Shown here piece after piece: positions 1 through 46,874 of a stretch of 46,874 bases of DNA. This DNA comes from Gammaproteobacteria bacterium (lineage in GTDB: Bacteria; Pseudomonadota; Gammaproteobacteria; Steroidobacterales; Steroidobacteraceae): assembly GCA_025350055.1 (NCBI GenBank), contig JANXYK010000034.1:1-46874 (forward strand), in the 5' to 3' direction. The notes below the pieces were generated by a model. The model saw only the letters and a program-made list of their open reading frames with translations. It was not told the DNA's origin and made no database searches. Numbering within the stretch: position 1 is the stretch's first letter; the number at the start of each line of letters is the position of its first letter. The position numbers and the translations under genes are program-made.

Positions 1-20
1 CTCCGCGGTTGCTCGCGGAG
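1..20. terminator. Hairpin at window edge, possible terminator of the minus-strand ABC operon
   Basis: CTCCGCG at 1-7 pairs perfectly with CGCGGAG at 14-20 around a 6-base loop. It lies 48 bases beyond the permease stop codon on the minus strand. Any T-tract would fall outside the window, so termination cannot be judged. The remaining bases, 21-67, hold a second palindrome (ACCCGCGCGGGT) and no gene that I can support. Confidence 0.3.
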
Positions 21-67
21 CCGCCGGACCCCGCATCAACGCGCGCCCGACTGAACCCGCGCGGGTC

Positions 68-898
68 TTATTCTCTTATGCCCACACCCTTGTTCATCAA
101 CGTGAGCGCCAGCGCAAACAACCCTACGACAAGCGCGATCATGATGGCAAACGCCTGTGGCACGCTCACATCACTGGTTCCCAGAAACCCGTAACGAAAG
201 GCATTGACCATGTGCAGTATCGGATTCGCATGCGAGAGCGTCTGCGCCCAGAGCGGCAACATCGAGATTGAATAGAACACGCCGCCGAAATAGGTGAGCG
301 GAGTGAGCACGAAGGTCGGGATCCAGTTCACCTGGTCGAAGTTCTTGGCGAACACGGCATTGATGAAACCGCCGAGCGAAAAGATCAGCGAGGTGAGCAC
401 CACGGCCAGCACGATCAGCAGCAGGTGATGCACGTGCAGGCGCGCGAATATCAGCGAGACCACAGTGACCACGCTGCCGACCATCATGCCACGCATCAGG
501 CCGCCGGCGGCATAGCCGCTGACGATGATCCAGTTGGGTTGCGGCGAGACCAGCAACTCTTCGATGTGCTTGCCGAACTTGGCGCCGAAGAACGAAGCCA
601 CCACGTTGCCGTAGGAATTGGTGATCACCGACATCATGATCAGGCCCGGCGCGATGTACTGCATGTAGTCGTAGCCGCCGAGCTGCCCGACACGGCGGCC
701 GATCAGGCTGCCGAAAATCACGAAATACAGCATCGCGGTGACGGCCGAGGGCAGCAGCGTCTGGCCCCAGATGCGCATGATGCGGCCGTACTCGCGAATC
801 AGGATGGTGCTGAATCCGATCCAGCGGATCGCGTTCAGCGAGCGCGCGCTCGCGGCGGGCGCTCCGGCCGGTGCAGAGTTGGGCATGGGCGCGCTCAT
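68..898 (-). CDS. ABC-2 type transporter permease (YadH-like)
   Basis: Inner-membrane permease of an ABC exporter, 276 residues, the usual length for ABC-2 permeases of the YadH/NodJ type. After a short polar Ala/Pro-rich N-terminus, about six hydrophobic segments follow, with the family-like stretch YFGGVFYSISMLP near residue 205 and a C-terminal membrane segment. The ATG overlaps the stop codon of the ATPase gene (895-1815) by four bases (ATGA), so the two are translationally coupled and form one transporter. The E. coli YadGH substrate is unsettled, and this sequence does not reveal the cargo. Family assignment is firm; function beyond export is not. Confidence 0.9.
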   Translation of the reverse strand: MSAPMPNSAPAGAPAASARSLNAIRWIGFSTILIREYGRIMRIWGQTLLPSAVTAMLYFVIFGSLIGRRVGQLGGYDYMQYIAPGLIMMSVITNSYGNVVASFFGAKFGKHIEELLVSPQPNWIIVSGYAAGGLMRGMMVGSVVTVVSLIFARLHVHHLLLIVLAVVLTSLIFSLGGFINAVFAKNFDQVNWIPTFVLTPLTYFGGVFYSISMLPLWAQTLSHANPILHMVNAFRYGFLGTSDVSVPQAFAIMIALVVGLFALALTLMNKGVGIRE

Positions 899-1815
899 GT
901 AGCGCTCCGGTTCTCGACCAGGCGCATGAACACCTCTTCGAGACGGTTGACCTTGTTGCGCATCGATACCACTTCAATGCCAAGTGGCGAGAGCTGCGCG
1001 AACAGCTCGTTGAGGCTCTGGTCCTTGGAGACTTCGGCCTCGAAAGTAGTGTCATCGACGCGCGTCAACGTGAAGCCACGCACCTGCGGCACGCTGGCCA
1101 GCGACGAGCGCACGTTCAGCACGAAGGTTTCATCGTGCAGGCGGCGCAAGAGGTTCCCCATCTGGTCGCGCTCGATGATCTGGCCCTTGTCGATGATGGC
1201 GATGTTGCGGCACAGGCTCTCGGCTTCCTCGAGATAGTGCGTGGTCAGGATGATGGTGGTGCCGCTGGCATTGATGGCCTGCAGGAACTCCCACATCGAG
1301 CGGCGATTCTCGATGTCGACGCCAGCAGTGGGCTCATCGAGCACCAGCAGCCGCGGCTCGTGCATCAGCGCGCGCGCGATCATCAGGCGGCGCTTCATGC
1401 CGCCGGAGAGCGCGCGCGCCTGGCCGTTGCGCTTGTCCCAGATCTGCAGCTGGCGCAGGTATTTCTCGGCGCGCTGCTGCGCCAGCGGGCGCGGAATGCC
1501 GTAAAAACCGGCCTGGTTCACCACGATCGTAAGTGGCGTCTCGAACATGTTGAAATTGAGCTCCTGCGGCACCACGCCGATGCAGGACTTGGCGCGCTCC
1601 AGATCGCGATCGAGATCGTAGTCGAAGACCTGCGCGCTGCCGCCGCTCTTATTGACGAGCGAGGTGATGATGCCAATCAGCGTGGTTTTGCCCGCGCCGT
1701 TGGGGCCGAGCAGGGCGAAGAAATCGCCCTGCTCGACATCCAGGTCTATGCCCCGCAGGGCCTGTACACCATTGCCGTAAACCTTGGTGAGACCCCGTAC
1801 TGACAGTGCTGGCAT
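895..1815 (-). CDS. ABC transporter ATP-binding protein (YadG-like)
   Basis: Cytoplasmic ATPase that powers the adjacent ABC-2 permease. Residues 37-45 are the Walker A motif GPNGAGKTT, a Q-loop (VPQELN) lies near 82-87, the ABC signature LSGGM is at 136-140, and Walker B with the catalytic glutamate (LLVLDEPT) is at about 156-163. An H-loop (TTHYLEEAE) follows. At 306 residues it has the C-terminal extension typical of the YadG/CcmA drug- and polysaccharide-export ATPases. The start ATG at 1815 sits directly before the conserved strand LSVRGLTKVYG. It lies 15 bases after the CsgG-like/SH3 gene and probably belongs to the same transcript. Confidence 0.93.
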   Translation of the reverse strand: MPALSVRGLTKVYGNGVQALRGIDLDVEQGDFFALLGPNGAGKTTLIGIITSLVNKSGGSAQVFDYDLDRDLERAKSCIGVVPQELNFNMFETPLTIVVNQAGFYGIPRPLAQQRAEKYLRQLQIWDKRNGQARALSGGMKRRLMIARALMHEPRLLVLDEPTAGVDIENRRSMWEFLQAINASGTTIILTTHYLEEAESLCRNIAIIDKGQIIERDQMGNLLRRLHDETFVLNVRSSLASVPQVRGFTLTRVDDTTFEAEVSKDQSLNELFAQLSPLGIEVVSMRNKVNRLEEVFMRLVENRSAT

Positions 1816-1829
1816 GCGTTGCGCGGCGT

Positions 1830-2762
1830 TCAGCGGGCGAGCTGGAACAGGCTCGAGGGCACCCAGCCTTCGTTGCCGAGCTCGTCAGTGACCTTCCACC
1901 AAATGCCTTCCTTCTCGCCGGTGGGATACATGGTCATGCCGACATCGAGATCGCGCACTACGGTGGACTTGAGATTGGGCTTCTCATAGAGCTTGCCGGG
2001 CTTGGCCATCGACACCGACTGCGCGGCGTTGTCGGCCTTGGCATCGGGCTGGATCTTCTTCACATCGTCGACCAGCTTGGCGAAGGCCTGCAGATAGGCC
2101 ATCGTGACCACCTGGCCGATCTCGGTGTTGGCGTAGCTGCTGGCGCCGCCCGCGGCGAAGCCACCGAAGAAGCCCAGGCCACCACCGGCACCCCAGCCGA
2201 GGTCGGTCTTCTTCGCGTGACCCTGCTGCAGCGAAATCTGTTCGGTGGAGCGCACATCGGTGAGCGTGAGCACCACATCGGCCGTCTTGCTCTTGAGACT
2301 GATGCCACCGAGCACCGCGCCGGCGAGGCCCGGCACGAAGCCGCCGAGGATGCCGCCGAAGCGCTTGCCGCCCGAGTTGCCATTCTGGTTGACGATGTCG
2401 GGCACCAGCACGTAGTCGGCCGCCTTCATCTGGCCCTTGCCGATGTTGGAGCCGCCGCGCATCTCGCCCGACCCCGCCAGCGCGCGCTCGGCCTGCGCAG
2501 CGGCCAGGCCCTTGCCGCGATCGACCAGCGTGAAGCACTTGGACTGCGACACGAACACCTTGATCAGTGCCTCTGGGGATTCGAGGTTGAGGCCTGTCCA
2601 CCAGCGGTTCTCGGGTTCGGTGACCGCAAGGGTGCCTATTTTCTTGTCGCAGGTTGGGATCACCGGCTCTTTGGTGTCTTTTTCACCGGCCCGCACGCTA
2701 CCCGCCAGAGCGACGCTGCCGAACGCCGCCGCCATCCAGAATTTAGTACCGTTGCGCAACAT
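1830..2762 (-). CDS. Secreted CsgG-like protein with C-terminal SH3 domain
   Basis: Predicted exported protein of 310 residues. The ATG at 2762 is preferred over the longer reading frame because it begins a clear signal peptide (MLRNGTKFWMAAAFGSVALA) with a likely cleavage site after VRA. Residues of about 40-240 resemble the CsgG/HfaB fold: a VTEPENRWW strand, a CFTLVDRGKGLAAAQAE segment typical of the family's VVDR motif, a GKGQMKAADYVLVPDIV strand, and a glycine-rich stretch. The last 60 residues (KPGKLYEKPN to NEGWVPSSLF) are a bacterial SH3 domain, which usually binds cell wall. It lies upstream of the ABC pair on the same strand. CsgG relatives form outer-membrane channels, but no lipobox is visible here, so an accessory role is as likely. 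Confidence 0.65.
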   Translation of the reverse strand: MLRNGTKFWMAAAFGSVALAGSVRAGEKDTKEPVIPTCDKKIGTLAVTEPENRWWTGLNLESPEALIKVFVSQSKCFTLVDRGKGLAAAQAERALAGSGEMRGGSNIGKGQMKAADYVLVPDIVNQNGNSGGKRFGGILGGFVPGLAGAVLGGISLKSKTADVVLTLTDVRSTEQISLQQGHAKKTDLGWGAGGGLGFFGGFAAGGASSYANTEIGQVVTMAYLQAFAKLVDDVKKIQPDAKADNAAQSVSMAKPGKLYEKPNLKSTVVRDLDVGMTMYPTGEKEGIWWKVTDELGNEGWVPSSLFQLAR

Positions 2763-2853
2763 GAATTGACTCCCGCAGCTTGAGGCCAGTGGCACCTGGT
2801 GCCAGACGGGCAGGATATTAACGCAGCCTGAGCCCGAGCGTGACTGGAGCAGA

Positions 2854-3492
2854 TCACCCACGTACGGCCGCATTCAGGGCTTCAGCCGCCAGTTTCTGCA
2901 GGCCCCAGCGCTGCAGTCGCTCAAGATCCCGGGTTTTCTCGCTGGCCGCCGCCCCCATCAGCGCGTGCCAGAGTTCGGGGCGGTCTTCCCAGCGCGGGCG
3001 CACGAAGGCCGGCCGCTGCTCGGCGAACCACTCGAGATCGGCCAGCCGGCAGCCCGCCAACAGCTGCGCGCACTCGGCGTTCATGCCCAGCGCCAGGCGA
3101 GCCGTGAGCCGGTTGGCGCGCGCCAGGTGCCAGGCCAGCAGCAATACCCGCCGGATCAGCGGCGTGGGCATGGGCCGCTGGCCCTTGGCGCTCTCGCGCG
3201 GCAGCTGCGCATCGTTGACCGAAGCGCGCGGCAACGCGGCCCACAGTTCGGGCCGCGCAAAACCCGCATCGAGCAGCAGATAGGGACAATGCGCCAGGCG
3301 TGCCCGTGCGGGCGCGCCCAGTGCCTCCCAGCGCCAGCGCAGCGCGCCGGCCACCGCACCGCCGGCATGGCCGGGAGCGCAGGCGCCGGTGAGCAGCTCG
3401 ACCACTTCTTCGTTGATCTCGGCCAGCGGCTCGAGCATGGAACTATCCCAGCCGCCGACCAGCGGGTGGCCGGCAAATTGTGGCTCGCTCAT
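2854..3492 (-). CDS. Conserved-looking hypothetical protein
   Basis: A 212-residue protein that I do not recognise. It is mostly alpha-helical, rich in Ala, Leu, Arg and Trp, with no signal peptide or membrane segment. Translation is well supported: an AGGAGG Shine-Dalgarno sequence stands six bases before the ATG at 3492. It contains tryptophan-rich helices (RWRWEAL, LADLEWFAEQRP, WEDRPELW) and two cysteine-containing segments with no obvious metal-binding spacing. It is transcribed away from the FlhC-like gene at 3625, with a shared 132-base divergent promoter region, so the two may be co-regulated. No function is proposed. Confidence 0.6.
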   Translation of the reverse strand: MSEPQFAGHPLVGGWDSSMLEPLAEINEEVVELLTGACAPGHAGGAVAGALRWRWEALGAPARARLAHCPYLLLDAGFARPELWAALPRASVNDAQLPRESAKGQRPMPTPLIRRVLLLAWHLARANRLTARLALGMNAECAQLLAGCRLADLEWFAEQRPAFVRPRWEDRPELWHALMGAAASEKTRDLERLQRWGLQKLAAEALNAAVRG

Positions 3493-3624
3493 GCATTCCT
3501 CCTGATTTGCGCGTCATATTGCTGGCCGGAAGGACTGGAAAGCCAGCATCAAATTTGGGATATTTTGCACAAATCTACAACGGTGCCGCAAAGCAGGCAA
3601 TCCAGGTACCCGCAGGGAGCACAC

Positions 3625-4197
3625 ATGCGCATCTCCGACGACCGCTACTCACGCGACCGGCTGCGGCTGGACATCGCAATCCAGTTCATCCGCCATGAGG
3701 CGCGCACGCACACGATCCGCCAGTGGACCGGGCTCACCGACGATCGCATCCGCAAGCTCTATCGCTCCTATCTGCACGGCGGCGGCCTGCACGTGACGCG
3801 TCATCGCGGCAAGTCACCGCAGCAGGCCGGTTACTTCCTGCGCACCGTGCGCCTGCGGCAGGAAGCGGCGGTACTGGCCTCGATCGGTTGCCTGCTCGGC
3901 GTGCTGCACTATTCGCGCGGCACGCCGGCGCGGCTCTCGCCGGGCATCGGGCGGGCCGCTTCCGTATGCCAGGCCTACGACACCTACTGTGCGCTGGTGG
4001 CCGAACCGGCCATCACCATGGAGCACGCCGTGCTGCTGCTGGTCACCCTGAGCCACGGGGTCGAACTTGCATTGCAGGGCTGCCGCGAATGCGGTGCGCT
4101 GCTGGTCGCCGATCCCCTGGCCCTGCATCCGGCCCGCTGCGTGGTCTGTTCCCCGGAAGGCCCGCGAGCCTCGAAGCGCCTCACCTGCAACCACTGA
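3625..4197 (+). CDS. FlhC-like transcriptional regulator without an FlhD partner
   Basis: A 190-residue protein resembling the flagellar master-regulator subunit FlhC. The N-terminal helix pattern (RLDIAIQFIRHEARTHTI, then TGLTDDRIRKLYRSY) matches the FlhC region ending in LSRGRLIKLYKEL. The C-terminus carries four cysteines in two pairs (CRECGALL, then CVVC) as in the FlhC zinc site, followed by a basic tail. The ATG at 3625 is chosen because AGGGAG precedes it; the longer upstream reading frame overlaps the promoter region. FlhC normally works as FlhD4C2, but no flhD or flagellar gene is in this window, so the target genes are unknown. Homology is by motif and helix pattern only. Confidence 0.6.
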   Translation: MRISDDRYSRDRLRLDIAIQFIRHEARTHTIRQWTGLTDDRIRKLYRSYLHGGGLHVTRHRGKSPQQAGYFLRTVRLRQEAAVLASIGCLLGVLHYSRGTPARLSPGIGRAASVCQAYDTYCALVAEPAITMEHAVLLLVTLSHGVELALQGCRECGALLVADPLALHPARCVVCSPEGPRASKRLTCNH

Positions 4198-4243
4198 TGC
4201 CGCGGCCCTAGCTGCTAAGATCGGCTACCTTCCGGGCGGGCCG

Positions 4244-5164
4244 ATGACAGCACCAGCAAGCGACAATCCCTTCTCAGGCGCGGGTCTCGACCGCCGCTCG
4301 GCCGCGCGCGCCGAGAGCAGCTGGCTGCCCGCCGCACTGGCCGATCGCGCCACACGCTTCGTGCTCTCGAGCGGCACCCGGCACCTGATCGAGCGCACAC
4401 CCGAGCCGCGCATTGCCTTCCTCGAGGGCAACCATCCGCTGATCGCCGAACTCGATCCCGCGCGGCTGGTATTGCTGGGCTGGTACCAGGGTGCACGCTG
4501 CGTGCTGATCGACGCGCCGGAAAGCGGCTTCGAACTGCCGCCCGGCACCGCGCTGGAGGAATTGAGGGCATTGCTCGGCCTGCTGCCAGAGGACCACGCT
4601 TCGATCCTGGCCTGCGCGCGCGCATTGCTGGTCTGGCGCACGCGGCACCAGCACTGCGGTGCCTGCGGCGCGCCGACCACGCCGCGCAGCGCCGGCCACA
4701 GCCTCAGCTGCACCAGCACCGAATGCGGCGCGGAATTCTTCCCGCGCATCGATCCGGCGATCATCGTGATCGTCACCGATGCCGACCAGGTGCTGCTCGG
4801 CCGCCAGGCCAGCTGGCCCAAGGGGCGCTACTCGGCGCTGGCCGGTTTCGTGGAACCGGGCGAAACACTGGAAGACGCAGTGCTGCGCGAAGTGCATGAG
4901 GAAACCGGCGTGCATGCCAGCGCGCCGCGTTACTTTGCTTCGCAGTCCTGGCCATTTCCCTCATCTTTGATGCTGGGCTTCCATGCCACTGCCCAGGTCG
5001 GGCCGCTCGAACTCGATGGCGAGCTGGAGGCGGCGCAGTGGTTCACGACGCGGGATATCGCCGACACTGCAGCCCTGCTGCTGCCGCCGCGCCATACGAT
5101 CGCGCGCCGCCTGATCGAGTCCTGGTACCTCAATGCCAGCGGCTCGCCGCTCGTGGTGAGCTGA
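4244..5164 (+). CDS. nudC: NADH pyrophosphatase / NAD-capped RNA hydrolase NudC
   Basis: Nudix hydrolase that splits NAD(H) to NMN(H) and AMP and, in E. coli, removes NAD caps from RNA. Domains over 306 residues: an N-terminal NUDIX-like domain to about 125, a four-cysteine zinc ribbon (C138, C141, C156, C161), the linker FFPRIDPAIIV, and the catalytic Nudix domain. The Nudix box runs from G201 to about V223 with the REVHEETG core. The subfamily-specific motif SQSWPFPSS follows at 233-241 (family consensus SQPWPFPxS). The ATG at 4244 gives a normal-length protein; the longer open frame upstream overlaps the flhC-like gene and is not needed. Confidence 0.93.
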   Translation: MTAPASDNPFSGAGLDRRSAARAESSWLPAALADRATRFVLSSGTRHLIERTPEPRIAFLEGNHPLIAELDPARLVLLGWYQGARCVLIDAPESGFELPPGTALEELRALLGLLPEDHASILACARALLVWRTRHQHCGACGAPTTPRSAGHSLSCTSTECGAEFFPRIDPAIIVIVTDADQVLLGRQASWPKGRYSALAGFVEPGETLEDAVLREVHEETGVHASAPRYFASQSWPFPSSLMLGFHATAQVGPLELDGELEAAQWFTTRDIADTAALLLPPRHTIARRLIESWYLNASGSPLVVS

Positions 5165-5224
5165 TCGTGTCCGGCAAGCGTGCACGGGAACCCCGGGTGC
5201 GGGCCTGACTCCGATCAATAGATC

Positions 5225-6997
5225 ATGAGGCGTTTTTTCATACTGCCGGGTGCACTGTTGCTGCTGTGGATCGCGCCCGCGGCGCAGGCGGCGATCCGCA
5301 TCGAGATCAACGGCGTCGATGCCGAGTTGCGCAAGAACGTACAGGCGCTGCTGAGCCTCGAGCATTACAAGGAGCGAGAGCGGCTCGAGCCCGATGCCGT
5401 TCAACGCCTCTATCGGCGCGTGCCGATCGAAGTGCGCGACGCGCTGCGTCCCTACGGTTACTACGAGCCGAAAGTCGACAGCAGCATCACGCCCGATGAG
5501 CAGCAGCGCAACTGGCGGGTGCAGATCAACATTGATCCGGGCCGGGCGGTGGTGCTCGATTCGGTGAGCGTGGTGGTGCACGGCGCGGGCGCCAGCGATC
5601 CGGCGATCGCGCGCATCGCAGCGGCGCCAGGTCTGCACCAGGGCGAGCGACTGCAGCATGCGGCCTACGACAAACTCAAGACCGACCTGCAGGCGGCAGC
5701 CGACACCTACGGTTACCTGGATGCGCGCCTGCTGCACAGCGAGTTGCGGGTCGATCCGCAGGCGCTCAAGGCCAGTGTGTTCCTCGAGATCGAAACCGGC
5801 GAGCGCTACTACTTCGGCGCCACCACCATCACGCAGAGCGCGATCCGCGAGAAGCAGATCCGCCGCTACCTGCGCTACCACGATGGCGAGGGCTACGATG
5901 CCATCAAGCTGCTGCGCACGCAGTTCGCGCTCGATGACAGCCAGTTCTTCTCCAGCGTCGAGGTGACGCCGGGCACACGCGATCCGGCCACGCACCTGGT
6001 GCCGATCGAGATCCGCGCCACGGGTGCGCGCAACGGCTATTCCTTCGGCGCCGGCTACGGCACCGATACCGGCGCGCGCGGTACCATCAGCTGGCTGAAT
6101 CCGCGCATCAACGATCGCGGCCATCGGCTGCGCGTGCAGTTGCAGGCCTCCGAGACCACGCAGAACCTGAACGCGCGCTACGACGTGCCCTTCGGCGATC
6201 CGGTGCGCGAAAAGTTCTCGATGCAGCTGCTGACGCAGACCCAGGACCTGACCAGCACGCTGCGCACCCGCGAGCTGTCGTTTCGCCCCAGCATCACGCA
6301 GAGCCTGGGCAACTGGCAGCGCGTGCTCACGCTCAGCTTCGCGCACAACGTCACCACCACCAGCGACGGCTTCAGGCCCGAGCAGGTCAACAACCTGGTG
6401 GTGCCGGGCGTCACCTACGCCGCAGTGCCCGAGGGGTATCTGGGTGAAGACCTGTTCTCGCGCAAGCTGTACGCGGAGCTGATCGGCTCGCACCATCTGC
6501 TGGGTGCGAACGCCAATTTCCTGCGCCTCGATCTGCAATCCGAGCGCGTGCTCGACCTGAACCCGCGCTGGCACCTGCTGCTGCGCGGTGAAGTGGGTGC
6601 CAGCGCCGTGGGCGACTTCCAGGAATTGCCCGCGGCCTACCGCTTCTTCGCGGGTGGCGACCGGAGTGTGCGCGGCTTCGCCTTCGATTCACTCTCGCCG
6701 CGCGTGTTCGACAGCGTCTCGCAGATCTACGTAGGCGTTGGCGGCCGGCACCTGCTGACCGGCACGGTCGAACTCGAGCGCGACCTGCCGCATAACCTGG
6801 GCGTGGCGGCGTTCACCGATTTTGGCAATGCCTTCGATCGCCTGGGCGATGCGCTGGCCTACTCGGTGGGCATCGGCTTCCGCTGGCGGCTGCCGGTCGT
6901 TACCGTCGGCATTGATCTGGCCAAGCCCCTGCATGCGCCGGGTTTCCCCGTATTGCCAGGGCCGCGCCTGCACCTGAATATCTCGCCCAAACTATGA
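5225..6997 (+). CDS. tamA: Translocation and assembly module subunit TamA
   Basis: Outer-membrane Omp85-family protein that works with TamB in inserting outer-membrane proteins and, in recent models, moving phospholipid. A signal peptide (residues 1-22, ending AAQA) is followed by three POTRA-type repeats (for example VDAELRKNVQALL and ERYYFGATTIT) and a C-terminal barrel. The barrel contains the diagnostic loop-6 region FFAGGDRSVRGFAF near residue 478 and the closing segment PVLPGPRLHLNIS. The 590-residue length is normal. It starts 60 bases after nudC and overlaps tamB by four bases (ATGA), the usual tamAB arrangement. Confidence 0.93.
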   Translation: MRRFFILPGALLLLWIAPAAQAAIRIEINGVDAELRKNVQALLSLEHYKERERLEPDAVQRLYRRVPIEVRDALRPYGYYEPKVDSSITPDEQQRNWRVQINIDPGRAVVLDSVSVVVHGAGASDPAIARIAAAPGLHQGERLQHAAYDKLKTDLQAAADTYGYLDARLLHSELRVDPQALKASVFLEIETGERYYFGATTITQSAIREKQIRRYLRYHDGEGYDAIKLLRTQFALDDSQFFSSVEVTPGTRDPATHLVPIEIRATGARNGYSFGAGYGTDTGARGTISWLNPRINDRGHRLRVQLQASETTQNLNARYDVPFGDPVREKFSMQLLTQTQDLTSTLRTRELSFRPSITQSLGNWQRVLTLSFAHNVTTTSDGFRPEQVNNLVVPGVTYAAVPEGYLGEDLFSRKLYAELIGSHHLLGANANFLRLDLQSERVLDLNPRWHLLLRGEVGASAVGDFQELPAAYRFFAGGDRSVRGFAFDSLSPRVFDSVSQIYVGVGGRHLLTGTVELERDLPHNLGVAAFTDFGNAFDRLGDALAYSVGIGFRWRLPVVTVGIDLAKPLHAPGFPVLPGPRLHLNISPKL

Positions 6998-9900
6998 TGC
7001 AGCGACTGTTCCACAGCTCCTGGATCGCAGTGCTGGCGCTGGTGCTGCTGGTGAGCTCCCTGGTCTACTACGCCGGCTGGACGGAATCCGGGCTGCAGCA
7101 CATGGCGGCGCTGGCGAGCCGCCGGCTCGGGCCGGTCACGCTGCAGATCACGGGGATACGCGGCACGCTGCACGGCGGCCTGCACGTCGATAGCTTTACG
7201 CTCGATCATCATCGCGTGCACATCAGCGCCACCAACATCGAGGGTCGCGTGGCGCTGCTGCCGCTGCTGTGGCAATCGATCAAGGTGCGCAGCAGCCACA
7301 TCGAGAACGTGCAGGTCAAGGTATTGCCGGTCTCTGCCACTGACAGCTCGCCATGGAAGCCGCATTTCCTGATTGGCCTCCTGACGCTGCAAGCTGACCA
7401 GACGTCGATCGATCACGTGGAGGTCATCTCCCCCAGTGGCCACAGCGCCAGCTTCGAGCAGATCCATGGCAACGTCGGCCTCGATGTCAGCGACATCCAT
7501 ATCTATGACGGCTCGGTGATGTACGCAGGCTTCACTGCGCAGAGCAAGGGTGTGCTGCACGCCGCCAATCCGCTGCAGATGGCCGGCACGATGCGCATCA
7601 CGCTGAGCGCCCCCGGACAGCCCGGCTGGCTGGCGAATGCGCAGCTCGACGGCAACCTGGACAAGGCGAACATCAGCGGCAATGTGCTCAGTCCGCTGAG
7701 CGCCAGTTTCCACGGCGAGGCGCTGGCACTCGGTGGCGACTGGCACTGGCAAGCCGATTCGCAGCTGCAGAGCCTGGACCTGCGCGCCTGGAATGCGGGC
7801 AATGCGCTCGGCGTGATCAGTGGCACGCTGCATGTGCAAGGTGATCGCAATGGCTTTGCCGCGCGCGGCGCACTGACGCCGCCCGGACTGGGCAGCGGAC
7901 CGTTGGGCGTGGATTTTGCCGGCAGCTACGCCGATCACCAGCTCACCGTCGCGCATGTGAGCTTCGCGCACCATGCCTCGGGCGCGCAGCTGAGCGGCGC
8001 CGGCACCATTGGCGTGGTCGCGGGCGGCCCGCGCCTCGATCTGCATGGCCAATGGAGTTCGTTCCGCTGGCCGATGAATGACCCGGCGGCGCCGCTACAC
8101 AGCGGCGCGGGCGAATACACGCTCGCGGGCCTGTGGCCCTACGCGCTGCGCGCCAGCGGACAACTGGGGGTGAAGGAGCTGCCGGTGATGCCATTCGCCG
8201 CGCAAGGGAACCTGCGTCATGACGGCCTGGATATCGCGAGCGCGACGCTGCAGGCCTACGCCGGCCAGGCCGCGCTCCATGGCGCCGTGAACTGGACGCC
8301 GGCAGTGAACTGGTCGATCGCGGGCAACATGACGCACCTGGATGTCGCAGCGCTGCGCCCTGGCATTCCAGGCCATGTGAACTTCGCGCTGCAGGCCAAG
8401 GGCGAAAATCTTGGCGCCGCGGCCACGCTGCAGGCGAAGCTCAGCGACCTCGCCGGTAGCATCCACGGCCAGCGCGCCAGTGGTCATGCCGGCATCGCAT
8501 TCCTGAACGATGAATGGCTGCTGCAGCAGGTGCGATTGCAACTGGGAGCTACGCATATCGATCTGGATGGTTCCATCGGCGAGCACGTCGACCTGCAGTT
8601 CGCCATCGATGCAGCGGATCTGGGCCTGCTGCGCGAAGGTGCGCGCGGCAAGTTGCGCGCCCAAGGCCACTGGCGCAGCGATCCGGTGCAGCCGTTGCTG
8701 CAGGCCACGCTGCACGGCACTGGCATCCAGTGGGACGACTCGGCGCTGCAGCTGCTCGAGGCCAGGATCGATTTTGATCCGCAGGGCAGCGCCCGGGCCG
8801 ACTCCACCATCCAGTTGAGCCAGCTGCACCTGGCGCAGCGGCGCTTCGATACCTTGCGGTTCTCCACCAACGGCACCATGGCCGCGCACCGCTTCGATTT
8901 TTCCGTACGTGCATCCGCATTGACGCTGCAGGCCGGCGGCAGCGCTGCGTTCGCCAATGGTCGCTGGCGCGCGCAGCTCACCGAGGCTGACAGCAACGAT
9001 GGCGGCGACATCCATCTGTCGCTGGCCGAACCCGCAACATTGATGGTGGCACTGTCGGGCGAGGAGTTCAGCCTCGATCACTTCTGCCTGGCGGCCGAGC
9101 AAGCGCGCCTGTGCGCAAACGGCGAGCGGCTGGCGGGCAACAGCCGTGTCAATGTCAGCGCCAGCAACGTGCCGCTGCGCACGCTCACCGCCGGGCTCAC
9201 CACCGACACCGACTTCGAGGGTTCGCTGAGCCTCGAGGGACACGGCGAGTCGCTGGCCAGCAACCCGTGGATCGGCGCCTTCGAGGCCACGCTCGCCAAA
9301 GCCGCGCTGAAGCATCATCTGGTCGGTGGTCGCGTGGAATCCTTCAGCCTCGGCAACGGATCGGTGCGCGCAGTACTGAATGCCGCTGGCCTGAACGCGC
9401 AGGTGGCGCTCGACGCCGGCGCGCAGGGCAGCGTGAACGGCAAGCTCGAGGCGCGCGGCAACGGCGACGATTGGGGCGGCTGGCCGATTGCGGGCGAACT
9501 GCATCTGCAGACGCAGGCACTGGGCTTCATCGATTCCTACGTGGCGCAGGTCGATCGCGTCAGCGGCAATCTCAAGGCCGACCTGACGCTCGGCGGTCGC
9601 CTGGCGGCGCCCACACCCAGTGGTGAACTCAAAGTCAGTGACGGCCAGGTCGATGCCTACAATATCAACCTGGCGCTGCGCGCCGTGAACCTGGATGCGC
9701 GCCTGCACGATTCCACGCTCGAGCTCGATGGCAGCGCCGCGGCTGGCGCCGAAGGCCATGCGCGCGTCAACGGCACGCTCGCCTGGCGCGACCTGCTGCC
9801 CTACGGCCAGCTGCACCTGAGCGGCGAGAACCTGCGCGTGGTCAACATTCCCGAGGCGCGCGTACAGGTATCGCCCGACGTCAACATGAAATTCGCGGGC

Positions 9901-10746
9901 CGCCGCATCGACATCACCGGTGTGGTGGCCCTGCCCTACGCGCGCCTGGCGCGGCCCGACCAGCTTACCAATGCGGCACGTGCCTCGAGCGATGAGATCA
10001 TCGTCAGCGCGCAGCAAGCGCCACCGGCACCGACCTTCACCGTGTTCAGCGATCTCACGCTCAAGCTCGGCGAGCGCGTCACCATCGATACGCTCGGCCT
10101 CGCGGGTCGCCTGAGCGGGAGCCTGCGCACCGTCACCGATGAATCGGGCTTTGATCGCGGCACCGGCGAGCTGCAGGTCGAGGAAGGCAAGTACACGGCC
10201 TACGGCCGCAAGCTCGACATCGAGCGCGGCCGCCTGCTGTTCAGCAACGGCCCGCTGAGCGATCCGGCGATCGACCTGCGTGCGATCAAGAAATTCCCCG
10301 ACATCATCGCGGGCGTGAACGTGCGCGGCACGCTGCGCAATCCGCGCATGACTTTCTTTTCGGATCCGGCGGTGGCGCAGGCGCAGATCGTCTCGCTACT
10401 GCTGGCCGGCGGTTCGCTCGAGAGCGTGCAGAACACCAGCGATCCTGCCAGCCGCAACAGTTCGGCGCGCGCCAACCTGCTGTTGCAGGGCAGCGCGCTG
10501 ATCTTCCAGCAGTTCGGCGGCAAGGTCGGGCTCGACGATGTCAGCGTCGAATCGAACCTCAACAACGACACCTCGCTGGTGCTGGGCCGCTACCTCTCGC
10601 CACGCCTGTACATCAGCTACGGCATTGGCCTGGCCGAGCAGATAAACACCATCAAAATGCGCTACACCATCGGCGATCACTGGACGATCAAGACCGAAGC
10701 CGGCACGGCGCGCAGCGCCGACCTGGTCTACACTATCGAGCGTTGA
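6994..10746 (+). CDS. tamB: Translocation and assembly module subunit TamB
   Basis: Inner-membrane-anchored, periplasm-spanning partner of TamA, 1250 residues, in the normal range for TamB. Residues of about 5-27 form one transmembrane anchor (HSSWIAVLALVLLVSSLVYY). The bulk is a long beta-rich repeat region with AsmA-like character that forms a hydrophobic groove. The last 350 residues are the TamB/DUF490 domain (RLLFSNGPLSDPAIDLRA, then MTFFSDPAVAQAQIVSLLL and YLSPRLYISYGIGL). The frame begins ATGATG, with the first ATG overlapping the tamA stop. The IS element begins only about 30 bases after its stop codon, so any downstream co-transcribed gene has been separated from it. Confidence 0.93.
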   Translation: MMQRLFHSSWIAVLALVLLVSSLVYYAGWTESGLQHMAALASRRLGPVTLQITGIRGTLHGGLHVDSFTLDHHRVHISATNIEGRVALLPLLWQSIKVRSSHIENVQVKVLPVSATDSSPWKPHFLIGLLTLQADQTSIDHVEVISPSGHSASFEQIHGNVGLDVSDIHIYDGSVMYAGFTAQSKGVLHAANPLQMAGTMRITLSAPGQPGWLANAQLDGNLDKANISGNVLSPLSASFHGEALALGGDWHWQADSQLQSLDLRAWNAGNALGVISGTLHVQGDRNGFAARGALTPPGLGSGPLGVDFAGSYADHQLTVAHVSFAHHASGAQLSGAGTIGVVAGGPRLDLHGQWSSFRWPMNDPAAPLHSGAGEYTLAGLWPYALRASGQLGVKELPVMPFAAQGNLRHDGLDIASATLQAYAGQAALHGAVNWTPAVNWSIAGNMTHLDVAALRPGIPGHVNFALQAKGENLGAAATLQAKLSDLAGSIHGQRASGHAGIAFLNDEWLLQQVRLQLGATHIDLDGSIGEHVDLQFAIDAADLGLLREGARGKLRAQGHWRSDPVQPLLQATLHGTGIQWDDSALQLLEARIDFDPQGSARADSTIQLSQLHLAQRRFDTLRFSTNGTMAAHRFDFSVRASALTLQAGGSAAFANGRWRAQLTEADSNDGGDIHLSLAEPATLMVALSGEEFSLDHFCLAAEQARLCANGERLAGNSRVNVSASNVPLRTLTAGLTTDTDFEGSLSLEGHGESLASNPWIGAFEATLAKAALKHHLVGGRVESFSLGNGSVRAVLNAAGLNAQVALDAGAQGSVNGKLEARGNGDDWGGWPIAGELHLQTQALGFIDSYVAQVDRVSGNLKADLTLGGRLAAPTPSGELKVSDGQVDAYNINLALRAVNLDARLHDSTLELDGSAAAGAEGHARVNGTLAWRDLLPYGQLHLSGENLRVVNIPEARVQVSPDVNMKFAGRRIDITGVVALPYARLARPDQLTNAARASSDEIIVSAQQAPPAPTFTVFSDLTLKLGERVTIDTLGLAGRLSGSLRTVTDESGFDRGTGELQVEEGKYTAYGRKLDIERGRLLFSNGPLSDPAIDLRAIKKFPDIIAGVNVRGTLRNPRMTFFSDPAVAQAQIVSLLLAGGSLESVQNTSDPASRNSSARANLLLQGSALIFQQFGGKVGLDDVSVESNLNNDTSLVLGRYLSPRLYISYGIGLAEQINTIKMRYTIGDHWTIKTEAGTARSADLVYTIER

Positions 10747-10779
10747 GCAGCGCGCGGCGCAGGGACCACAGGAGATGAG

Positions 10780-10794
10780 ATGAACGCCGCCCGT
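10780..10794 (+). repeat. Left inverted repeat of the IS element
   Basis: ATGAACGCCGCCCGT, matched base for base by the reverse complement at 12197-12211. The flanking bases differ (GAG on the left side, CTAT on the equivalent right side), so the match stops sharply at its outer edge. Confidence 0.7.
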
Positions 10795-10836
10795 CCTTTG
10801 GCAGGAGGGCGAGATGAAGATCAGGATGAAGCAGGA

Positions 10837-10909
10837 GGATCCCCTGTCCCTACGGCATCGATGTGCCAGAGTGGAAGTGTCTAGCAACCACTCACAGAAC
10901 AGGGGATCC
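10837..10909. repeat. Inverted repeat in the IS left non-coding region
   Basis: GGATCCCCTGTCC at 10837-10849 and GAACAGGGGATCC at 10897-10909 pair at 12 of 13 positions, with a 47-base intervening segment. The second arm ends three bases before the transposase ATG and could sequester its start. A related, less perfect copy (GGGGACAGGAT) lies at the transposase 3' end near 11930. A direct repeat GCAGGAGG occurs at 10801 and 10831. It may serve transposase control or RNA structure. Confidence 0.5.
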
Positions 10910-10912
10910 GAT

Positions 10913-11959
10913 ATGGACGTTACGACGTATGGCGTGGATTTGGCAAAGGCGGTATTTCAGGTGCACTGGGTTGAGCCGGACAGCGGTGAGGTGAAGCGCA
11001 AGATGCTCACGCGTGGGCAGTTTCGTGCGTTCTTTGCTCGCCAGGCGCCTGGACTGGTGGCGATGGAAGCGTGCGGTTCGGCACACCACTGGGGTCGAGC
11101 ACTCAGTGAGCTGGGGCATCAGGTGCGGTTGATCTCAGCGCAGTTTGTGCGGCCGTTCGTCAAGACCAACAAGACCGATGCGGCCGATGCCCAGGCGATT
11201 TGGGAGGCGGCCCAACGGCCCGAGATGCGGTTCGTGACGCTCAAGAGCGAGGAGCAGCAGGCGGTGCTGGGACTGCACCGGGTGCGGCATCTGGTGGTGA
11301 AGCAGCGCACGATGCAGGCCAACCAGGTGCGCGGATTGCTGTACGAGTTTGGCGTGGTGGTGCCCAAGAGCTGGCGCGCGCTGTTGGCGCAAGCCGGTCC
11401 GATCCTGGCCGATCAGACACGCCGCGAAGTGCCGGAGCTCATTCGGCAGGAACTGGGTGAACAGCTGCAGAGCCTGCGGACGATGACGGAGCGGATCGAG
11501 CAGCTGGCACAGACGATCGGCAGTTACCGGGCACAGAACGAGCCATGCCGACGCATTGAAGCGATTCCCGGTGTGGGTCCATTGAGCTCCACCGCGGTGG
11601 TCGCCATGGTGGGCGATGCGCGCATGTTCCGCTCCGGGCGCGAGTTTGCCGCCTTTCTGGGGCTGGTGCCGCGCCAGTCGGGTACTGGCGGGCGGGTCAG
11701 GCTCCTGGGGATCAGCAAACGGGGGGATCCGTACCTGCGCACCTTGCTGATCCACGGGGCGCGAGCGGTGTTGAACCACAGCAGTCGGCCGGGGCGCACG
11801 GCGCCACCGTGGCTGCAGGGGCTGCTGGCGCGCAGGCCCAAGAACGTGGCCATTGTCGCACTGGCCAACAAAATGGCTCGTACGATCTGGGCGCTCTTGG
11901 CCCATGGTCGAACGTTTGATGAGAGGTGGGGACAGGATTTGCCGGTCCCCGTGGTGTAA
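10913..11959 (+). CDS. IS110/IS1111-family transposase
   Basis: DEDD recombinase of 348 residues. The N-terminal RuvC-like domain begins YGVDLAKAVFQVHW with the first catalytic aspartate, followed by VAMEACGSAHHW and KTNKTDAADAQAIW with the other acidic residues. The C-terminal Tnp20-type domain has IPGVGPLSSTAVVA and then FLGLVPRQSGTGGRVR, LGISKRGDPYLRTLLIHGAR and a serine in the expected active-site stretch. The frame is complete, so the enzyme is probably functional. The ATG at 10913 matches the usual family N-terminus; an in-frame upstream extension to 10814 runs through the inverted repeat and is discounted. Confidence 0.92.
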   Translation: MDVTTYGVDLAKAVFQVHWVEPDSGEVKRKMLTRGQFRAFFARQAPGLVAMEACGSAHHWGRALSELGHQVRLISAQFVRPFVKTNKTDAADAQAIWEAAQRPEMRFVTLKSEEQQAVLGLHRVRHLVVKQRTMQANQVRGLLYEFGVVVPKSWRALLAQAGPILADQTRREVPELIRQELGEQLQSLRTMTERIEQLAQTIGSYRAQNEPCRRIEAIPGVGPLSSTAVVAMVGDARMFRSGREFAAFLGLVPRQSGTGGRVRLLGISKRGDPYLRTLLIHGARAVLNHSSRPGRTAPPWLQGLLARRPKNVAIVALANKMARTIWALLAHGRTFDERWGQDLPVPVV

Positions 11960-12150
11960 CACAACTGGAGGAACAGCCAAGCGAATTGAGCTGATGCAAC
12001 ACTCGTGATGACAAACTGGTCGGACCGTGAGCAAGTAAGCCTGAATGATTCCATGGACTTCGAGTCCTTCGAGGAGATGAGGCCTTGCTCAGCGGATTTT
12101 CATCAGGGCCACGCAAAGCACTGCTTTGCCAACAGTAGGCCGGATATAAG
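11960..12150 (+). ncRNA. Putative bridge RNA/seekRNA region of the IS element
   Basis: Non-coding segment 3' of the transposase. IS1111-group elements are reported to carry their target-guiding RNA in this position. Two hairpins can be seen: GGACT-TCG-AGTCC at 12055-12067, and GCAAAGC-ACT-GCTTTGC at 12113-12129, the latter within GGCC...GGCC flanks. The stretch from 12080 to 12112 (GCCTTGCTCAGCGGATTTTC and onward) looks like sequence I have seen in related elements, from memory only. The boundaries are approximate and transcription is not shown. Confidence 0.35.
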
Positions 12151-12196
12151 ACTGCATCCGTACCTCCGTGTCTAAACGAACAAGCATCCGCGCAAT

Positions 12197-12211
12197 ACGG
12201 GCGGCGTTCAT
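12197..12211 (-). repeat. Right inverted repeat of the IS element
   Basis: Reverse complement of 10780-10794 over 15 of 15 bases. It ends 10 bases before the ATG of the SPFH-domain gene, so the element has replaced or pushed away that gene's native upstream region. Confidence 0.7.
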
Positions 12212-12221
12212 ATAGGGAATC

Positions 12222-13157
12222 ATGGCTGGCACAGTGTTTTCACGTGGCGCCGAAGGCGCCGGCTTCAATATGGGGAATCTCCTGCGCCGGCTGCCGGTGC
12301 TGGGACTGATCGTGCTGATCCTGCTGATCGCCACTTCCGGCTACACGATCGATACCGGCAACGTCGGCGTCACCAAGACGCTCGGCACGGTCAACCTCGA
12401 CGAGGTGTCGCCGGGCTTTCATCTGCGCCTGCCCTTCATCACCGAGGTGCGCGAGTTCTCCGCCAAGGAGAATTCCTTCGATCTCACCGATCTCACGCCC
12501 AAGGCCGCCGATAATCTCTCGCTGCGCGATCTCGACGTCACGATTTTCTACAAGGCGGCTCAGGACAAGATCGCCGACCTGACCGTGAAGTACGCCGCTA
12601 CCGAGGAGCGCGGGCCGCAGGGCGTGTACTACCCGGCCTACGGCGTGGTGTGGCGCGAAGCGCGCGGCGCGGTCTACGAAGTCGTGGCCGGCATCGACTC
12701 GCTCCAGTTGCACAAGGAACGCGAAGCGCTGCAGAACTCGGTGCTCGCGCTGCTGCAGAAGCGCCTCGATGCCAAGGATCCTGGCGTGTTCAGCATCCAG
12801 CGCGTGGTGGTGCGCGCGCTCAACACCGACCCCTCGATCGAGCAGTCGATCCAGCTGGCGGTGCAGAACCAGAAGAAACTCGAAGCCAAGAAAATCGAAG
12901 TGGAGATCGCCGCCAAGGAGGCCGAGATCGAGGTCGCCAAGGCACAGGGCATCGCCAAGGCGAACCAGATCATCAACTCCTCGCTGACGGCTGAATACCT
13001 GCAACACGAGATCAACCTGGCGCTGGCCGAGTTTGCGAAGCACGATGGCCAGACGGTGGTGATCCCCGCCAACATGCAGGGCTTCCAGGTGCTGCTCAAC
13101 AAGGACGGCCTGCGCCGCTCGCGCCTCGAGGCCGGCGCGAAGGGCACGACGCCTTAG
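12222..13157 (+). CDS. SPFH-domain (prohibitin-like) membrane protein
   Basis: Membrane-anchored SPFH/band-7 protein, 311 residues from the first ATG. Residues of about 23-40 are a single transmembrane anchor (RLPVLGLIVLILLIATSGYT). The SPFH domain follows (NVGVTKTLGTVNLDEVSPGF to about residue 215), then a charged coiled coil (KKLEAKKIEVEIAAKEAEIE) and a short tail. Such proteins scaffold membrane microdomains or restrain proteases such as FtsH. ATG 12222 has AGGG five bases upstream, but that lies almost at the IS boundary. ATG 12270 (MGNLLRRL) gives a more typical N-terminus and may be the original start. Expression now depends on the IS or on a relocated promoter. Confidence 0.8.
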   Translation: MAGTVFSRGAEGAGFNMGNLLRRLPVLGLIVLILLIATSGYTIDTGNVGVTKTLGTVNLDEVSPGFHLRLPFITEVREFSAKENSFDLTDLTPKAADNLSLRDLDVTIFYKAAQDKIADLTVKYAATEERGPQGVYYPAYGVVWREARGAVYEVVAGIDSLQLHKEREALQNSVLALLQKRLDAKDPGVFSIQRVVVRALNTDPSIEQSIQLAVQNQKKLEAKKIEVEIAAKEAEIEVAKAQGIAKANQIINSSLTAEYLQHEINLALAEFAKHDGQTVVIPANMQGFQVLLNKDGLRRSRLEAGAKGTTP

Positions 13158-13318
13158 GCCGTCACGCTGGCGGCACCGCAACATTTCGCAGCACGGACCA
13201 TCCGGGAATCCTGATGGCCGGCGTCTGGTGATGGGCGTATGCTCCTGCGCCCAACCCAGGGCCCGATCGTCCTGGGCGCGTTCTCTCCCGAACAGAAAAA
13301 CCCAAGGAGTCGCGAACC

Positions 13319-13786
13319 ATGATCACTTCAAGGTTATCCGTGACCGTCGTGGCAGTAGCACTGTGCGCGCTGGCTGGCAGCGCTCTGGCCGACAACAGCA
13401 GCACCGACCAGCAGGACGTGTGGAAGGTGGAACAACAGCAATGGAAGATGTCGCAGACCAAGGACGACAGCTGGATCGATACCTTGCTGCATCCGAATCT
13501 GCGCTACTGGGAGACCGGCACGCCGATGCCACGCGACCGGGCCTCACTCAAACACTGGAGCCGCTACAGCAATGAGAATGGCACGGTACTCGAGTGGGAG
13601 CTGTTTCCGATCTCCACCACCATCACCGGCAATGTAGCCGTGGTGCAGTACAACTACATGATGGCCCGCGAGGACCTGAAGAAGGAACGCGAGACCGTGA
13701 CCGGCCACTACACCGATGTGCTCATCAAGGAAGGCGGCAAGTGGCTGTTCATCGCCTGGACTGGCGGGGACGACCCGAAGAAATAG
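13319..13786 (+). CDS. Exported NTF2-like (SnoaL/DUF4440-type) protein
   Basis: A 155-residue protein with a signal peptide (cleavage likely after ALA, residue 24) and an NTF2-like alpha+beta fold. The pattern is a helical start with WIDTLLHPNLRYWE, a central ISTTITGNVAVVQYNYM strand pair, and a terminal strand pair around GHYTDVLIKEGGKWLFIAW. The last is the usual DUF4440 ending, in which the strand before a GGKW turn closes the sheet. AAGGAG stands 10 bases before the ATG. Members bind small ligands or act as unannotated enzymes; the ligand here is unknown. It is followed by a hairpin shared with the convergent GFA gene. Confidence 0.65.
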   Translation: MITSRLSVTVVAVALCALAGSALADNSSTDQQDVWKVEQQQWKMSQTKDDSWIDTLLHPNLRYWETGTPMPRDRASLKHWSRYSNENGTVLEWELFPISTTITGNVAVVQYNYMMAREDLKKERETVTGHYTDVLIKEGGKWLFIAWTGGDDPKK

Positions 13787-13812
13787 CCAGGGTCTTTACA
13801 GGCCCCACAACT

Positions 13813-13836
13813 AGCCGGCGGTGCGAGCCGCCGGCT
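13813..13836. terminator. Hairpin between convergent genes
   Basis: GCCGGCGG at 13814-13821 pairs perfectly with CCGCCGGC at 13828-13835 around TGCGAG, with a flanking A-T pair. It lies between the NTF2-like stop (13786) and the GFA stop (13850), so it could end transcription in both directions. The T-tract after it is weak (TTGTCC). Confidence 0.5.
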
Positions 13837-13849
13837 TGTCCTGCAGGCA

Positions 13850-14263
13850 TCAGGCGAGCGGCGGCGGCTGGCGCGCGACGCGCGGAATCGACTCGGCAAT
13901 ACAGGCCCAGCGCGGCGCCGAATCGGTCCAGATGGTCATTGCGGGCTGTACACTGTTCGGATCATCGAGCGTACCGGCGCGCACACCGATCACATGCGGA
14001 CGCGCTTCGGCGCCGGTGAACAGCGGTGTGCCGCACTGTGGGCAGAAGCGCCGATGGATGATGTTGCCGCTGTCGGCAACGCTCGCGTAGTCGCGCGTCT
14101 CGCCCTGCACCGTGAACGACTCGGTGCGGAAGAACACGTTCACGGTCGCGTTGCCGGCCGCCACGTACTGGCAGGTGCGGCACCAGCACACGCGCGTGAT
14201 CACGGGCTGTGCGCTGCTGCTGTAGCGCACCGCCTTGCACAGGCATCCGCCTTCGATAGTCAT
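13850..14263 (-). CDS. GFA-family zinc protein (CENP-V/GFA fold), copy 1
   Basis: Small zinc-binding protein of 137 residues. Cysteine ligands are visible as GGCLCKAVRY (C7, C9), the CWCRTC cluster near residues 26-31, and FCPQCGTPLF near residue 75, which is the GFA signature. The family was named for glutathione-dependent formaldehyde activation, but that activity is doubtful for most members. It is the last gene of a five-gene minus-strand run (16350 to 13850) whose first gene is a second GFA protein. It starts 13 bases after the TMEM175-like gene. Confidence 0.85.
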   Translation of the reverse strand: MTIEGGCLCKAVRYSSSAQPVITRVCWCRTCQYVAAGNATVNVFFRTESFTVQGETRDYASVADSGNIIHRRFCPQCGTPLFTGAEARPHVIGVRAGTLDDPNSVQPAMTIWTDSAPRWACIAESIPRVARQPPPLA

Positions 14264-14275
14264 GCTCGAACGCCT

Positions 14276-14857
<582 letters not shown>

Positions 14858-14875
14858 TGTGGCTCCGGTTGCGGC

Positions 14876-15433
14876 TCAGGCACGCGGCATGGCATTGCGG
14901 TTGCGTTGCCACTCGCTGCGCGACTGCCCCCACAGGTCGACGGCCGCGTCTTCGAGCGGTGCGGGTAGTTTACCCCGGCCGCGATTGGTGGAGCCGAGGC
15001 GCCGCGCCAGTGCCTGCGAAGCCAGGTTCTCGGGCGCGATGCAGTGGATGACTTCCTTCCATTGCAGCTGTTCGAATACCCAGTCCATCGAAGCACGCGC
15101 CGCTTCGGTGGCATAGCCCTGGTTGCAGTAATCGCGACGGATGCTCCAGCCCACTTCGCTCCCGGGCCAGCCTTCGGGCATGGTCGGCCCGACCCGGCCC
15201 AGCCACACGCCGCTGCGTCGCTCGAGCACCGAGAACATGCCGAAGCCCATCGCTGACCAGCTGCCCACCGCGACCATCAGGAAACGCCACACCGACATGC
15301 GCGGTTGCACGCCGCCGATGAAGCGCATGCTCTGCTCATCCAGCATGAACTGCGACCAGTCGTCGAGTTCCTCGAGCCGCGGCTGGCGCAGCACCAGCCG
15401 TTCGGTTTCTATGCGCAGATGGCGGTCATACAT
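14876..15433 (-). CDS. GNAT N-acetyltransferase (RimJ/RimL type)
   Basis: Acetyltransferase of 185 residues using acetyl-CoA. It opens with the RimJ/RimL-type strand IETERLVLRQPRLEELDDW, followed by GRVGPTMPEGWPGSEVGWSI and the acetyl-CoA loop region RRDYCNQGYATEAARA, in which the family RxxxGxGxA/Q motif is relaxed to RRDYCNQGYA. ENLASQALARRLGS is the final helix seen in RimJ/RimL members. The substrate amine (protein N-terminus or small molecule) cannot be read from the sequence. It is the third gene of the five-gene minus-strand run, nine bases after the preceding GNAT gene. Confidence 0.88.
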   Translation of the reverse strand: MYDRHLRIETERLVLRQPRLEELDDWSQFMLDEQSMRFIGGVQPRMSVWRFLMVAVGSWSAMGFGMFSVLERRSGVWLGRVGPTMPEGWPGSEVGWSIRRDYCNQGYATEAARASMDWVFEQLQWKEVIHCIAPENLASQALARRLGSTNRGRGKLPAPLEDAAVDLWGQSRSEWQRNRNAMPRA

Positions 15434-15442
15434 CGCTATACC

Positions 15443-15952
15443 TCAGGGCGCTATCCGCAAACCCATCAACACCAGGTCGCGTTCGTGCTCATCGAGCCGC
15501 GCGACGCGCGGCAAGTTGCCCCAGCGCGCGAATCCGGCCCGCGCGAACAGCTGCAGGCTGGGTTCGTTGTGGCCGAAGATGAATCCGAGCAGCGTGCGCA
15601 GGCCGAAACCGGGCGAGGCCTGCACTGCACGCTGCAGCAGCGCGCTGGCAATGCCCTGGCGGCGCGCCTGCGCGGCCACGTACACGCTGATCTCCGCGGT
15701 CGCCGCGTAGGCGGGGCGCCCGTAGAAATCCGCGAAACTCAGCCATGCAGCCACCTGGCCCTGCTGCTCCACCACCCACAAGGGACGCGTGGCACCGGCG
15801 TGCGCCTCGAACCAGGCGCGCCGGCTGTCGACTGAAACGGGATCGAGGTCGGCAGTCACCAGGCGCGAGGCCACGGTATCATTGTAGATGGCCACGATGG
15901 CTGGCAGGTCGCCGGCGCGCGCGAGACGGTGCGCAATCGCTGCCGCGTTCAC
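15443..15952 (-). CDS. GNAT N-acetyltransferase (phosphinothricin acetyltransferase-like)
   Basis: Acetyltransferase of 169 residues. The opening AGDLPAIVAIYNDTVASR, the motif WLSFADFYGRPAYAATAEISVYV and the acetyl-CoA loop RRQGIASALLQRAV, followed by GFIFGHNEPSLQLFARAGF, are typical of the PAT/Bar/MddA group. That group acetylates small amines such as phosphinothricin or methionine sulfone. The start is GTG overlapping the stop of the upstream GFA gene (GTGA), which implies coupled translation. Which amine it modifies is not known. Confidence 0.88.
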   Translation of the reverse strand: MNAAAIAHRLARAGDLPAIVAIYNDTVASRLVTADLDPVSVDSRRAWFEAHAGATRPLWVVEQQGQVAAWLSFADFYGRPAYAATAEISVYVAAQARRQGIASALLQRAVQASPGFGLRTLLGFIFGHNEPSLQLFARAGFARWGNLPRVARLDEHERDLVLMGLRIAP

Positions 15953-16350
15953 TGGTCGTAGTGCCCGCGCCCTTGCGGGAACTGCTGCTCCCAGTTGCGA
16001 CCGTCCACTTCGCTGACCCGCATGCCAGTGACGGTGCCTCCATCCAGGCAGCGCACATTGACGCTGAAGCCATCAGGATGCGAGCGCGGCACGTAGTAGG
16101 ACTTCACGCCGCACACGGAGCAGAACAGGTGATGCGCCGTGCCGGTATTGAACTGATAGTCGTGCAGCACCTCGGCGCCGCTCAGCAGCTTGAACTGTGC
16201 GGCCGGCACCGTCAGGTGCAGGAACCCGGCCTTGTTGCAGATCGAGCAATTGCAATGCAGTACCTCGAGCTCTGCGGGCGCCTGCACCGTGAAGCGCACG
16301 CGGCCGCAGTGGCAGCCACCGGAATGCGTGACCAGAGCACCCTTGTTCAT
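15949..16350 (-). CDS. GFA-family zinc protein, copy 2
   Basis: A 133-residue GFA-fold protein from the ATG at 16350. Cysteine ligands are GGCHCGRVRF near residue 13, HCNCSICNKAG near residue 33 and FCSVCGVKSYY near residue 76, matching the usual 2+3+2 pattern. It is more canonical than the copy at 13850 and only distantly similar to it, so the pair are not recent duplicates. It is the first gene of the five-gene minus-strand run. No clear Shine-Dalgarno sequence precedes the ATG. It is transcribed away from the CheD-like gene, with an 81-base divergent gap. Confidence 0.87.
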   Translation of the reverse strand: MNKGALVTHSGGCHCGRVRFTVQAPAELEVLHCNCSICNKAGFLHLTVPAAQFKLLSGAEVLHDYQFNTGTAHHLFCSVCGVKSYYVPRSHPDGFSVNVRCLDGGTVTGMRVSEVDGRNWEQQFPQGRGHYDQ

Positions 16351-16431
16351 TTGTGGTGCATCGTACCAGAGCCCATTACTGTGACCCAGGTAACACAGAT
16401 TGCCATGCTGCCCTGCGAGACTGCCGGGGAC

Positions 16432-16896
16432 ATGAACCAGCCGGTCGGTGAACAGAGCGTGCGCGCGGACGACTACCTGATCGTCACGCAGGATGAGGTG
16501 CTGTGCGCCGAGCTGCACAGTTCGCTCGCCATCTGCTGTTACGACGCGGTCGAGGAGACCGGCGCGCTGCTGCATATGCGGCTTGCGGTGCCCGGCCGTG
16601 CGCATGATCCGAATCTCACCGACGCAACCCTGTCGAACGACCTGGCGATGCTCGATCGCCTGCGTCGGAGCCTCAGCGCCGCCTGCCCGCGCGCGCAGCA
16701 CTGGCAGGCCAAGCTGATCGCGCAGCTGCAGGACGCGGCGGGCGCGCGCGAGCGTTTCGAGGGCCTGCAGGTGTTCCTGAGCGCGTTCCTGCAGGATGCC
16801 AGCATCGAGCTGATCCACACCGAAGCGCACGTGGAGCCCAAGGTGCAGGTGCGCTTCCGGCCCGCAATGGGCCAGGTGCGCACACTCGTTTCCTGA
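16432..16896 (+). CDS. CheD homologue lacking the catalytic cysteine
   Basis: A 154-residue relative of CheD, the chemoreceptor glutamine deamidase. LCAELHSSLAICCYDAV at residues 24-40 aligns with the Thermotoga CheD stretch TLGLGSCVAVCMRDPV, and GALLHMRLAVPG with GAMAHVMLPDS. The catalytic histidine is kept (H48), but the catalytic Cys aligns with Ser31 and the catalytic Thr with Cys25. The C-terminal region (SIELIHTEAHVEPKVQVRF, then MGQVRTL) matches the CheD ending. Deamidase activity by the known mechanism is therefore unlikely. ATG 16432 is chosen; ATG 16405 in the same frame is possible. No chemotaxis genes are nearby. Confidence 0.6.
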   Translation: MNQPVGEQSVRADDYLIVTQDEVLCAELHSSLAICCYDAVEETGALLHMRLAVPGRAHDPNLTDATLSNDLAMLDRLRRSLSAACPRAQHWQAKLIAQLQDAAGARERFEGLQVFLSAFLQDASIELIHTEAHVEPKVQVRFRPAMGQVRTLVS

Positions 16897-16902
16897 AGTC
16901 GA

Positions 16903-17475
16903 TCAGGCGCCGAAGGCGAGGTCGGCCTGGGGCTGATCTGCGACTCTCGCCCCTTCGATGCGCAGCATGCGCAGCTTGGTGTTGACGCCACCATGCGCGG
17001 AAAATCCACCCGCTCGCCCACCCGCGGCCATCACCCGATGACAGGGCACGATGATCGGCAGCGCGTTGCGCGCCATCACGCTGCCCACCGCACGCGCGGC
17101 GCCGGGCTGGCCAAGCTTCGCGGCCAGCTCACCGTAAGTCAGGGTCTGGCCCGCAGGAATCGCCCGCGCCGCCTCGCACACGCGCCGATGGAATTCGGTG
17201 GCGTCGCCGTAGTCGAGCGCCAGTGACCCAAGCTCCCGCGACTTGCCGTTCAGCAGCCGCAGGATCGCGCTGATCGCGCGCTTGATCACTGGCGGCGGCG
17301 GGGCACTGCGCGCCCGCGGTGCCTTGCGCAGCAGGCGCGCACGCGTAGCGGCACTGGTTGCTTCCGGCAGCTGCACCGCACAGATGCCGCGCGCATTCCA
17401 GGCCAGGCCGCACTCGCCGATGGGTGTGGCGAACAGCGTGTAGCAGGTATCGACTGCGGACCTGGTGGTGGGCAT
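16903..17475 (-). CDS. ogt: Methylated-DNA-protein-cysteine methyltransferase (Ogt/AGT)
   Basis: Suicide DNA-repair protein that takes the methyl group from O6-methylguanine or O4-methylthymine onto its own cysteine. The active site IIVPCHRVMAAGG lies near residues 141-153, preceded by the DNA-binding helix LTYGELAAKLGQPGAARAVG and the asparagine hinge (ARNALP). Length is 190 residues, close to E. coli Ogt plus a basic Arg/Pro-rich insertion (KAPRARSAPPPP) near residue 51. It follows the TauE gene by 12 bases and is the last gene of a four-gene minus-strand operon. Confidence 0.92.
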   Translation of the reverse strand: MPTTRSAVDTCYTLFATPIGECGLAWNARGICAVQLPEATSAATRARLLRKAPRARSAPPPPVIKRAISAILRLLNGKSRELGSLALDYGDATEFHRRVCEAARAIPAGQTLTYGELAAKLGQPGAARAVGSVMARNALPIIVPCHRVMAAGGRAGGFSAHGGVNTKLRMLRIEGARVADQPQADLAFGA

Positions 17476-17487
17476 GCGGCTATTTTC

Positions 17488-18252
17488 TCACGTGCCCGTG
17501 CCGTTGTGCAGCCGGTAGAAATACCAGGCGGCCAGTGCCAGCCCCAGCACCACCACGATGCGTCGCAGGCTCTCCGGGCGCACACGCTGTGCCAGCCTGC
17601 CGCCGATGAAGCCACCGACCAGTGCGTTGGCGGCCAGCACGACGATGAGCGACCAGTCCACCGGAGCGCGCGCCACGAACAACAGCACCGCGCCGCCATT
17701 CGCGGCCAGGGCCAACGCCTGCTTCAGTGCGTTGAGCCGCGTGAAAGCATCGCTGTAGGCCAGGCCGAGTACCGCCAGCAGGATCACGCTGACGCCGGCA
17801 CCGAAGTAGCCCGCATAGATCGCGGCCAGCAGCAGTGGCAGCATCAGGGCGACAGCTGAGCTTCGCGACTGCGCCGCGCCCTCGCGGCCTGCCAGCCAGC
17901 CGCGCACCCTGTTCTGCACGGCGAGCGCCAGGCTGGCCAGCAGGATCAGCCACGGCACCAGTTGGCCGAACGCGCGCTCACCCGTGTGCAGCAGCAGCCA
18001 GCCGCCGGCGCCGCCGCCCACCAGCGCCGCGGGTGCCAGCAACAACAGCCGCGAGCGCTGCGTGCGCAGTGCCTCGCGCTGCGCATACGCGGCGCCGAGG
18101 TACCCCGGGCATAGCGCCACGCTGCAATGCAGGTTGGCGCTCACCGCCGGGAGCCCGAGCGCCAGCAATGCCGGGTACAGCAACAGCGTGCCACCGCCCG
18201 CCATCGCGTTGAGCGCGCCAGCGGCCAGCGCGGCCGCGGCGGCAATCACCAC
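17488..18252 (-). CDS. TauE/SafE-family membrane exporter
   Basis: Integral membrane protein of 254 residues with about eight hydrophobic segments. The family's repeated signature is visible near the N-terminus (AGALNAMAGGGTLLLYPALL) and at the start of the second half (YAGYFGAGVSVILLAVLG). TauE/SafE proteins export sulfite, sulfoacetate or other organosulfur anions; the substrate here is unknown. The gene starts with GTG and overlaps the glutathione S-transferase stop by seven bases. This points to an operon, and possibly a shared role in sulfur compound handling. Confidence 0.88.
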   Translation of the reverse strand: MVIAAAAALAAGALNAMAGGGTLLLYPALLALGLPAVSANLHCSVALCPGYLGAAYAQREALRTQRSRLLLLAPAALVGGGAGGWLLLHTGERAFGQLVPWLILLASLALAVQNRVRGWLAGREGAAQSRSSAVALMLPLLLAAIYAGYFGAGVSVILLAVLGLAYSDAFTRLNALKQALALAANGGAVLLFVARAPVDWSLIVVLAANALVGGFIGGRLAQRVRPESLRRIVVVLGLALAAWYFYRLHNGTGT

Positions 18253-18875
18253 TCGGTCAGGCCTTCGAGTTCGTAGAGCCGGCGCCAGCTCGCCCGTGCG
18301 CGCACCAGATCAGCCAGGCGTTTGAGTGAGGGCCACTCAAGTGCGGTGCGTGGCATGTTGCGCGACCAGCGCATCAGCATCGTGACCAGCAGGTCGGCGC
18401 CGGAGAATTCCGCGCCCAGCAGGTAAGGCCCCGCGGCGCTGAGCCTGGCATCGAGACGCGTCCACACGGCTTCGATGCGCGCCTGGAGCGCGGCACGCAC
18501 TGGCGGCGGATGTTCGGCGGCACCGAGGTCTGCGGGATAGAACCAGTAACGATAGGTCGCGGCCAGCGAGTTGCTGAGGTTCACGACACATTGGAGAAAA
18601 TCATCATGCGCCGCCGTGCCGCGCGGCGGCGCCAGTTTCGCCTCGGGATGCCGATCAACCAGCATCAGCAGGATGGCCGCCGATTCGACATGGGCGCGCC
18701 CGTCGTACATCAGCGTGGGTACTACGCCCTGCGGGTTGAGTCGCAGATACTCGCTGCTGCGCTGCGCGCCACTCTTGAAGTCGACCAGCTCAAGTCGGTA
18801 AGGCGCGCCGATCTCGAGCAACGCGAGGTGGACCACCATGCTCGCGGTGCCGGGGGAATAGTAGAGCGTGTACAT
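18246..18875 (-). CDS. Glutathione S-transferase family protein
   Basis: A 209-residue cytosolic GST. The N-terminal thioredoxin-like domain begins MYTLYYSPGTASMVVHLAL, with the catalytic Ser/Tyr region replaced as in bacterial beta-type and related GSTs. The cis-proline region lies in LNPQGVVPTLMYDG, and the glutathione-contact motif HVESAAILLML follows. The C-terminal helical domain holds LGAEFSGADLLVTMLMRW, the N-capping motif. It starts seven bases after the VOC gene and overlaps the TauE gene, so it belongs to the VOC-GST-TauE-Ogt transcript. Confidence 0.9.
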   Translation of the reverse strand: MYTLYYSPGTASMVVHLALLEIGAPYRLELVDFKSGAQRSSEYLRLNPQGVVPTLMYDGRAHVESAAILLMLVDRHPEAKLAPPRGTAAHDDFLQCVVNLSNSLAATYRYWFYPADLGAAEHPPPVRAALQARIEAVWTRLDARLSAAGPYLLGAEFSGADLLVTMLMRWSRNMPRTALEWPSLKRLADLVRARASWRRLYELEGLTEW

Positions 18876-18882
18876 GACCGCC

Positions 18883-19248
18883 TCAGCCTACATTGGCCGC
18901 ATCGAAATGCGGATTCTCGACGATGCCAAGCCGGTTGCCGAAAGGGTCGAGCACGGCTGCGACGCGGATGCCCTCGCCCACATCGTTCACCGGCTCGAGT
19001 GCGGTAGCGCCGAGGGCCAGCAGCCGCTGCCAGGCGCTGTCGGCATTGGCCACTCCCCACAGCGGTTGCGGCCCCTGGCTGCCGGGCACGCCATCGGGCA
19101 GGAGCCCCAGCTCGAACCCGCCGACCGCGAAGCCCACGTAGAACGGCTTGTCGAAGTAGGGCGCGATGCCGAGCAGTTGCTGATACCAGTCCCTGGCGCG
19201 TGCCAGGTCGGGGACCGGATAGATGGCGGTACGCAATCCGAGCAGCAT
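18883..19248 (-). CDS. VOC-family (glyoxalase-like) protein
   Basis: A 121-residue single-module vicinal oxygen chelate protein with two beta-alpha-beta-beta-beta units. The first begins LRTAIYPVPDLARARDWYQQLLG, and the second holds GVANADSAWQRLLALGATAL followed by the metal-ligand strand VAAVLDPFGNRLGIVEN. Such proteins act in glyoxalase, dioxygenase or antibiotic-binding roles; the substrate is not evident. It is the first gene of the four-gene minus-strand operon and is divergent from argR, sharing the 157-base region that contains the ARG-like boxes. Confidence 0.85.
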   Translation of the reverse strand: MLLGLRTAIYPVPDLARARDWYQQLLGIAPYFDKPFYVGFAVGGFELGLLPDGVPGSQGPQPLWGVANADSAWQRLLALGATALEPVNDVGEGIRVAAVLDPFGNRLGIVENPHFDAANVG

Positions 19249-19353
19249 GGTTGTGGCCTCGGTATGGAAGCGGCGAGGCGGGGATTGAACACCGCAGCCG
19301 CGGGCCGGTCAATGCCGGCCGGGCACACTGCCACCGCCAGCTGCCCGTCGAAC

Positions 19354-19382
19354 TTGACCGTTTGTGCATTTTTATGCAAACT
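19354..19382 (+). promoter_or_regulatory. Putative argR-operon promoter
   Basis: TTGACC at 19354-19359 is a strong -35 candidate; 17 bases later CAAACT (19377-19382) is a weaker -10. The two ARG-like boxes cover the spacer, the -10 and the region just after it, which would allow repression by occlusion. Confidence 0.45.
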
Positions 19383-19401
19383 GCGCGCATATTTATGCAG
19401 A
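19363..19401. promoter_or_regulatory. Tandem ARG-box-like operator for ArgR
   Basis: Box 1 has the perfect palindromic core TGCATTTTTATGCA at 19365-19378. Box 2 has the core CGCATATTTATGCA at 19386-19399. Their cores are offset by exactly 21 bases, which equals two 18-base boxes separated by 3 bases, the arrangement used by E. coli ArgR. The half-site is GCAT rather than the E. coli GAAT. Box 2 ends four bases before the argR ATG, so autoregulation and control of the whole arg operon are likely. Confidence 0.7.
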
Positions 19402-19405
19402 GGCG

Positions 19406-19861
19406 ATGATGCTCCATGACAATCACCTGCAGGTCAGGCGCGATGCCATCCTGGGTCTGCTGCGCGGCGGCGCGGTGCGGCGCCAGGCCGAACTGACCCA
19501 GCTGCTGCGCCGCAAGGGCTTTGCGGTCACGCAGTCTTCCGTGAGCCGCGACCTGCGCGAGCTGGGCGTGCTAAAGGCCAGCGGCCGCTACCTGCCCCCT
19601 GCCAGCGAGAGCGCTCATGCCAACGGCAACTTCGGCGCGCTGGCGCAGTTCGTGCGCTCGGTGAAGCCGGCTGGTGCCTCGCTCACGGTGATCCGCACCA
19701 GCATTGGCACGGCGCAGAGCGTTGCGGTCGCCATCGACAAGGCCGAGTGGCCCGAGGTGGTCGGCACGATCTCGGGCGATGACACGATCTTCGTCGCCAC
19801 CCCGGCGGCACGCGCCCAGCAACGCCTGCTGGCGCGGCTGCGCGAACTGTTCGGAATCTGA
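19406..19861 (+). CDS. argR: Arginine repressor ArgR
   Basis: Arginine-sensing transcription factor, 151 residues. An N-terminal winged helix (VRRDAILGLLRGGAVRRQAE, then VTQSSVSRDLRELGVLK at about 41-57) is followed by the C-terminal hexamerisation and arginine-binding domain. That domain contains the conserved GTAQSVAVAID segment and GDDTIFVATP, where the two aspartates normally contact L-arginine. ATG 19406 follows AGAGGCG; the longer frame back to 19364 would translate through the operator. It is the first gene of the arginine operon, five bases from argG. Confidence 0.93.
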   Translation: MMLHDNHLQVRRDAILGLLRGGAVRRQAELTQLLRRKGFAVTQSSVSRDLRELGVLKASGRYLPPASESAHANGNFGALAQFVRSVKPAGASLTVIRTSIGTAQSVAVAIDKAEWPEVVGTISGDDTIFVATPAARAQQRLLARLRELFGI

Positions 19862-19865
19862 AGCC

Positions 19866-21143
19866 ATGTCCAAGCCAGTTGAACCGGGCGCCATGCCCAT
19901 CGTGCTTGCCTATTCAGGCGGTCTCGACACTTCGTTCCTCGTTCCCTGGGTGGCCGAGCAGTACCACCGGCCGGTGATCACGGTCACGGTCGATACCGGC
20001 GGCATCGATGCCCAGGCGGCTGAAACACTGCGCGAGCGCGCGCTGAGCCTGGGCGCCATCGCCCATCACCAGGTCGATGCACGCGCCGACTACTTCGAGC
20101 AGGTGCTGCGTTTCCTGATCATGGGCAACGTGCGTCGCGGCCAGCTCTACCCGCTGTGCGTCGGTGCCGAGCGCGTGATGCAGGCACAGACCATCGCCCA
20201 CATGGCGCGCAAGTTGGGCACCAGTTCCATTGCGCATGGCTGCACCGCCGCGGGCAATGACCAGGTGCGCTTCGAGGTCGCGCTGCGCACGCTGGCGCCC
20301 GATCTCGAGATCATCGCGCCGGTGCGCGATCGCGCCTTCAAGCGCCAGGAAGAACTCGAGTACCTGCAGCAGCGCAAGCTGCCGGTGCCGCCTTATGGCG
20401 CCGCCTACTCCACCAATCGCGGCCTCTGGGGCGTGACCATCGGTGGCACCGAGACTCTGACCTCGCAGGGCAGCATTCCCGAGAACGCCTGGGTGCTCTC
20501 GAAGGGCGCCTTCGACCAGCCGGCACTGCCGCAACATCACACGCTGCGCTTCGAGCGCGGGCGCCCGGTGGGCCTCGATGGCAAGGCGTTGTCGCCGGTC
20601 GCGCTGATCGAGCGACTCGAGACACTGGCTGCGCCTTTCGGCATCGGCCGCGGCATCCACCTGGGCGATACCATCATCGGCACCAAGGGCCGCGTGGCCT
20701 TCGAGGCGCCGGCGGCCGAGGTGCTGCTGAGCGCGCATCGCGAGCTGGAGAAACTGGTGCTCACCGCACGCCAGCAGCGCATCAAGGAAAGCGTGGCCCA
20801 GCCCTATGGCGACTGGGTGCACGAGGGGCAGCTGCTGGATCCGGTGTGCCGCGACATCGAGGCCCTGCTGGTCAGTTCGCAGGAGCGCGTCACTGGCGAT
20901 GTGCATGTGCTGCTGCGGCCCGGCAGCGTCTTCATCGAGGGCGTGGAATCGCCCTACTCGCTGATGGCCGCATCCAAGGGTGTCTACGGTGAATCCGCGG
21001 GCGAGTGGACGCCCACCGATGCGCTCGGCTTCTCGAAGATCGTGGCGCTCACCGGCATATTCCATGCGCGCGCCGGCGAACTGGCGGCGAAGGCCGCCGC
21101 CCCTCCTGCAACTTCAGCCGCTACGGAGCAGCCCGGTCAATGA
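19866..21143 (+). CDS. argG: Argininosuccinate synthase
   Basis: Joins citrulline and aspartate with ATP to make argininosuccinate, the penultimate step of arginine synthesis. The N-type PP-loop AYSGGLDTSF is at residues 15-24. Further family stretches include AHGCTAAGNDQVRFEV and the C-terminal EWTPTDALGFSKI. Length is 425 residues, within the family range, with an Ala/Pro-rich tail. The four-base ATGA overlap with the next gene shows they are translated together. The order argR-argG-X-argC is unlike the E. coli scattered genes. Confidence 0.93.
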   Translation: MSKPVEPGAMPIVLAYSGGLDTSFLVPWVAEQYHRPVITVTVDTGGIDAQAAETLRERALSLGAIAHHQVDARADYFEQVLRFLIMGNVRRGQLYPLCVGAERVMQAQTIAHMARKLGTSSIAHGCTAAGNDQVRFEVALRTLAPDLEIIAPVRDRAFKRQEELEYLQQRKLPVPPYGAAYSTNRGLWGVTIGGTETLTSQGSIPENAWVLSKGAFDQPALPQHHTLRFERGRPVGLDGKALSPVALIERLETLAAPFGIGRGIHLGDTIIGTKGRVAFEAPAAEVLLSAHRELEKLVLTARQQRIKESVAQPYGDWVHEGQLLDPVCRDIEALLVSSQERVTGDVHVLLRPGSVFIEGVESPYSLMAASKGVYGESAGEWTPTDALGFSKIVALTGIFHARAGELAAKAAAPPATSAATEQPGQ

Positions 21144-22219
21144 AAAGCGTAGTCGTCGACAAGATCGCTTCCATCACGCAGGCCTGCGCTCTCGCCCACG
21201 AGCTGCGCATCAACGATGAGATCCCCGCCGAGGAAGGCGTGGTGGTGGTCGCCGAGATCCTCAACAACAAATCGACCTATAACACGCTCGAGCTTACCAG
21301 CGGACGCATGGCCAAGGTGGCGCGCGGCGATGTGGTGGTCGGCGCACTCGGGCCGCGCAAGGCGTTGTTCGGTTACTCGGGCCACGTGCCCGAGTCGCTC
21401 AAGCCTGGCGATGTGATCCAGATGCTGAACATCGGCGGCGTGATGGGCATCTGCGATTCGGCCACGCCCGACAAGGGCAAACCCTTCGACTGCCGCGTGC
21501 TGGGCGTGGTGCTGCAGTTTCCGTACCTGGGCGAGCGCATCGGTGTGCCCGCGCGCGTGGGCTATCGCCGTCTCGATCTCGAAGCCACGCTCGATGCGCG
21601 CGGCGTGCCCATCGTGGCGCTGGCGGGCACCTGCATGGAAGCGGGCAAGACCGCAGCCGCCGCCGCGATCGTCTCGCGCATGCGCCATCGCGGGCTGGTG
21701 GTCGATGCCTTCAAGGCCACGGGCGTTTCGCTGCGGCGTGACATCATGGCCTTCGAAGATGCCGGCGCGCGCAAATCGATGATCTTCACGGATCTCGGCG
21801 TGGTGACTACTTCGCCGCGTACCGGTCCTGCGCTCACGCGCACCATGCTCACGGATCTCGCCGCGGGCAAACCCGATGTGATCGTGTTCGAGCTGGGCGA
21901 TGGCCTGCTCGGCACCTACGGCGTCGATGCCATTCTCGATTGCGAGGACATCCGCCGCGCACTCACCGGCGTGGTGCTCTCGGCCAACGATCCGGTCGCG
22001 GCCTGGGGCGGCGTCAAGCTGCTGCGCGAGCGCTTCAAGGTCGACCCCTGCATGGTCACGGGCCCCGCCACCGACAACCAGGTAGGCGTCGACATCATCC
22101 GTCAGCAGATGAATGTCGCGGCCTGCAATGCCATCAGCAATCCGGCGGTACTCGGCGATGCGATCATCAAGGCCGTTGGTCTCGAATCTCGCGCCGCTGC
22201 GGCCGTCGCCAGCGAGTAG
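21140..22219 (+). CDS. DUF1611/DgcN-like P-loop protein in the arginine operon
   Basis: A 359-residue protein between argG and argC, joined to argG by an ATGA overlap. Residues 162-171 are a P-loop-like AGTCMEAGKT, followed by MRHRGLVVDAFKATGVSLRR. This matches the pattern GTxCxxGK, then MRxRGxxxDxxATG, of DUF1611 proteins as I remember them. A later stretch, DVIVFELGDGLLGTYGVDAIL, fits the same fold. DUF1611 member DgcN is reported, from memory, to N-acetylate glutamate. The N-terminal 150 residues are not recognised. The operon lacks any known N-acetylglutamate synthase, so this gene is a candidate for that step. The homology is moderate and the function is inferred. Confidence 0.55.
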   Translation: MKSVVVDKIASITQACALAHELRINDEIPAEEGVVVVAEILNNKSTYNTLELTSGRMAKVARGDVVVGALGPRKALFGYSGHVPESLKPGDVIQMLNIGGVMGICDSATPDKGKPFDCRVLGVVLQFPYLGERIGVPARVGYRRLDLEATLDARGVPIVALAGTCMEAGKTAAAAAIVSRMRHRGLVVDAFKATGVSLRRDIMAFEDAGARKSMIFTDLGVVTTSPRTGPALTRTMLTDLAAGKPDVIVFELGDGLLGTYGVDAILDCEDIRRALTGVVLSANDPVAAWGGVKLLRERFKVDPCMVTGPATDNQVGVDIIRQQMNVAACNAISNPAVLGDAIIKAVGLESRAAAAVASE

Positions 22220-22239
22220 CGTTTGAGAGCGCACAGCAC

Positions 22240-23298
22240 TTGAGCAAAGTACCCACCATCGTGCTCGGCGGCACCGGCTACGTGGCCGGCGAACTGCTGC
22301 GCCTGATCGCTCTGCACCCGCAGCTGGCGCTGGCCGGCATCATGTCGGATGGCAGCGCGGGTGAAGCTGTGGCCACAGCCTTTCCGCATCTGGCCAGCGT
22401 CTATCGTGGCGTGCATTTCAAATCGCAGGCTGAGATCGAGCAGCTGCTCAAGCAACACCGTCAACCGGCCTTGCTGGCCGCGGCGCCGCACGGCGTCTCG
22501 GCCGCGCTGATCGACCAGCTGCTTAACGCTGCCGAGCAGGCCGGCAACGCGCCGCGGATCGTGGATATCTCCGCCGATTTCCGCTTTGCGAGCGCCAGCG
22601 CCTACGAAGCAGTCTACAAGCATCCGCACGGCGCACCCGCGCGGCTGGCACAATTCAGCTGCGCGCTGCCCGAGCACCTGGCGACGCTCAAGACACCGCA
22701 TGTGGCACATCCGGGTTGCCTCTCGAGTGCCACGCTGCTCGCGGCCGTGCCCCTGCTGGCACTCAACCTCATCGAGCCGCAGCTGTTCGTCGCCGCGATC
22801 ACCGGCAGCACCGGTTCGGGGCGCAAGCCCAGCGAAGGCACCCACCACCCCACGCGCCACAGCGACCTGTACGCCTACAGCGCGCTCGCGCATCGGCACG
22901 CGCCCGAGATCGCGGCCTGCGCGCACAGCGCCAGCGGCGTCGCGGCAAATTTCGCCTTCGTGCCGCACTCAGGCCCGTTCGCGCGCGGCATCCACGCGAC
23001 CGTGCAGGCAGTGCTGAAGAGACCGCTGGACAGCGCCGCACTCAACGCACAACTGCGCGACTATTACACGCACGCACCCTTCGTGCAGGTGAGCGAGCGC
23101 GCGCCGCGCGTCAAGGAGATCGTTGCCAGCAACTACGCGCGGCTCAGCGTCGCCAGCGACGGGCGCACGGTGGTGGTGATGAGTGTGCTCGACAATCTCA
23201 CCAAGGGCGCAGCGGGCGGCGCGGTGCAATGGCTGAACCGCCTGCTGGGGTTTGCCGAAGACACCGGCCTCACGGCACCGGCAGCGGGCTGGACATGA
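22240..23298 (+). CDS. argC: N-acetyl-gamma-glutamyl-phosphate reductase (N-acyl type)
   Basis: NADPH-dependent reductase that turns N-acyl-glutamyl phosphate into the semialdehyde, 352 residues. The nucleotide-binding loop VLGGTGYVAGELLRL opens the protein, the catalytic cysteine is Cys160 in HPGCLSSAT, and GSTGSGRKPSEGTHHP follows, as expected for the family. The start is taken as TTG at 22240 because no ATG or GTG lies upstream of the Rossmann motif without crossing a stop; a GAGAG stands about 12 bases before it. It overlaps argD by four bases (ATGA). Confidence 0.9.
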   Translation: MSKVPTIVLGGTGYVAGELLRLIALHPQLALAGIMSDGSAGEAVATAFPHLASVYRGVHFKSQAEIEQLLKQHRQPALLAAAPHGVSAALIDQLLNAAEQAGNAPRIVDISADFRFASASAYEAVYKHPHGAPARLAQFSCALPEHLATLKTPHVAHPGCLSSATLLAAVPLLALNLIEPQLFVAAITGSTGSGRKPSEGTHHPTRHSDLYAYSALAHRHAPEIAACAHSASGVAANFAFVPHSGPFARGIHATVQAVLKRPLDSAALNAQLRDYYTHAPFVQVSERAPRVKEIVASNYARLSVASDGRTVVVMSVLDNLTKGAAGGAVQWLNRLLGFAEDTGLTAPAAGWT

Positions 23299-24437
23299 AC
23301 GCGGCCCGCGATTTCCTCGCGCCTGTGTTTGCGCAATATCCACTGGAGGTGAGCTCTGGCGAGGGCGTGTGGCTGCACACCGCCTCGGGTCGCCGGGTAC
23401 TCGATCTCTACGGTGGCCATGCCGTGGCCGCGCTGGGTTACGGCCATCCGGGCTGGACCCGCGCGCTAGCCGAGCAGGCGCAGACACTGAATTTCCAGAG
23501 CAACGCGGTGCCGCTCGAAGTGCGCGCCCGCGCCGCCGCGCGCCTGATCGAATTCTCGCGCCTCGATTTCAACAGCGTGTTCTTCGTGAACTCCGGCGCC
23601 GAGGCCAACGAGAACGCGCTCAAGATGGCCTTCACGATCACCGGCCGCAGCGAAGTGGTTGCGCTCGAGCACAGCTTCCACGGCCGCACCGCCGCGGCCG
23701 GCGCGCTCACCTGGGGCGCCGCCGGCAAGTGGTACGGCCTGCCGCGTACGCCTTTCGATGTGCGCTTCATCGCGCGTCGCGATCTGTCCGCGCTCAACGC
23801 GATCAGCGAACGCACCGCGGCGGTTGTCGTCGAGCCAGTGCAGGGCGTGGGCGGCGCCTTCGATCTGGGCGCCGAGTATCTCGCCGCACTGCGTCGCCGC
23901 TGCAATGAGACCGGCGCGCAGCTGGTCTTCGATGAAGTGCAATGCGGCATGGGTCGCACGGGCGAGCCCTTCGCCGCCAATCTCTATGGCGTGCAGCCCG
24001 ACATGCTCACCACCGCCAAGGCACTGGGCAATGGCTTCCCCGTGGCCGTGCTGATGATGACGCCGCGCGTCGCCAGCGCGGTCAAGCTCGACGCGCTCGG
24101 TACCACTTTTGGTGGCGGCCCGATGGCCTGCGCCGTGGTCTGCGCCGTGATCGATGCGATCGAATCCGAAGATCTGCTCGCGAACGTGCGGCGCGTGAGC
24201 GCGTGCATCCGCGAGCGCTGCCTGGTGGGTCCGGTGCATGGCTTCCAGGGCGCGGGGTTTCTTGCCGGCCTGATCTGCTCGCGACCCGCGAAAGACATCC
24301 AGCGCGCGCTGCTCGAGCGCGACATCCTCACCGGCACCAGCGGCGATCCGCAGGTGTTGCGCCTGCTGCCGCCCTTCATCCTGCGCGAATCCGAGGTCGA
24401 GCTGCTGCGCAGTGCGCTGCTCGATATCGGGCCCTGA
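23295..24437 (+). CDS. argD: N-acylornithine aminotransferase (class III PLP enzyme)
   Basis: PLP-dependent transaminase that makes N-acylornithine from the semialdehyde with glutamate as amino donor, 380 residues. The phosphate-binding FFVNSGAEANENALK, the ring-stacking HSFHGRT, the PLP-contacting aspartate in VFDEVQCGMGRTG (D213) and the Schiff-base lysine K242 in TTAKALGNGFPVA are all present. ATG 23295 overlaps the argC stop; the frame before it is the shadow of argC. Whether the acyl group is acetyl or succinyl cannot be read from this enzyme. Confidence 0.92.
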   Translation: MNAARDFLAPVFAQYPLEVSSGEGVWLHTASGRRVLDLYGGHAVAALGYGHPGWTRALAEQAQTLNFQSNAVPLEVRARAAARLIEFSRLDFNSVFFVNSGAEANENALKMAFTITGRSEVVALEHSFHGRTAAAGALTWGAAGKWYGLPRTPFDVRFIARRDLSALNAISERTAAVVVEPVQGVGGAFDLGAEYLAALRRRCNETGAQLVFDEVQCGMGRTGEPFAANLYGVQPDMLTTAKALGNGFPVAVLMMTPRVASAVKLDALGTTFGGGPMACAVVCAVIDAIESEDLLANVRRVSACIRERCLVGPVHGFQGAGFLAGLICSRPAKDIQRALLERDILTGTSGDPQVLRLLPPFILRESEVELLRSALLDIGP

Positions 24438-24444
24438 AGCCGTT

Positions 24445-25440
24445 ATGAAACGTTTCACCGATCTGGCTGAAGTGGGCCGCGAGCAGGTGCTCGAACTGCT
24501 GGCGTTGGCGCGGCGCCTCGAGGCGCAACCGGAACCGCGGGCGCTGGCAGGCAAAGTGCTCGGGCTCCTGTTCATGAATCCGTCGCTGCGCACGCTGGCT
24601 TCCTTCCAGGCTGGCATGGCACGCCTGGGCGGCGCTTCCTTCGTGATCACTCCCGGCCAGGGCACCTGGCAACTCGAGACGCGCGAGGGCGTGGTGATGA
24701 ACGGCGCCGCTGCCGAGCACATCCGCGAAGGCTTGCCGACGCTGGCCTCGTACTGCGATGTGATGGGCATCCGCGCCTTTGCCGAAGGCAAGGATCTGGC
24801 CACGGATCTCGCCGAGACACGCTTCAATGCAATGGCCGCACTGGTGCAGAAGCCGCTGATCAATCTCGAGTCGGCGATGAATCACCCCTGCCAGGCACTC
24901 GCCGACTGGAAATCAATCGACGAGCTCGCGCTGCCGCAGCGTGCGCGCTTGGTGCTGAGCTGGGTGCCGCATCCCAGGGCATTGCCGCTCGCGGTGCCGG
25001 CGGCGACAGTGCACATGGCGGCGATGCGCGGCATGGACGTCGTGGTGCTGCGCCCCGAAGGCTTTGCGCTGCCCGCGCCCGTGATGGACGCCGCGCGCAG
25101 CGCCGCGGCAGCCAGCGGTGGATCCGTGCAGGAAACCGCCGATCGCGCCGCCGCACTCGCCGGCGCACACATCGTCTACGCCAAGGAATGGGGCTCGACC
25201 ACTCATTACGGCGACAAGGCCGCCGACCAGCGGCTGCGCGGCGCGCACCAGGACTGGTGCCTGCGCAATGTATCCTTCGCGCGCAGCGCCGCCGATTGCC
25301 ACCTGATGCATTGCCTGCCGGTGCGTCGCAATTGCGCGATCGCCGATGAAGTGCTCGATGGCCCGCGCAGCATCGTGCTGCGCCAGGCCTACAACCGCAT
25401 GCCGGCGCAGATGGCTGTGCTGCATCGGCTGCTATCATGA
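24445..25440 (+). CDS. argF': N-acylornithine carbamoyltransferase (ArgF'), acetyl- or succinylornithine type
   Basis: Carbamoylates N-acylated ornithine instead of free ornithine, 331 residues. Carbamoyl-phosphate motif FMNPSLRT is at residues 43-50, NHPCQALAD follows in the middle, and HCLPVRRN lies near the C-terminus. The stretch TWQLETREGVVMNGAAAEHI resembles, from memory, Bacteroides fragilis succinylornithine transcarbamylase more than the Xanthomonas acetylornithine enzyme. At the specificity position before EHI (Pro90 in Bacteroides, Glu92 in Xanthomonas) this protein has Ala90. It starts seven bases after argD. Confidence 0.85.
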   Translation: MKRFTDLAEVGREQVLELLALARRLEAQPEPRALAGKVLGLLFMNPSLRTLASFQAGMARLGGASFVITPGQGTWQLETREGVVMNGAAAEHIREGLPTLASYCDVMGIRAFAEGKDLATDLAETRFNAMAALVQKPLINLESAMNHPCQALADWKSIDELALPQRARLVLSWVPHPRALPLAVPAATVHMAAMRGMDVVVLRPEGFALPAPVMDAARSAAAASGGSVQETADRAAALAGAHIVYAKEWGSTTHYGDKAADQRLRGAHQDWCLRNVSFARSAADCHLMHCLPVRRNCAIADEVLDGPRSIVLRQAYNRMPAQMAVLHRLLS

Positions 25441-25462
25441 TTCCAAGGAGTACCGAGAGACA

Positions 25463-26401
25463 ATGATGATGCACCGGGCTGACCAGCTCGCGACCATACG
25501 CGCCTTGCGCGCGGCGGCGCCTTACATCCGCCTCTACAAGGGCAAGATCTTCGTGGTGAAGGCCGGTGGCGCCGTGTTCGGCGACGCTGCGCAGACGCGC
25601 TCGCTGATCGAACAGATCGCAATCCTGCACAGCCTCGGCGTACGCGTGGTGATGGTGCACGGTGGCGGACCGCAACTCACCGAAGTCACGGAAGCCATGG
25701 GCGTGCCCACGCGCATGATCGCCGGACGGCGCGTCACCGACGAGAAGGCGATCGACGCCACCTCGATGGTGCTCAATGGCCTGATCAATACGCGCATCCT
25801 CTCGATCTGCCGCGACCAGGGGATCGATGCGGTCGGTCTCTCGGGTGTCGATGCGGGGCTGGTGATCGCGCACCGTCGCCCGCCCGTGAAACTCAAACCC
25901 ACCGACACGGAGACGGTCGACTACGGTTTCGTTGGCGACATCGATCGCATCGATACCACCGTGATCAGGAAGCACCTGGACAACGGCTTGATGCCGGTGA
26001 TCAGCCCGCTCTCGGCCGACGAACGTGGCCAGCTGCTCAACATCAATGCCGACACGGTGGCTGCGGCCATCGGCGCGGCACTCGAGGCCGAGAAGCTGAT
26101 CCTGTGTACTGGAGCGCCCGGCATACTCGACAACGTTGCCGATTCGGGTTCGGTGGTGTCGTACATCGATCTCGCGGCCCTCAAGCGCATGCGCGATGAG
26201 GGCAAGATCGTCAATGGCATGCTGCCCAAGGCCAAGGCGATCGAGGATGCGATCCGCGGCGGCGTGCGCCGCGTGCACGTGATTTCCTACGCCGCACCTG
26301 ATGGAATTCTTACGGAAGTCTTTACCAATGAGGGTACCGGCACGCTGATCGTCGCCGATACCAAGGCGCTGACGCCCGCCGAACAGCAACCGGCCGGCTG
26401 A
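25463..26401 (+). CDS. argB: N-acetylglutamate kinase (N-acylglutamate kinase)
   Basis: Amino-acid kinase that phosphorylates N-acylglutamate, 312 residues. Conserved parts are VVKAGGAVFGD, VMVHGGGPQLTEV, the substrate loop RMIAGRRVTDE, LNINADTVAAAIGAAL and the C-terminal DGILTEVFTNEGTGTLI. It ends there: no C-terminal GNAT domain is fused, unlike the ArgA-ArgB fusions of Xanthomonas. The operon therefore shows no conventional N-acetylglutamate synthase. The frame starts ATGATGATG, 13 bases after an AAGGAG. It is the last arg gene before the accessory region. Confidence 0.93.
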   Translation: MMMHRADQLATIRALRAAAPYIRLYKGKIFVVKAGGAVFGDAAQTRSLIEQIAILHSLGVRVVMVHGGGPQLTEVTEAMGVPTRMIAGRRVTDEKAIDATSMVLNGLINTRILSICRDQGIDAVGLSGVDAGLVIAHRRPPVKLKPTDTETVDYGFVGDIDRIDTTVIRKHLDNGLMPVISPLSADERGQLLNINADTVAAAIGAALEAEKLILCTGAPGILDNVADSGSVVSYIDLAALKRMRDEGKIVNGMLPKAKAIEDAIRGGVRRVHVISYAAPDGILTEVFTNEGTGTLIVADTKALTPAEQQPAG

Positions 26402-26525
26402 ACGACCGCCGGCAGGCTCCAGGGCTGGCAGCAGCTGAGTTCAAATGGCGGAGTTGCCGCACCGCTATTAGACTGTGTGCTCTACTCATAGGATTTGAGT
26501 CGGGCGCCACGCCTATGTCGGACAA
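26402..26525. other. Intergenic gap after argB
   Basis: 124 bases with no supported gene. A four-codon reading frame (ATGTCGGACAAGTGA, 26515-26529) overlaps the GTG start of the next gene; it is too short to claim. No convincing terminator or promoter is visible. Confidence 0.5.
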
Positions 26526-27377
26526 GTGAAAACACGGCTCGCCAGGGCGCTGTTTCGCAGCTGGCCGCTACCCTTCGCGCATGTGCGCCTGATGAAGTGG
26601 ATCGACCCGCCGCGGGTAGCCGCCGTCGAGGTCACCACCGAACTCAAGCGCTACGGCCTGCGGCTCAGTTACGATCCGAATTCCTACATTGGCCGCTATA
26701 TCTACTATCGCGGCCTGTTCGAGGAGCAGGTGCTCAGGGCCATCGAGCGCGCGCTGCGGCCGGGCGGCACCTTCATCGACATAGGCGCCAATATTGGCCA
26801 GCACACGGTAGTCGCGGCGCATTGCGTAGGCACAGGCGGACGCGTCATTGCCTTCGAGCCACAGGCAGTGGCACGCGCGCGCCTGGTCCACAACATTGCG
26901 CTCAACAACCAACAGGACCGGGTCGAGGTGCACGCTTGTGCGCTAGGCCGCGAGCAGGCGCCGGGCAATATCTACGTGCTGAACGACAACAACGACGGCC
27001 AGAGCAGCCTGCGCCCGGTGACACACACAGAACCGAGCGAGGCGGTGCAGATTGAAACACTGGACGGCATGGACCTGGACGTCGACCTGCGTCGCGGCTG
27101 CGTGGTCAAGATCGATGTCGAGGGCGGCGAAATCGATGTGCTCGATGGCGCGGTCGAATTTATACGAACGGTGCGCCCGCAGGCCTTGTTTGTCGAATGT
27201 GCTAACCGGCACCTGCAGCGCTTCGGTTACTCGGGCCTCGATGTGCAGCACTGGCTGCGCGAGCACGGCTACGATGTACAGGGCCTGGTGCACGGACGCT
27301 GGCAGCCGCTGAACCGGTCAATCGACTGCGACCTGCTGGCTACGTCGCGCAAACCAACGCGCAGGTCATCGCACTAG
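26526..27377 (+). CDS. FkbM-family SAM-dependent methyltransferase, copy 1
   Basis: A 283-residue FkbM-type O-methyltransferase. The SAM-binding motif GTFIDIGANIGQHTVVAA lies near residues 80-97, followed by the acidic ribose contact in VIAFEPQAVAR and the later family motif VVKIDVEGGEIDVLDGA. FkbM proteins methylate hydroxyls on polyketides, sugars or glycolipids. The start is GTG at 26526, and an upstream hydrophobic/basic N-terminus precedes the domain. It is followed 28 bases later by a second, divergent FkbM gene, so the pair may decorate one glycan or lipid. Confidence 0.87.
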   Translation: MKTRLARALFRSWPLPFAHVRLMKWIDPPRVAAVEVTTELKRYGLRLSYDPNSYIGRYIYYRGLFEEQVLRAIERALRPGGTFIDIGANIGQHTVVAAHCVGTGGRVIAFEPQAVARARLVHNIALNNQQDRVEVHACALGREQAPGNIYVLNDNNDGQSSLRPVTHTEPSEAVQIETLDGMDLDVDLRRGCVVKIDVEGGEIDVLDGAVEFIRTVRPQALFVECANRHLQRFGYSGLDVQHWLREHGYDVQGLVHGRWQPLNRSIDCDLLATSRKPTRRSSH

Positions 27378-27405
27378 TCGCACGGCGAGTGGAAGGGGTG
27401 GTGCC

Positions 27406-28176
27406 ATGTCGCTCAACACGTCCAGACTCATCCGCAATGTCGGGCGCGTGCCTGAGCTGCTGCGTGCCGTGCTTGCAACTCCTCAGTGGTTTGACCTGAC
27501 TACGGGCTACCTGAGATTGAAGCAGCCTTATCCATTGGTGCTGCGCTTTCGCAATCGGCAGCGAATCACGCTGATCAATCGCTCGGATCTGGCGACTTTG
27601 TGGCTGGTGTTCTTTCCTCCCACGTACCCGGTCTATGTTTCGGATCAGCGCATTCTTGACCTCGGGGCCAACATCGGTGCTTTTTCGCTTTTCGCCGCCA
27701 ACCGTGCGCCGCAGGCACACATAGTTGCTGTGGAACCATTCCCTGAGACATTCAGAAAGTTCGTTGCAATGCTTGAGGAAAACCAACTGACGCATCGAGT
27801 TACGGCCATATCGGCAGCGTTGACTGGCAGCGACAGGGAGGTGCACATCAATGATTCACCGGGTATGGACAGTCAATTCCGCAACGTATCCAATCGAGGG
27901 CTATCGGTCACGGGCATATCGTTGAGTTCCCTTTATGAACGAGCAGGCTGGGACAGCGCTGACCTCCTGAAGATCGACATTGAGGGTAGCGAATACGATG
28001 GACTGCTGGCTGCGTCGCCGGAAGTACTGCGCCGCGCTGGCCGAATTGCCATGGAGTTTCATCCGGATCCACGTAAACAGAAACTCTTTGATCACCTGCG
28101 CGAAGCTGGTTTTCGGTTGCAATCCGAGCGCGATGACGGAGCAGGCTACGGGATGGCCCATTTCACAAGGGTCTGA
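27406..28176 (+). CDS. FkbM-family SAM-dependent methyltransferase, copy 2
   Basis: A 256-residue FkbM-type methyltransferase. The SAM motif RILDLGANIGAFSLFAA lies near residue 82, with HIVAVEPFPETFRKF and LLKIDIEGSEYDGLLA later in the protein. Similarity to the preceding copy is limited to the domain motifs, so they are not a fresh duplication. Base composition looks lower in GC than the surrounding genes, with more A/T third positions, which suggests transfer. It ends at 28176; the convergent RES gene ends 37 bases further on. Confidence 0.85.
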   Translation: MSLNTSRLIRNVGRVPELLRAVLATPQWFDLTTGYLRLKQPYPLVLRFRNRQRITLINRSDLATLWLVFFPPTYPVYVSDQRILDLGANIGAFSLFAANRAPQAHIVAVEPFPETFRKFVAMLEENQLTHRVTAISAALTGSDREVHINDSPGMDSQFRNVSNRGLSVTGISLSSLYERAGWDSADLLKIDIEGSEYDGLLAASPEVLRRAGRIAMEFHPDPRKQKLFDHLREAGFRLQSERDDGAGYGMAHFTRV

Positions 28177-28213
28177 TGGCGCAGTTTGCGCCTTGGTGTC
28201 TGGCGCGCGTGGG

Positions 28214-28927
28214 CTACGTCCAGTTGCCAGCGTCGAATTCGAAGCTCTCGCCCGCCACGCCAGAGCGCTGCAGGCGCGCGCCGGCAGCCGTACAGCGGCA
28301 TACCCAGGTCTGCATGGGCGAGGTGCGGCTTAGCGTGAGCGCCGCCGCCTCGAAGACTGCGCCGCAGACACCCGACTCGACGCGCGCCGACTGGTAGCGG
28401 ATCCAGGCCACGCGCTGGGTTCGCGCTGCCGCCGCAAGCTCATGGCAGGGGCCATAGTCGCGCCGATGCCGCCAGTGCTGCTGCGCGCCGCTCCAGGGGA
28501 CACGTGTCAGATCGAGGCAGCGGCCGCGCACCTGGGCGCGAATAAAACTGTGCGTGGTGTGCAGCGCCTGGCCCGCCAGCCCATCACTGTCCGTAAGGAA
28601 GCGCCAGCGCCAGTAGCCGGCTTCGGCGCAGGCAGTGCGCAGCTCTTCGGCGCCGTACCAGGCGCCGGGGTCGAGCGCACGCCGGAAGCGCGAGGCAATC
28701 GGTGAGCGGTAGCGGAATGGCGTGGTCAGCAGGTAGTGGCGCGTGTGCGTGTGCGGCGGGAGCCCCGGCTTGCTCTCCTCGATTAGCTCCTCGAGTACGC
28801 GATGATCTGCGGCCGACTCGGTAAGGCGGAGCGTGGCGATAAGATGCTGCGCCTCGACGCCGCGCCACAAGAGGCGGCTGCGCTTACGCAGGCCTTCGAA
28901 CCAGGCGGCTTGCCAGGCTGCGCTCAC
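28214..28927 (-). CDS. RES-domain toxin (predicted NAD+-degrading enzyme)
   Basis: A 237-residue protein with a RES domain. The region PFRYRSPIASRFRRALDPGA, then WYGAEELRTACAEAGYWRW, carries the invariant arginine, tyrosine and glutamate pattern of RES toxins. Known members deplete NAD+ by phosphorolysis or hydrolysis. It is larger than minimal RES toxins (about 150-180 residues), with an N-terminal helical extension. Its GTG start overlaps the antitoxin stop (GTGA), the usual toxin-second arrangement. It may poison growth when unpaired. Confidence 0.82.
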   Translation of the reverse strand: MSAAWQAAWFEGLRKRSRLLWRGVEAQHLIATLRLTESAADHRVLEELIEESKPGLPPHTHTRHYLLTTPFRYRSPIASRFRRALDPGAWYGAEELRTACAEAGYWRWRFLTDSDGLAGQALHTTHSFIRAQVRGRCLDLTRVPWSGAQQHWRHRRDYGPCHELAAAARTQRVAWIRYQSARVESGVCGAVFEAAALTLSRTSPMQTWVCRCTAAGARLQRSGVAGESFEFDAGNWT

Positions 28928-29325
28928 AGCGGAGCACGCATTCCATCCAGGTAGGCGACCACACCCGCGAGTCCTTCGGCTCGCTCAATCAGCTCGACCG
29001 GCCGCCCATTCAGACCGCGGTTGTAGCTGCCGAGCCAGCGCAGCCGCTGCTCGGCGTCGTTCCCCACCAGGGCATCGAGCGAGCGGTACAGGCGCACCAG
29101 TAGCAGTGCCAGCTCGCCTTCCTTGCCGGCCGGATCGATCAGCCGCGCGCCGCTTGCCAGCCGTGAGACGCCAGCCTCGCTCACGCCCAGCAGCCGCGCC
29201 AGCGCAGCGCGCGACAACCCCAGCAGCGCGGCGGTGCGCAGCACCGCGCCCGAAAGCACGCGGGCGGCCTCGGCCGGCCGGACCGCTGCGGTGCCCTGGA
29301 TCTTTCCGGATTCCGCGTGGGCCAT
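28924..29325 (-). CDS. Xre/MbcA/ParS-type antitoxin
   Basis: A 133-residue antitoxin partner of the RES toxin. A helix-turn-helix lies near residues 32-60 (LGLSRAALARLLGVSEAGVS), and the C-terminal DUF2384-type toxin-binding segment ends RWLGSYNRGLNGRPVELIE, then AGVVAYLDGMRAPL. The ATG at 29325 is chosen because AAAGGAG stands six bases upstream; a longer in-frame extension would translate through the operator. Together with the palindrome at 29334-29347 it should repress its own operon. Confidence 0.85.
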   Translation of the reverse strand: MAHAESGKIQGTAAVRPAEAARVLSGAVLRTAALLGLSRAALARLLGVSEAGVSRLASGARLIDPAGKEGELALLLVRLYRSLDALVGNDAEQRLRWLGSYNRGLNGRPVELIERAEGLAGVVAYLDGMRAPL

Positions 29326-29333
29326 GTATGCTC

Positions 29334-29356
29334 CTTTCACGTGAAAGAATACTATA
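29334..29356 (-). promoter_or_regulatory. Palindromic operator and -10 element of the Xre-RES operon
   Basis: CTTTCACGTGAAAG at 29334-29347 is a perfect 14-base palindrome overlapping the antitoxin Shine-Dalgarno sequence. On the minus strand a TATAGT -10 candidate lies just upstream at 29351-29356; no good -35 is seen. A bound Xre dimer here would block the promoter. The same A/T-rich gap also holds the argH upstream region. Confidence 0.6.
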
Positions 29357-29435
29357 TTTTTCATTCAGTTGCAAAATGACCCCAGTACCCGCCGGCGAGG
29401 CTATGATTGGCGCCGGACATGGAATCCGGGATCAT

Positions 29436-30629
29436 ATGAGCAGACTCTGGGACAAGGGCGCACCGCTCGATCAGCACGTGCTGCAGTACACGGCTGGCGA
29501 AGACTACGCGCTCGATGAACGCCTGGTGCGCCACGACATCCGGGCCTCGCTGGCCCATGCCCAGATGCTGCACGCCCAGGGTCTGCTGGCCGCGGCCGAT
29601 CTGGCCGCCATCAGCGCCGGGCTCGAGACCCTGGGTGCGGCCCATGCGCGTGGCGAGTGGTACGTAGAGCTCGCCGACGAGGATGGTCAGACCGCGCTCG
29701 AAAAGCGCCTGACTGCGGCCGTCGGTCCGGCCGGCGGCCGCATCCACCTCGGGCGCTCGCGGAACGATCAGGTGCTGGCCGCGCTGCGCCTCTACCTGCG
29801 CGAGGCGAGCGAGGCGCTGGCGCTCGGCGCTGAGGCGGTTGCTGCCGCGCTCGATCGGCTGGCGCAGCGCCAGGGGACGATCGTGCTGCCGGGCTATACG
29901 CACATGCAACAGGCCATGCCGAGTTCAGTTGCATTGTGGTGCGGCGGATTTGCCGCCGAGCTGCGCGACGATGCCGCCGGCCTGCGGGCCGTGCGCCGGC
30001 GCGCCGGCCGCAATCCACTGGGCTCGGCTGCCGGCTACGGCACGCCTGGGCTGCCGCTCGATCGCGAGATGACCACGCGCGCGCTCGGGTTCGAGAGCAC
30101 GCAGGAGCCCGTGACCGCGGTGCAACTCTCGCGCGGCAAGGCCGAAGCTCAGCTGCTGTTCGAGATCACGCTGTGCATGCAGGATCTCGGACGCCTGGCC
30201 GCCGACCTGCTGCTGTTCTATACGCAGGAGTTCGCCTTCGTCACTCTGCCCGATGCCTTTACGACCGGCTCGTCAATCATGCCGCAGAAGCGCAACCCGG
30301 ATGTCTTCGAGCTGCTGCGCGGCCGCTCCGCCAGCGCCCTCGCCTGCCTCACCGAGGCGCTGGCGCTGTGCGCCAAGCTGCCCTCGGGCTACCAGCGCGA
30401 CCTGCAGCTGCTCAAGGCACCGCTGTTCCGCGGCATCGATTTCTGCCAGCAGAGCCTGGACATCCTGGGCCCGGCCCTCGACGCGCTGCAGTTCCAGCCC
30501 GATTGCATTGCCATGGATCCCGCAGTGCACGCGGCCAGCGAAGCCTACGCCCTGGTTGTCAAGGAAGGGCTACCGTTTCGCGAGGCCTATCGGCGCGTCG
30601 CCGCGCAGCTCAAGTCTTCGGGCAAGTGA
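29436..30629 (+). CDS. argH: Argininosuccinate lyase, Bacteroidetes-like type
   Basis: Cleaves argininosuccinate to arginine and fumarate, the last step of the pathway started by the operon at 19.4-26.4 kb. The catalytic signature GSSIMPQKRNPD is complete, and HLGRSRNDQV and LPGYTHMQQAMP are conserved. At 397 residues it is shorter than E. coli ArgH (457). Its N-terminus reads SRLWDKGAPLDQHVLQYTAG in place of the usual LWGGRF, a form I associate with Bacteroidetes enzymes. ATG 29436 is the best start; ATGs at 29403 and 29375 are less likely. It is separated from argB by 3 kb of accessory genes. Confidence 0.92.
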   Translation: MSRLWDKGAPLDQHVLQYTAGEDYALDERLVRHDIRASLAHAQMLHAQGLLAAADLAAISAGLETLGAAHARGEWYVELADEDGQTALEKRLTAAVGPAGGRIHLGRSRNDQVLAALRLYLREASEALALGAEAVAAALDRLAQRQGTIVLPGYTHMQQAMPSSVALWCGGFAAELRDDAAGLRAVRRRAGRNPLGSAAGYGTPGLPLDREMTTRALGFESTQEPVTAVQLSRGKAEAQLLFEITLCMQDLGRLAADLLLFYTQEFAFVTLPDAFTTGSSIMPQKRNPDVFELLRGRSASALACLTEALALCAKLPSGYQRDLQLLKAPLFRGIDFCQQSLDILGPALDALQFQPDCIAMDPAVHAASEAYALVVKEGLPFREAYRRVAAQLKSSGK

Positions 30630-30646
30630 ATCGGGCAGAGCCAACG

Positions 30647-31078
30647 ATGCACGAAAGCGACACTGCAGCGCCCGCAGCGGCACCACCTCCAGGCTTGATC
30701 GGCTACGTGCACTGGATCTACGGCTTGCACGCACTCAGCGTCTTGACCAGCCTCACCTCCAGCGCCAGCGTCGCCGGGCGCTTTGTGTTTGGACTGCCCT
30801 CGATCATCGCCGTGATCATGAACTATGCGCGCCGCCGCGAGGCGCGCGGCAATTTCCTCGAATCGCATTTCGCCTGGCAGATACGCACGTTCTGGTACGC
30901 GTTCCTGGCGCTGCTGATAATTCTGCTTATTTCCGCGCCGCTGATCCTGATCTTGGGTCTGGGCGTACTCACGGCGATGGCGGGCTTCGGCATAGTTGGC
31001 ATCTGGGTGATCTACCGTGTCGCGCGCGGTTGGCTGGCATTGCGTGATCGACGGCGCATGCCGCTGAGGCTCATATGA
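30647..31078 (+). CDS. Small multi-spanning membrane protein
   Basis: A 143-residue protein with about three to four hydrophobic segments: HWIYGLHALSVLTSL, then FVFGLPSIIAVIMNYA, a double segment around FWYAFLALLIILLIS and GFGIVGIWVIYRVARGWLAL. The layout resembles the DUF4870/Tic20-like family, which is found widely and has no settled function. A basic tail (RDRRRMPLRLI) follows. It begins 17 bases after argH and overlaps lptM by four bases (ATGA), so the three form one transcript. Confidence 0.7.
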   Translation: MHESDTAAPAAAPPPGLIGYVHWIYGLHALSVLTSLTSSASVAGRFVFGLPSIIAVIMNYARRREARGNFLESHFAWQIRTFWYAFLALLIILLISAPLILILGLGVLTAMAGFGIVGIWVIYRVARGWLALRDRRRMPLRLI

Positions 31079-31344
31079 ACCGCGGCGCACAACACCACAC
31101 GATCACTGGTGTTACCGTATATCGCGTCGCGATCTACCTGATCTGCGGCTGCCTGTGCATCGCAGCCGCGGGCTGTGGCCAGAAAGGGCCACTGTATTTG
31201 CCAGATACCGCTCCGGAAGTTGTGCCCGCCAACTCCGCCCCGCAGCCAAAGCCAACGGACCCGCCGGCAGCCACTCCCGATGACAAACCAGGGTCATCGT
31301 CGACTACCAAGAAGAACGCGGCGTCGCAGACCCCTGGCGACTGA
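31075..31344 (+). CDS. lptM: LPS-assembly lipoprotein LptM (YifL)
   Basis: An 89-residue lipoprotein. The signal segment ends in a lipobox with the lipidated cysteine, and the mature N-terminus CGQKGPLYLP is the diagnostic LptM motif. In E. coli LptM helps mature the disulphides of LptD during assembly of the LPS translocon in the outer membrane. The rest is a Pro/Ala-rich flexible tail. lptM usually sits beside lysA or dapF; here it follows argH and a membrane protein. Confidence 0.88.
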   Translation: MNRGAQHHTITGVTVYRVAIYLICGCLCIAAAGCGQKGPLYLPDTAPEVVPANSAPQPKPTDPPAATPDDKPGSSSTTKKNAASQTPGD

Positions 31345-31387
31345 TACGGCGTTTACAAGGCTCCAACCTGGGACGCTCGCAATCCGC

Positions 31388-33133
31388 ATGAACATAACCG
31401 AGGCACTACGCATTTTGCGGGCCGCACCGCACGATGCGCCGGAATTCAGGGTATTGCTGGCCTGCGGGTTTACTCCACTGCACCTGCAGACATTGCTGGG
31501 TGCGCACCTGCAACGTGCGCTGCCAGGGCACCACGTAAGTGTCAGTACCGGACTGTTTGGCGATCTGGCCGGGGCCTTGCGCCTCGCTACAGACGATTCC
31601 GTGCATGCCATAGCGGTTGCGCTCGAATGGGCGGATCTGGACCCGCGACTTGACCTTCGCGAAGCGCATTATTGGGGGCCGTCGAGTAGCTCCGACGTGG
31701 TTGCCACGGCGGCCGCGGCGCTGCGTCGGCTCGAATCCGCCATCTGTGCATTGCCACACGGCACGCGCATCGGCGCCTGCCTGCCGACACTGCTATTGCC
31801 ACCTCTGTTTCATGCGCCTGGTTGGCAGCATGCGGAACACGAGCTCGAACTGGACGCTCATCTGATGTCGTTTACCCTGGCCCTTGCCAGGCGGGACGGC
31901 CTGCGTCTGGTGAACGCACGGCGCCTGGCACTGCGCAGTCCGGCAAGTCTGCGGCACGATGCTCGAACCCACCTGCAGCTGGGTCTGCCCTATTCAATCG
32001 CTCATGCCGACGCCGTGGCAGAGTTGCTCGCCCATAGCCTGATTCCGGCTTCGCCCCGCAAAGGATTGATCACCGATCTGGACGATACGCTCTGGCACGG
32101 TATCGTCGGTGAAGTCGGCGCGGCGGCCGTAAGCTGGGATCTGAGCTCGCACCAGGTCGTACACGGTCTCTACCAGACCATGCTGAACGCCCTTGCCGAT
32201 GAGGGAGTGCTGCTTGGCATCGCCAGCAAGAACTCGCCGGAGATCGCCGCGGCAGCTCTTGAGCGAGCGGACCTGCGATTGGCCATGGAAAAGGTACACC
32301 CTGTAGAGATCAACTGGAATCGCAAGTCGGAGTCCGTGCGACGCATTCTCGGCGCGTGGAACATCGGCGCCGAATCCGCTGTATTCGTCGATGACAGCCC
32401 GCTGGAACTTGCGGAGGTGAAGGCGGCATTTCCCGCTATTGAGTGCCTGCAGTTTCCGCGCAATAACCCGGGCGCCGCAATTGCCTTGCTCCACAGAATG
32501 CGCGACCTGTTTGGCCGTGACAGGGTTTCCGACGAAGACCGGCTGCGTGCCCTGAGCATCAAGTCCGGTGGCGAATTCAACGCCGAATTTGCCGCAGCGG
32601 GCACCGACCCACAGGACTTCCTGGCGTCTCTCGACGCTCACATCACCATAGAAATTGATCCGGATCCGGCCGACGCCCGGACGCTGGAATTGATCAACAA
32701 GACCAATCAATTCAATCTCAATGGCAGGCGCTACGTAGATGCCGAGTGGCGCGCACTCGCCGCGCGCCACGGGTCATGGGTTGCAGTTATTTCCTACCGC
32801 GACAAATTTGGGCCACTCGGCAAGATCGCCGTCCTCCAGGGACTCTTCACCGCAGGAGAGCTGAAGGTAGAGTCCTGGGTCATGAGCTGCCGGGCTTTCG
32901 CGCGGCAGATCGAGTTCCGCTGCCTGGAATTCCTGTTCAGCCACTTCAGCGCGCAAAAAATGCAGCTTGCTTTTAGCCCGACTGAGCGCAATAGCCCGAT
33001 CCGAGACTTTCTGTCAGGAATATGCGTGACGCAATCAGATTCGCCCCATACGCTCACTCGCGACGAGTTTGCCCGCGCTTGCCCCGAGCTCTATGATGAA
33101 GTGACGCTAACAGGGAGGCGGGAAAATGTCTGA
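31388..33133 (+). CDS. FkbH-like HAD-superfamily protein (predicted glyceryl-ACP synthase)
   Basis: A 581-residue FkbH/HAD-IIIC protein. The phosphatase motif I, ITDLDDTLW, lies near residue 230, with GIASKNS and AVFVDDSPLELAEVKAAFP as motifs II-IV. A C-terminal GNAT-like half follows (TNQFNLNGRRY to SWVMSCRAFARQIEF). FkbH proteins dephosphorylate 1,3-bisphosphoglycerate and load the glyceryl group onto an acyl carrier protein. The next gene is exactly such a carrier, overlapping by eight bases. An N-terminal region of about 200 residues is family-specific. The product is probably an activated hydroxyacyl group for transfer to a glycan or metabolite. Confidence 0.85.
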   Translation: MNITEALRILRAAPHDAPEFRVLLACGFTPLHLQTLLGAHLQRALPGHHVSVSTGLFGDLAGALRLATDDSVHAIAVALEWADLDPRLDLREAHYWGPSSSSDVVATAAAALRRLESAICALPHGTRIGACLPTLLLPPLFHAPGWQHAEHELELDAHLMSFTLALARRDGLRLVNARRLALRSPASLRHDARTHLQLGLPYSIAHADAVAELLAHSLIPASPRKGLITDLDDTLWHGIVGEVGAAAVSWDLSSHQVVHGLYQTMLNALADEGVLLGIASKNSPEIAAAALERADLRLAMEKVHPVEINWNRKSESVRRILGAWNIGAESAVFVDDSPLELAEVKAAFPAIECLQFPRNNPGAAIALLHRMRDLFGRDRVSDEDRLRALSIKSGGEFNAEFAAAGTDPQDFLASLDAHITIEIDPDPADARTLELINKTNQFNLNGRRYVDAEWRALAARHGSWVAVISYRDKFGPLGKIAVLQGLFTAGELKVESWVMSCRAFARQIEFRCLEFLFSHFSAQKMQLAFSPTERNSPIRDFLSGICVTQSDSPHTLTRDEFARACPELYDEVTLTGRRENV

Positions 33134-33371
33134 CCTCAAGTCACGTTTGGTGAATTGCTTCCAGACTGTGTTCCCGGATCTCCCGGATGACCAGGTTGAG
33201 TTGGCTTCGCAGGGAAATCTGGCCAAATGGGACTCTATCGCCGGCATTACGCTCGTAAACGTGCTTGAGGAAGAGTTCCAGATCCAGATCGACTTTGACC
33301 GCCTGGCCGATCTCGATTCCTTTGCGAAGGTACTCGATTACGTGCGGCAAACCCTGCCGGCAACGTCGTGA
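33126..33371 (+). CDS. Acyl carrier protein
   Basis: An 81-residue acyl carrier protein. The phosphopantetheine attachment site is Ser37 in KWDSIAGITLV, a variant of the usual DSL motif (here DSI). Helix II (NVLEEEFQIQIDFDRLADLDSF) is acidic as expected. It overlaps the FkbH gene by eight bases and the VOC gene by four (GTGA), so it is tied to this cassette rather than to general fatty-acid synthesis. The likely load is the glyceryl unit from FkbH. Confidence 0.88.
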   Translation: MSDLKSRLVNCFQTVFPDLPDDQVELASQGNLAKWDSIAGITLVNVLEEEFQIQIDFDRLADLDSFAKVLDYVRQTLPATS

Positions 33372-33817
33372 ATATGCTCGCGGCACCGGGATTGCCTGTG
33401 CCGGCCGAGATTGGCCCCAGCTTTCACCACGTCGGTTTGGTCGTAGCCAGCATTGAAGACTGCGTCCAGAATATCGCTGACACGCTGCAGGCACGCTGGA
33501 CAGGTCGCGTATTCGCGGATCCGCTGCAGCGGGTAAGAGTTACGTTTCTGGCTACTCGCGCCGGCGGCACACAACTTGAACTGGTGGAACCCTTGGGCGC
33601 GGACTCTCCCGTGAGCCGGTTTCTTGCTGACAACAATGGCGGCTTGCACCATCTGTGCTTTGAAACGCCAGATCTTGATCAGGAGCTGGTGCGCCTGCGC
33701 CAGCGGCGCTGTCTGATCGTGAGCCGGCCCAAGCCTGCCGTCGCGTTCGAGGGCCGCAGAATTGCCTGGGTCCTGAGCGCGGAAAAACTACTGCTGGAGT
33801 TTCTGGAAACAGCATGA
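33368..33817 (+). CDS. VOC-family protein (methylmalonyl-CoA epimerase-like)
   Basis: A 149-residue VOC-fold protein. It begins with a FHHVGLVVASIEDCVQNIAD unit containing the first metal-binding histidine, has a middle strand TQLELVEPLG, then GGLHHLCFETPDLDQELVRL as the second module, and ends ALLLEFLETA-like (EKLLLEFLETA). The pattern is that of methylmalonyl-CoA epimerase and related racemases. In this cassette it might adjust the carrier-bound acyl unit. The GTG start overlaps the ACP stop, and its own stop overlaps the next start (ATGA). The substrate is inferred only from context. Confidence 0.75.
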   Translation: MNMLAAPGLPVPAEIGPSFHHVGLVVASIEDCVQNIADTLQARWTGRVFADPLQRVRVTFLATRAGGTQLELVEPLGADSPVSRFLADNNGGLHHLCFETPDLDQELVRLRQRRCLIVSRPKPAVAFEGRRIAWVLSAEKLLLEFLETA

Positions 33818-34584
33818 GAGCCCTGAATAACTTCATAGTTGCGGCCAAGCGCGACAACACGCGCGTTTATAGAATTCTGCGCGCCGTGGTGCGCGGCTAT
33901 CGCAACTTTCGCCTGCCCATTCCGGCTCTGTTCAACCCCGTCCTTGGCTTGCTGTTTGCCCTGCAATTCAACGTCGTAAAGAGTCTCCGGCGCCTCGCTT
34001 CAGTGTTTCTCTTTGAACCATTGTTCCGCGGCCGATGTGAACGCGCTGGCCGGCGGCTTCTGGTTTCCAAGATGCCTTTTGTTACCGGACCCGCAAAACT
34101 GATATTTGGTGACGACGTCAATCTGTTTGGCAAACTGGATGTTCAAAGCGGTCACATACTCGAGAATCCGACCCTCTTGGTTCACAATCGCGTCGACTTG
34201 GGCCACAACGTGTCGATTACATTGAATCAACTGATCGAGATCGAGGATGACGTCAACGTTGCTTCGGGCGTTCGCTTCATGGACTCGGATTCCCACCCTC
34301 GTGACGTCAATGAGCGCATCGCAGACAAGGCACCGCGCCCCGAGGAGATCCGGCCGGTGAAGATTTGCAGGGGCGCCTGGATAGGCCAGAGTGCATTCAT
34401 CATGAAAGGAGTGACAGTCGGCGAAGGAGCAATAGTCGGTGCTGCCAGCGTGGTGGTCACCGATGTACCACCGTACACGGTGGTGATGGGCAATCCCGCC
34501 AGAGTAGTGATCAAGCTCAACGAGCGCATGCCGGGAAGCACGGTGCCTGTGTCGATTGCGCAAACCCTACCTGCCCGGCAGTGA
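33814..34584 (+). CDS. Hexapeptide-repeat acyltransferase
   Basis: A 256-residue left-handed beta-helix acyltransferase. A hydrophobic/basic N-terminal stretch (to about residue 70) is followed by strands such as KLIFGDDVNLFGKLDV, VHNRVDLGHNVSITLN and IEIEDDVNVASGV. DSDSHPRDV lies in the active-site loop region, and the C-terminal repeats CRGAWIGQSAFIMKGVTVG and PPYTVVMGNPARVV close the protein. Relatives move acyl groups onto sugars. It is translationally coupled to the VOC gene, so it is the likely acceptor enzyme for the FkbH-ACP acyl unit. Its stop overlaps the polA GTG start. Confidence 0.85.
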   Translation: MRALNNFIVAAKRDNTRVYRILRAVVRGYRNFRLPIPALFNPVLGLLFALQFNVVKSLRRLASVFLFEPLFRGRCERAGRRLLVSKMPFVTGPAKLIFGDDVNLFGKLDVQSGHILENPTLLVHNRVDLGHNVSITLNQLIEIEDDVNVASGVRFMDSDSHPRDVNERIADKAPRPEEIRPVKICRGAWIGQSAFIMKGVTVGEGAIVGAASVVVTDVPPYTVVMGNPARVVIKLNERMPGSTVPVSIAQTLPARQ

Positions 34585-37364
34585 ATCCTCAGCCCGACCT
34601 GGTCCTTGTCGACGGCTCGTCCTATCTTTACCGGGCCTTCCACGCCCTGCCCCCGCTGGCGAATTCGCGCGGTGAACCTACCGGCGCCGTGCACGGCGTG
34701 CTCAACATGCTGCACAAGCTGTTGCGCGACTATCCGGGCACGCGACTGGCCGTGGTCTTCGATGCACCGGGCCGCACCTTTCGCGACGATCTGTTCGCCG
34801 AGTACAAGGCACATCGCCCGCCGATGCCAGACGACCTGCGCTCGCAGATCGAGCCGCTGCTGCAGGCGGTCACCGGCATGGGCCTGCCGCTGCTGCGCAT
34901 CGTCGGCGTCGAAGCGGACGATGTGATCGGCACGCTGGCACGCCGTGCGGCCGCGGCGGGCGAGAAAGTACTGATCTCGACCGGCGACAAGGACATGGCG
35001 CAACTGGTCGACGAGCATGTCACGCTGATCAACACCATGACCGACACGCTGCTCGATCGCGCGGGCGTGAAGAACAAGTTCGATGTCTACCCCGAGCAGA
35101 TCATCGACTACCTGGCCCTGGTAGGCGACAGCTCCGACAACATCCCCGGCATCGACAAGGTGGGGCCGAAGACCGCGGCCAAGTGGCTCAACACCTACGG
35201 CACGCTCACGGCGCTGCAGGAACATGCCGCCGAGATCAGCGGCAAGGTGGGCGAGAACCTGCGCGCCGGCAGCGCGACGCTGGCGCTCTCGCACCAGCTG
35301 GCGACCATCCGCTGCGACCTCGACCTGGCGCTGGACGAGTCGGCGCTGCAACGCCGCCCGCGCGACACCGAAGCGCTGCGCACGCTGTATGCGCGCCTCG
35401 AGCTGCGCACGCTGCTGCGCCAGCTCGATGTGCCCACGGGCGCGGATGGCGCAACGACTGCGCCCGCGACCAGCGCTGCAGCCGTGGTCAGCGCTACGCC
35501 CGCCGCCGCGGCCACGCCGCAGCCGATGGCACTGGCACTGGCCGCCGATCCGCTCGAACGCCACTACGACACCATCACTGAATGGCCGGCACTGGAAGCC
35601 TGGCTGGCAAAGCTGCGTAGCGCTGAACTGTTCGCCTTCGACACCGAAACCACTGGCCTCGACTACATGCAGGCACAGATCGTCGGTGTGTCCTTCTGCA
35701 TCGAGCCTGGCCATGCGGCCTACGTGCCGCTGGCGCACGACTACGCGGGCGCGCCGGGGCAGCTGGATCGCAGCCGCGTGCTCGAAGCGCTGCGGCCGCT
35801 GCTCGAGGATGCGGTCTGCGCGAAGCTCGGCGCACACCTGAAATTCGACATGCATATCCTCGCCAACCACGGCATCGCGCTGCGTGGCCAGCGCTATGAC
35901 ACGATGCTTGAGTCCTACGTGCTCAACAGCACCGCCACGCGCCACGACATGGATTCGATGGCGGAGAAATATCTCGGCCTCAAGACCATCCACTTCGAAG
36001 ATGTAGCCGGCAAGGGCGCGAAGCAGATCACCTTCAACCAGGTGAGTGTCGAGACCGCTGCCGAGTACTCCGCCGAGGATGCGGATGTGACCATGCGCCT
36101 GCATCAATGCCTCTGGCCGCAGCTCGCGGCGCTGCCGGCGCTCGAGCGCCTGTACACCGGGATCGAGCAGCCGCTGGTGCCGATACTGCAGCGCATGGAA
36201 CGTGTCGGCGTGCTGATCGATCGGGCCATGCTGCACAAGCAGAGCCACGAGCTGGCCGCGCGCTTGCAGGAACTCACGCTCGAAGCGCAGCGCGAAGCCG
36301 GCTCCGATTTCAACCTCGATTCGCCCAAGCAGCTGCAGCAGATCCTGTTCGAGCGACTGAAATTGCCGGTGCTGCGCAAGACACCCACCGGCCAGCCGTC
36401 GACCGCCGAGGATGTGCTGCAGGAACTGGCGCTCGAGTACGCGCTTCCCAAGCTGATCATGGACTATCGCGAGCTGGCGAAGCTGCGCTCCACCTACACC
36501 GAGAAGCTGCCCGAGCAGATCGACAAGGACACGGGTCGCGTGCACACCTCGTATCACCAGGCGATCGCAGCGACTGGCCGGCTCTCCTCCACCGATCCGA
36601 ACCTGCAGAACATTCCGATCCGCAGCGCGGAGGGCCGACGCATCCGCCAAGCGTTCGTCGCGCCACCGGGCTGGCTGCTGCTGGCCGCGGACTATTCGCA
36701 GATCGAGCTGCGCATCATGGCGCACCTCTCGGGTGACGAAGGATTGCTGACGGCCTTCGCCGCCGACCAGGACATCCACCAGGCAACCGCAGGCGAAGTA
36801 TTCGGCGTACCTGCCGAGCAGGTCACGAGTGATCAGCGCCGCTCGGCCAAGGCGATCAATTTCGGCCTGATCTACGGCATGTCGGCCTTCGGCCTCGCGC
36901 GCCAGCTCAAGATCGAGCGCAGTGCCGCGCAGCAGTACGTAGAGACCTATTTCGCACGCTATCCGGGCGTGCGCCGCTACATGGACGAGACGCGCGCACG
37001 CGCGAAGCAGGACGGCTACGTCGAAACCGTATTCGGCCGGCGCCTGTACCTGCCGGAGATCAACTCGCGCAATCGCCAGCTGCAGCAGTACGCCGAACGC
37101 AGCGCCATCAACGCACCGATGCAGGGCACCGCCGCCGACATCATCAAGCGCGCGATGCTGAGCGTCGATGCCTGGTGCCAGCAACCCGATGTGCCGGTGC
37201 GCCTGATCATGCAGGTGCATGACGAACTGGTACTCGAGGTGCGCGAGGATTTTCTCGAAGCAGCGCGCGAGCGCGTCGGCGCGTTGATGTCAGCCGCAGC
37301 GCAACTGCGCGTGCCGCTCAAGGTCGACACCGGGCACGGACCCAACTGGGATCAGGCGCACTAG
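34581..37364 (+). CDS. polA: DNA polymerase I
   Basis: Repair and lagging-strand polymerase, 927 residues, almost exactly E. coli length. The N-terminal 5'-3' exonuclease domain opens LVLVDGSSYLYRAFHALPP and contains GVEADDVIGTLAR. The 3'-5' proofreading domain keeps its DxE motif in FAFDTETTGLD near residue 352, so proofreading should be intact. Polymerase motifs A (ADYSQIELRI), B (KAINFGLIYG) and C (MQVHDELVLEV) are complete. The GTG start at 34581 overlaps the acyltransferase stop (GTGA), an unusual operon position for polA. Confidence 0.96.
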   Translation: MNPQPDLVLVDGSSYLYRAFHALPPLANSRGEPTGAVHGVLNMLHKLLRDYPGTRLAVVFDAPGRTFRDDLFAEYKAHRPPMPDDLRSQIEPLLQAVTGMGLPLLRIVGVEADDVIGTLARRAAAAGEKVLISTGDKDMAQLVDEHVTLINTMTDTLLDRAGVKNKFDVYPEQIIDYLALVGDSSDNIPGIDKVGPKTAAKWLNTYGTLTALQEHAAEISGKVGENLRAGSATLALSHQLATIRCDLDLALDESALQRRPRDTEALRTLYARLELRTLLRQLDVPTGADGATTAPATSAAAVVSATPAAAATPQPMALALAADPLERHYDTITEWPALEAWLAKLRSAELFAFDTETTGLDYMQAQIVGVSFCIEPGHAAYVPLAHDYAGAPGQLDRSRVLEALRPLLEDAVCAKLGAHLKFDMHILANHGIALRGQRYDTMLESYVLNSTATRHDMDSMAEKYLGLKTIHFEDVAGKGAKQITFNQVSVETAAEYSAEDADVTMRLHQCLWPQLAALPALERLYTGIEQPLVPILQRMERVGVLIDRAMLHKQSHELAARLQELTLEAQREAGSDFNLDSPKQLQQILFERLKLPVLRKTPTGQPSTAEDVLQELALEYALPKLIMDYRELAKLRSTYTEKLPEQIDKDTGRVHTSYHQAIAATGRLSSTDPNLQNIPIRSAEGRRIRQAFVAPPGWLLLAADYSQIELRIMAHLSGDEGLLTAFAADQDIHQATAGEVFGVPAEQVTSDQRRSAKAINFGLIYGMSAFGLARQLKIERSAAQQYVETYFARYPGVRRYMDETRARAKQDGYVETVFGRRLYLPEINSRNRQLQQYAERSAINAPMQGTAADIIKRAMLSVDAWCQQPDVPVRLIMQVHDELVLEVREDFLEAARERVGALMSAAAQLRVPLKVDTGHGPNWDQAH

Positions 37365-37407
37365 GATCCGCACGATCAGGCGCCAGCGCCCGCACGAGCG
37401 TGGAACC

Positions 37408-37737
37408 ATGGCACGGACGAAATCCACTGAATACGACCGCCGCATGCACGCGGTACTCGACTTCATTGACCAGCACCTGGGTCGCAAGCTCGATCTCGCA
37501 AGGCTGGCCAAGGCAGCGAACTTCTCCGCCTTTCATTTTCACCGGATGTTTGCGTCCTGGTCGGGAGAATTACCAGGCGAATACCTGAGCCGTCGGCGGC
37601 TCGAGACCGCCGCGATGCGGCTGCGCTCGCAACCCGAACAAGCCGTACTCGAAGTTGCGCTGTCCGTGGGATTTTCCTCTTCGGAAGCCTTTGCCCGGGC
37701 ATTTCGCCGGCATTTTCGCTGCGCGCCTTCCCAGTGA
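37408..37737 (+). CDS. AraC-family regulator, DNA-binding half of a split gene
   Basis: A 109-residue protein with the two AraC helix-turn-helices: LDLARLAKAANFSAFHFHRM and VLEVALSVGFSSSEAFARAF. It ends at RRHFRCAPSQ, where full-length AraC-GyrI regulators continue with a Trp and a linker of the kind found in the next frame. It shares a GTGA overlap (37734-37737) with the GyrI-domain frame. A single base change in frame near 37735 would fuse the two into one normal regulator. It is either a natural split, a broken gene or a sequence error. Confidence 0.75.
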   Translation: MARTKSTEYDRRMHAVLDFIDQHLGRKLDLARLAKAANFSAFHFHRMFASWSGELPGEYLSRRRLETAAMRLRSQPEQAVLEVALSVGFSSSEAFARAFRRHFRCAPSQ

Positions 37738-38303
37738 CGATGAGCAAGTTCGGCCTGTTCAACAGCAATGCCGATCAGGCACGCCGAATCAACGCAAGCA
37801 ATCATGGCGGCTCGACTTCCGAGGAGAGTCCCATGAACGTCAGACTGATCGATCGTCAACCTGCGGAGGTTGCCTACCTTCGGCATACGGGACCGTACGG
37901 CGAGCAGATTTCACAATTCTGGCAACGGCAGGTGCTGCCATGGATGATCGCAAACAACTTGTTGGGGCGAACCCGCTACGGCGTAAGCCTCGACGATCCC
38001 TCCGTGACCAAGCCACAGCTATGTCGTTACGACGCGTGCGTTGAGGTCGCGCAAGTCGAAATGCTTTCGGGGAAGGCCATGCGCAAAGTAATTCCTGGCG
38101 GAAAGTTCGCAGCCCTGGCATTTCACGGCACTGCCCGTGACGTCGAGATCGCCTGGGATCGCATCCTTCGCGACTGGTTGCCGTCGAGTGGCTTGCAGCT
38201 CGATGCAAGGCCCTTCCTTGAGCACTATCCGCCGACTGCTGCATTCGACCCGGCGACGGGCAAGTTCGAATGTGAGCTCTGTGTGCCGGTGAGCCCCCTG
38301 TAG
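37734..38303 (+). CDS. GyrI-like ligand-binding half of the split AraC regulator
   Basis: Up to 189 residues in the frame following the AraC half. It begins with the typical linker SKFGLFNSNADQARR, and the domain proper starts MNVRLIDRQPAEVAYLRHTG. The GyrI/SOUL-like fold ends with the strand pair around KFECELCVPV. The GTG at 37734 overlaps the upstream stop. A strong alternative start is ATG 37833, which has GAGGAG six bases upstream and would give the ligand domain alone. These domains bind drugs or small metabolites. Confidence 0.75.
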   Translation: MTMSKFGLFNSNADQARRINASNHGGSTSEESPMNVRLIDRQPAEVAYLRHTGPYGEQISQFWQRQVLPWMIANNLLGRTRYGVSLDDPSVTKPQLCRYDACVEVAQVEMLSGKAMRKVIPGGKFAALAFHGTARDVEIAWDRILRDWLPSSGLQLDARPFLEHYPPTAAFDPATGKFECELCVPVSPL

Positions 38304-38459
38304 CAGAGGCAATAATGGGTGCACGCGTGCTCCGTGCGCGCTACACATTGAACAGAACCCCTGCGGCGCCCGTCGCCACCTGACTACAGCTGGGAACCCT
38401 GGCGATCCGCGCCGAGACTAATGGGCACCGGAGCGCAGCTCCAGTCATTCGAGGTTCGC
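38304..38459. other. Intergenic gap between the regulator and the barrel protein
   Basis: 156 bases without a supported gene. A TTGAAC at 38347-38352 could be a -35 element, but no matching -10 is seen. No repeats or terminator stand out. Confidence 0.4.
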
Positions 38460-38978
38460 ATGAAAAGCACCATTCTCGTCGCCGGCCTGATGCTGTTGGG
38501 CACCCAGGGAGCCGCAGCCGCGGACCATGGCTTCTACATCGGCGCCGGCCTCGGCCAGTCCGAGAGTGGCGTGCGCGCGGGCAGCTTCAATTTCAAGGAT
38601 CGCGACACCGGCTACAAACTGATCGCCGGCTTCCGGCCGCTGGATATCTTTGCGGGCGAACTGAACTACATCGATCTGGGCAAACCGGCGAGCGGCACGC
38701 AACAGGCCAAGACGCACGCCGTCGGCGCATTCGGGCTGGTGTTTCTGCCACTGCCAATCCTCGATGTCTATGGCAAGGCCGGACTTGTGTCGTGGAAAAC
38801 CGACGCCTCGGCGCCGACGCTGTCCTTCAATCGCAGCGGCAGCGATTTCGCCTGGGGCGCAGGCTTGCAGGTGCATCTCGGGAGTCTCGCCGCACGCCTG
38901 GAATATGAGGCATTGAACTCCAGCGACCTGGCCAAACCCACGTTCCTGACGCTGGGCGCGACCTACACATTTCTTTGA
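38460..38978 (+). CDS. Small outer-membrane beta-barrel protein
   Basis: A 172-residue OmpA/OmpW-like barrel. A signal peptide (MKSTILVAGLMLLGTQGAAA) precedes eight predicted strands starting HGFYIGAGLGQSESGV and ending TFLTLGATYTFL, with the C-terminal aromatic that the BAM machinery recognises. Alternating hydrophobic residues and glycine/aromatic girdles fit an eight-stranded pore-less barrel. ATG 38460 is chosen because it begins the signal peptide. It lies upstream of the sX13-like RNA. Function is unknown. Confidence 0.78.
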   Translation: MKSTILVAGLMLLGTQGAAAADHGFYIGAGLGQSESGVRAGSFNFKDRDTGYKLIAGFRPLDIFAGELNYIDLGKPASGTQQAKTHAVGAFGLVFLPLPILDVYGKAGLVSWKTDASAPTLSFNRSGSDFAWGAGLQVHLGSLAARLEYEALNSSDLAKPTFLTLGATYTFL

Positions 38979-39034
38979 ATTGAAACCTGGAAACGGGGAA
39001 CCAACACAGGTGCGCACACTCATACCTAGTGAGT

Positions 39035-39155
39035 GCCCCAAGCGCTCCCCGCTTCCCTCCCTAAGCGGGCTTAACCCGGTTCAATAGAGACCTGTTCCGG
39101 GTTGGTCTGCCCCGGTGGCCTTCCCCCCCGATATAACGGCCACCGGGGCTCTTTT
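39035..39155 (+). ncRNA. sX13-like small RNA with C-rich hairpin loops (candidate)
   Basis: Three hairpins in a row between the barrel gene and ysxC. Hairpin 1: CCCGCTT/AAGCGGG (39048-39054 with 39063-39069), loop CCCTCCCT. Hairpin 2: AACCCGG/CCGGGTT (39073-39079 with 39097-39103). Hairpin 3: a 12-base perfect terminator stem whose loop starts TTCCCCCCC. C-rich loops that can pair with Shine-Dalgarno sequences, three stems and a place downstream of polA are features I remember for sX13 of Xanthomonas. Spot 42 and ErsA sit in the same polA-ysxC interval in other groups. The 5' end is not fixed, and no clear promoter is visible. Confidence 0.6.
39109..39155 (+). terminator. Rho-independent terminator of the candidate small RNA
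   Basis: GCCCCGGTGGCC at 39109-39120 pairs perfectly with GGCCACCGGGGC at 39138-39149 around a 17-base loop, followed by TCTTTT at 39150-39155. It points along the plus strand, away from the barrel gene and towards ysxC, which is on the other strand. Confidence 0.85.
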
Positions 39156-39169
39156 AAGCCGCAGCCAAT

Positions 39170-39787
39170 CTACGACGCATTCTGCGGCGCTGTGTCCGCA
39201 GTGCCCTGGGCATGGAACCAGCGATGCAATTGCCGTCGCGCCTCTTCGACGCCCGTGCCATCACTCGCCGAAAAAGCCTGCACCGTGGCGCGCTGCCCAA
39301 GCTGGCTGCGCGCTTCCTGCAATGCCGTGTTCAGTTCCGCGCGCCGCAGTTTGTCGACCTTGGTGAACAGCACATGGATCTCGCAGCCGGCATCGGCCGC
39401 CCACTGCAGCAGACCCTCATCGCCCTCTTGCACGCCGCGGCGCGAATCGATCATCAGGAACAGGCCGTGGAGCGAGGCGCGTTGCGCCAGCGCCGTGGTC
39501 ATCGGTACCCAGGTGGCGCGCTCGGCGGCACTGGCCTCCGCATAGCCATAGCCCGGCAGGTCGACGATGCGGCAACCCGGAGCCAGCAGGAAAAAATTCA
39601 GCAGCCGCGTGCGCCCCGGTGCCTTGCTGGTGCGCGCCAGTCCGCGCCGGTTGGTGATGGCGTTGATGGCGCTCGATTTGCCCGAGTTCGAACGGCCGGC
39701 GAAAGCCACCTCCACGCCCACATCCGGGGGGAACTGGCTCGCATGGGCGGCACTCAGGATCAGGGCGGCGGTGGGATAGGTACGCAA
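39170..39787 (-). CDS. ysxC: Ribosome biogenesis GTPase YsxC/EngB
   Basis: Essential GTPase for 50S ribosomal subunit maturation. G1 GRSNSGKSSAINA, the switch region RTSKAPGRTRLLNFF, G3 DLPGYGYAE, G4 FTKVDK and G5 (FSASDG) are all present. The opening VEVAFAGRSNSGKSS matches E. coli YihA closely. The start is uncertain: TTG at 39787 yields 205 residues, near the usual length, but no Shine-Dalgarno sequence precedes it, and the open frame continues upstream to 40018 through the cytochrome gene region. Position downstream of polA and beside the small RNA matches many gammaproteobacteria. Confidence 0.9.
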   Translation of the reverse strand: MRTYPTAALILSAAHASQFPPDVGVEVAFAGRSNSGKSSAINAITNRRGLARTSKAPGRTRLLNFFLLAPGCRIVDLPGYGYAEASAAERATWVPMTTALAQRASLHGLFLMIDSRRGVQEGDEGLLQWAADAGCEIHVLFTKVDKLRRAELNTALQEARSQLGQRATVQAFSASDGTGVEEARRQLHRWFHAQGTADTAPQNAS

Positions 39788-39804
39788 GGTGCAGTGGCAG
39801 CGAG

Positions 39805-39832
39805 TTTTGCGGGAAGATCGGTAGTGTACAAT
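39805..39832 (+). promoter_or_regulatory. Putative promoter of the cytochrome c4 gene
   Basis: TACAAT at 39827-39832 is a good -10. TTTTGC at 39805-39810, 16 bases before, is a weak -35. It lies in the divergent gap between ysxC and the cytochrome gene, 34 bases before the GTG start. Confidence 0.4.
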
Positions 39833-39866
39833 TGCGCGCTCTACCGGACGCGATGAGATTACCCTC

Positions 39867-40535
39867 GTGAAAACCCGCCTCGCCGTAAGTTGGCTCGCCC
39901 TGCTGGTCGTGCCCGCCGCCTTCTCGCCTGTCGCCTGGTCCAAAGGCTCCGCCACCGATGGCGCCGCCAAGGCCGCCACCTGCCTGGCCTGCCATGGTCC
40001 CAACGGCAACAGCACCAATCCCGAATGGCCGAGCCTGGCCGGGCAAGGCGCCGCCTACATCGAACACCAGCTGCACCTGCTGCACGATGGCCGGCGCGTC
40101 GGCAAGACCGGCGACGCCGCCGCGGGCCTGATGCCCCCGATGGCCGCCGTACTCGGCGACCAGGACATCGAGGATGTCGCGGCTTTCTACGCGGCACAGA
40201 CACCGACTGGCCTCGAGGCCGATCCTTCCTACTGGGAAGCGGGCGCGAAGCTGTATCGCGCGGGCAATCGCGAGCGCGGCATTCCCGCCTGCGCGGCCTG
40301 CCATGGCCCGGTGGGTCGCGGCAATCCGGCTTCGGGTTATCCGGCGCTGCGCGGCCAGCAGTCGATGTATGTGATCAAGCAGCTCGGTGCCTACAGCAGC
40401 GATGCGCGTTACACGAAGAACGACAAGGGTGCGAGCTTCGGTGGCGACAACGCCGCGATCATGCACACCATTGCCGCGCGTCTCACCGAGACTGACGTAC
40501 GCAATCTCGCTTCCTATGTCCAGGGCATGCGCTGA
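39867..40535 (+). CDS. Cytochrome c4 (dihaem)
   Basis: Periplasmic electron carrier of 222 residues. A signal peptide ending near SPVAWS is followed by two cytochrome domains with haem motifs CLACH (near residue 39) and CAACH (near residue 142). Each domain contains the expected methionine ligand region (LMPPMAAVLGDQD and the later AAIMHTIAARL). Two tandem haem domains are the cytochrome c4 layout; it typically feeds a cbb3-type or other terminal oxidase. The GTG start at 39867 is taken. The lipoprotein DsbA gene follows after two bases. Confidence 0.92.
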   Translation: MKTRLAVSWLALLVVPAAFSPVAWSKGSATDGAAKAATCLACHGPNGNSTNPEWPSLAGQGAAYIEHQLHLLHDGRRVGKTGDAAAGLMPPMAAVLGDQDIEDVAAFYAAQTPTGLEADPSYWEAGAKLYRAGNRERGIPACAACHGPVGRGNPASGYPALRGQQSMYVIKQLGAYSSDARYTKNDKGASFGGDNAAIMHTIAARLTETDVRNLASYVQGMR

Positions 40536-40536
40536 A

Positions 40537-41403
40537 ATGAACAAGCCCCGTGCACTGACTCTCATCGCGCTGCTGGCCCTCGCGGCCTGCTCGCGCGAAG
40601 CCACACCGCCGCCCGCCAATGCATCGGCCATGCCGCCCGCTGCGAGCAGCCCTGCGCCGGCCGGCACGCCTGCTGCCACTACACCCGTGGTGCCAGTACC
40701 CGCCTCGGAATCAGCGCCGGCGGCAAAGCCGGCAACGGCCAAGCCCGATGCGGCCGGTGGTGAAGATACGGCGCTTGACCGCGCCGCGGCGCTGCCGGCG
40801 ACGGCCAGCTTGCCGACGGGCAAGTGGACTGTGGGCACCCACTATCGTCCGGTGATGCCGGCGCAACCGACCGACACCGCGCCCGGCAAGGTCGAAGTGA
40901 TCGAGATGTTCTGGTATGCCTGCCCGCACTGCTACACGCTTGATCCGTATCTCGAGACCTGGCGCAAATCCAAGGCGGCCTATATCGATTTCCGGCGCGT
41001 GCCCGTTACCTGGGGCGATGTGCATCGCTCGCATGCGCGGCTGTTCTACACCCTGCAGGCACTCGGCAAGGAAGAAGCACTGCACAGCGCCGTATTTGGC
41101 GAAATGCACGACAAGAAGAACTACCTGTTCGCGCAGGGCGACGAAAAGGAAAGCATCTCTGCGCAGGTGGCCTTCGCCAAGGCGCACGGCATCAGCGAAA
41201 GCGACTTCATGAATGCCTACAATTCCTTCAGCGTGCAGACCAACATCCAGAAGGCCGACGAGCTGATGCGCCGCTACAAGGTCGAGGGCGTGCCGCTGGT
41301 GACCATCAACGGCAAATACCTGACCGATGTGAACATGGCCGGCACTCCCGCCAATGTGATCAGCATTATCAACGACCTCGCAGCGAGCGAAAAGCGCCGC
41401 TGA
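40537..41403 (+). CDS. dsbA: Thiol:disulfide interchange protein DsbA, lipoprotein form
   Basis: Periplasmic disulphide oxidase of 288 residues. The redox motif CPHC lies in MFWYACPHCYTLD near residue 128, and the cis-proline in VEGVPLVTINGKY near residue 249. Unlike E. coli DsbA, it has a lipobox (TLIALLALAAC), so Cys18 should be lipidated. A long Pro/Ala-rich linker (to about residue 75) then tethers the domain to a membrane. It starts one base after the cytochrome c4 stop, a common pairing because c-type cytochromes need thiol chemistry to mature. Confidence 0.92.
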   Translation: MNKPRALTLIALLALAACSREATPPPANASAMPPAASSPAPAGTPAATTPVVPVPASESAPAAKPATAKPDAAGGEDTALDRAAALPATASLPTGKWTVGTHYRPVMPAQPTDTAPGKVEVIEMFWYACPHCYTLDPYLETWRKSKAAYIDFRRVPVTWGDVHRSHARLFYTLQALGKEEALHSAVFGEMHDKKNYLFAQGDEKESISAQVAFAKAHGISESDFMNAYNSFSVQTNIQKADELMRRYKVEGVPLVTINGKYLTDVNMAGTPANVISIINDLAASEKRR

Positions 41404-41421
41404 GCGCGCGGCGAACAGGCC

Positions 41422-42241
41422 ATGTTGAACCTGTTCGCACTGCAGTCCGGTGGCGGCCTGCTGCGCCGCGAAGGCGAGTCATTCGCCGATGCGCTGTGGA
41501 TCGACCTGTTCGAGCCCAGCCCGGCGGAAGAGAACCTGGTCGAGCAGCACTTCGGCATCGATGTGCCGACGCGCGAGGAAATGCGCGAGATCGAGTCGTC
41601 CAACCGGCTCTATGAAGAAGGCGGTGCGCTCTATCTGACCTCGACCATGGTCACCAAGCTCGATACCGATCTGCCGCAGAATTCCCAGGTCACTTTCATC
41701 CTCAAGGTTGGCAAGCTGATCACCAACCGCTACACGGATCCCCTGCCCTTCAGGCGTTTCGCCAGTTACGCCGAGCGCCATGGCAGTGCCCGCGCCTCAG
41801 GCAGCGCGGTGCTGGCGGGCCTGATCGAAGCGCTGATCAACCGGGTGGCTCGATGTCATCGAGCGCGTGAGCGCCGACCTCAATGCCATCTCGGCCGAAG
41901 TGTTCACGCGCGCTGCGGCACGGCGGCGCGCGCTGGCATTCGTGCAGCAATCGAGCGCCATCGCGCTCAGCGACCACGCCTCGTTCCTGGGCAACAATGT
42001 GTCGTTCATCCTCGATGCCACGCTCGGCATGATCAGCATCGACCAGAACAACATCCTCAAGATCTTCTCGGTGGTGACCGTGTTCCTGCTGCCGCCCTCA
42101 GTGATCGGCGCCATCTACGGCATGAACTTCGAGCACATTCCCTGGCTGCATGCCGAATGGGGTTTTGCGGTGGCGCTGGGGATGATGGTGGCTTCGGCGG
42201 TGATTCCTTACGTCATATTCAAGCGCTGCGGCTGGCTCTAG
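41422..42241 (+). pseudogene. corA: Frameshifted and internally deleted CorA-family Mg2+ transporter
   Basis: Two frames together encode one CorA-like protein. The first (from ATG 41422) runs to ALINR; dropping one base at about 41851 restores VADVIERVSADL and leads into the second frame, which ends at 42241. The second part keeps SDHASFLGNNVSFILDATLG and the selectivity motif YGMNFEHIP, followed by a last transmembrane helix. Between VFTRAAARRR and SDHASF, roughly 50 residues of the normal stalk helix are missing. The rebuilt length is about 270 residues against some 320 in the family. Two independent lesions argue for decay rather than only a read error. Confidence 0.75.
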
Positions 42242-42323
42242 TGCTGCAGCTGCCGCTGGCAGCGCCCGGACCTGGCCTTGGGCGTGGCGGCCTACAGGGC
42301 GATCGGGTAACCTTGCGCGCCTT

Positions 42324-42400
42324 GCGCCCGTAGCTCAGCTGGATAGAGTGGCAGCCTCCGAAGCTGCAGGTCGTGGGTTCGAATCCCGCCGGGCGCGCCA
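42324..42400 (+). tRNA. tRNA-Arg (anticodon CCG)
   Basis: A 77-base cloverleaf. Acceptor GCGCCCG at 42324-42330 pairs with CGGGCGC at 42390-42396, followed by discriminator G and an encoded CCA (42398-42400). The D-arm GCTCAGCTGGATAGAGT, anticodon stem GCAGC/GCTGC with loop CTCCGAA, and T-arm GGGTTCGAATCCC are intact. The anticodon CCG reads the arginine codon CGG. It lies between the corA remnant and the cytochrome c5 gene. Confidence 0.97.
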
Positions 42401-42454
42401 TGGATACTGACGCTATAATTCGCGCACTTCCGCTTAACTCCCAACGGATCGAAC

Positions 42455-42970
42455 GTGAGCAAGCACGACACACATTTCTTCAATAACTTCAGCATCGTCA
42501 TCGTTGGCCTCATCGCCGTGGCGATCGCGATCTTCGCGCTGGCGCGCAGCGTCGCGGCGCGCACCCAGGTGCCCGAGACCTACTCCGATCCGAAGTACGT
42601 CGAGAGCGTAGGCGAGCGCACTAAGCCCTTCGTGCGGGTGGCGGTGGCTGGCAAGGACAATTCCGCGCTCAAGATCGAGGCGCCTGCTGCCGCCATGACG
42701 ATTGCACTGGCCGTGCCTAAAGACGGCGCGGCGCTCTACGATGCCGTGTGCAAGACCTGCCACGCCACGGGCCTGGTTGGCTCGCCCAAGTTTGGCGATC
42801 ACGCCGCCTGGGCGCCGCGCATCGCCAAGGGCAAGCCGGCCCTGTACGACCACGCGCTCCAGGGCTATGCCGGTACTTCAGGCGTGATGCCTCCCAAGGG
42901 CGGCCGCACGGATCTCAGCGACGATCTGATCAAGCAGGGCGTCGATTTCCTGGTGTCTAAAGCCCAATAG
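42455..42970 (+). CDS. Membrane-anchored c-type cytochrome (cytochrome c5 family)
   Basis: A 171-residue cytochrome. One uncleaved N-terminal membrane helix (IVIVGLIAVAIAIFALA) anchors it in the inner membrane. The haem motif CKTCH lies near residue 100 in ALYDAVCKTCHATGLVGSPKFGD, and the methionine ligand lies in SGVMPPKGG near residue 148, the classic cytochrome c5 pattern. The start is GTG at 42455, with a TATAAT at 42414-42419 as a possible -10. It overlaps the 3' end of the convergent comM gene by 14 bases. Confidence 0.9.
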   Translation: MSKHDTHFFNNFSIVIVGLIAVAIAIFALARSVAARTQVPETYSDPKYVESVGERTKPFVRVAVAGKDNSALKIEAPAAAMTIALAVPKDGAALYDAVCKTCHATGLVGSPKFGDHAAWAPRIAKGKPALYDHALQGYAGTSGVMPPKGGRTDLSDDLIKQGVDFLVSKAQ

Positions 42971-44555
42971 CCCGCGATGCAGCCGGCGCCGCCGGCAGCG
43001 CGCCGGTGTTGGGCCGGTAGCTCGCGGCCTCGCCGATCTGCGCGATCCCGATCTCTTCCAGGCCATCCAGGTCTGCAATGGTGCGCGCCACCTTCAGCAG
43101 GCGGTAGTAGCCGCGCGCCGATAATCCCAAGGTTTCCGCGACCTGCAGCAACAGGCGCCGGGCATCGGCAGCCACGCCGCAGTGCGTCCTGATGCCGGCG
43201 TGATCGAGCCTGGCGTTGCAGGCCTGCTGGCGTTGCTGCTGGCGGCAGCGCGCCGCGATCACGCGCTCACCCAGCCGGACGGCGTCGAAATGGGCCGCTT
43301 CGGGATGGGCGCCGTCGACACTGGCGCCAGCGAGCTGCCGCAGCTCCACTCGCGGCACCTCGATCTGCAGGTCGATGCGATCGAGCAGCGGACCGGAGAT
43401 CCGCTCCCGGTAATGTTGCACGCGTCGCGCGCTGCAGCGGCAGGCGCGCCGGGCATCGCCCAGATACCCGCAGGGGCAAGGGTTCATGGCCGCCACCAGC
43501 TGGAACTGCGCCGGCAGTTCAAGTCGCTCGGCAGCACGCGCAATGGTGATCACCCCGGCCTCGAGCGGTTCGCGCAGGGCCTCGAGCACGCGCCGGTCGT
43601 ACTCGGGCAGCTCGTCGAGGAACAGCACACCGTGGTGGGCGAGACTGATCTCGCCGGCGCGCAGGTGTGAGCCACCGCCGACGATGGCGCTGGCAGAGGC
43701 CGCGTGGTGCGGCGCCCGGTACGGACGCTGGCCCCAGCGCGCCGGATCAAAACCCTGCGGACCTATGGAGGCTATGCCGGCGACTTCCATGGCTTCCTGC
43801 TCCGCCAGTGGCGGTAGCAGCGCGACCAGCCGCGAGGCCAGCATGCTTTTGCCACTGCCGGGCGGGCCGATCATGAGCAGGCTGTGACCGCCGCCGGCAG
43901 CGATCTCGAGGGCGCGTTTGGCGCGCCATTGGCCTTTTACGTCGTCTAAGGAGTCAGATTGACTCTCTTGAGAAACAATAGGGCTGGCTTCGCCCGTGCG
44001 TTCCGCGCGGGCTCCGGCCGCCGCGGCACCCCTGGACTCAGGTGCCTGGGCCCCACCCAGATGACGACACACGGCGCTCAAGTCGGCGAAGCCCGCGACC
44101 CCGTGCTGGCGCAAAAGTCGCACCTCGGACAAATCGCCGAGCGGTATCACCATCGGGTGGCCGGCGCGCGCGGCATGCACGGCGGCCAACAGCAGCCCGC
44201 GCACCGGCCGCAGCTCGCCATCGAGCCCCAGCTCGCCAAAGCACTCGGGCGGCTCGCCCTTTAGCGGCAACTGGCCGCTGGCGATCAGTAGCGCGAGGGC
44301 GATGGGCAGGTCGTAGCGGCCGCCCTCTTTCGAGAGCTCGACCGGCGCCAGGTTGACGGTGATGCGGCCGGCGGGAAATTCGTAACCTGAATTTAGGATC
44401 GCCGAGCGCACCCGCTCGCGGCTCTCGCGCACCACCGGGGCTGGCAGACCCACGATGGAGAAACCCGGGAGGCCGCTGCCCAGGTGCGCCTCGATCTGCA
44501 CCAGCGGGGCCGCGAGCCCGAGCTGCGCCCGGCTCGGCACCCGCGCGATGCTCAC
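42957..44555 (-). CDS. comM: ComM/YifB-family Mg-chelatase-like AAA+ protein
   Basis: AAA+ helicase that drives branch migration during natural transformation in Vibrio and Haemophilus. Over 532 residues: an N-terminal Lon-protease-like domain (GLPGFSIVGLPAPVVRESRE to PLGDLSEVRLL), an Ala/Glu-rich linker, then the AAA+ module. The module has Walker A GPPGSGKS, the sensor stretch FLDELPEYDRRVLEALREPL, a cysteine cluster MNPCPCGYLGD/RRACRCS, and GPLLDRIDLQIEVPRV. The GTG start overlaps the ubiK stop (GTGA). Confidence 0.93.
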   Translation of the reverse strand: MSIARVPSRAQLGLAAPLVQIEAHLGSGLPGFSIVGLPAPVVRESRERVRSAILNSGYEFPAGRITVNLAPVELSKEGGRYDLPIALALLIASGQLPLKGEPPECFGELGLDGELRPVRGLLLAAVHAARAGHPMVIPLGDLSEVRLLRQHGVAGFADLSAVCRHLGGAQAPESRGAAAAGARAERTGEASPIVSQESQSDSLDDVKGQWRAKRALEIAAGGGHSLLMIGPPGSGKSMLASRLVALLPPLAEQEAMEVAGIASIGPQGFDPARWGQRPYRAPHHAASASAIVGGGSHLRAGEISLAHHGVLFLDELPEYDRRVLEALREPLEAGVITIARAAERLELPAQFQLVAAMNPCPCGYLGDARRACRCSARRVQHYRERISGPLLDRIDLQIEVPRVELRQLAGASVDGAHPEAAHFDAVRLGERVIAARCRQQQRQQACNARLDHAGIRTHCGVAADARRLLLQVAETLGLSARGYYRLLKVARTIADLDGLEEIGIAQIGEAASYRPNTGALPAAPAASRAIGL

Positions 44556-44806
44556 GACTGCGGGCGCGCCACCCTGGCTTCAAGCTCGCTGATGCGCGCC
44601 TCGAGCGCGGCGATGCGCTCGCGCGCCCGCTCGAGCACCCGCGACTGCACCTCGAACTCGCTGCGCGAGGCCAGATCGAGCTTGCCTGCGGCACCCTGCA
44701 GCACCGCGCGGAAATTGCTCTCGACTTCGCCCTTCAGCGCCCCCAGTGCACCCGGCAGCCCGGCGGCGAAACGCCGCGCCAGTTCATCGATGTGGAGCGC
44801 TTCCAT
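44552..44806 (-). CDS. ubiK: Ubiquinone biosynthesis accessory factor UbiK
   Basis: An 84-residue BMFP-domain protein. It forms a trimeric coiled coil and helps the Ubi complex bind lipid; in E. coli it works with UbiJ. The helices are visible as DELARRFAAGLPGALGALKG and NFRAVLQGAAGKLDL, and the C-terminal coiled coil as RIAALEARISELEARVA. It is translationally coupled to comM, the standard neighbour of ubiK (yqiC) in many proteobacteria. It is transcribed away from the PII-amtB operon, with a 238-base gap containing nitrogen-control sites. Confidence 0.9.
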   Translation of the reverse strand: MEALHIDELARRFAAGLPGALGALKGEVESNFRAVLQGAAGKLDLASRSEFEVQSRVLERARERIAALEARISELEARVARPQS

Positions 44807-44854
44807 GGATCACCTCAACTCGTATGGCCGTTGCCCTGAAATCGCGCGCACGGG

Positions 44855-44879
44855 TGGTGGCTGCCACCAGATTGGTGCA
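44855..44879. promoter_or_regulatory. Putative NtrC-type enhancer site with overlapping palindrome
   Basis: GCCACC-AGATT-GGTGCA at 44863-44879 has the CACC-N5-GGTG core of NtrC boxes (consensus TGCACC-N5-GGTGCA). It overlaps a perfect 15-base palindrome TGGTGGCTGCCACCA at 44855-44869. The site lies about 50 bases before the -24 element, closer than most NtrC enhancers. Confidence 0.5.
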
Positions 44880-44929
44880 GAACGCCGCCAGCAGCTGCCG
44901 CACGGCCCCGAATTCGGGCCCTTTGCCCG

Positions 44930-44945
44930 TGGCACGCTTTCTGCA
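44930..44945 (+). promoter_or_regulatory. Sigma-54 promoter of the PII-amtB operon
   Basis: TGGCACGCTTTCTGCA at 44930-44945 has GG-N10-GC spacing exact to the sigma-54 rule, and the full -24 element TGGCACG. The -12 element is CTGCA (consensus TTGCA). Transcription would start near 44956, about 90 bases before the PII start. Confidence 0.82.
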
Positions 44946-45044
44946 CTTAAGGCTCAGCGGCGTGCGCGTCGATCCGGAGGATACGCGCACCGTCCTGCTA
45001 CCGGAATAGCGGATTCTGAGTCGATTCGCCCAGAAAGGCAGAGC

Positions 45045-45332
45045 ATGAAAATGATCAGCGCGGTCGTGCGCCCTTTCAAGCTGGATGAGCTGCGCAATGC
45101 GATTGCGCAGCTCGGCGTGCAGGGCGTCACCGTGACCGAAGTGCACGAGCTCGACTCGGGTCCACGCAGCAAGGTCGAGATCGCCATCGACGGCGCGATC
45201 ACCGAACCCGTGCTCGAGGCCATCGCCAACGTGGCGCGCACGGGCCGCAAGGGCGATGGCCGCATCCTGCTCGCGAACCTCGAGCAGGCCATCCGCATCC
45301 GTCCCGGCGAGACCGGCACAGCCGCCACTTGA
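45045..45332 (+). CDS. PII signalling protein lacking the T-loop (GlnK/GlnB-like)
   Basis: A 95-residue PII protein, about 17 residues shorter than the usual 112. The start (MKMISAVVRPFKLDELRNAI) and the C-terminal signature TGRKGDGRI...RIRPGET are normal, so the ATP-binding B- and C-loop regions remain. The middle reads VTVTEVHELDSGPRSKVEIA: the whole T-loop, including the tyrosine that is uridylylated and the arginine that enters AmtB, is missing. It should bind nucleotides but could not be uridylylated or plug AmtB in the known way. It stands just upstream of amtB and downstream of a sigma-54 promoter. Confidence 0.85.
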   Translation: MKMISAVVRPFKLDELRNAIAQLGVQGVTVTEVHELDSGPRSKVEIAIDGAITEPVLEAIANVARTGRKGDGRILLANLEQAIRIRPGETGTAAT

Positions 45333-45370
45333 AGTTCCATCACATGAATCATCAGCTGGGAGTCGCAAGC

Positions 45371-46843
45371 ATGCGCATTGTAGTGTTGAAGAAAATCCGC
45401 TGGCCGGACGCAGGAATACTGCTGGCAGCATTCGTGGCCTTGTTCCTGGCACTGGCGCCGCTAAGCGCAGCGCCGGCGTTGGCCGACGAGGCAGCGGCCC
45501 CCGCAGCTGCGGCCGCGACGCCTGCTGCCGCTGATGCCGCCGCACCCGCGGCGGCCGCCGCCGCGCCAACCGCCGCCGCACCGGCGGCAGCGCCCGCACC
45601 CACCGAACCCTTCCTGGTCGCCAACGACAAGATCAACTCGGGCGACACCGCCTGGATGCTGACCTCGACAGCGCTGGTGCTGCTGATGACCATACCGGGT
45701 CTGGCGCTCTTCTACGGCGGCATGGTGCGCAAGAAGAACGTGCTGGCGACGCTGATGCAAAGCTTCGCGATCACCTGCCTGGTCACCGCGCTGTGGTGGG
45801 TGGTCGGCTACTCGATCGCCTTCACGCCCGGCAGCACACCGTTCCTCGGCTCCTTTGGGCACTCGCTGCTCGACGGCGTGCGCTACCTGAAGGATGCCGG
45901 CCAGACCAGCGTCTCGCATATCGCCAGCACGATTCCTGAAAGCGTGTTCGCGATGTTCCAGCTGACCTTCGCGATCATCACGCCGGCGCTGATCTGCGGC
46001 TCCTTTGCCGAGCGCATGAAATTCTCGGCGATGCTGTGGTTCATGGGCATCTGGTTGCTGGTGGTGTATTGCCCGATCGCGCACATGGTCTGGGAGCCCT
46101 CGGGCTACTTGGCTGGCAAAGGCGTTCTCGACTTCGCCGGCGGCACGGTGGTGCACATCAACGCCGGCATCGCGGGCCTCGCCACGGCACTGATGCTAGG
46201 CAAGCGCCAGGGCCTGGGCCGTGAATCGATGGCGCCGCACAACCTGACGCTGACGCTGATCGGTGCCTCGCTCCTGTGGGTGGGCTGGTTCGGCTTCAAT
46301 GCCGGTTCGGCCACGGCCTCGGACGGACGCGCCGGCATGGCGATGACCGTCACGCAGATCGCCACCGCGATCGCGGCGCTGGCCTGGATGTTCACGGAGT
46401 GGGTCGCCAAGGGCAAACCCAGCGTGCTCGGCATCGCCTCGGGCGCCGTCGCCGGCCTGGTGGCGATCACGCCGGCTTCGGGTTTCGTAGGCCCCAACGG
46501 CTCGGTGATCATCGGCATCGCCGCTGGCGTGCTGTGCTACTTCGCCTCGACCTCGCTCAAAAAAGCGCTGGGCTACGACGACTCGCTCGACGCCTTCGGC
46601 GTGCACTGCATCGGCGGCATTGTCGGCGCACTGCTGACCGGTGCGCTGGTGAGCAAGGAAATCAGCGGCTCCGAGGGCTCGGTGCTGACGCAGCTGCTGG
46701 GTGTAAGCGTGACGCTGATCTACGGCTTCATCGCCAGCATCATCATCCTCAAGGTCATTGACCTGACCATTGGCCTCCGGGTCAGCAGCGATGACGAACG
46801 CGAAGGCCTGGACATCGCGCTGCATGGCGAGCATGTGGATTAA
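45371..46843 (+). CDS. amtB: Ammonium transporter AmtB
   Basis: Trimeric ammonium channel, 490 residues from ATG 45371, which has GGGAG eight bases upstream; ATG 45344 and TTG 45329 in the same frame are alternatives. A signal segment (LLAAFVALFLALAPLSA) is followed by an Ala/Pro-rich linker of about 45 residues, then eleven membrane helices. Conserved parts are LALFYGGMVRKKNVLATLMQ, the region FDFAGG-type (here LDFAGGTVVHINAGIAGLA) with the pore histidine, WFGFNAGSA, and the second pore histidine in FGVHCIGGIVGALLTG. It is the usual partner of GlnK, in this case a T-loop-less form. Confidence 0.95.
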   Translation: MRIVVLKKIRWPDAGILLAAFVALFLALAPLSAAPALADEAAAPAAAAATPAAADAAAPAAAAAAPTAAAPAAAPAPTEPFLVANDKINSGDTAWMLTSTALVLLMTIPGLALFYGGMVRKKNVLATLMQSFAITCLVTALWWVVGYSIAFTPGSTPFLGSFGHSLLDGVRYLKDAGQTSVSHIASTIPESVFAMFQLTFAIITPALICGSFAERMKFSAMLWFMGIWLLVVYCPIAHMVWEPSGYLAGKGVLDFAGGTVVHINAGIAGLATALMLGKRQGLGRESMAPHNLTLTLIGASLLWVGWFGFNAGSATASDGRAGMAMTVTQIATAIAALAWMFTEWVAKGKPSVLGIASGAVAGLVAITPASGFVGPNGSVIIGIAAGVLCYFASTSLKKALGYDDSLDAFGVHCIGGIVGALLTGALVSKEISGSEGSVLTQLLGVSVTLIYGFIASIIILKVIDLTIGLRVSSDDEREGLDIALHGEHVD

Positions 46844-46874
46844 GTAGCAGCTTCAGGCTGTACTTCAGGGCCCC

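Follow-up and report, generated by a model that had tools for sequence, protein, structure and literature searches.

The window, a stretch of 46,874 nucleotides from a member of the Steroidobacteraceae, carries an arginine operon with the gene order argR-argG-X-argC-argD-argF'-argB, in which intergenic gaps range from -4 to 23 bases. Gene identities were assigned with Pfam and NCBIfam profiles, and the features of the region are as follows.

19365..19399, no strand assigned: two ARG-box-like palindromes, TGCATTTTTATGCA and CGCATATTTATGCA, 21 bp start to start (pattern search)
19406..19861, + strand: argR, arginine repressor (PF02863, PF01316)
19866..21143, + strand: argG, argininosuccinate synthase (PF00764, PF20979)
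21140..22219, + strand: X, candidate N-acyl-L-glutamate (probably N-succinyl-L-glutamate) synthase (operon context, distribution, predicted fold)
22243..23298, + strand: argC, N-acyl-gamma-glutamyl-phosphate reductase (TIGR01850, 281.9 bits, cut-off 233.6)
23295..24437, + strand: argD-type N-acylornithine aminotransferase (PF00202; TIGR00707 best, 303.5 bits, below the cut-off of 410)
24445..25440, + strand: argF', knotted-type N-acylornithine carbamoyltransferase (PRK04523, 330.7 bits, cut-off 288)
25463..26401, + strand: argB, N-acylglutamate kinase, 312 aa (TIGR00761, 212.9 bits, cut-off 151.3)
29436..30629, + strand: argH, argininosuccinate lyase, 3034 bases from argB (TIGR00838, 291.2 bits, cut-off 279.5)

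X is an open frame of 359 amino acids whose ATG overlaps the argG stop codon by 4 bases (ATGA); Pfam, NCBIfam, and the coordinates bear out both this overlap and the gene order read here by a first-pass annotation made from the sequence alone, which did not include the argH gene approximately 3 kb past argB. That annotation was also correct in finding no GNAT-type ArgA, ArgJ, or ArgA-ArgB fusion in the operon: Pfam gives ArgB the kinase domain (PF00696) alone, and an acetyltransferase domain was not found in it. A deacylase was recognised nowhere in the operon in the Pfam and NCBIfam search of the window genes. The palindromes lie directly 5' of the argR start that we favour, the ATG at 19406, which is preferred over a GTG at 19364 because the ARG boxes sit there.

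Protein X carries a Walker A motif (GTCMEAGKT) from residue 163 and MRHRGLVVDAFKATG from residue 181, both present as quoted in the first-pass annotation, and its predicted layout comprises a beta-rich N-terminal part (residues ~1-150) and a P-loop domain (residues ~157-350). The string GTCMEAGKTAA is found in 42/42 rows of one alignment (A1), while the elements that all 19 rows of another (A2) share outside the P-loop, namely K-TGV-L-RD, D-GA, F-D, E-GDG, DP, and GP-TDN-VG, look like an active site. An AlphaFold model of X, built from close relatives only, is of moderate quality (pLDDT 80.2, pTM 0.79), and its Foldseek neighbours are mainly BioD, HypB, and SRP GTPases. The N-terminal part alone gave a poor model (pLDDT 63.5), predicted as nearly all beta, with no PDB match under E 0.5; several proteins in its weak fold list were taken as OB/S1-type and were given no evidential weight. 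The model suggests a fold that is not GNAT and that combines a beta-rich N-terminal part with a BioD-like P-loop domain. A sequence search for a solved relative of X returned 0 matches, and gyrase, which appeared as a single profile match at E 1.1, was taken as chance. The P-loop of BioD has the form GT....GKT. X shares this form, as well as the fold, with the group of BioD, MobB, HypB, and cobyric acid synthase, but scores far under the curated cut-offs of the BioD/MobB group (17.3 versus 76.2 for mobB) and differs in having a beta-rich N-terminal part with no confident fold match.

The first-pass annotation had assigned X to the DUF1611/DgcN family on the strength of its P-loop; DgcN N-acylates D-glutamate. 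The resemblance is real but lies below threshold, and closer comparison does not support the family assignment as given. At E 0.01, Pfam returned no family and no GNAT match for X; at a lax threshold, DUF1611 (PF07755) was the sole match (13.7 bits, E 0.042, gathering cut-off 25), and DUF1611_N (PF17396) gave no match at E up to 10. X also misses the NCBIfam cut-offs, with no match to NF041892 (the DgcN equivalog), and its neighbours are arg genes. All 11 DUF1611 rows of alignment A3 carry the signature GTDC..GK[KMR], which X lacks; its P-loop keeps the Walker A threonine where those rows have K, M, or R. A profile comparison (hhalign) of X (A2) with the 11 DUF1611 sequences reached a probability of 39 over 150 columns and was good only at the P-loop. 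The DUF1611 structure 2obn ranks 31st among the Foldseek matches to the moderate model (TM 0.41, E 3.4e-4), after other P-loop proteins, its query TM-score being the highest among the 50 fold matches listed. Furthermore, the same genome holds a separate DgcN-like DUF1611 gene (L081; PF07755, 244 bits; NF041892, 457.8 bits, just under the cut-off of 480). Members of the DUF1611/DgcN type (PF07755, NF041892; 7xrj, 2obn, 2g0t), to which the NCBI names dgcN and dgcA attach, resemble X in having a GT....GK P-loop followed by a TG stretch, and in glutamate N-acylation as proposed for X (on the D-form in DgcN), but differ from it in DUF1611_N, in P-loop signature, and in operon. Given the P-loop-only profile match, the sub-cut-off score, and what is seen in the distant relatives of X, X is at most a remote cousin of that family.

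These distant relatives (~30% identity) occur in other proteobacteria and on plasmids, and match X over nearly its full length (profile probability 100, E 4e-51, 318 columns). They too match DUF1611 convincingly only at the P-loop (probability 61, 39 columns); one of them (L099) passes the PF07755 cut-off at 29.5 bits, and, among the seven plasmid relatives, two carry the annotation DUF1611 domain-containing protein. Any other arg gene was absent from 12/12 of the stretches examined around distant relatives (some only 5-9 kb), and other arg genes were not found near L163 and L164; at L165, an ArgD-like aminotransferase lies 2.8 kb from the distant relative. All 11 examined genomes that carry a distant relative and lack X have ArgA and/or ArgJ. 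In a tree of 35 rows, rooted for drawing only and carrying a warning of long branches that meet, the X proteins of arginine operons fall together on one side of a branch supported at 97/96. A phosphonate-type cluster also contains a member of the wider family, with amino-acid ligases and an M20 peptidase as neighbours.

Conservation of the operon was assessed in a contig scan for X, which yielded 186 relatives, the best 80 of which were kept as loci. Among these best 80, argG stands directly before X in 77/77 loci with more than 1000 bases upstream (62 by the strict script rule, plus 15 in which the aligned argG extends up to or a little into X), and argC immediately follows X in 78/78 readable loci (77 strictly, plus L039, where the two overlap by 3 bases). 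X has a median identity to the window of 78.6%, second to ArgG (80.5%) and followed by ArgB and ArgH (74.4%), ArgF' (72.7%), ArgD (68.6%), ArgC (66.2%), and ArgR (61.4%), a ranking that favours X since the loci were selected for their similarity to it. X is present in 59/60 genomes of the window's family, the sole exception (G059) being 62% complete and one further genome (G043) having X as an end fragment only. When four genomes chosen for carrying X (G225, G098, G176, and G292) are added, the count becomes 63/64, or 50/50 for genomes of good quality, and both single-contig genomes (G010 and G028) have X; this genome sample and the 80-locus sample partly coincide and are not independent.

Beyond the family, at least 17/274 genomes of a class sample have X-type matches: three close (the window's own genome, G000; G015; and G225, an order-level relative), three at 42-45% identity that sit in arginine operons of other gene order, and 11 at ~30% that lie outside arginine operons over the contig sequence available. 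Two loci at 44-45% identity (L096 and L098) have the rearranged order argD-argF'-argB-argH-argG-X-argC, and L097, a short contig, shows argG-X-argC only. In a phylum sample, at least 20/398 genomes match, strongly only in G000 and G586, the rest being three of the distant type (G562, G419, and G621) and 15 short matches to the P-loop region (E 5e-5 to 1e-3). For some genomes, only a subset of the candidates was scored in either search (up to seven in the class and up to five in the phylum search), so members can be missed. G586 belongs to another class, and its locus (L162) has the order argR-X-argC-argB with an X of 70% identity, such that X stands with the genes of the next two steps, argB and argC, and without argF', argG, and argH. 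A search of viral contigs found no relatives of X.

In the window, a pattern search for ARG-box-like sites allowing at most 1 mismatch returned 2 sites where 0.03 were expected. With at most 2 mismatches, at least one site is present in 69/69 loci with enough upstream sequence, and at least two in 37 of them, as against 0.14% of shuffled regions with such a site. The palindromes at 19365..19399 are a likely, predicted ArgR operator of the operon. A palindromic ARG-box array also precedes argR at L162. L096 has weak matches only, with 2-3 mismatches, and no site was found in L098, which counts against reading X as a synthase.

The absence of known first-step synthases extends from the operon to the genome. 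The genome that contains the window comprises 76 contigs and is 96.3% complete; a search of it gave no match for ArgJ, and the sole region hit by the ArgA model was the kinase part of ArgB. The first-pass annotation had allowed for an argA or argJ at another place in this genome, and neither was found on searching. ArgA exceeded its cut-off in 0/64 genomes and ArgJ was found in 0/64 (the 60 family genomes plus the four chosen carriers). A NAT domain was found in 0/60 family genomes, in a search whose controls gave no signal, and in 0/4 of the further carriers, for which the NAT match of G071 served as positive control. These zero counts cover the ArgA, ArgJ, and NAT models, among synthases that also include ArgA2 (the Bacteroidetes GNAT) and ArgA3 (M20-like). 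Sixteen outgroup genomes, hand-picked from the 274 (eight with a distant relative of X and eight without), include 14 with ArgA and 14 with ArgJ (only a fragment in G145); G071 has neither, but has NAT, and thus 16/16 have at least one known synthase. ArgJ is also absent from G586, whose search covered ArgJ only, and is present in all six other genomes searched with it, three of which (G562, G419, and G621) carry a distant relative. GNAT-only matches to the ArgA model, at 20.2-45.5 bits, occur in 16/64 genomes and were counted against the proposed role of X; G000, G010, and G028 are among the genomes with no such match.

The first-pass annotation had left the acyl group open, and residues of ArgF' bear on it. 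Acetylornithine enzymes are distinguished from succinylornithine enzymes by Glu92, Asn185, and Lys302 versus A/S/P/V/Q, P, and V/I/E, respectively (PMC4581275), and the succinyl-type letters at the Glu92 and Asn185 positions are supported by both PMC4581275 and PMC7311316. The ArgF' of the window has Ala90, Pro181, and Ala298 at these markers. Of the 72 loci with an ArgF' match, the first two markers could be read in 70 and the third in 69: at the Glu92 position, 68 loci have A, one has P, and one has V; at the Asn185 position, 70/70 have P; and at the Lys302 position, 65 have A, two have V, and two have E, A lying outside the published V/I/E set. To place the first marker, ArgF' was aligned with 3kzc and related Xanthomonas entries, which vary at this residue and which we take to be Glu92 mutants; the second and third columns were read by motif from the same alignment. 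Two of the three markers match the succinyl type and no marker matches the acetyl type, from which the acyl group is probably succinyl. A further residue, Arg178, anchors the succinyl group in the B. fragilis enzyme according to the same source (PMC4581275). At the presumed equivalent position, where the Xanthomonas letter is K, 55/70 loci have R and 15/70 have K; if correctly placed, this position is mixed and would go against succinyl for L096, L098, L108, and twelve other loci.

Succinylated arginine synthesis has been described for Bacteroidetes, where the synthase is of GNAT type (PMC7311316, PMC9026213). This enzyme, ArgA2 (BT3761, with a relative Cabys_1732), is proposed to be an N-succinylglutamate synthase and is annotated as GNAT (PMC9026213); going by PMC7311316, PMC9026213, and PMC5317091, it resembles X in its predicted reaction, its site in an arginine operon, and its succinyl-type ArgF' partner, but X has no GNAT match. 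ArgA, ArgJ, and ArgB-NAT synthases likewise catalyse the step proposed for X, and no sequence relation between them and X was seen.

Taken together, operon conservation, complementarity with known synthases in the genomes sampled, and the argR-X-argC-argB arrangement in another class lead us to propose, with a probability of about 0.68, that X is a non-GNAT, P-loop N-acyl-L-glutamate synthase that starts arginine synthesis. This retains the first-pass suggestion that X supplies the missing N-acylglutamate synthase while setting aside its membership in DUF1611/DgcN, and makes X a candidate gene for the step in genomes in which the known synthases searched for were found in 0/64, next to an arginine pathway that is nearly complete in other respects. 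X would acylate the amino group of L-glutamate, probably with succinyl, giving the substrate of ArgB; N-succinylglutamate would then be converted via its phosphate and its semialdehyde to N-succinylornithine, by ArgF' to N-succinylcitrulline, by a deacylase to citrulline, and finally via argininosuccinate to arginine. X would replace ArgA, ArgJ, and NAT-type synthases in the window's family, in G225, and in another three genomes of the class, and, to the extent of the search, ArgJ in the one genome of another class (G586). The P-loop of X most likely would bind either succinyl-CoA, through its phosphates, or ATP for the activation of succinate. ArgA and DgcN use CoA donors, and this precedent favours a CoA donor, whereas the intact Walker A motif favours ATP. 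An ATP-dependent ligase, in which Walker A would bind MgATP and succinate would be passed via an acyl phosphate to L-glutamate, the wider family then being amine-protecting enzymes, is a tentative version that we hold to be unlikely; to our knowledge, such a mechanism would be unlike those of ArgA, ArgJ, NAT, or ArgA2.

Several observations weigh against a synthase and open the way to other readings. The complete Walker A motif means that X could be an ATPase of another kind; with no deacylase recognised, one operon gene faces two pathway steps; and the P-loop likeness to DUF1611 is the sole sequence link of X to a known N-acyltransferase. X might have another role in the operon (an ATP-dependent accessory, a regulator, or a side-step enzyme), with N-acylglutamate being made by an unrecognised protein such as a short GNAT. 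The canonical Walker A and the mainly BioD, HypB, and SRP GTPase fold neighbours suit such a role, as do the 12 PF00583 matches of the own genome, two of which are encoded upstream of argR, at distances of 3.4 and 4 kb; one of these two resembles glutamate-analogue acetyltransferases (ArsN1a, 97.3 bits, cut-off 170). These two upstream GNATs, however, recur in 0/80 loci (counting the contigs of the loci, many of which stop short), and were rejected as the synthase. A comparison of the PF00583-detected GNATs of G000 with the 9 of G028, a closed genome, gave just two corresponding pairs at E 1e-6, with 54% (RimI-like in our reading) and 46.5% identity, below the constraint on X, and the absence of known synthases accompanies X in every genome sampled. 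We therefore regard another role for X as doubtful.

That X is instead the missing deacylase, an N-succinylcitrulline desuccinylase, would explain why none is recognised in an operon where the synthase and deacylase steps both lack a known enzyme, but X at L162 stays with argR and the genes of steps 2 and 3, argC and argB, in the absence of argF', argG, and argH, and the missing synthases would then require another explanation. We also know of no amidases with P-loop domains of this kind, and this reading was rejected as very improbable. Slimmer still is the likelihood that X is a DgcN-type DUF1611 N-acetyltransferase of the ordinary kind, with D-glutamate as its substrate, that sits in an arginine operon by chance: the weak DUF1611 match and the presence of 2obn among the fold matches speak for it, while the separate DgcN-like gene, the lack of DUF1611_N and GTDCxxGK[KMR], and the link of X to arg genes in all readable loci led us to reject X as a DgcN paralogue in an odd place.

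Unrelated enzymes are known to replace one another at the first step of arginine synthesis. A search of the open-access literature found no report of an X-type enzyme. If the synthase reading of X is true, a P-loop synthase would be a further, structurally unrelated solution to this step, would fill the step for a whole bacterial family, and would extend succinylated arginine synthesis beyond Bacteroidetes. It would also provide the first functional assignment for a family whose members are currently annotated as hypothetical or DUF1611-like.

In the window, about 3 kb separate argB from argH, and four genes lie in this gap; two genes of the GNAT superfamily, the acetyltransferase superfamily of ArgA, precede argR:

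14876-15433, minus strand: GNAT gene, 4 kb upstream of argR
15443-15952, minus strand: GNAT gene, 3.4 kb upstream of argR
26526-27377, plus strand: FkbM-type methyltransferase gene, first of two in the argB-argH gap
27406-28176, plus strand: FkbM-type methyltransferase gene, second of two
28214-28927, minus strand: RES-domain protein gene
28924-29364, minus strand: Xre/MbcA/ParS-type antitoxin gene

The last two, which run opposite to the operon between argB and argH, likely constitute a toxin-antitoxin pair. Among the related loci having both argB and argH, the two genes are fewer than 200 bases apart in 57 of 60, and a gap of approximately 1.9 kb is found in the remaining three (L001, L003, and L004). 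The GNAT gene nearer to argR resembles acetyltransferases of the glutamate analogues arsinothricin/phosphinothricin, with a score under the cut-off.

Two metagenome-derived contigs titled Klebsiella pneumoniae (L026 and L057) carry the arginine operon with X (76-78% identity); these titles look wrong.

DUF1611-type genes were also found at two other stretches, L081 belonging to the same genome as the window:

L081 1108-2112, plus strand: DgcN-like DUF1611 gene (NCBIfam 457.8 bits, cut-off 480)
L082 1459-2223, minus strand: apparent fusion of a helix-turn-helix-like N-terminus (judged by eye) with a DUF1611 C-terminal region (positions 125-195 of PF07755)

The former adjoins amino-acid permease-like and dipeptidase-like frames (judged by eye), with no dgcA recognised beside it, and the latter adjoins a transporter-like frame. 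In L174 and L175, alanine/ornithine racemase-family genes directly follow DUF1611 genes, possibly forming another amino-acid N-acylation pair.

Distant relatives of X occur on plasmids. On three Rhodobacterales plasmids (L168, L169, and L171), an ABC transporter gene directly follows the relative, and a Priestia megaterium plasmid carries a larger cluster:

L170 2730-11418: distant X relative, carbamoyltransferase, two ATP-grasp amino-acid ligases, M20 peptidase, and PEP mutase

It has the appearance of a cluster for a phosphonate natural product, and the role of the X relative there may be to attach an acyl group as protection.
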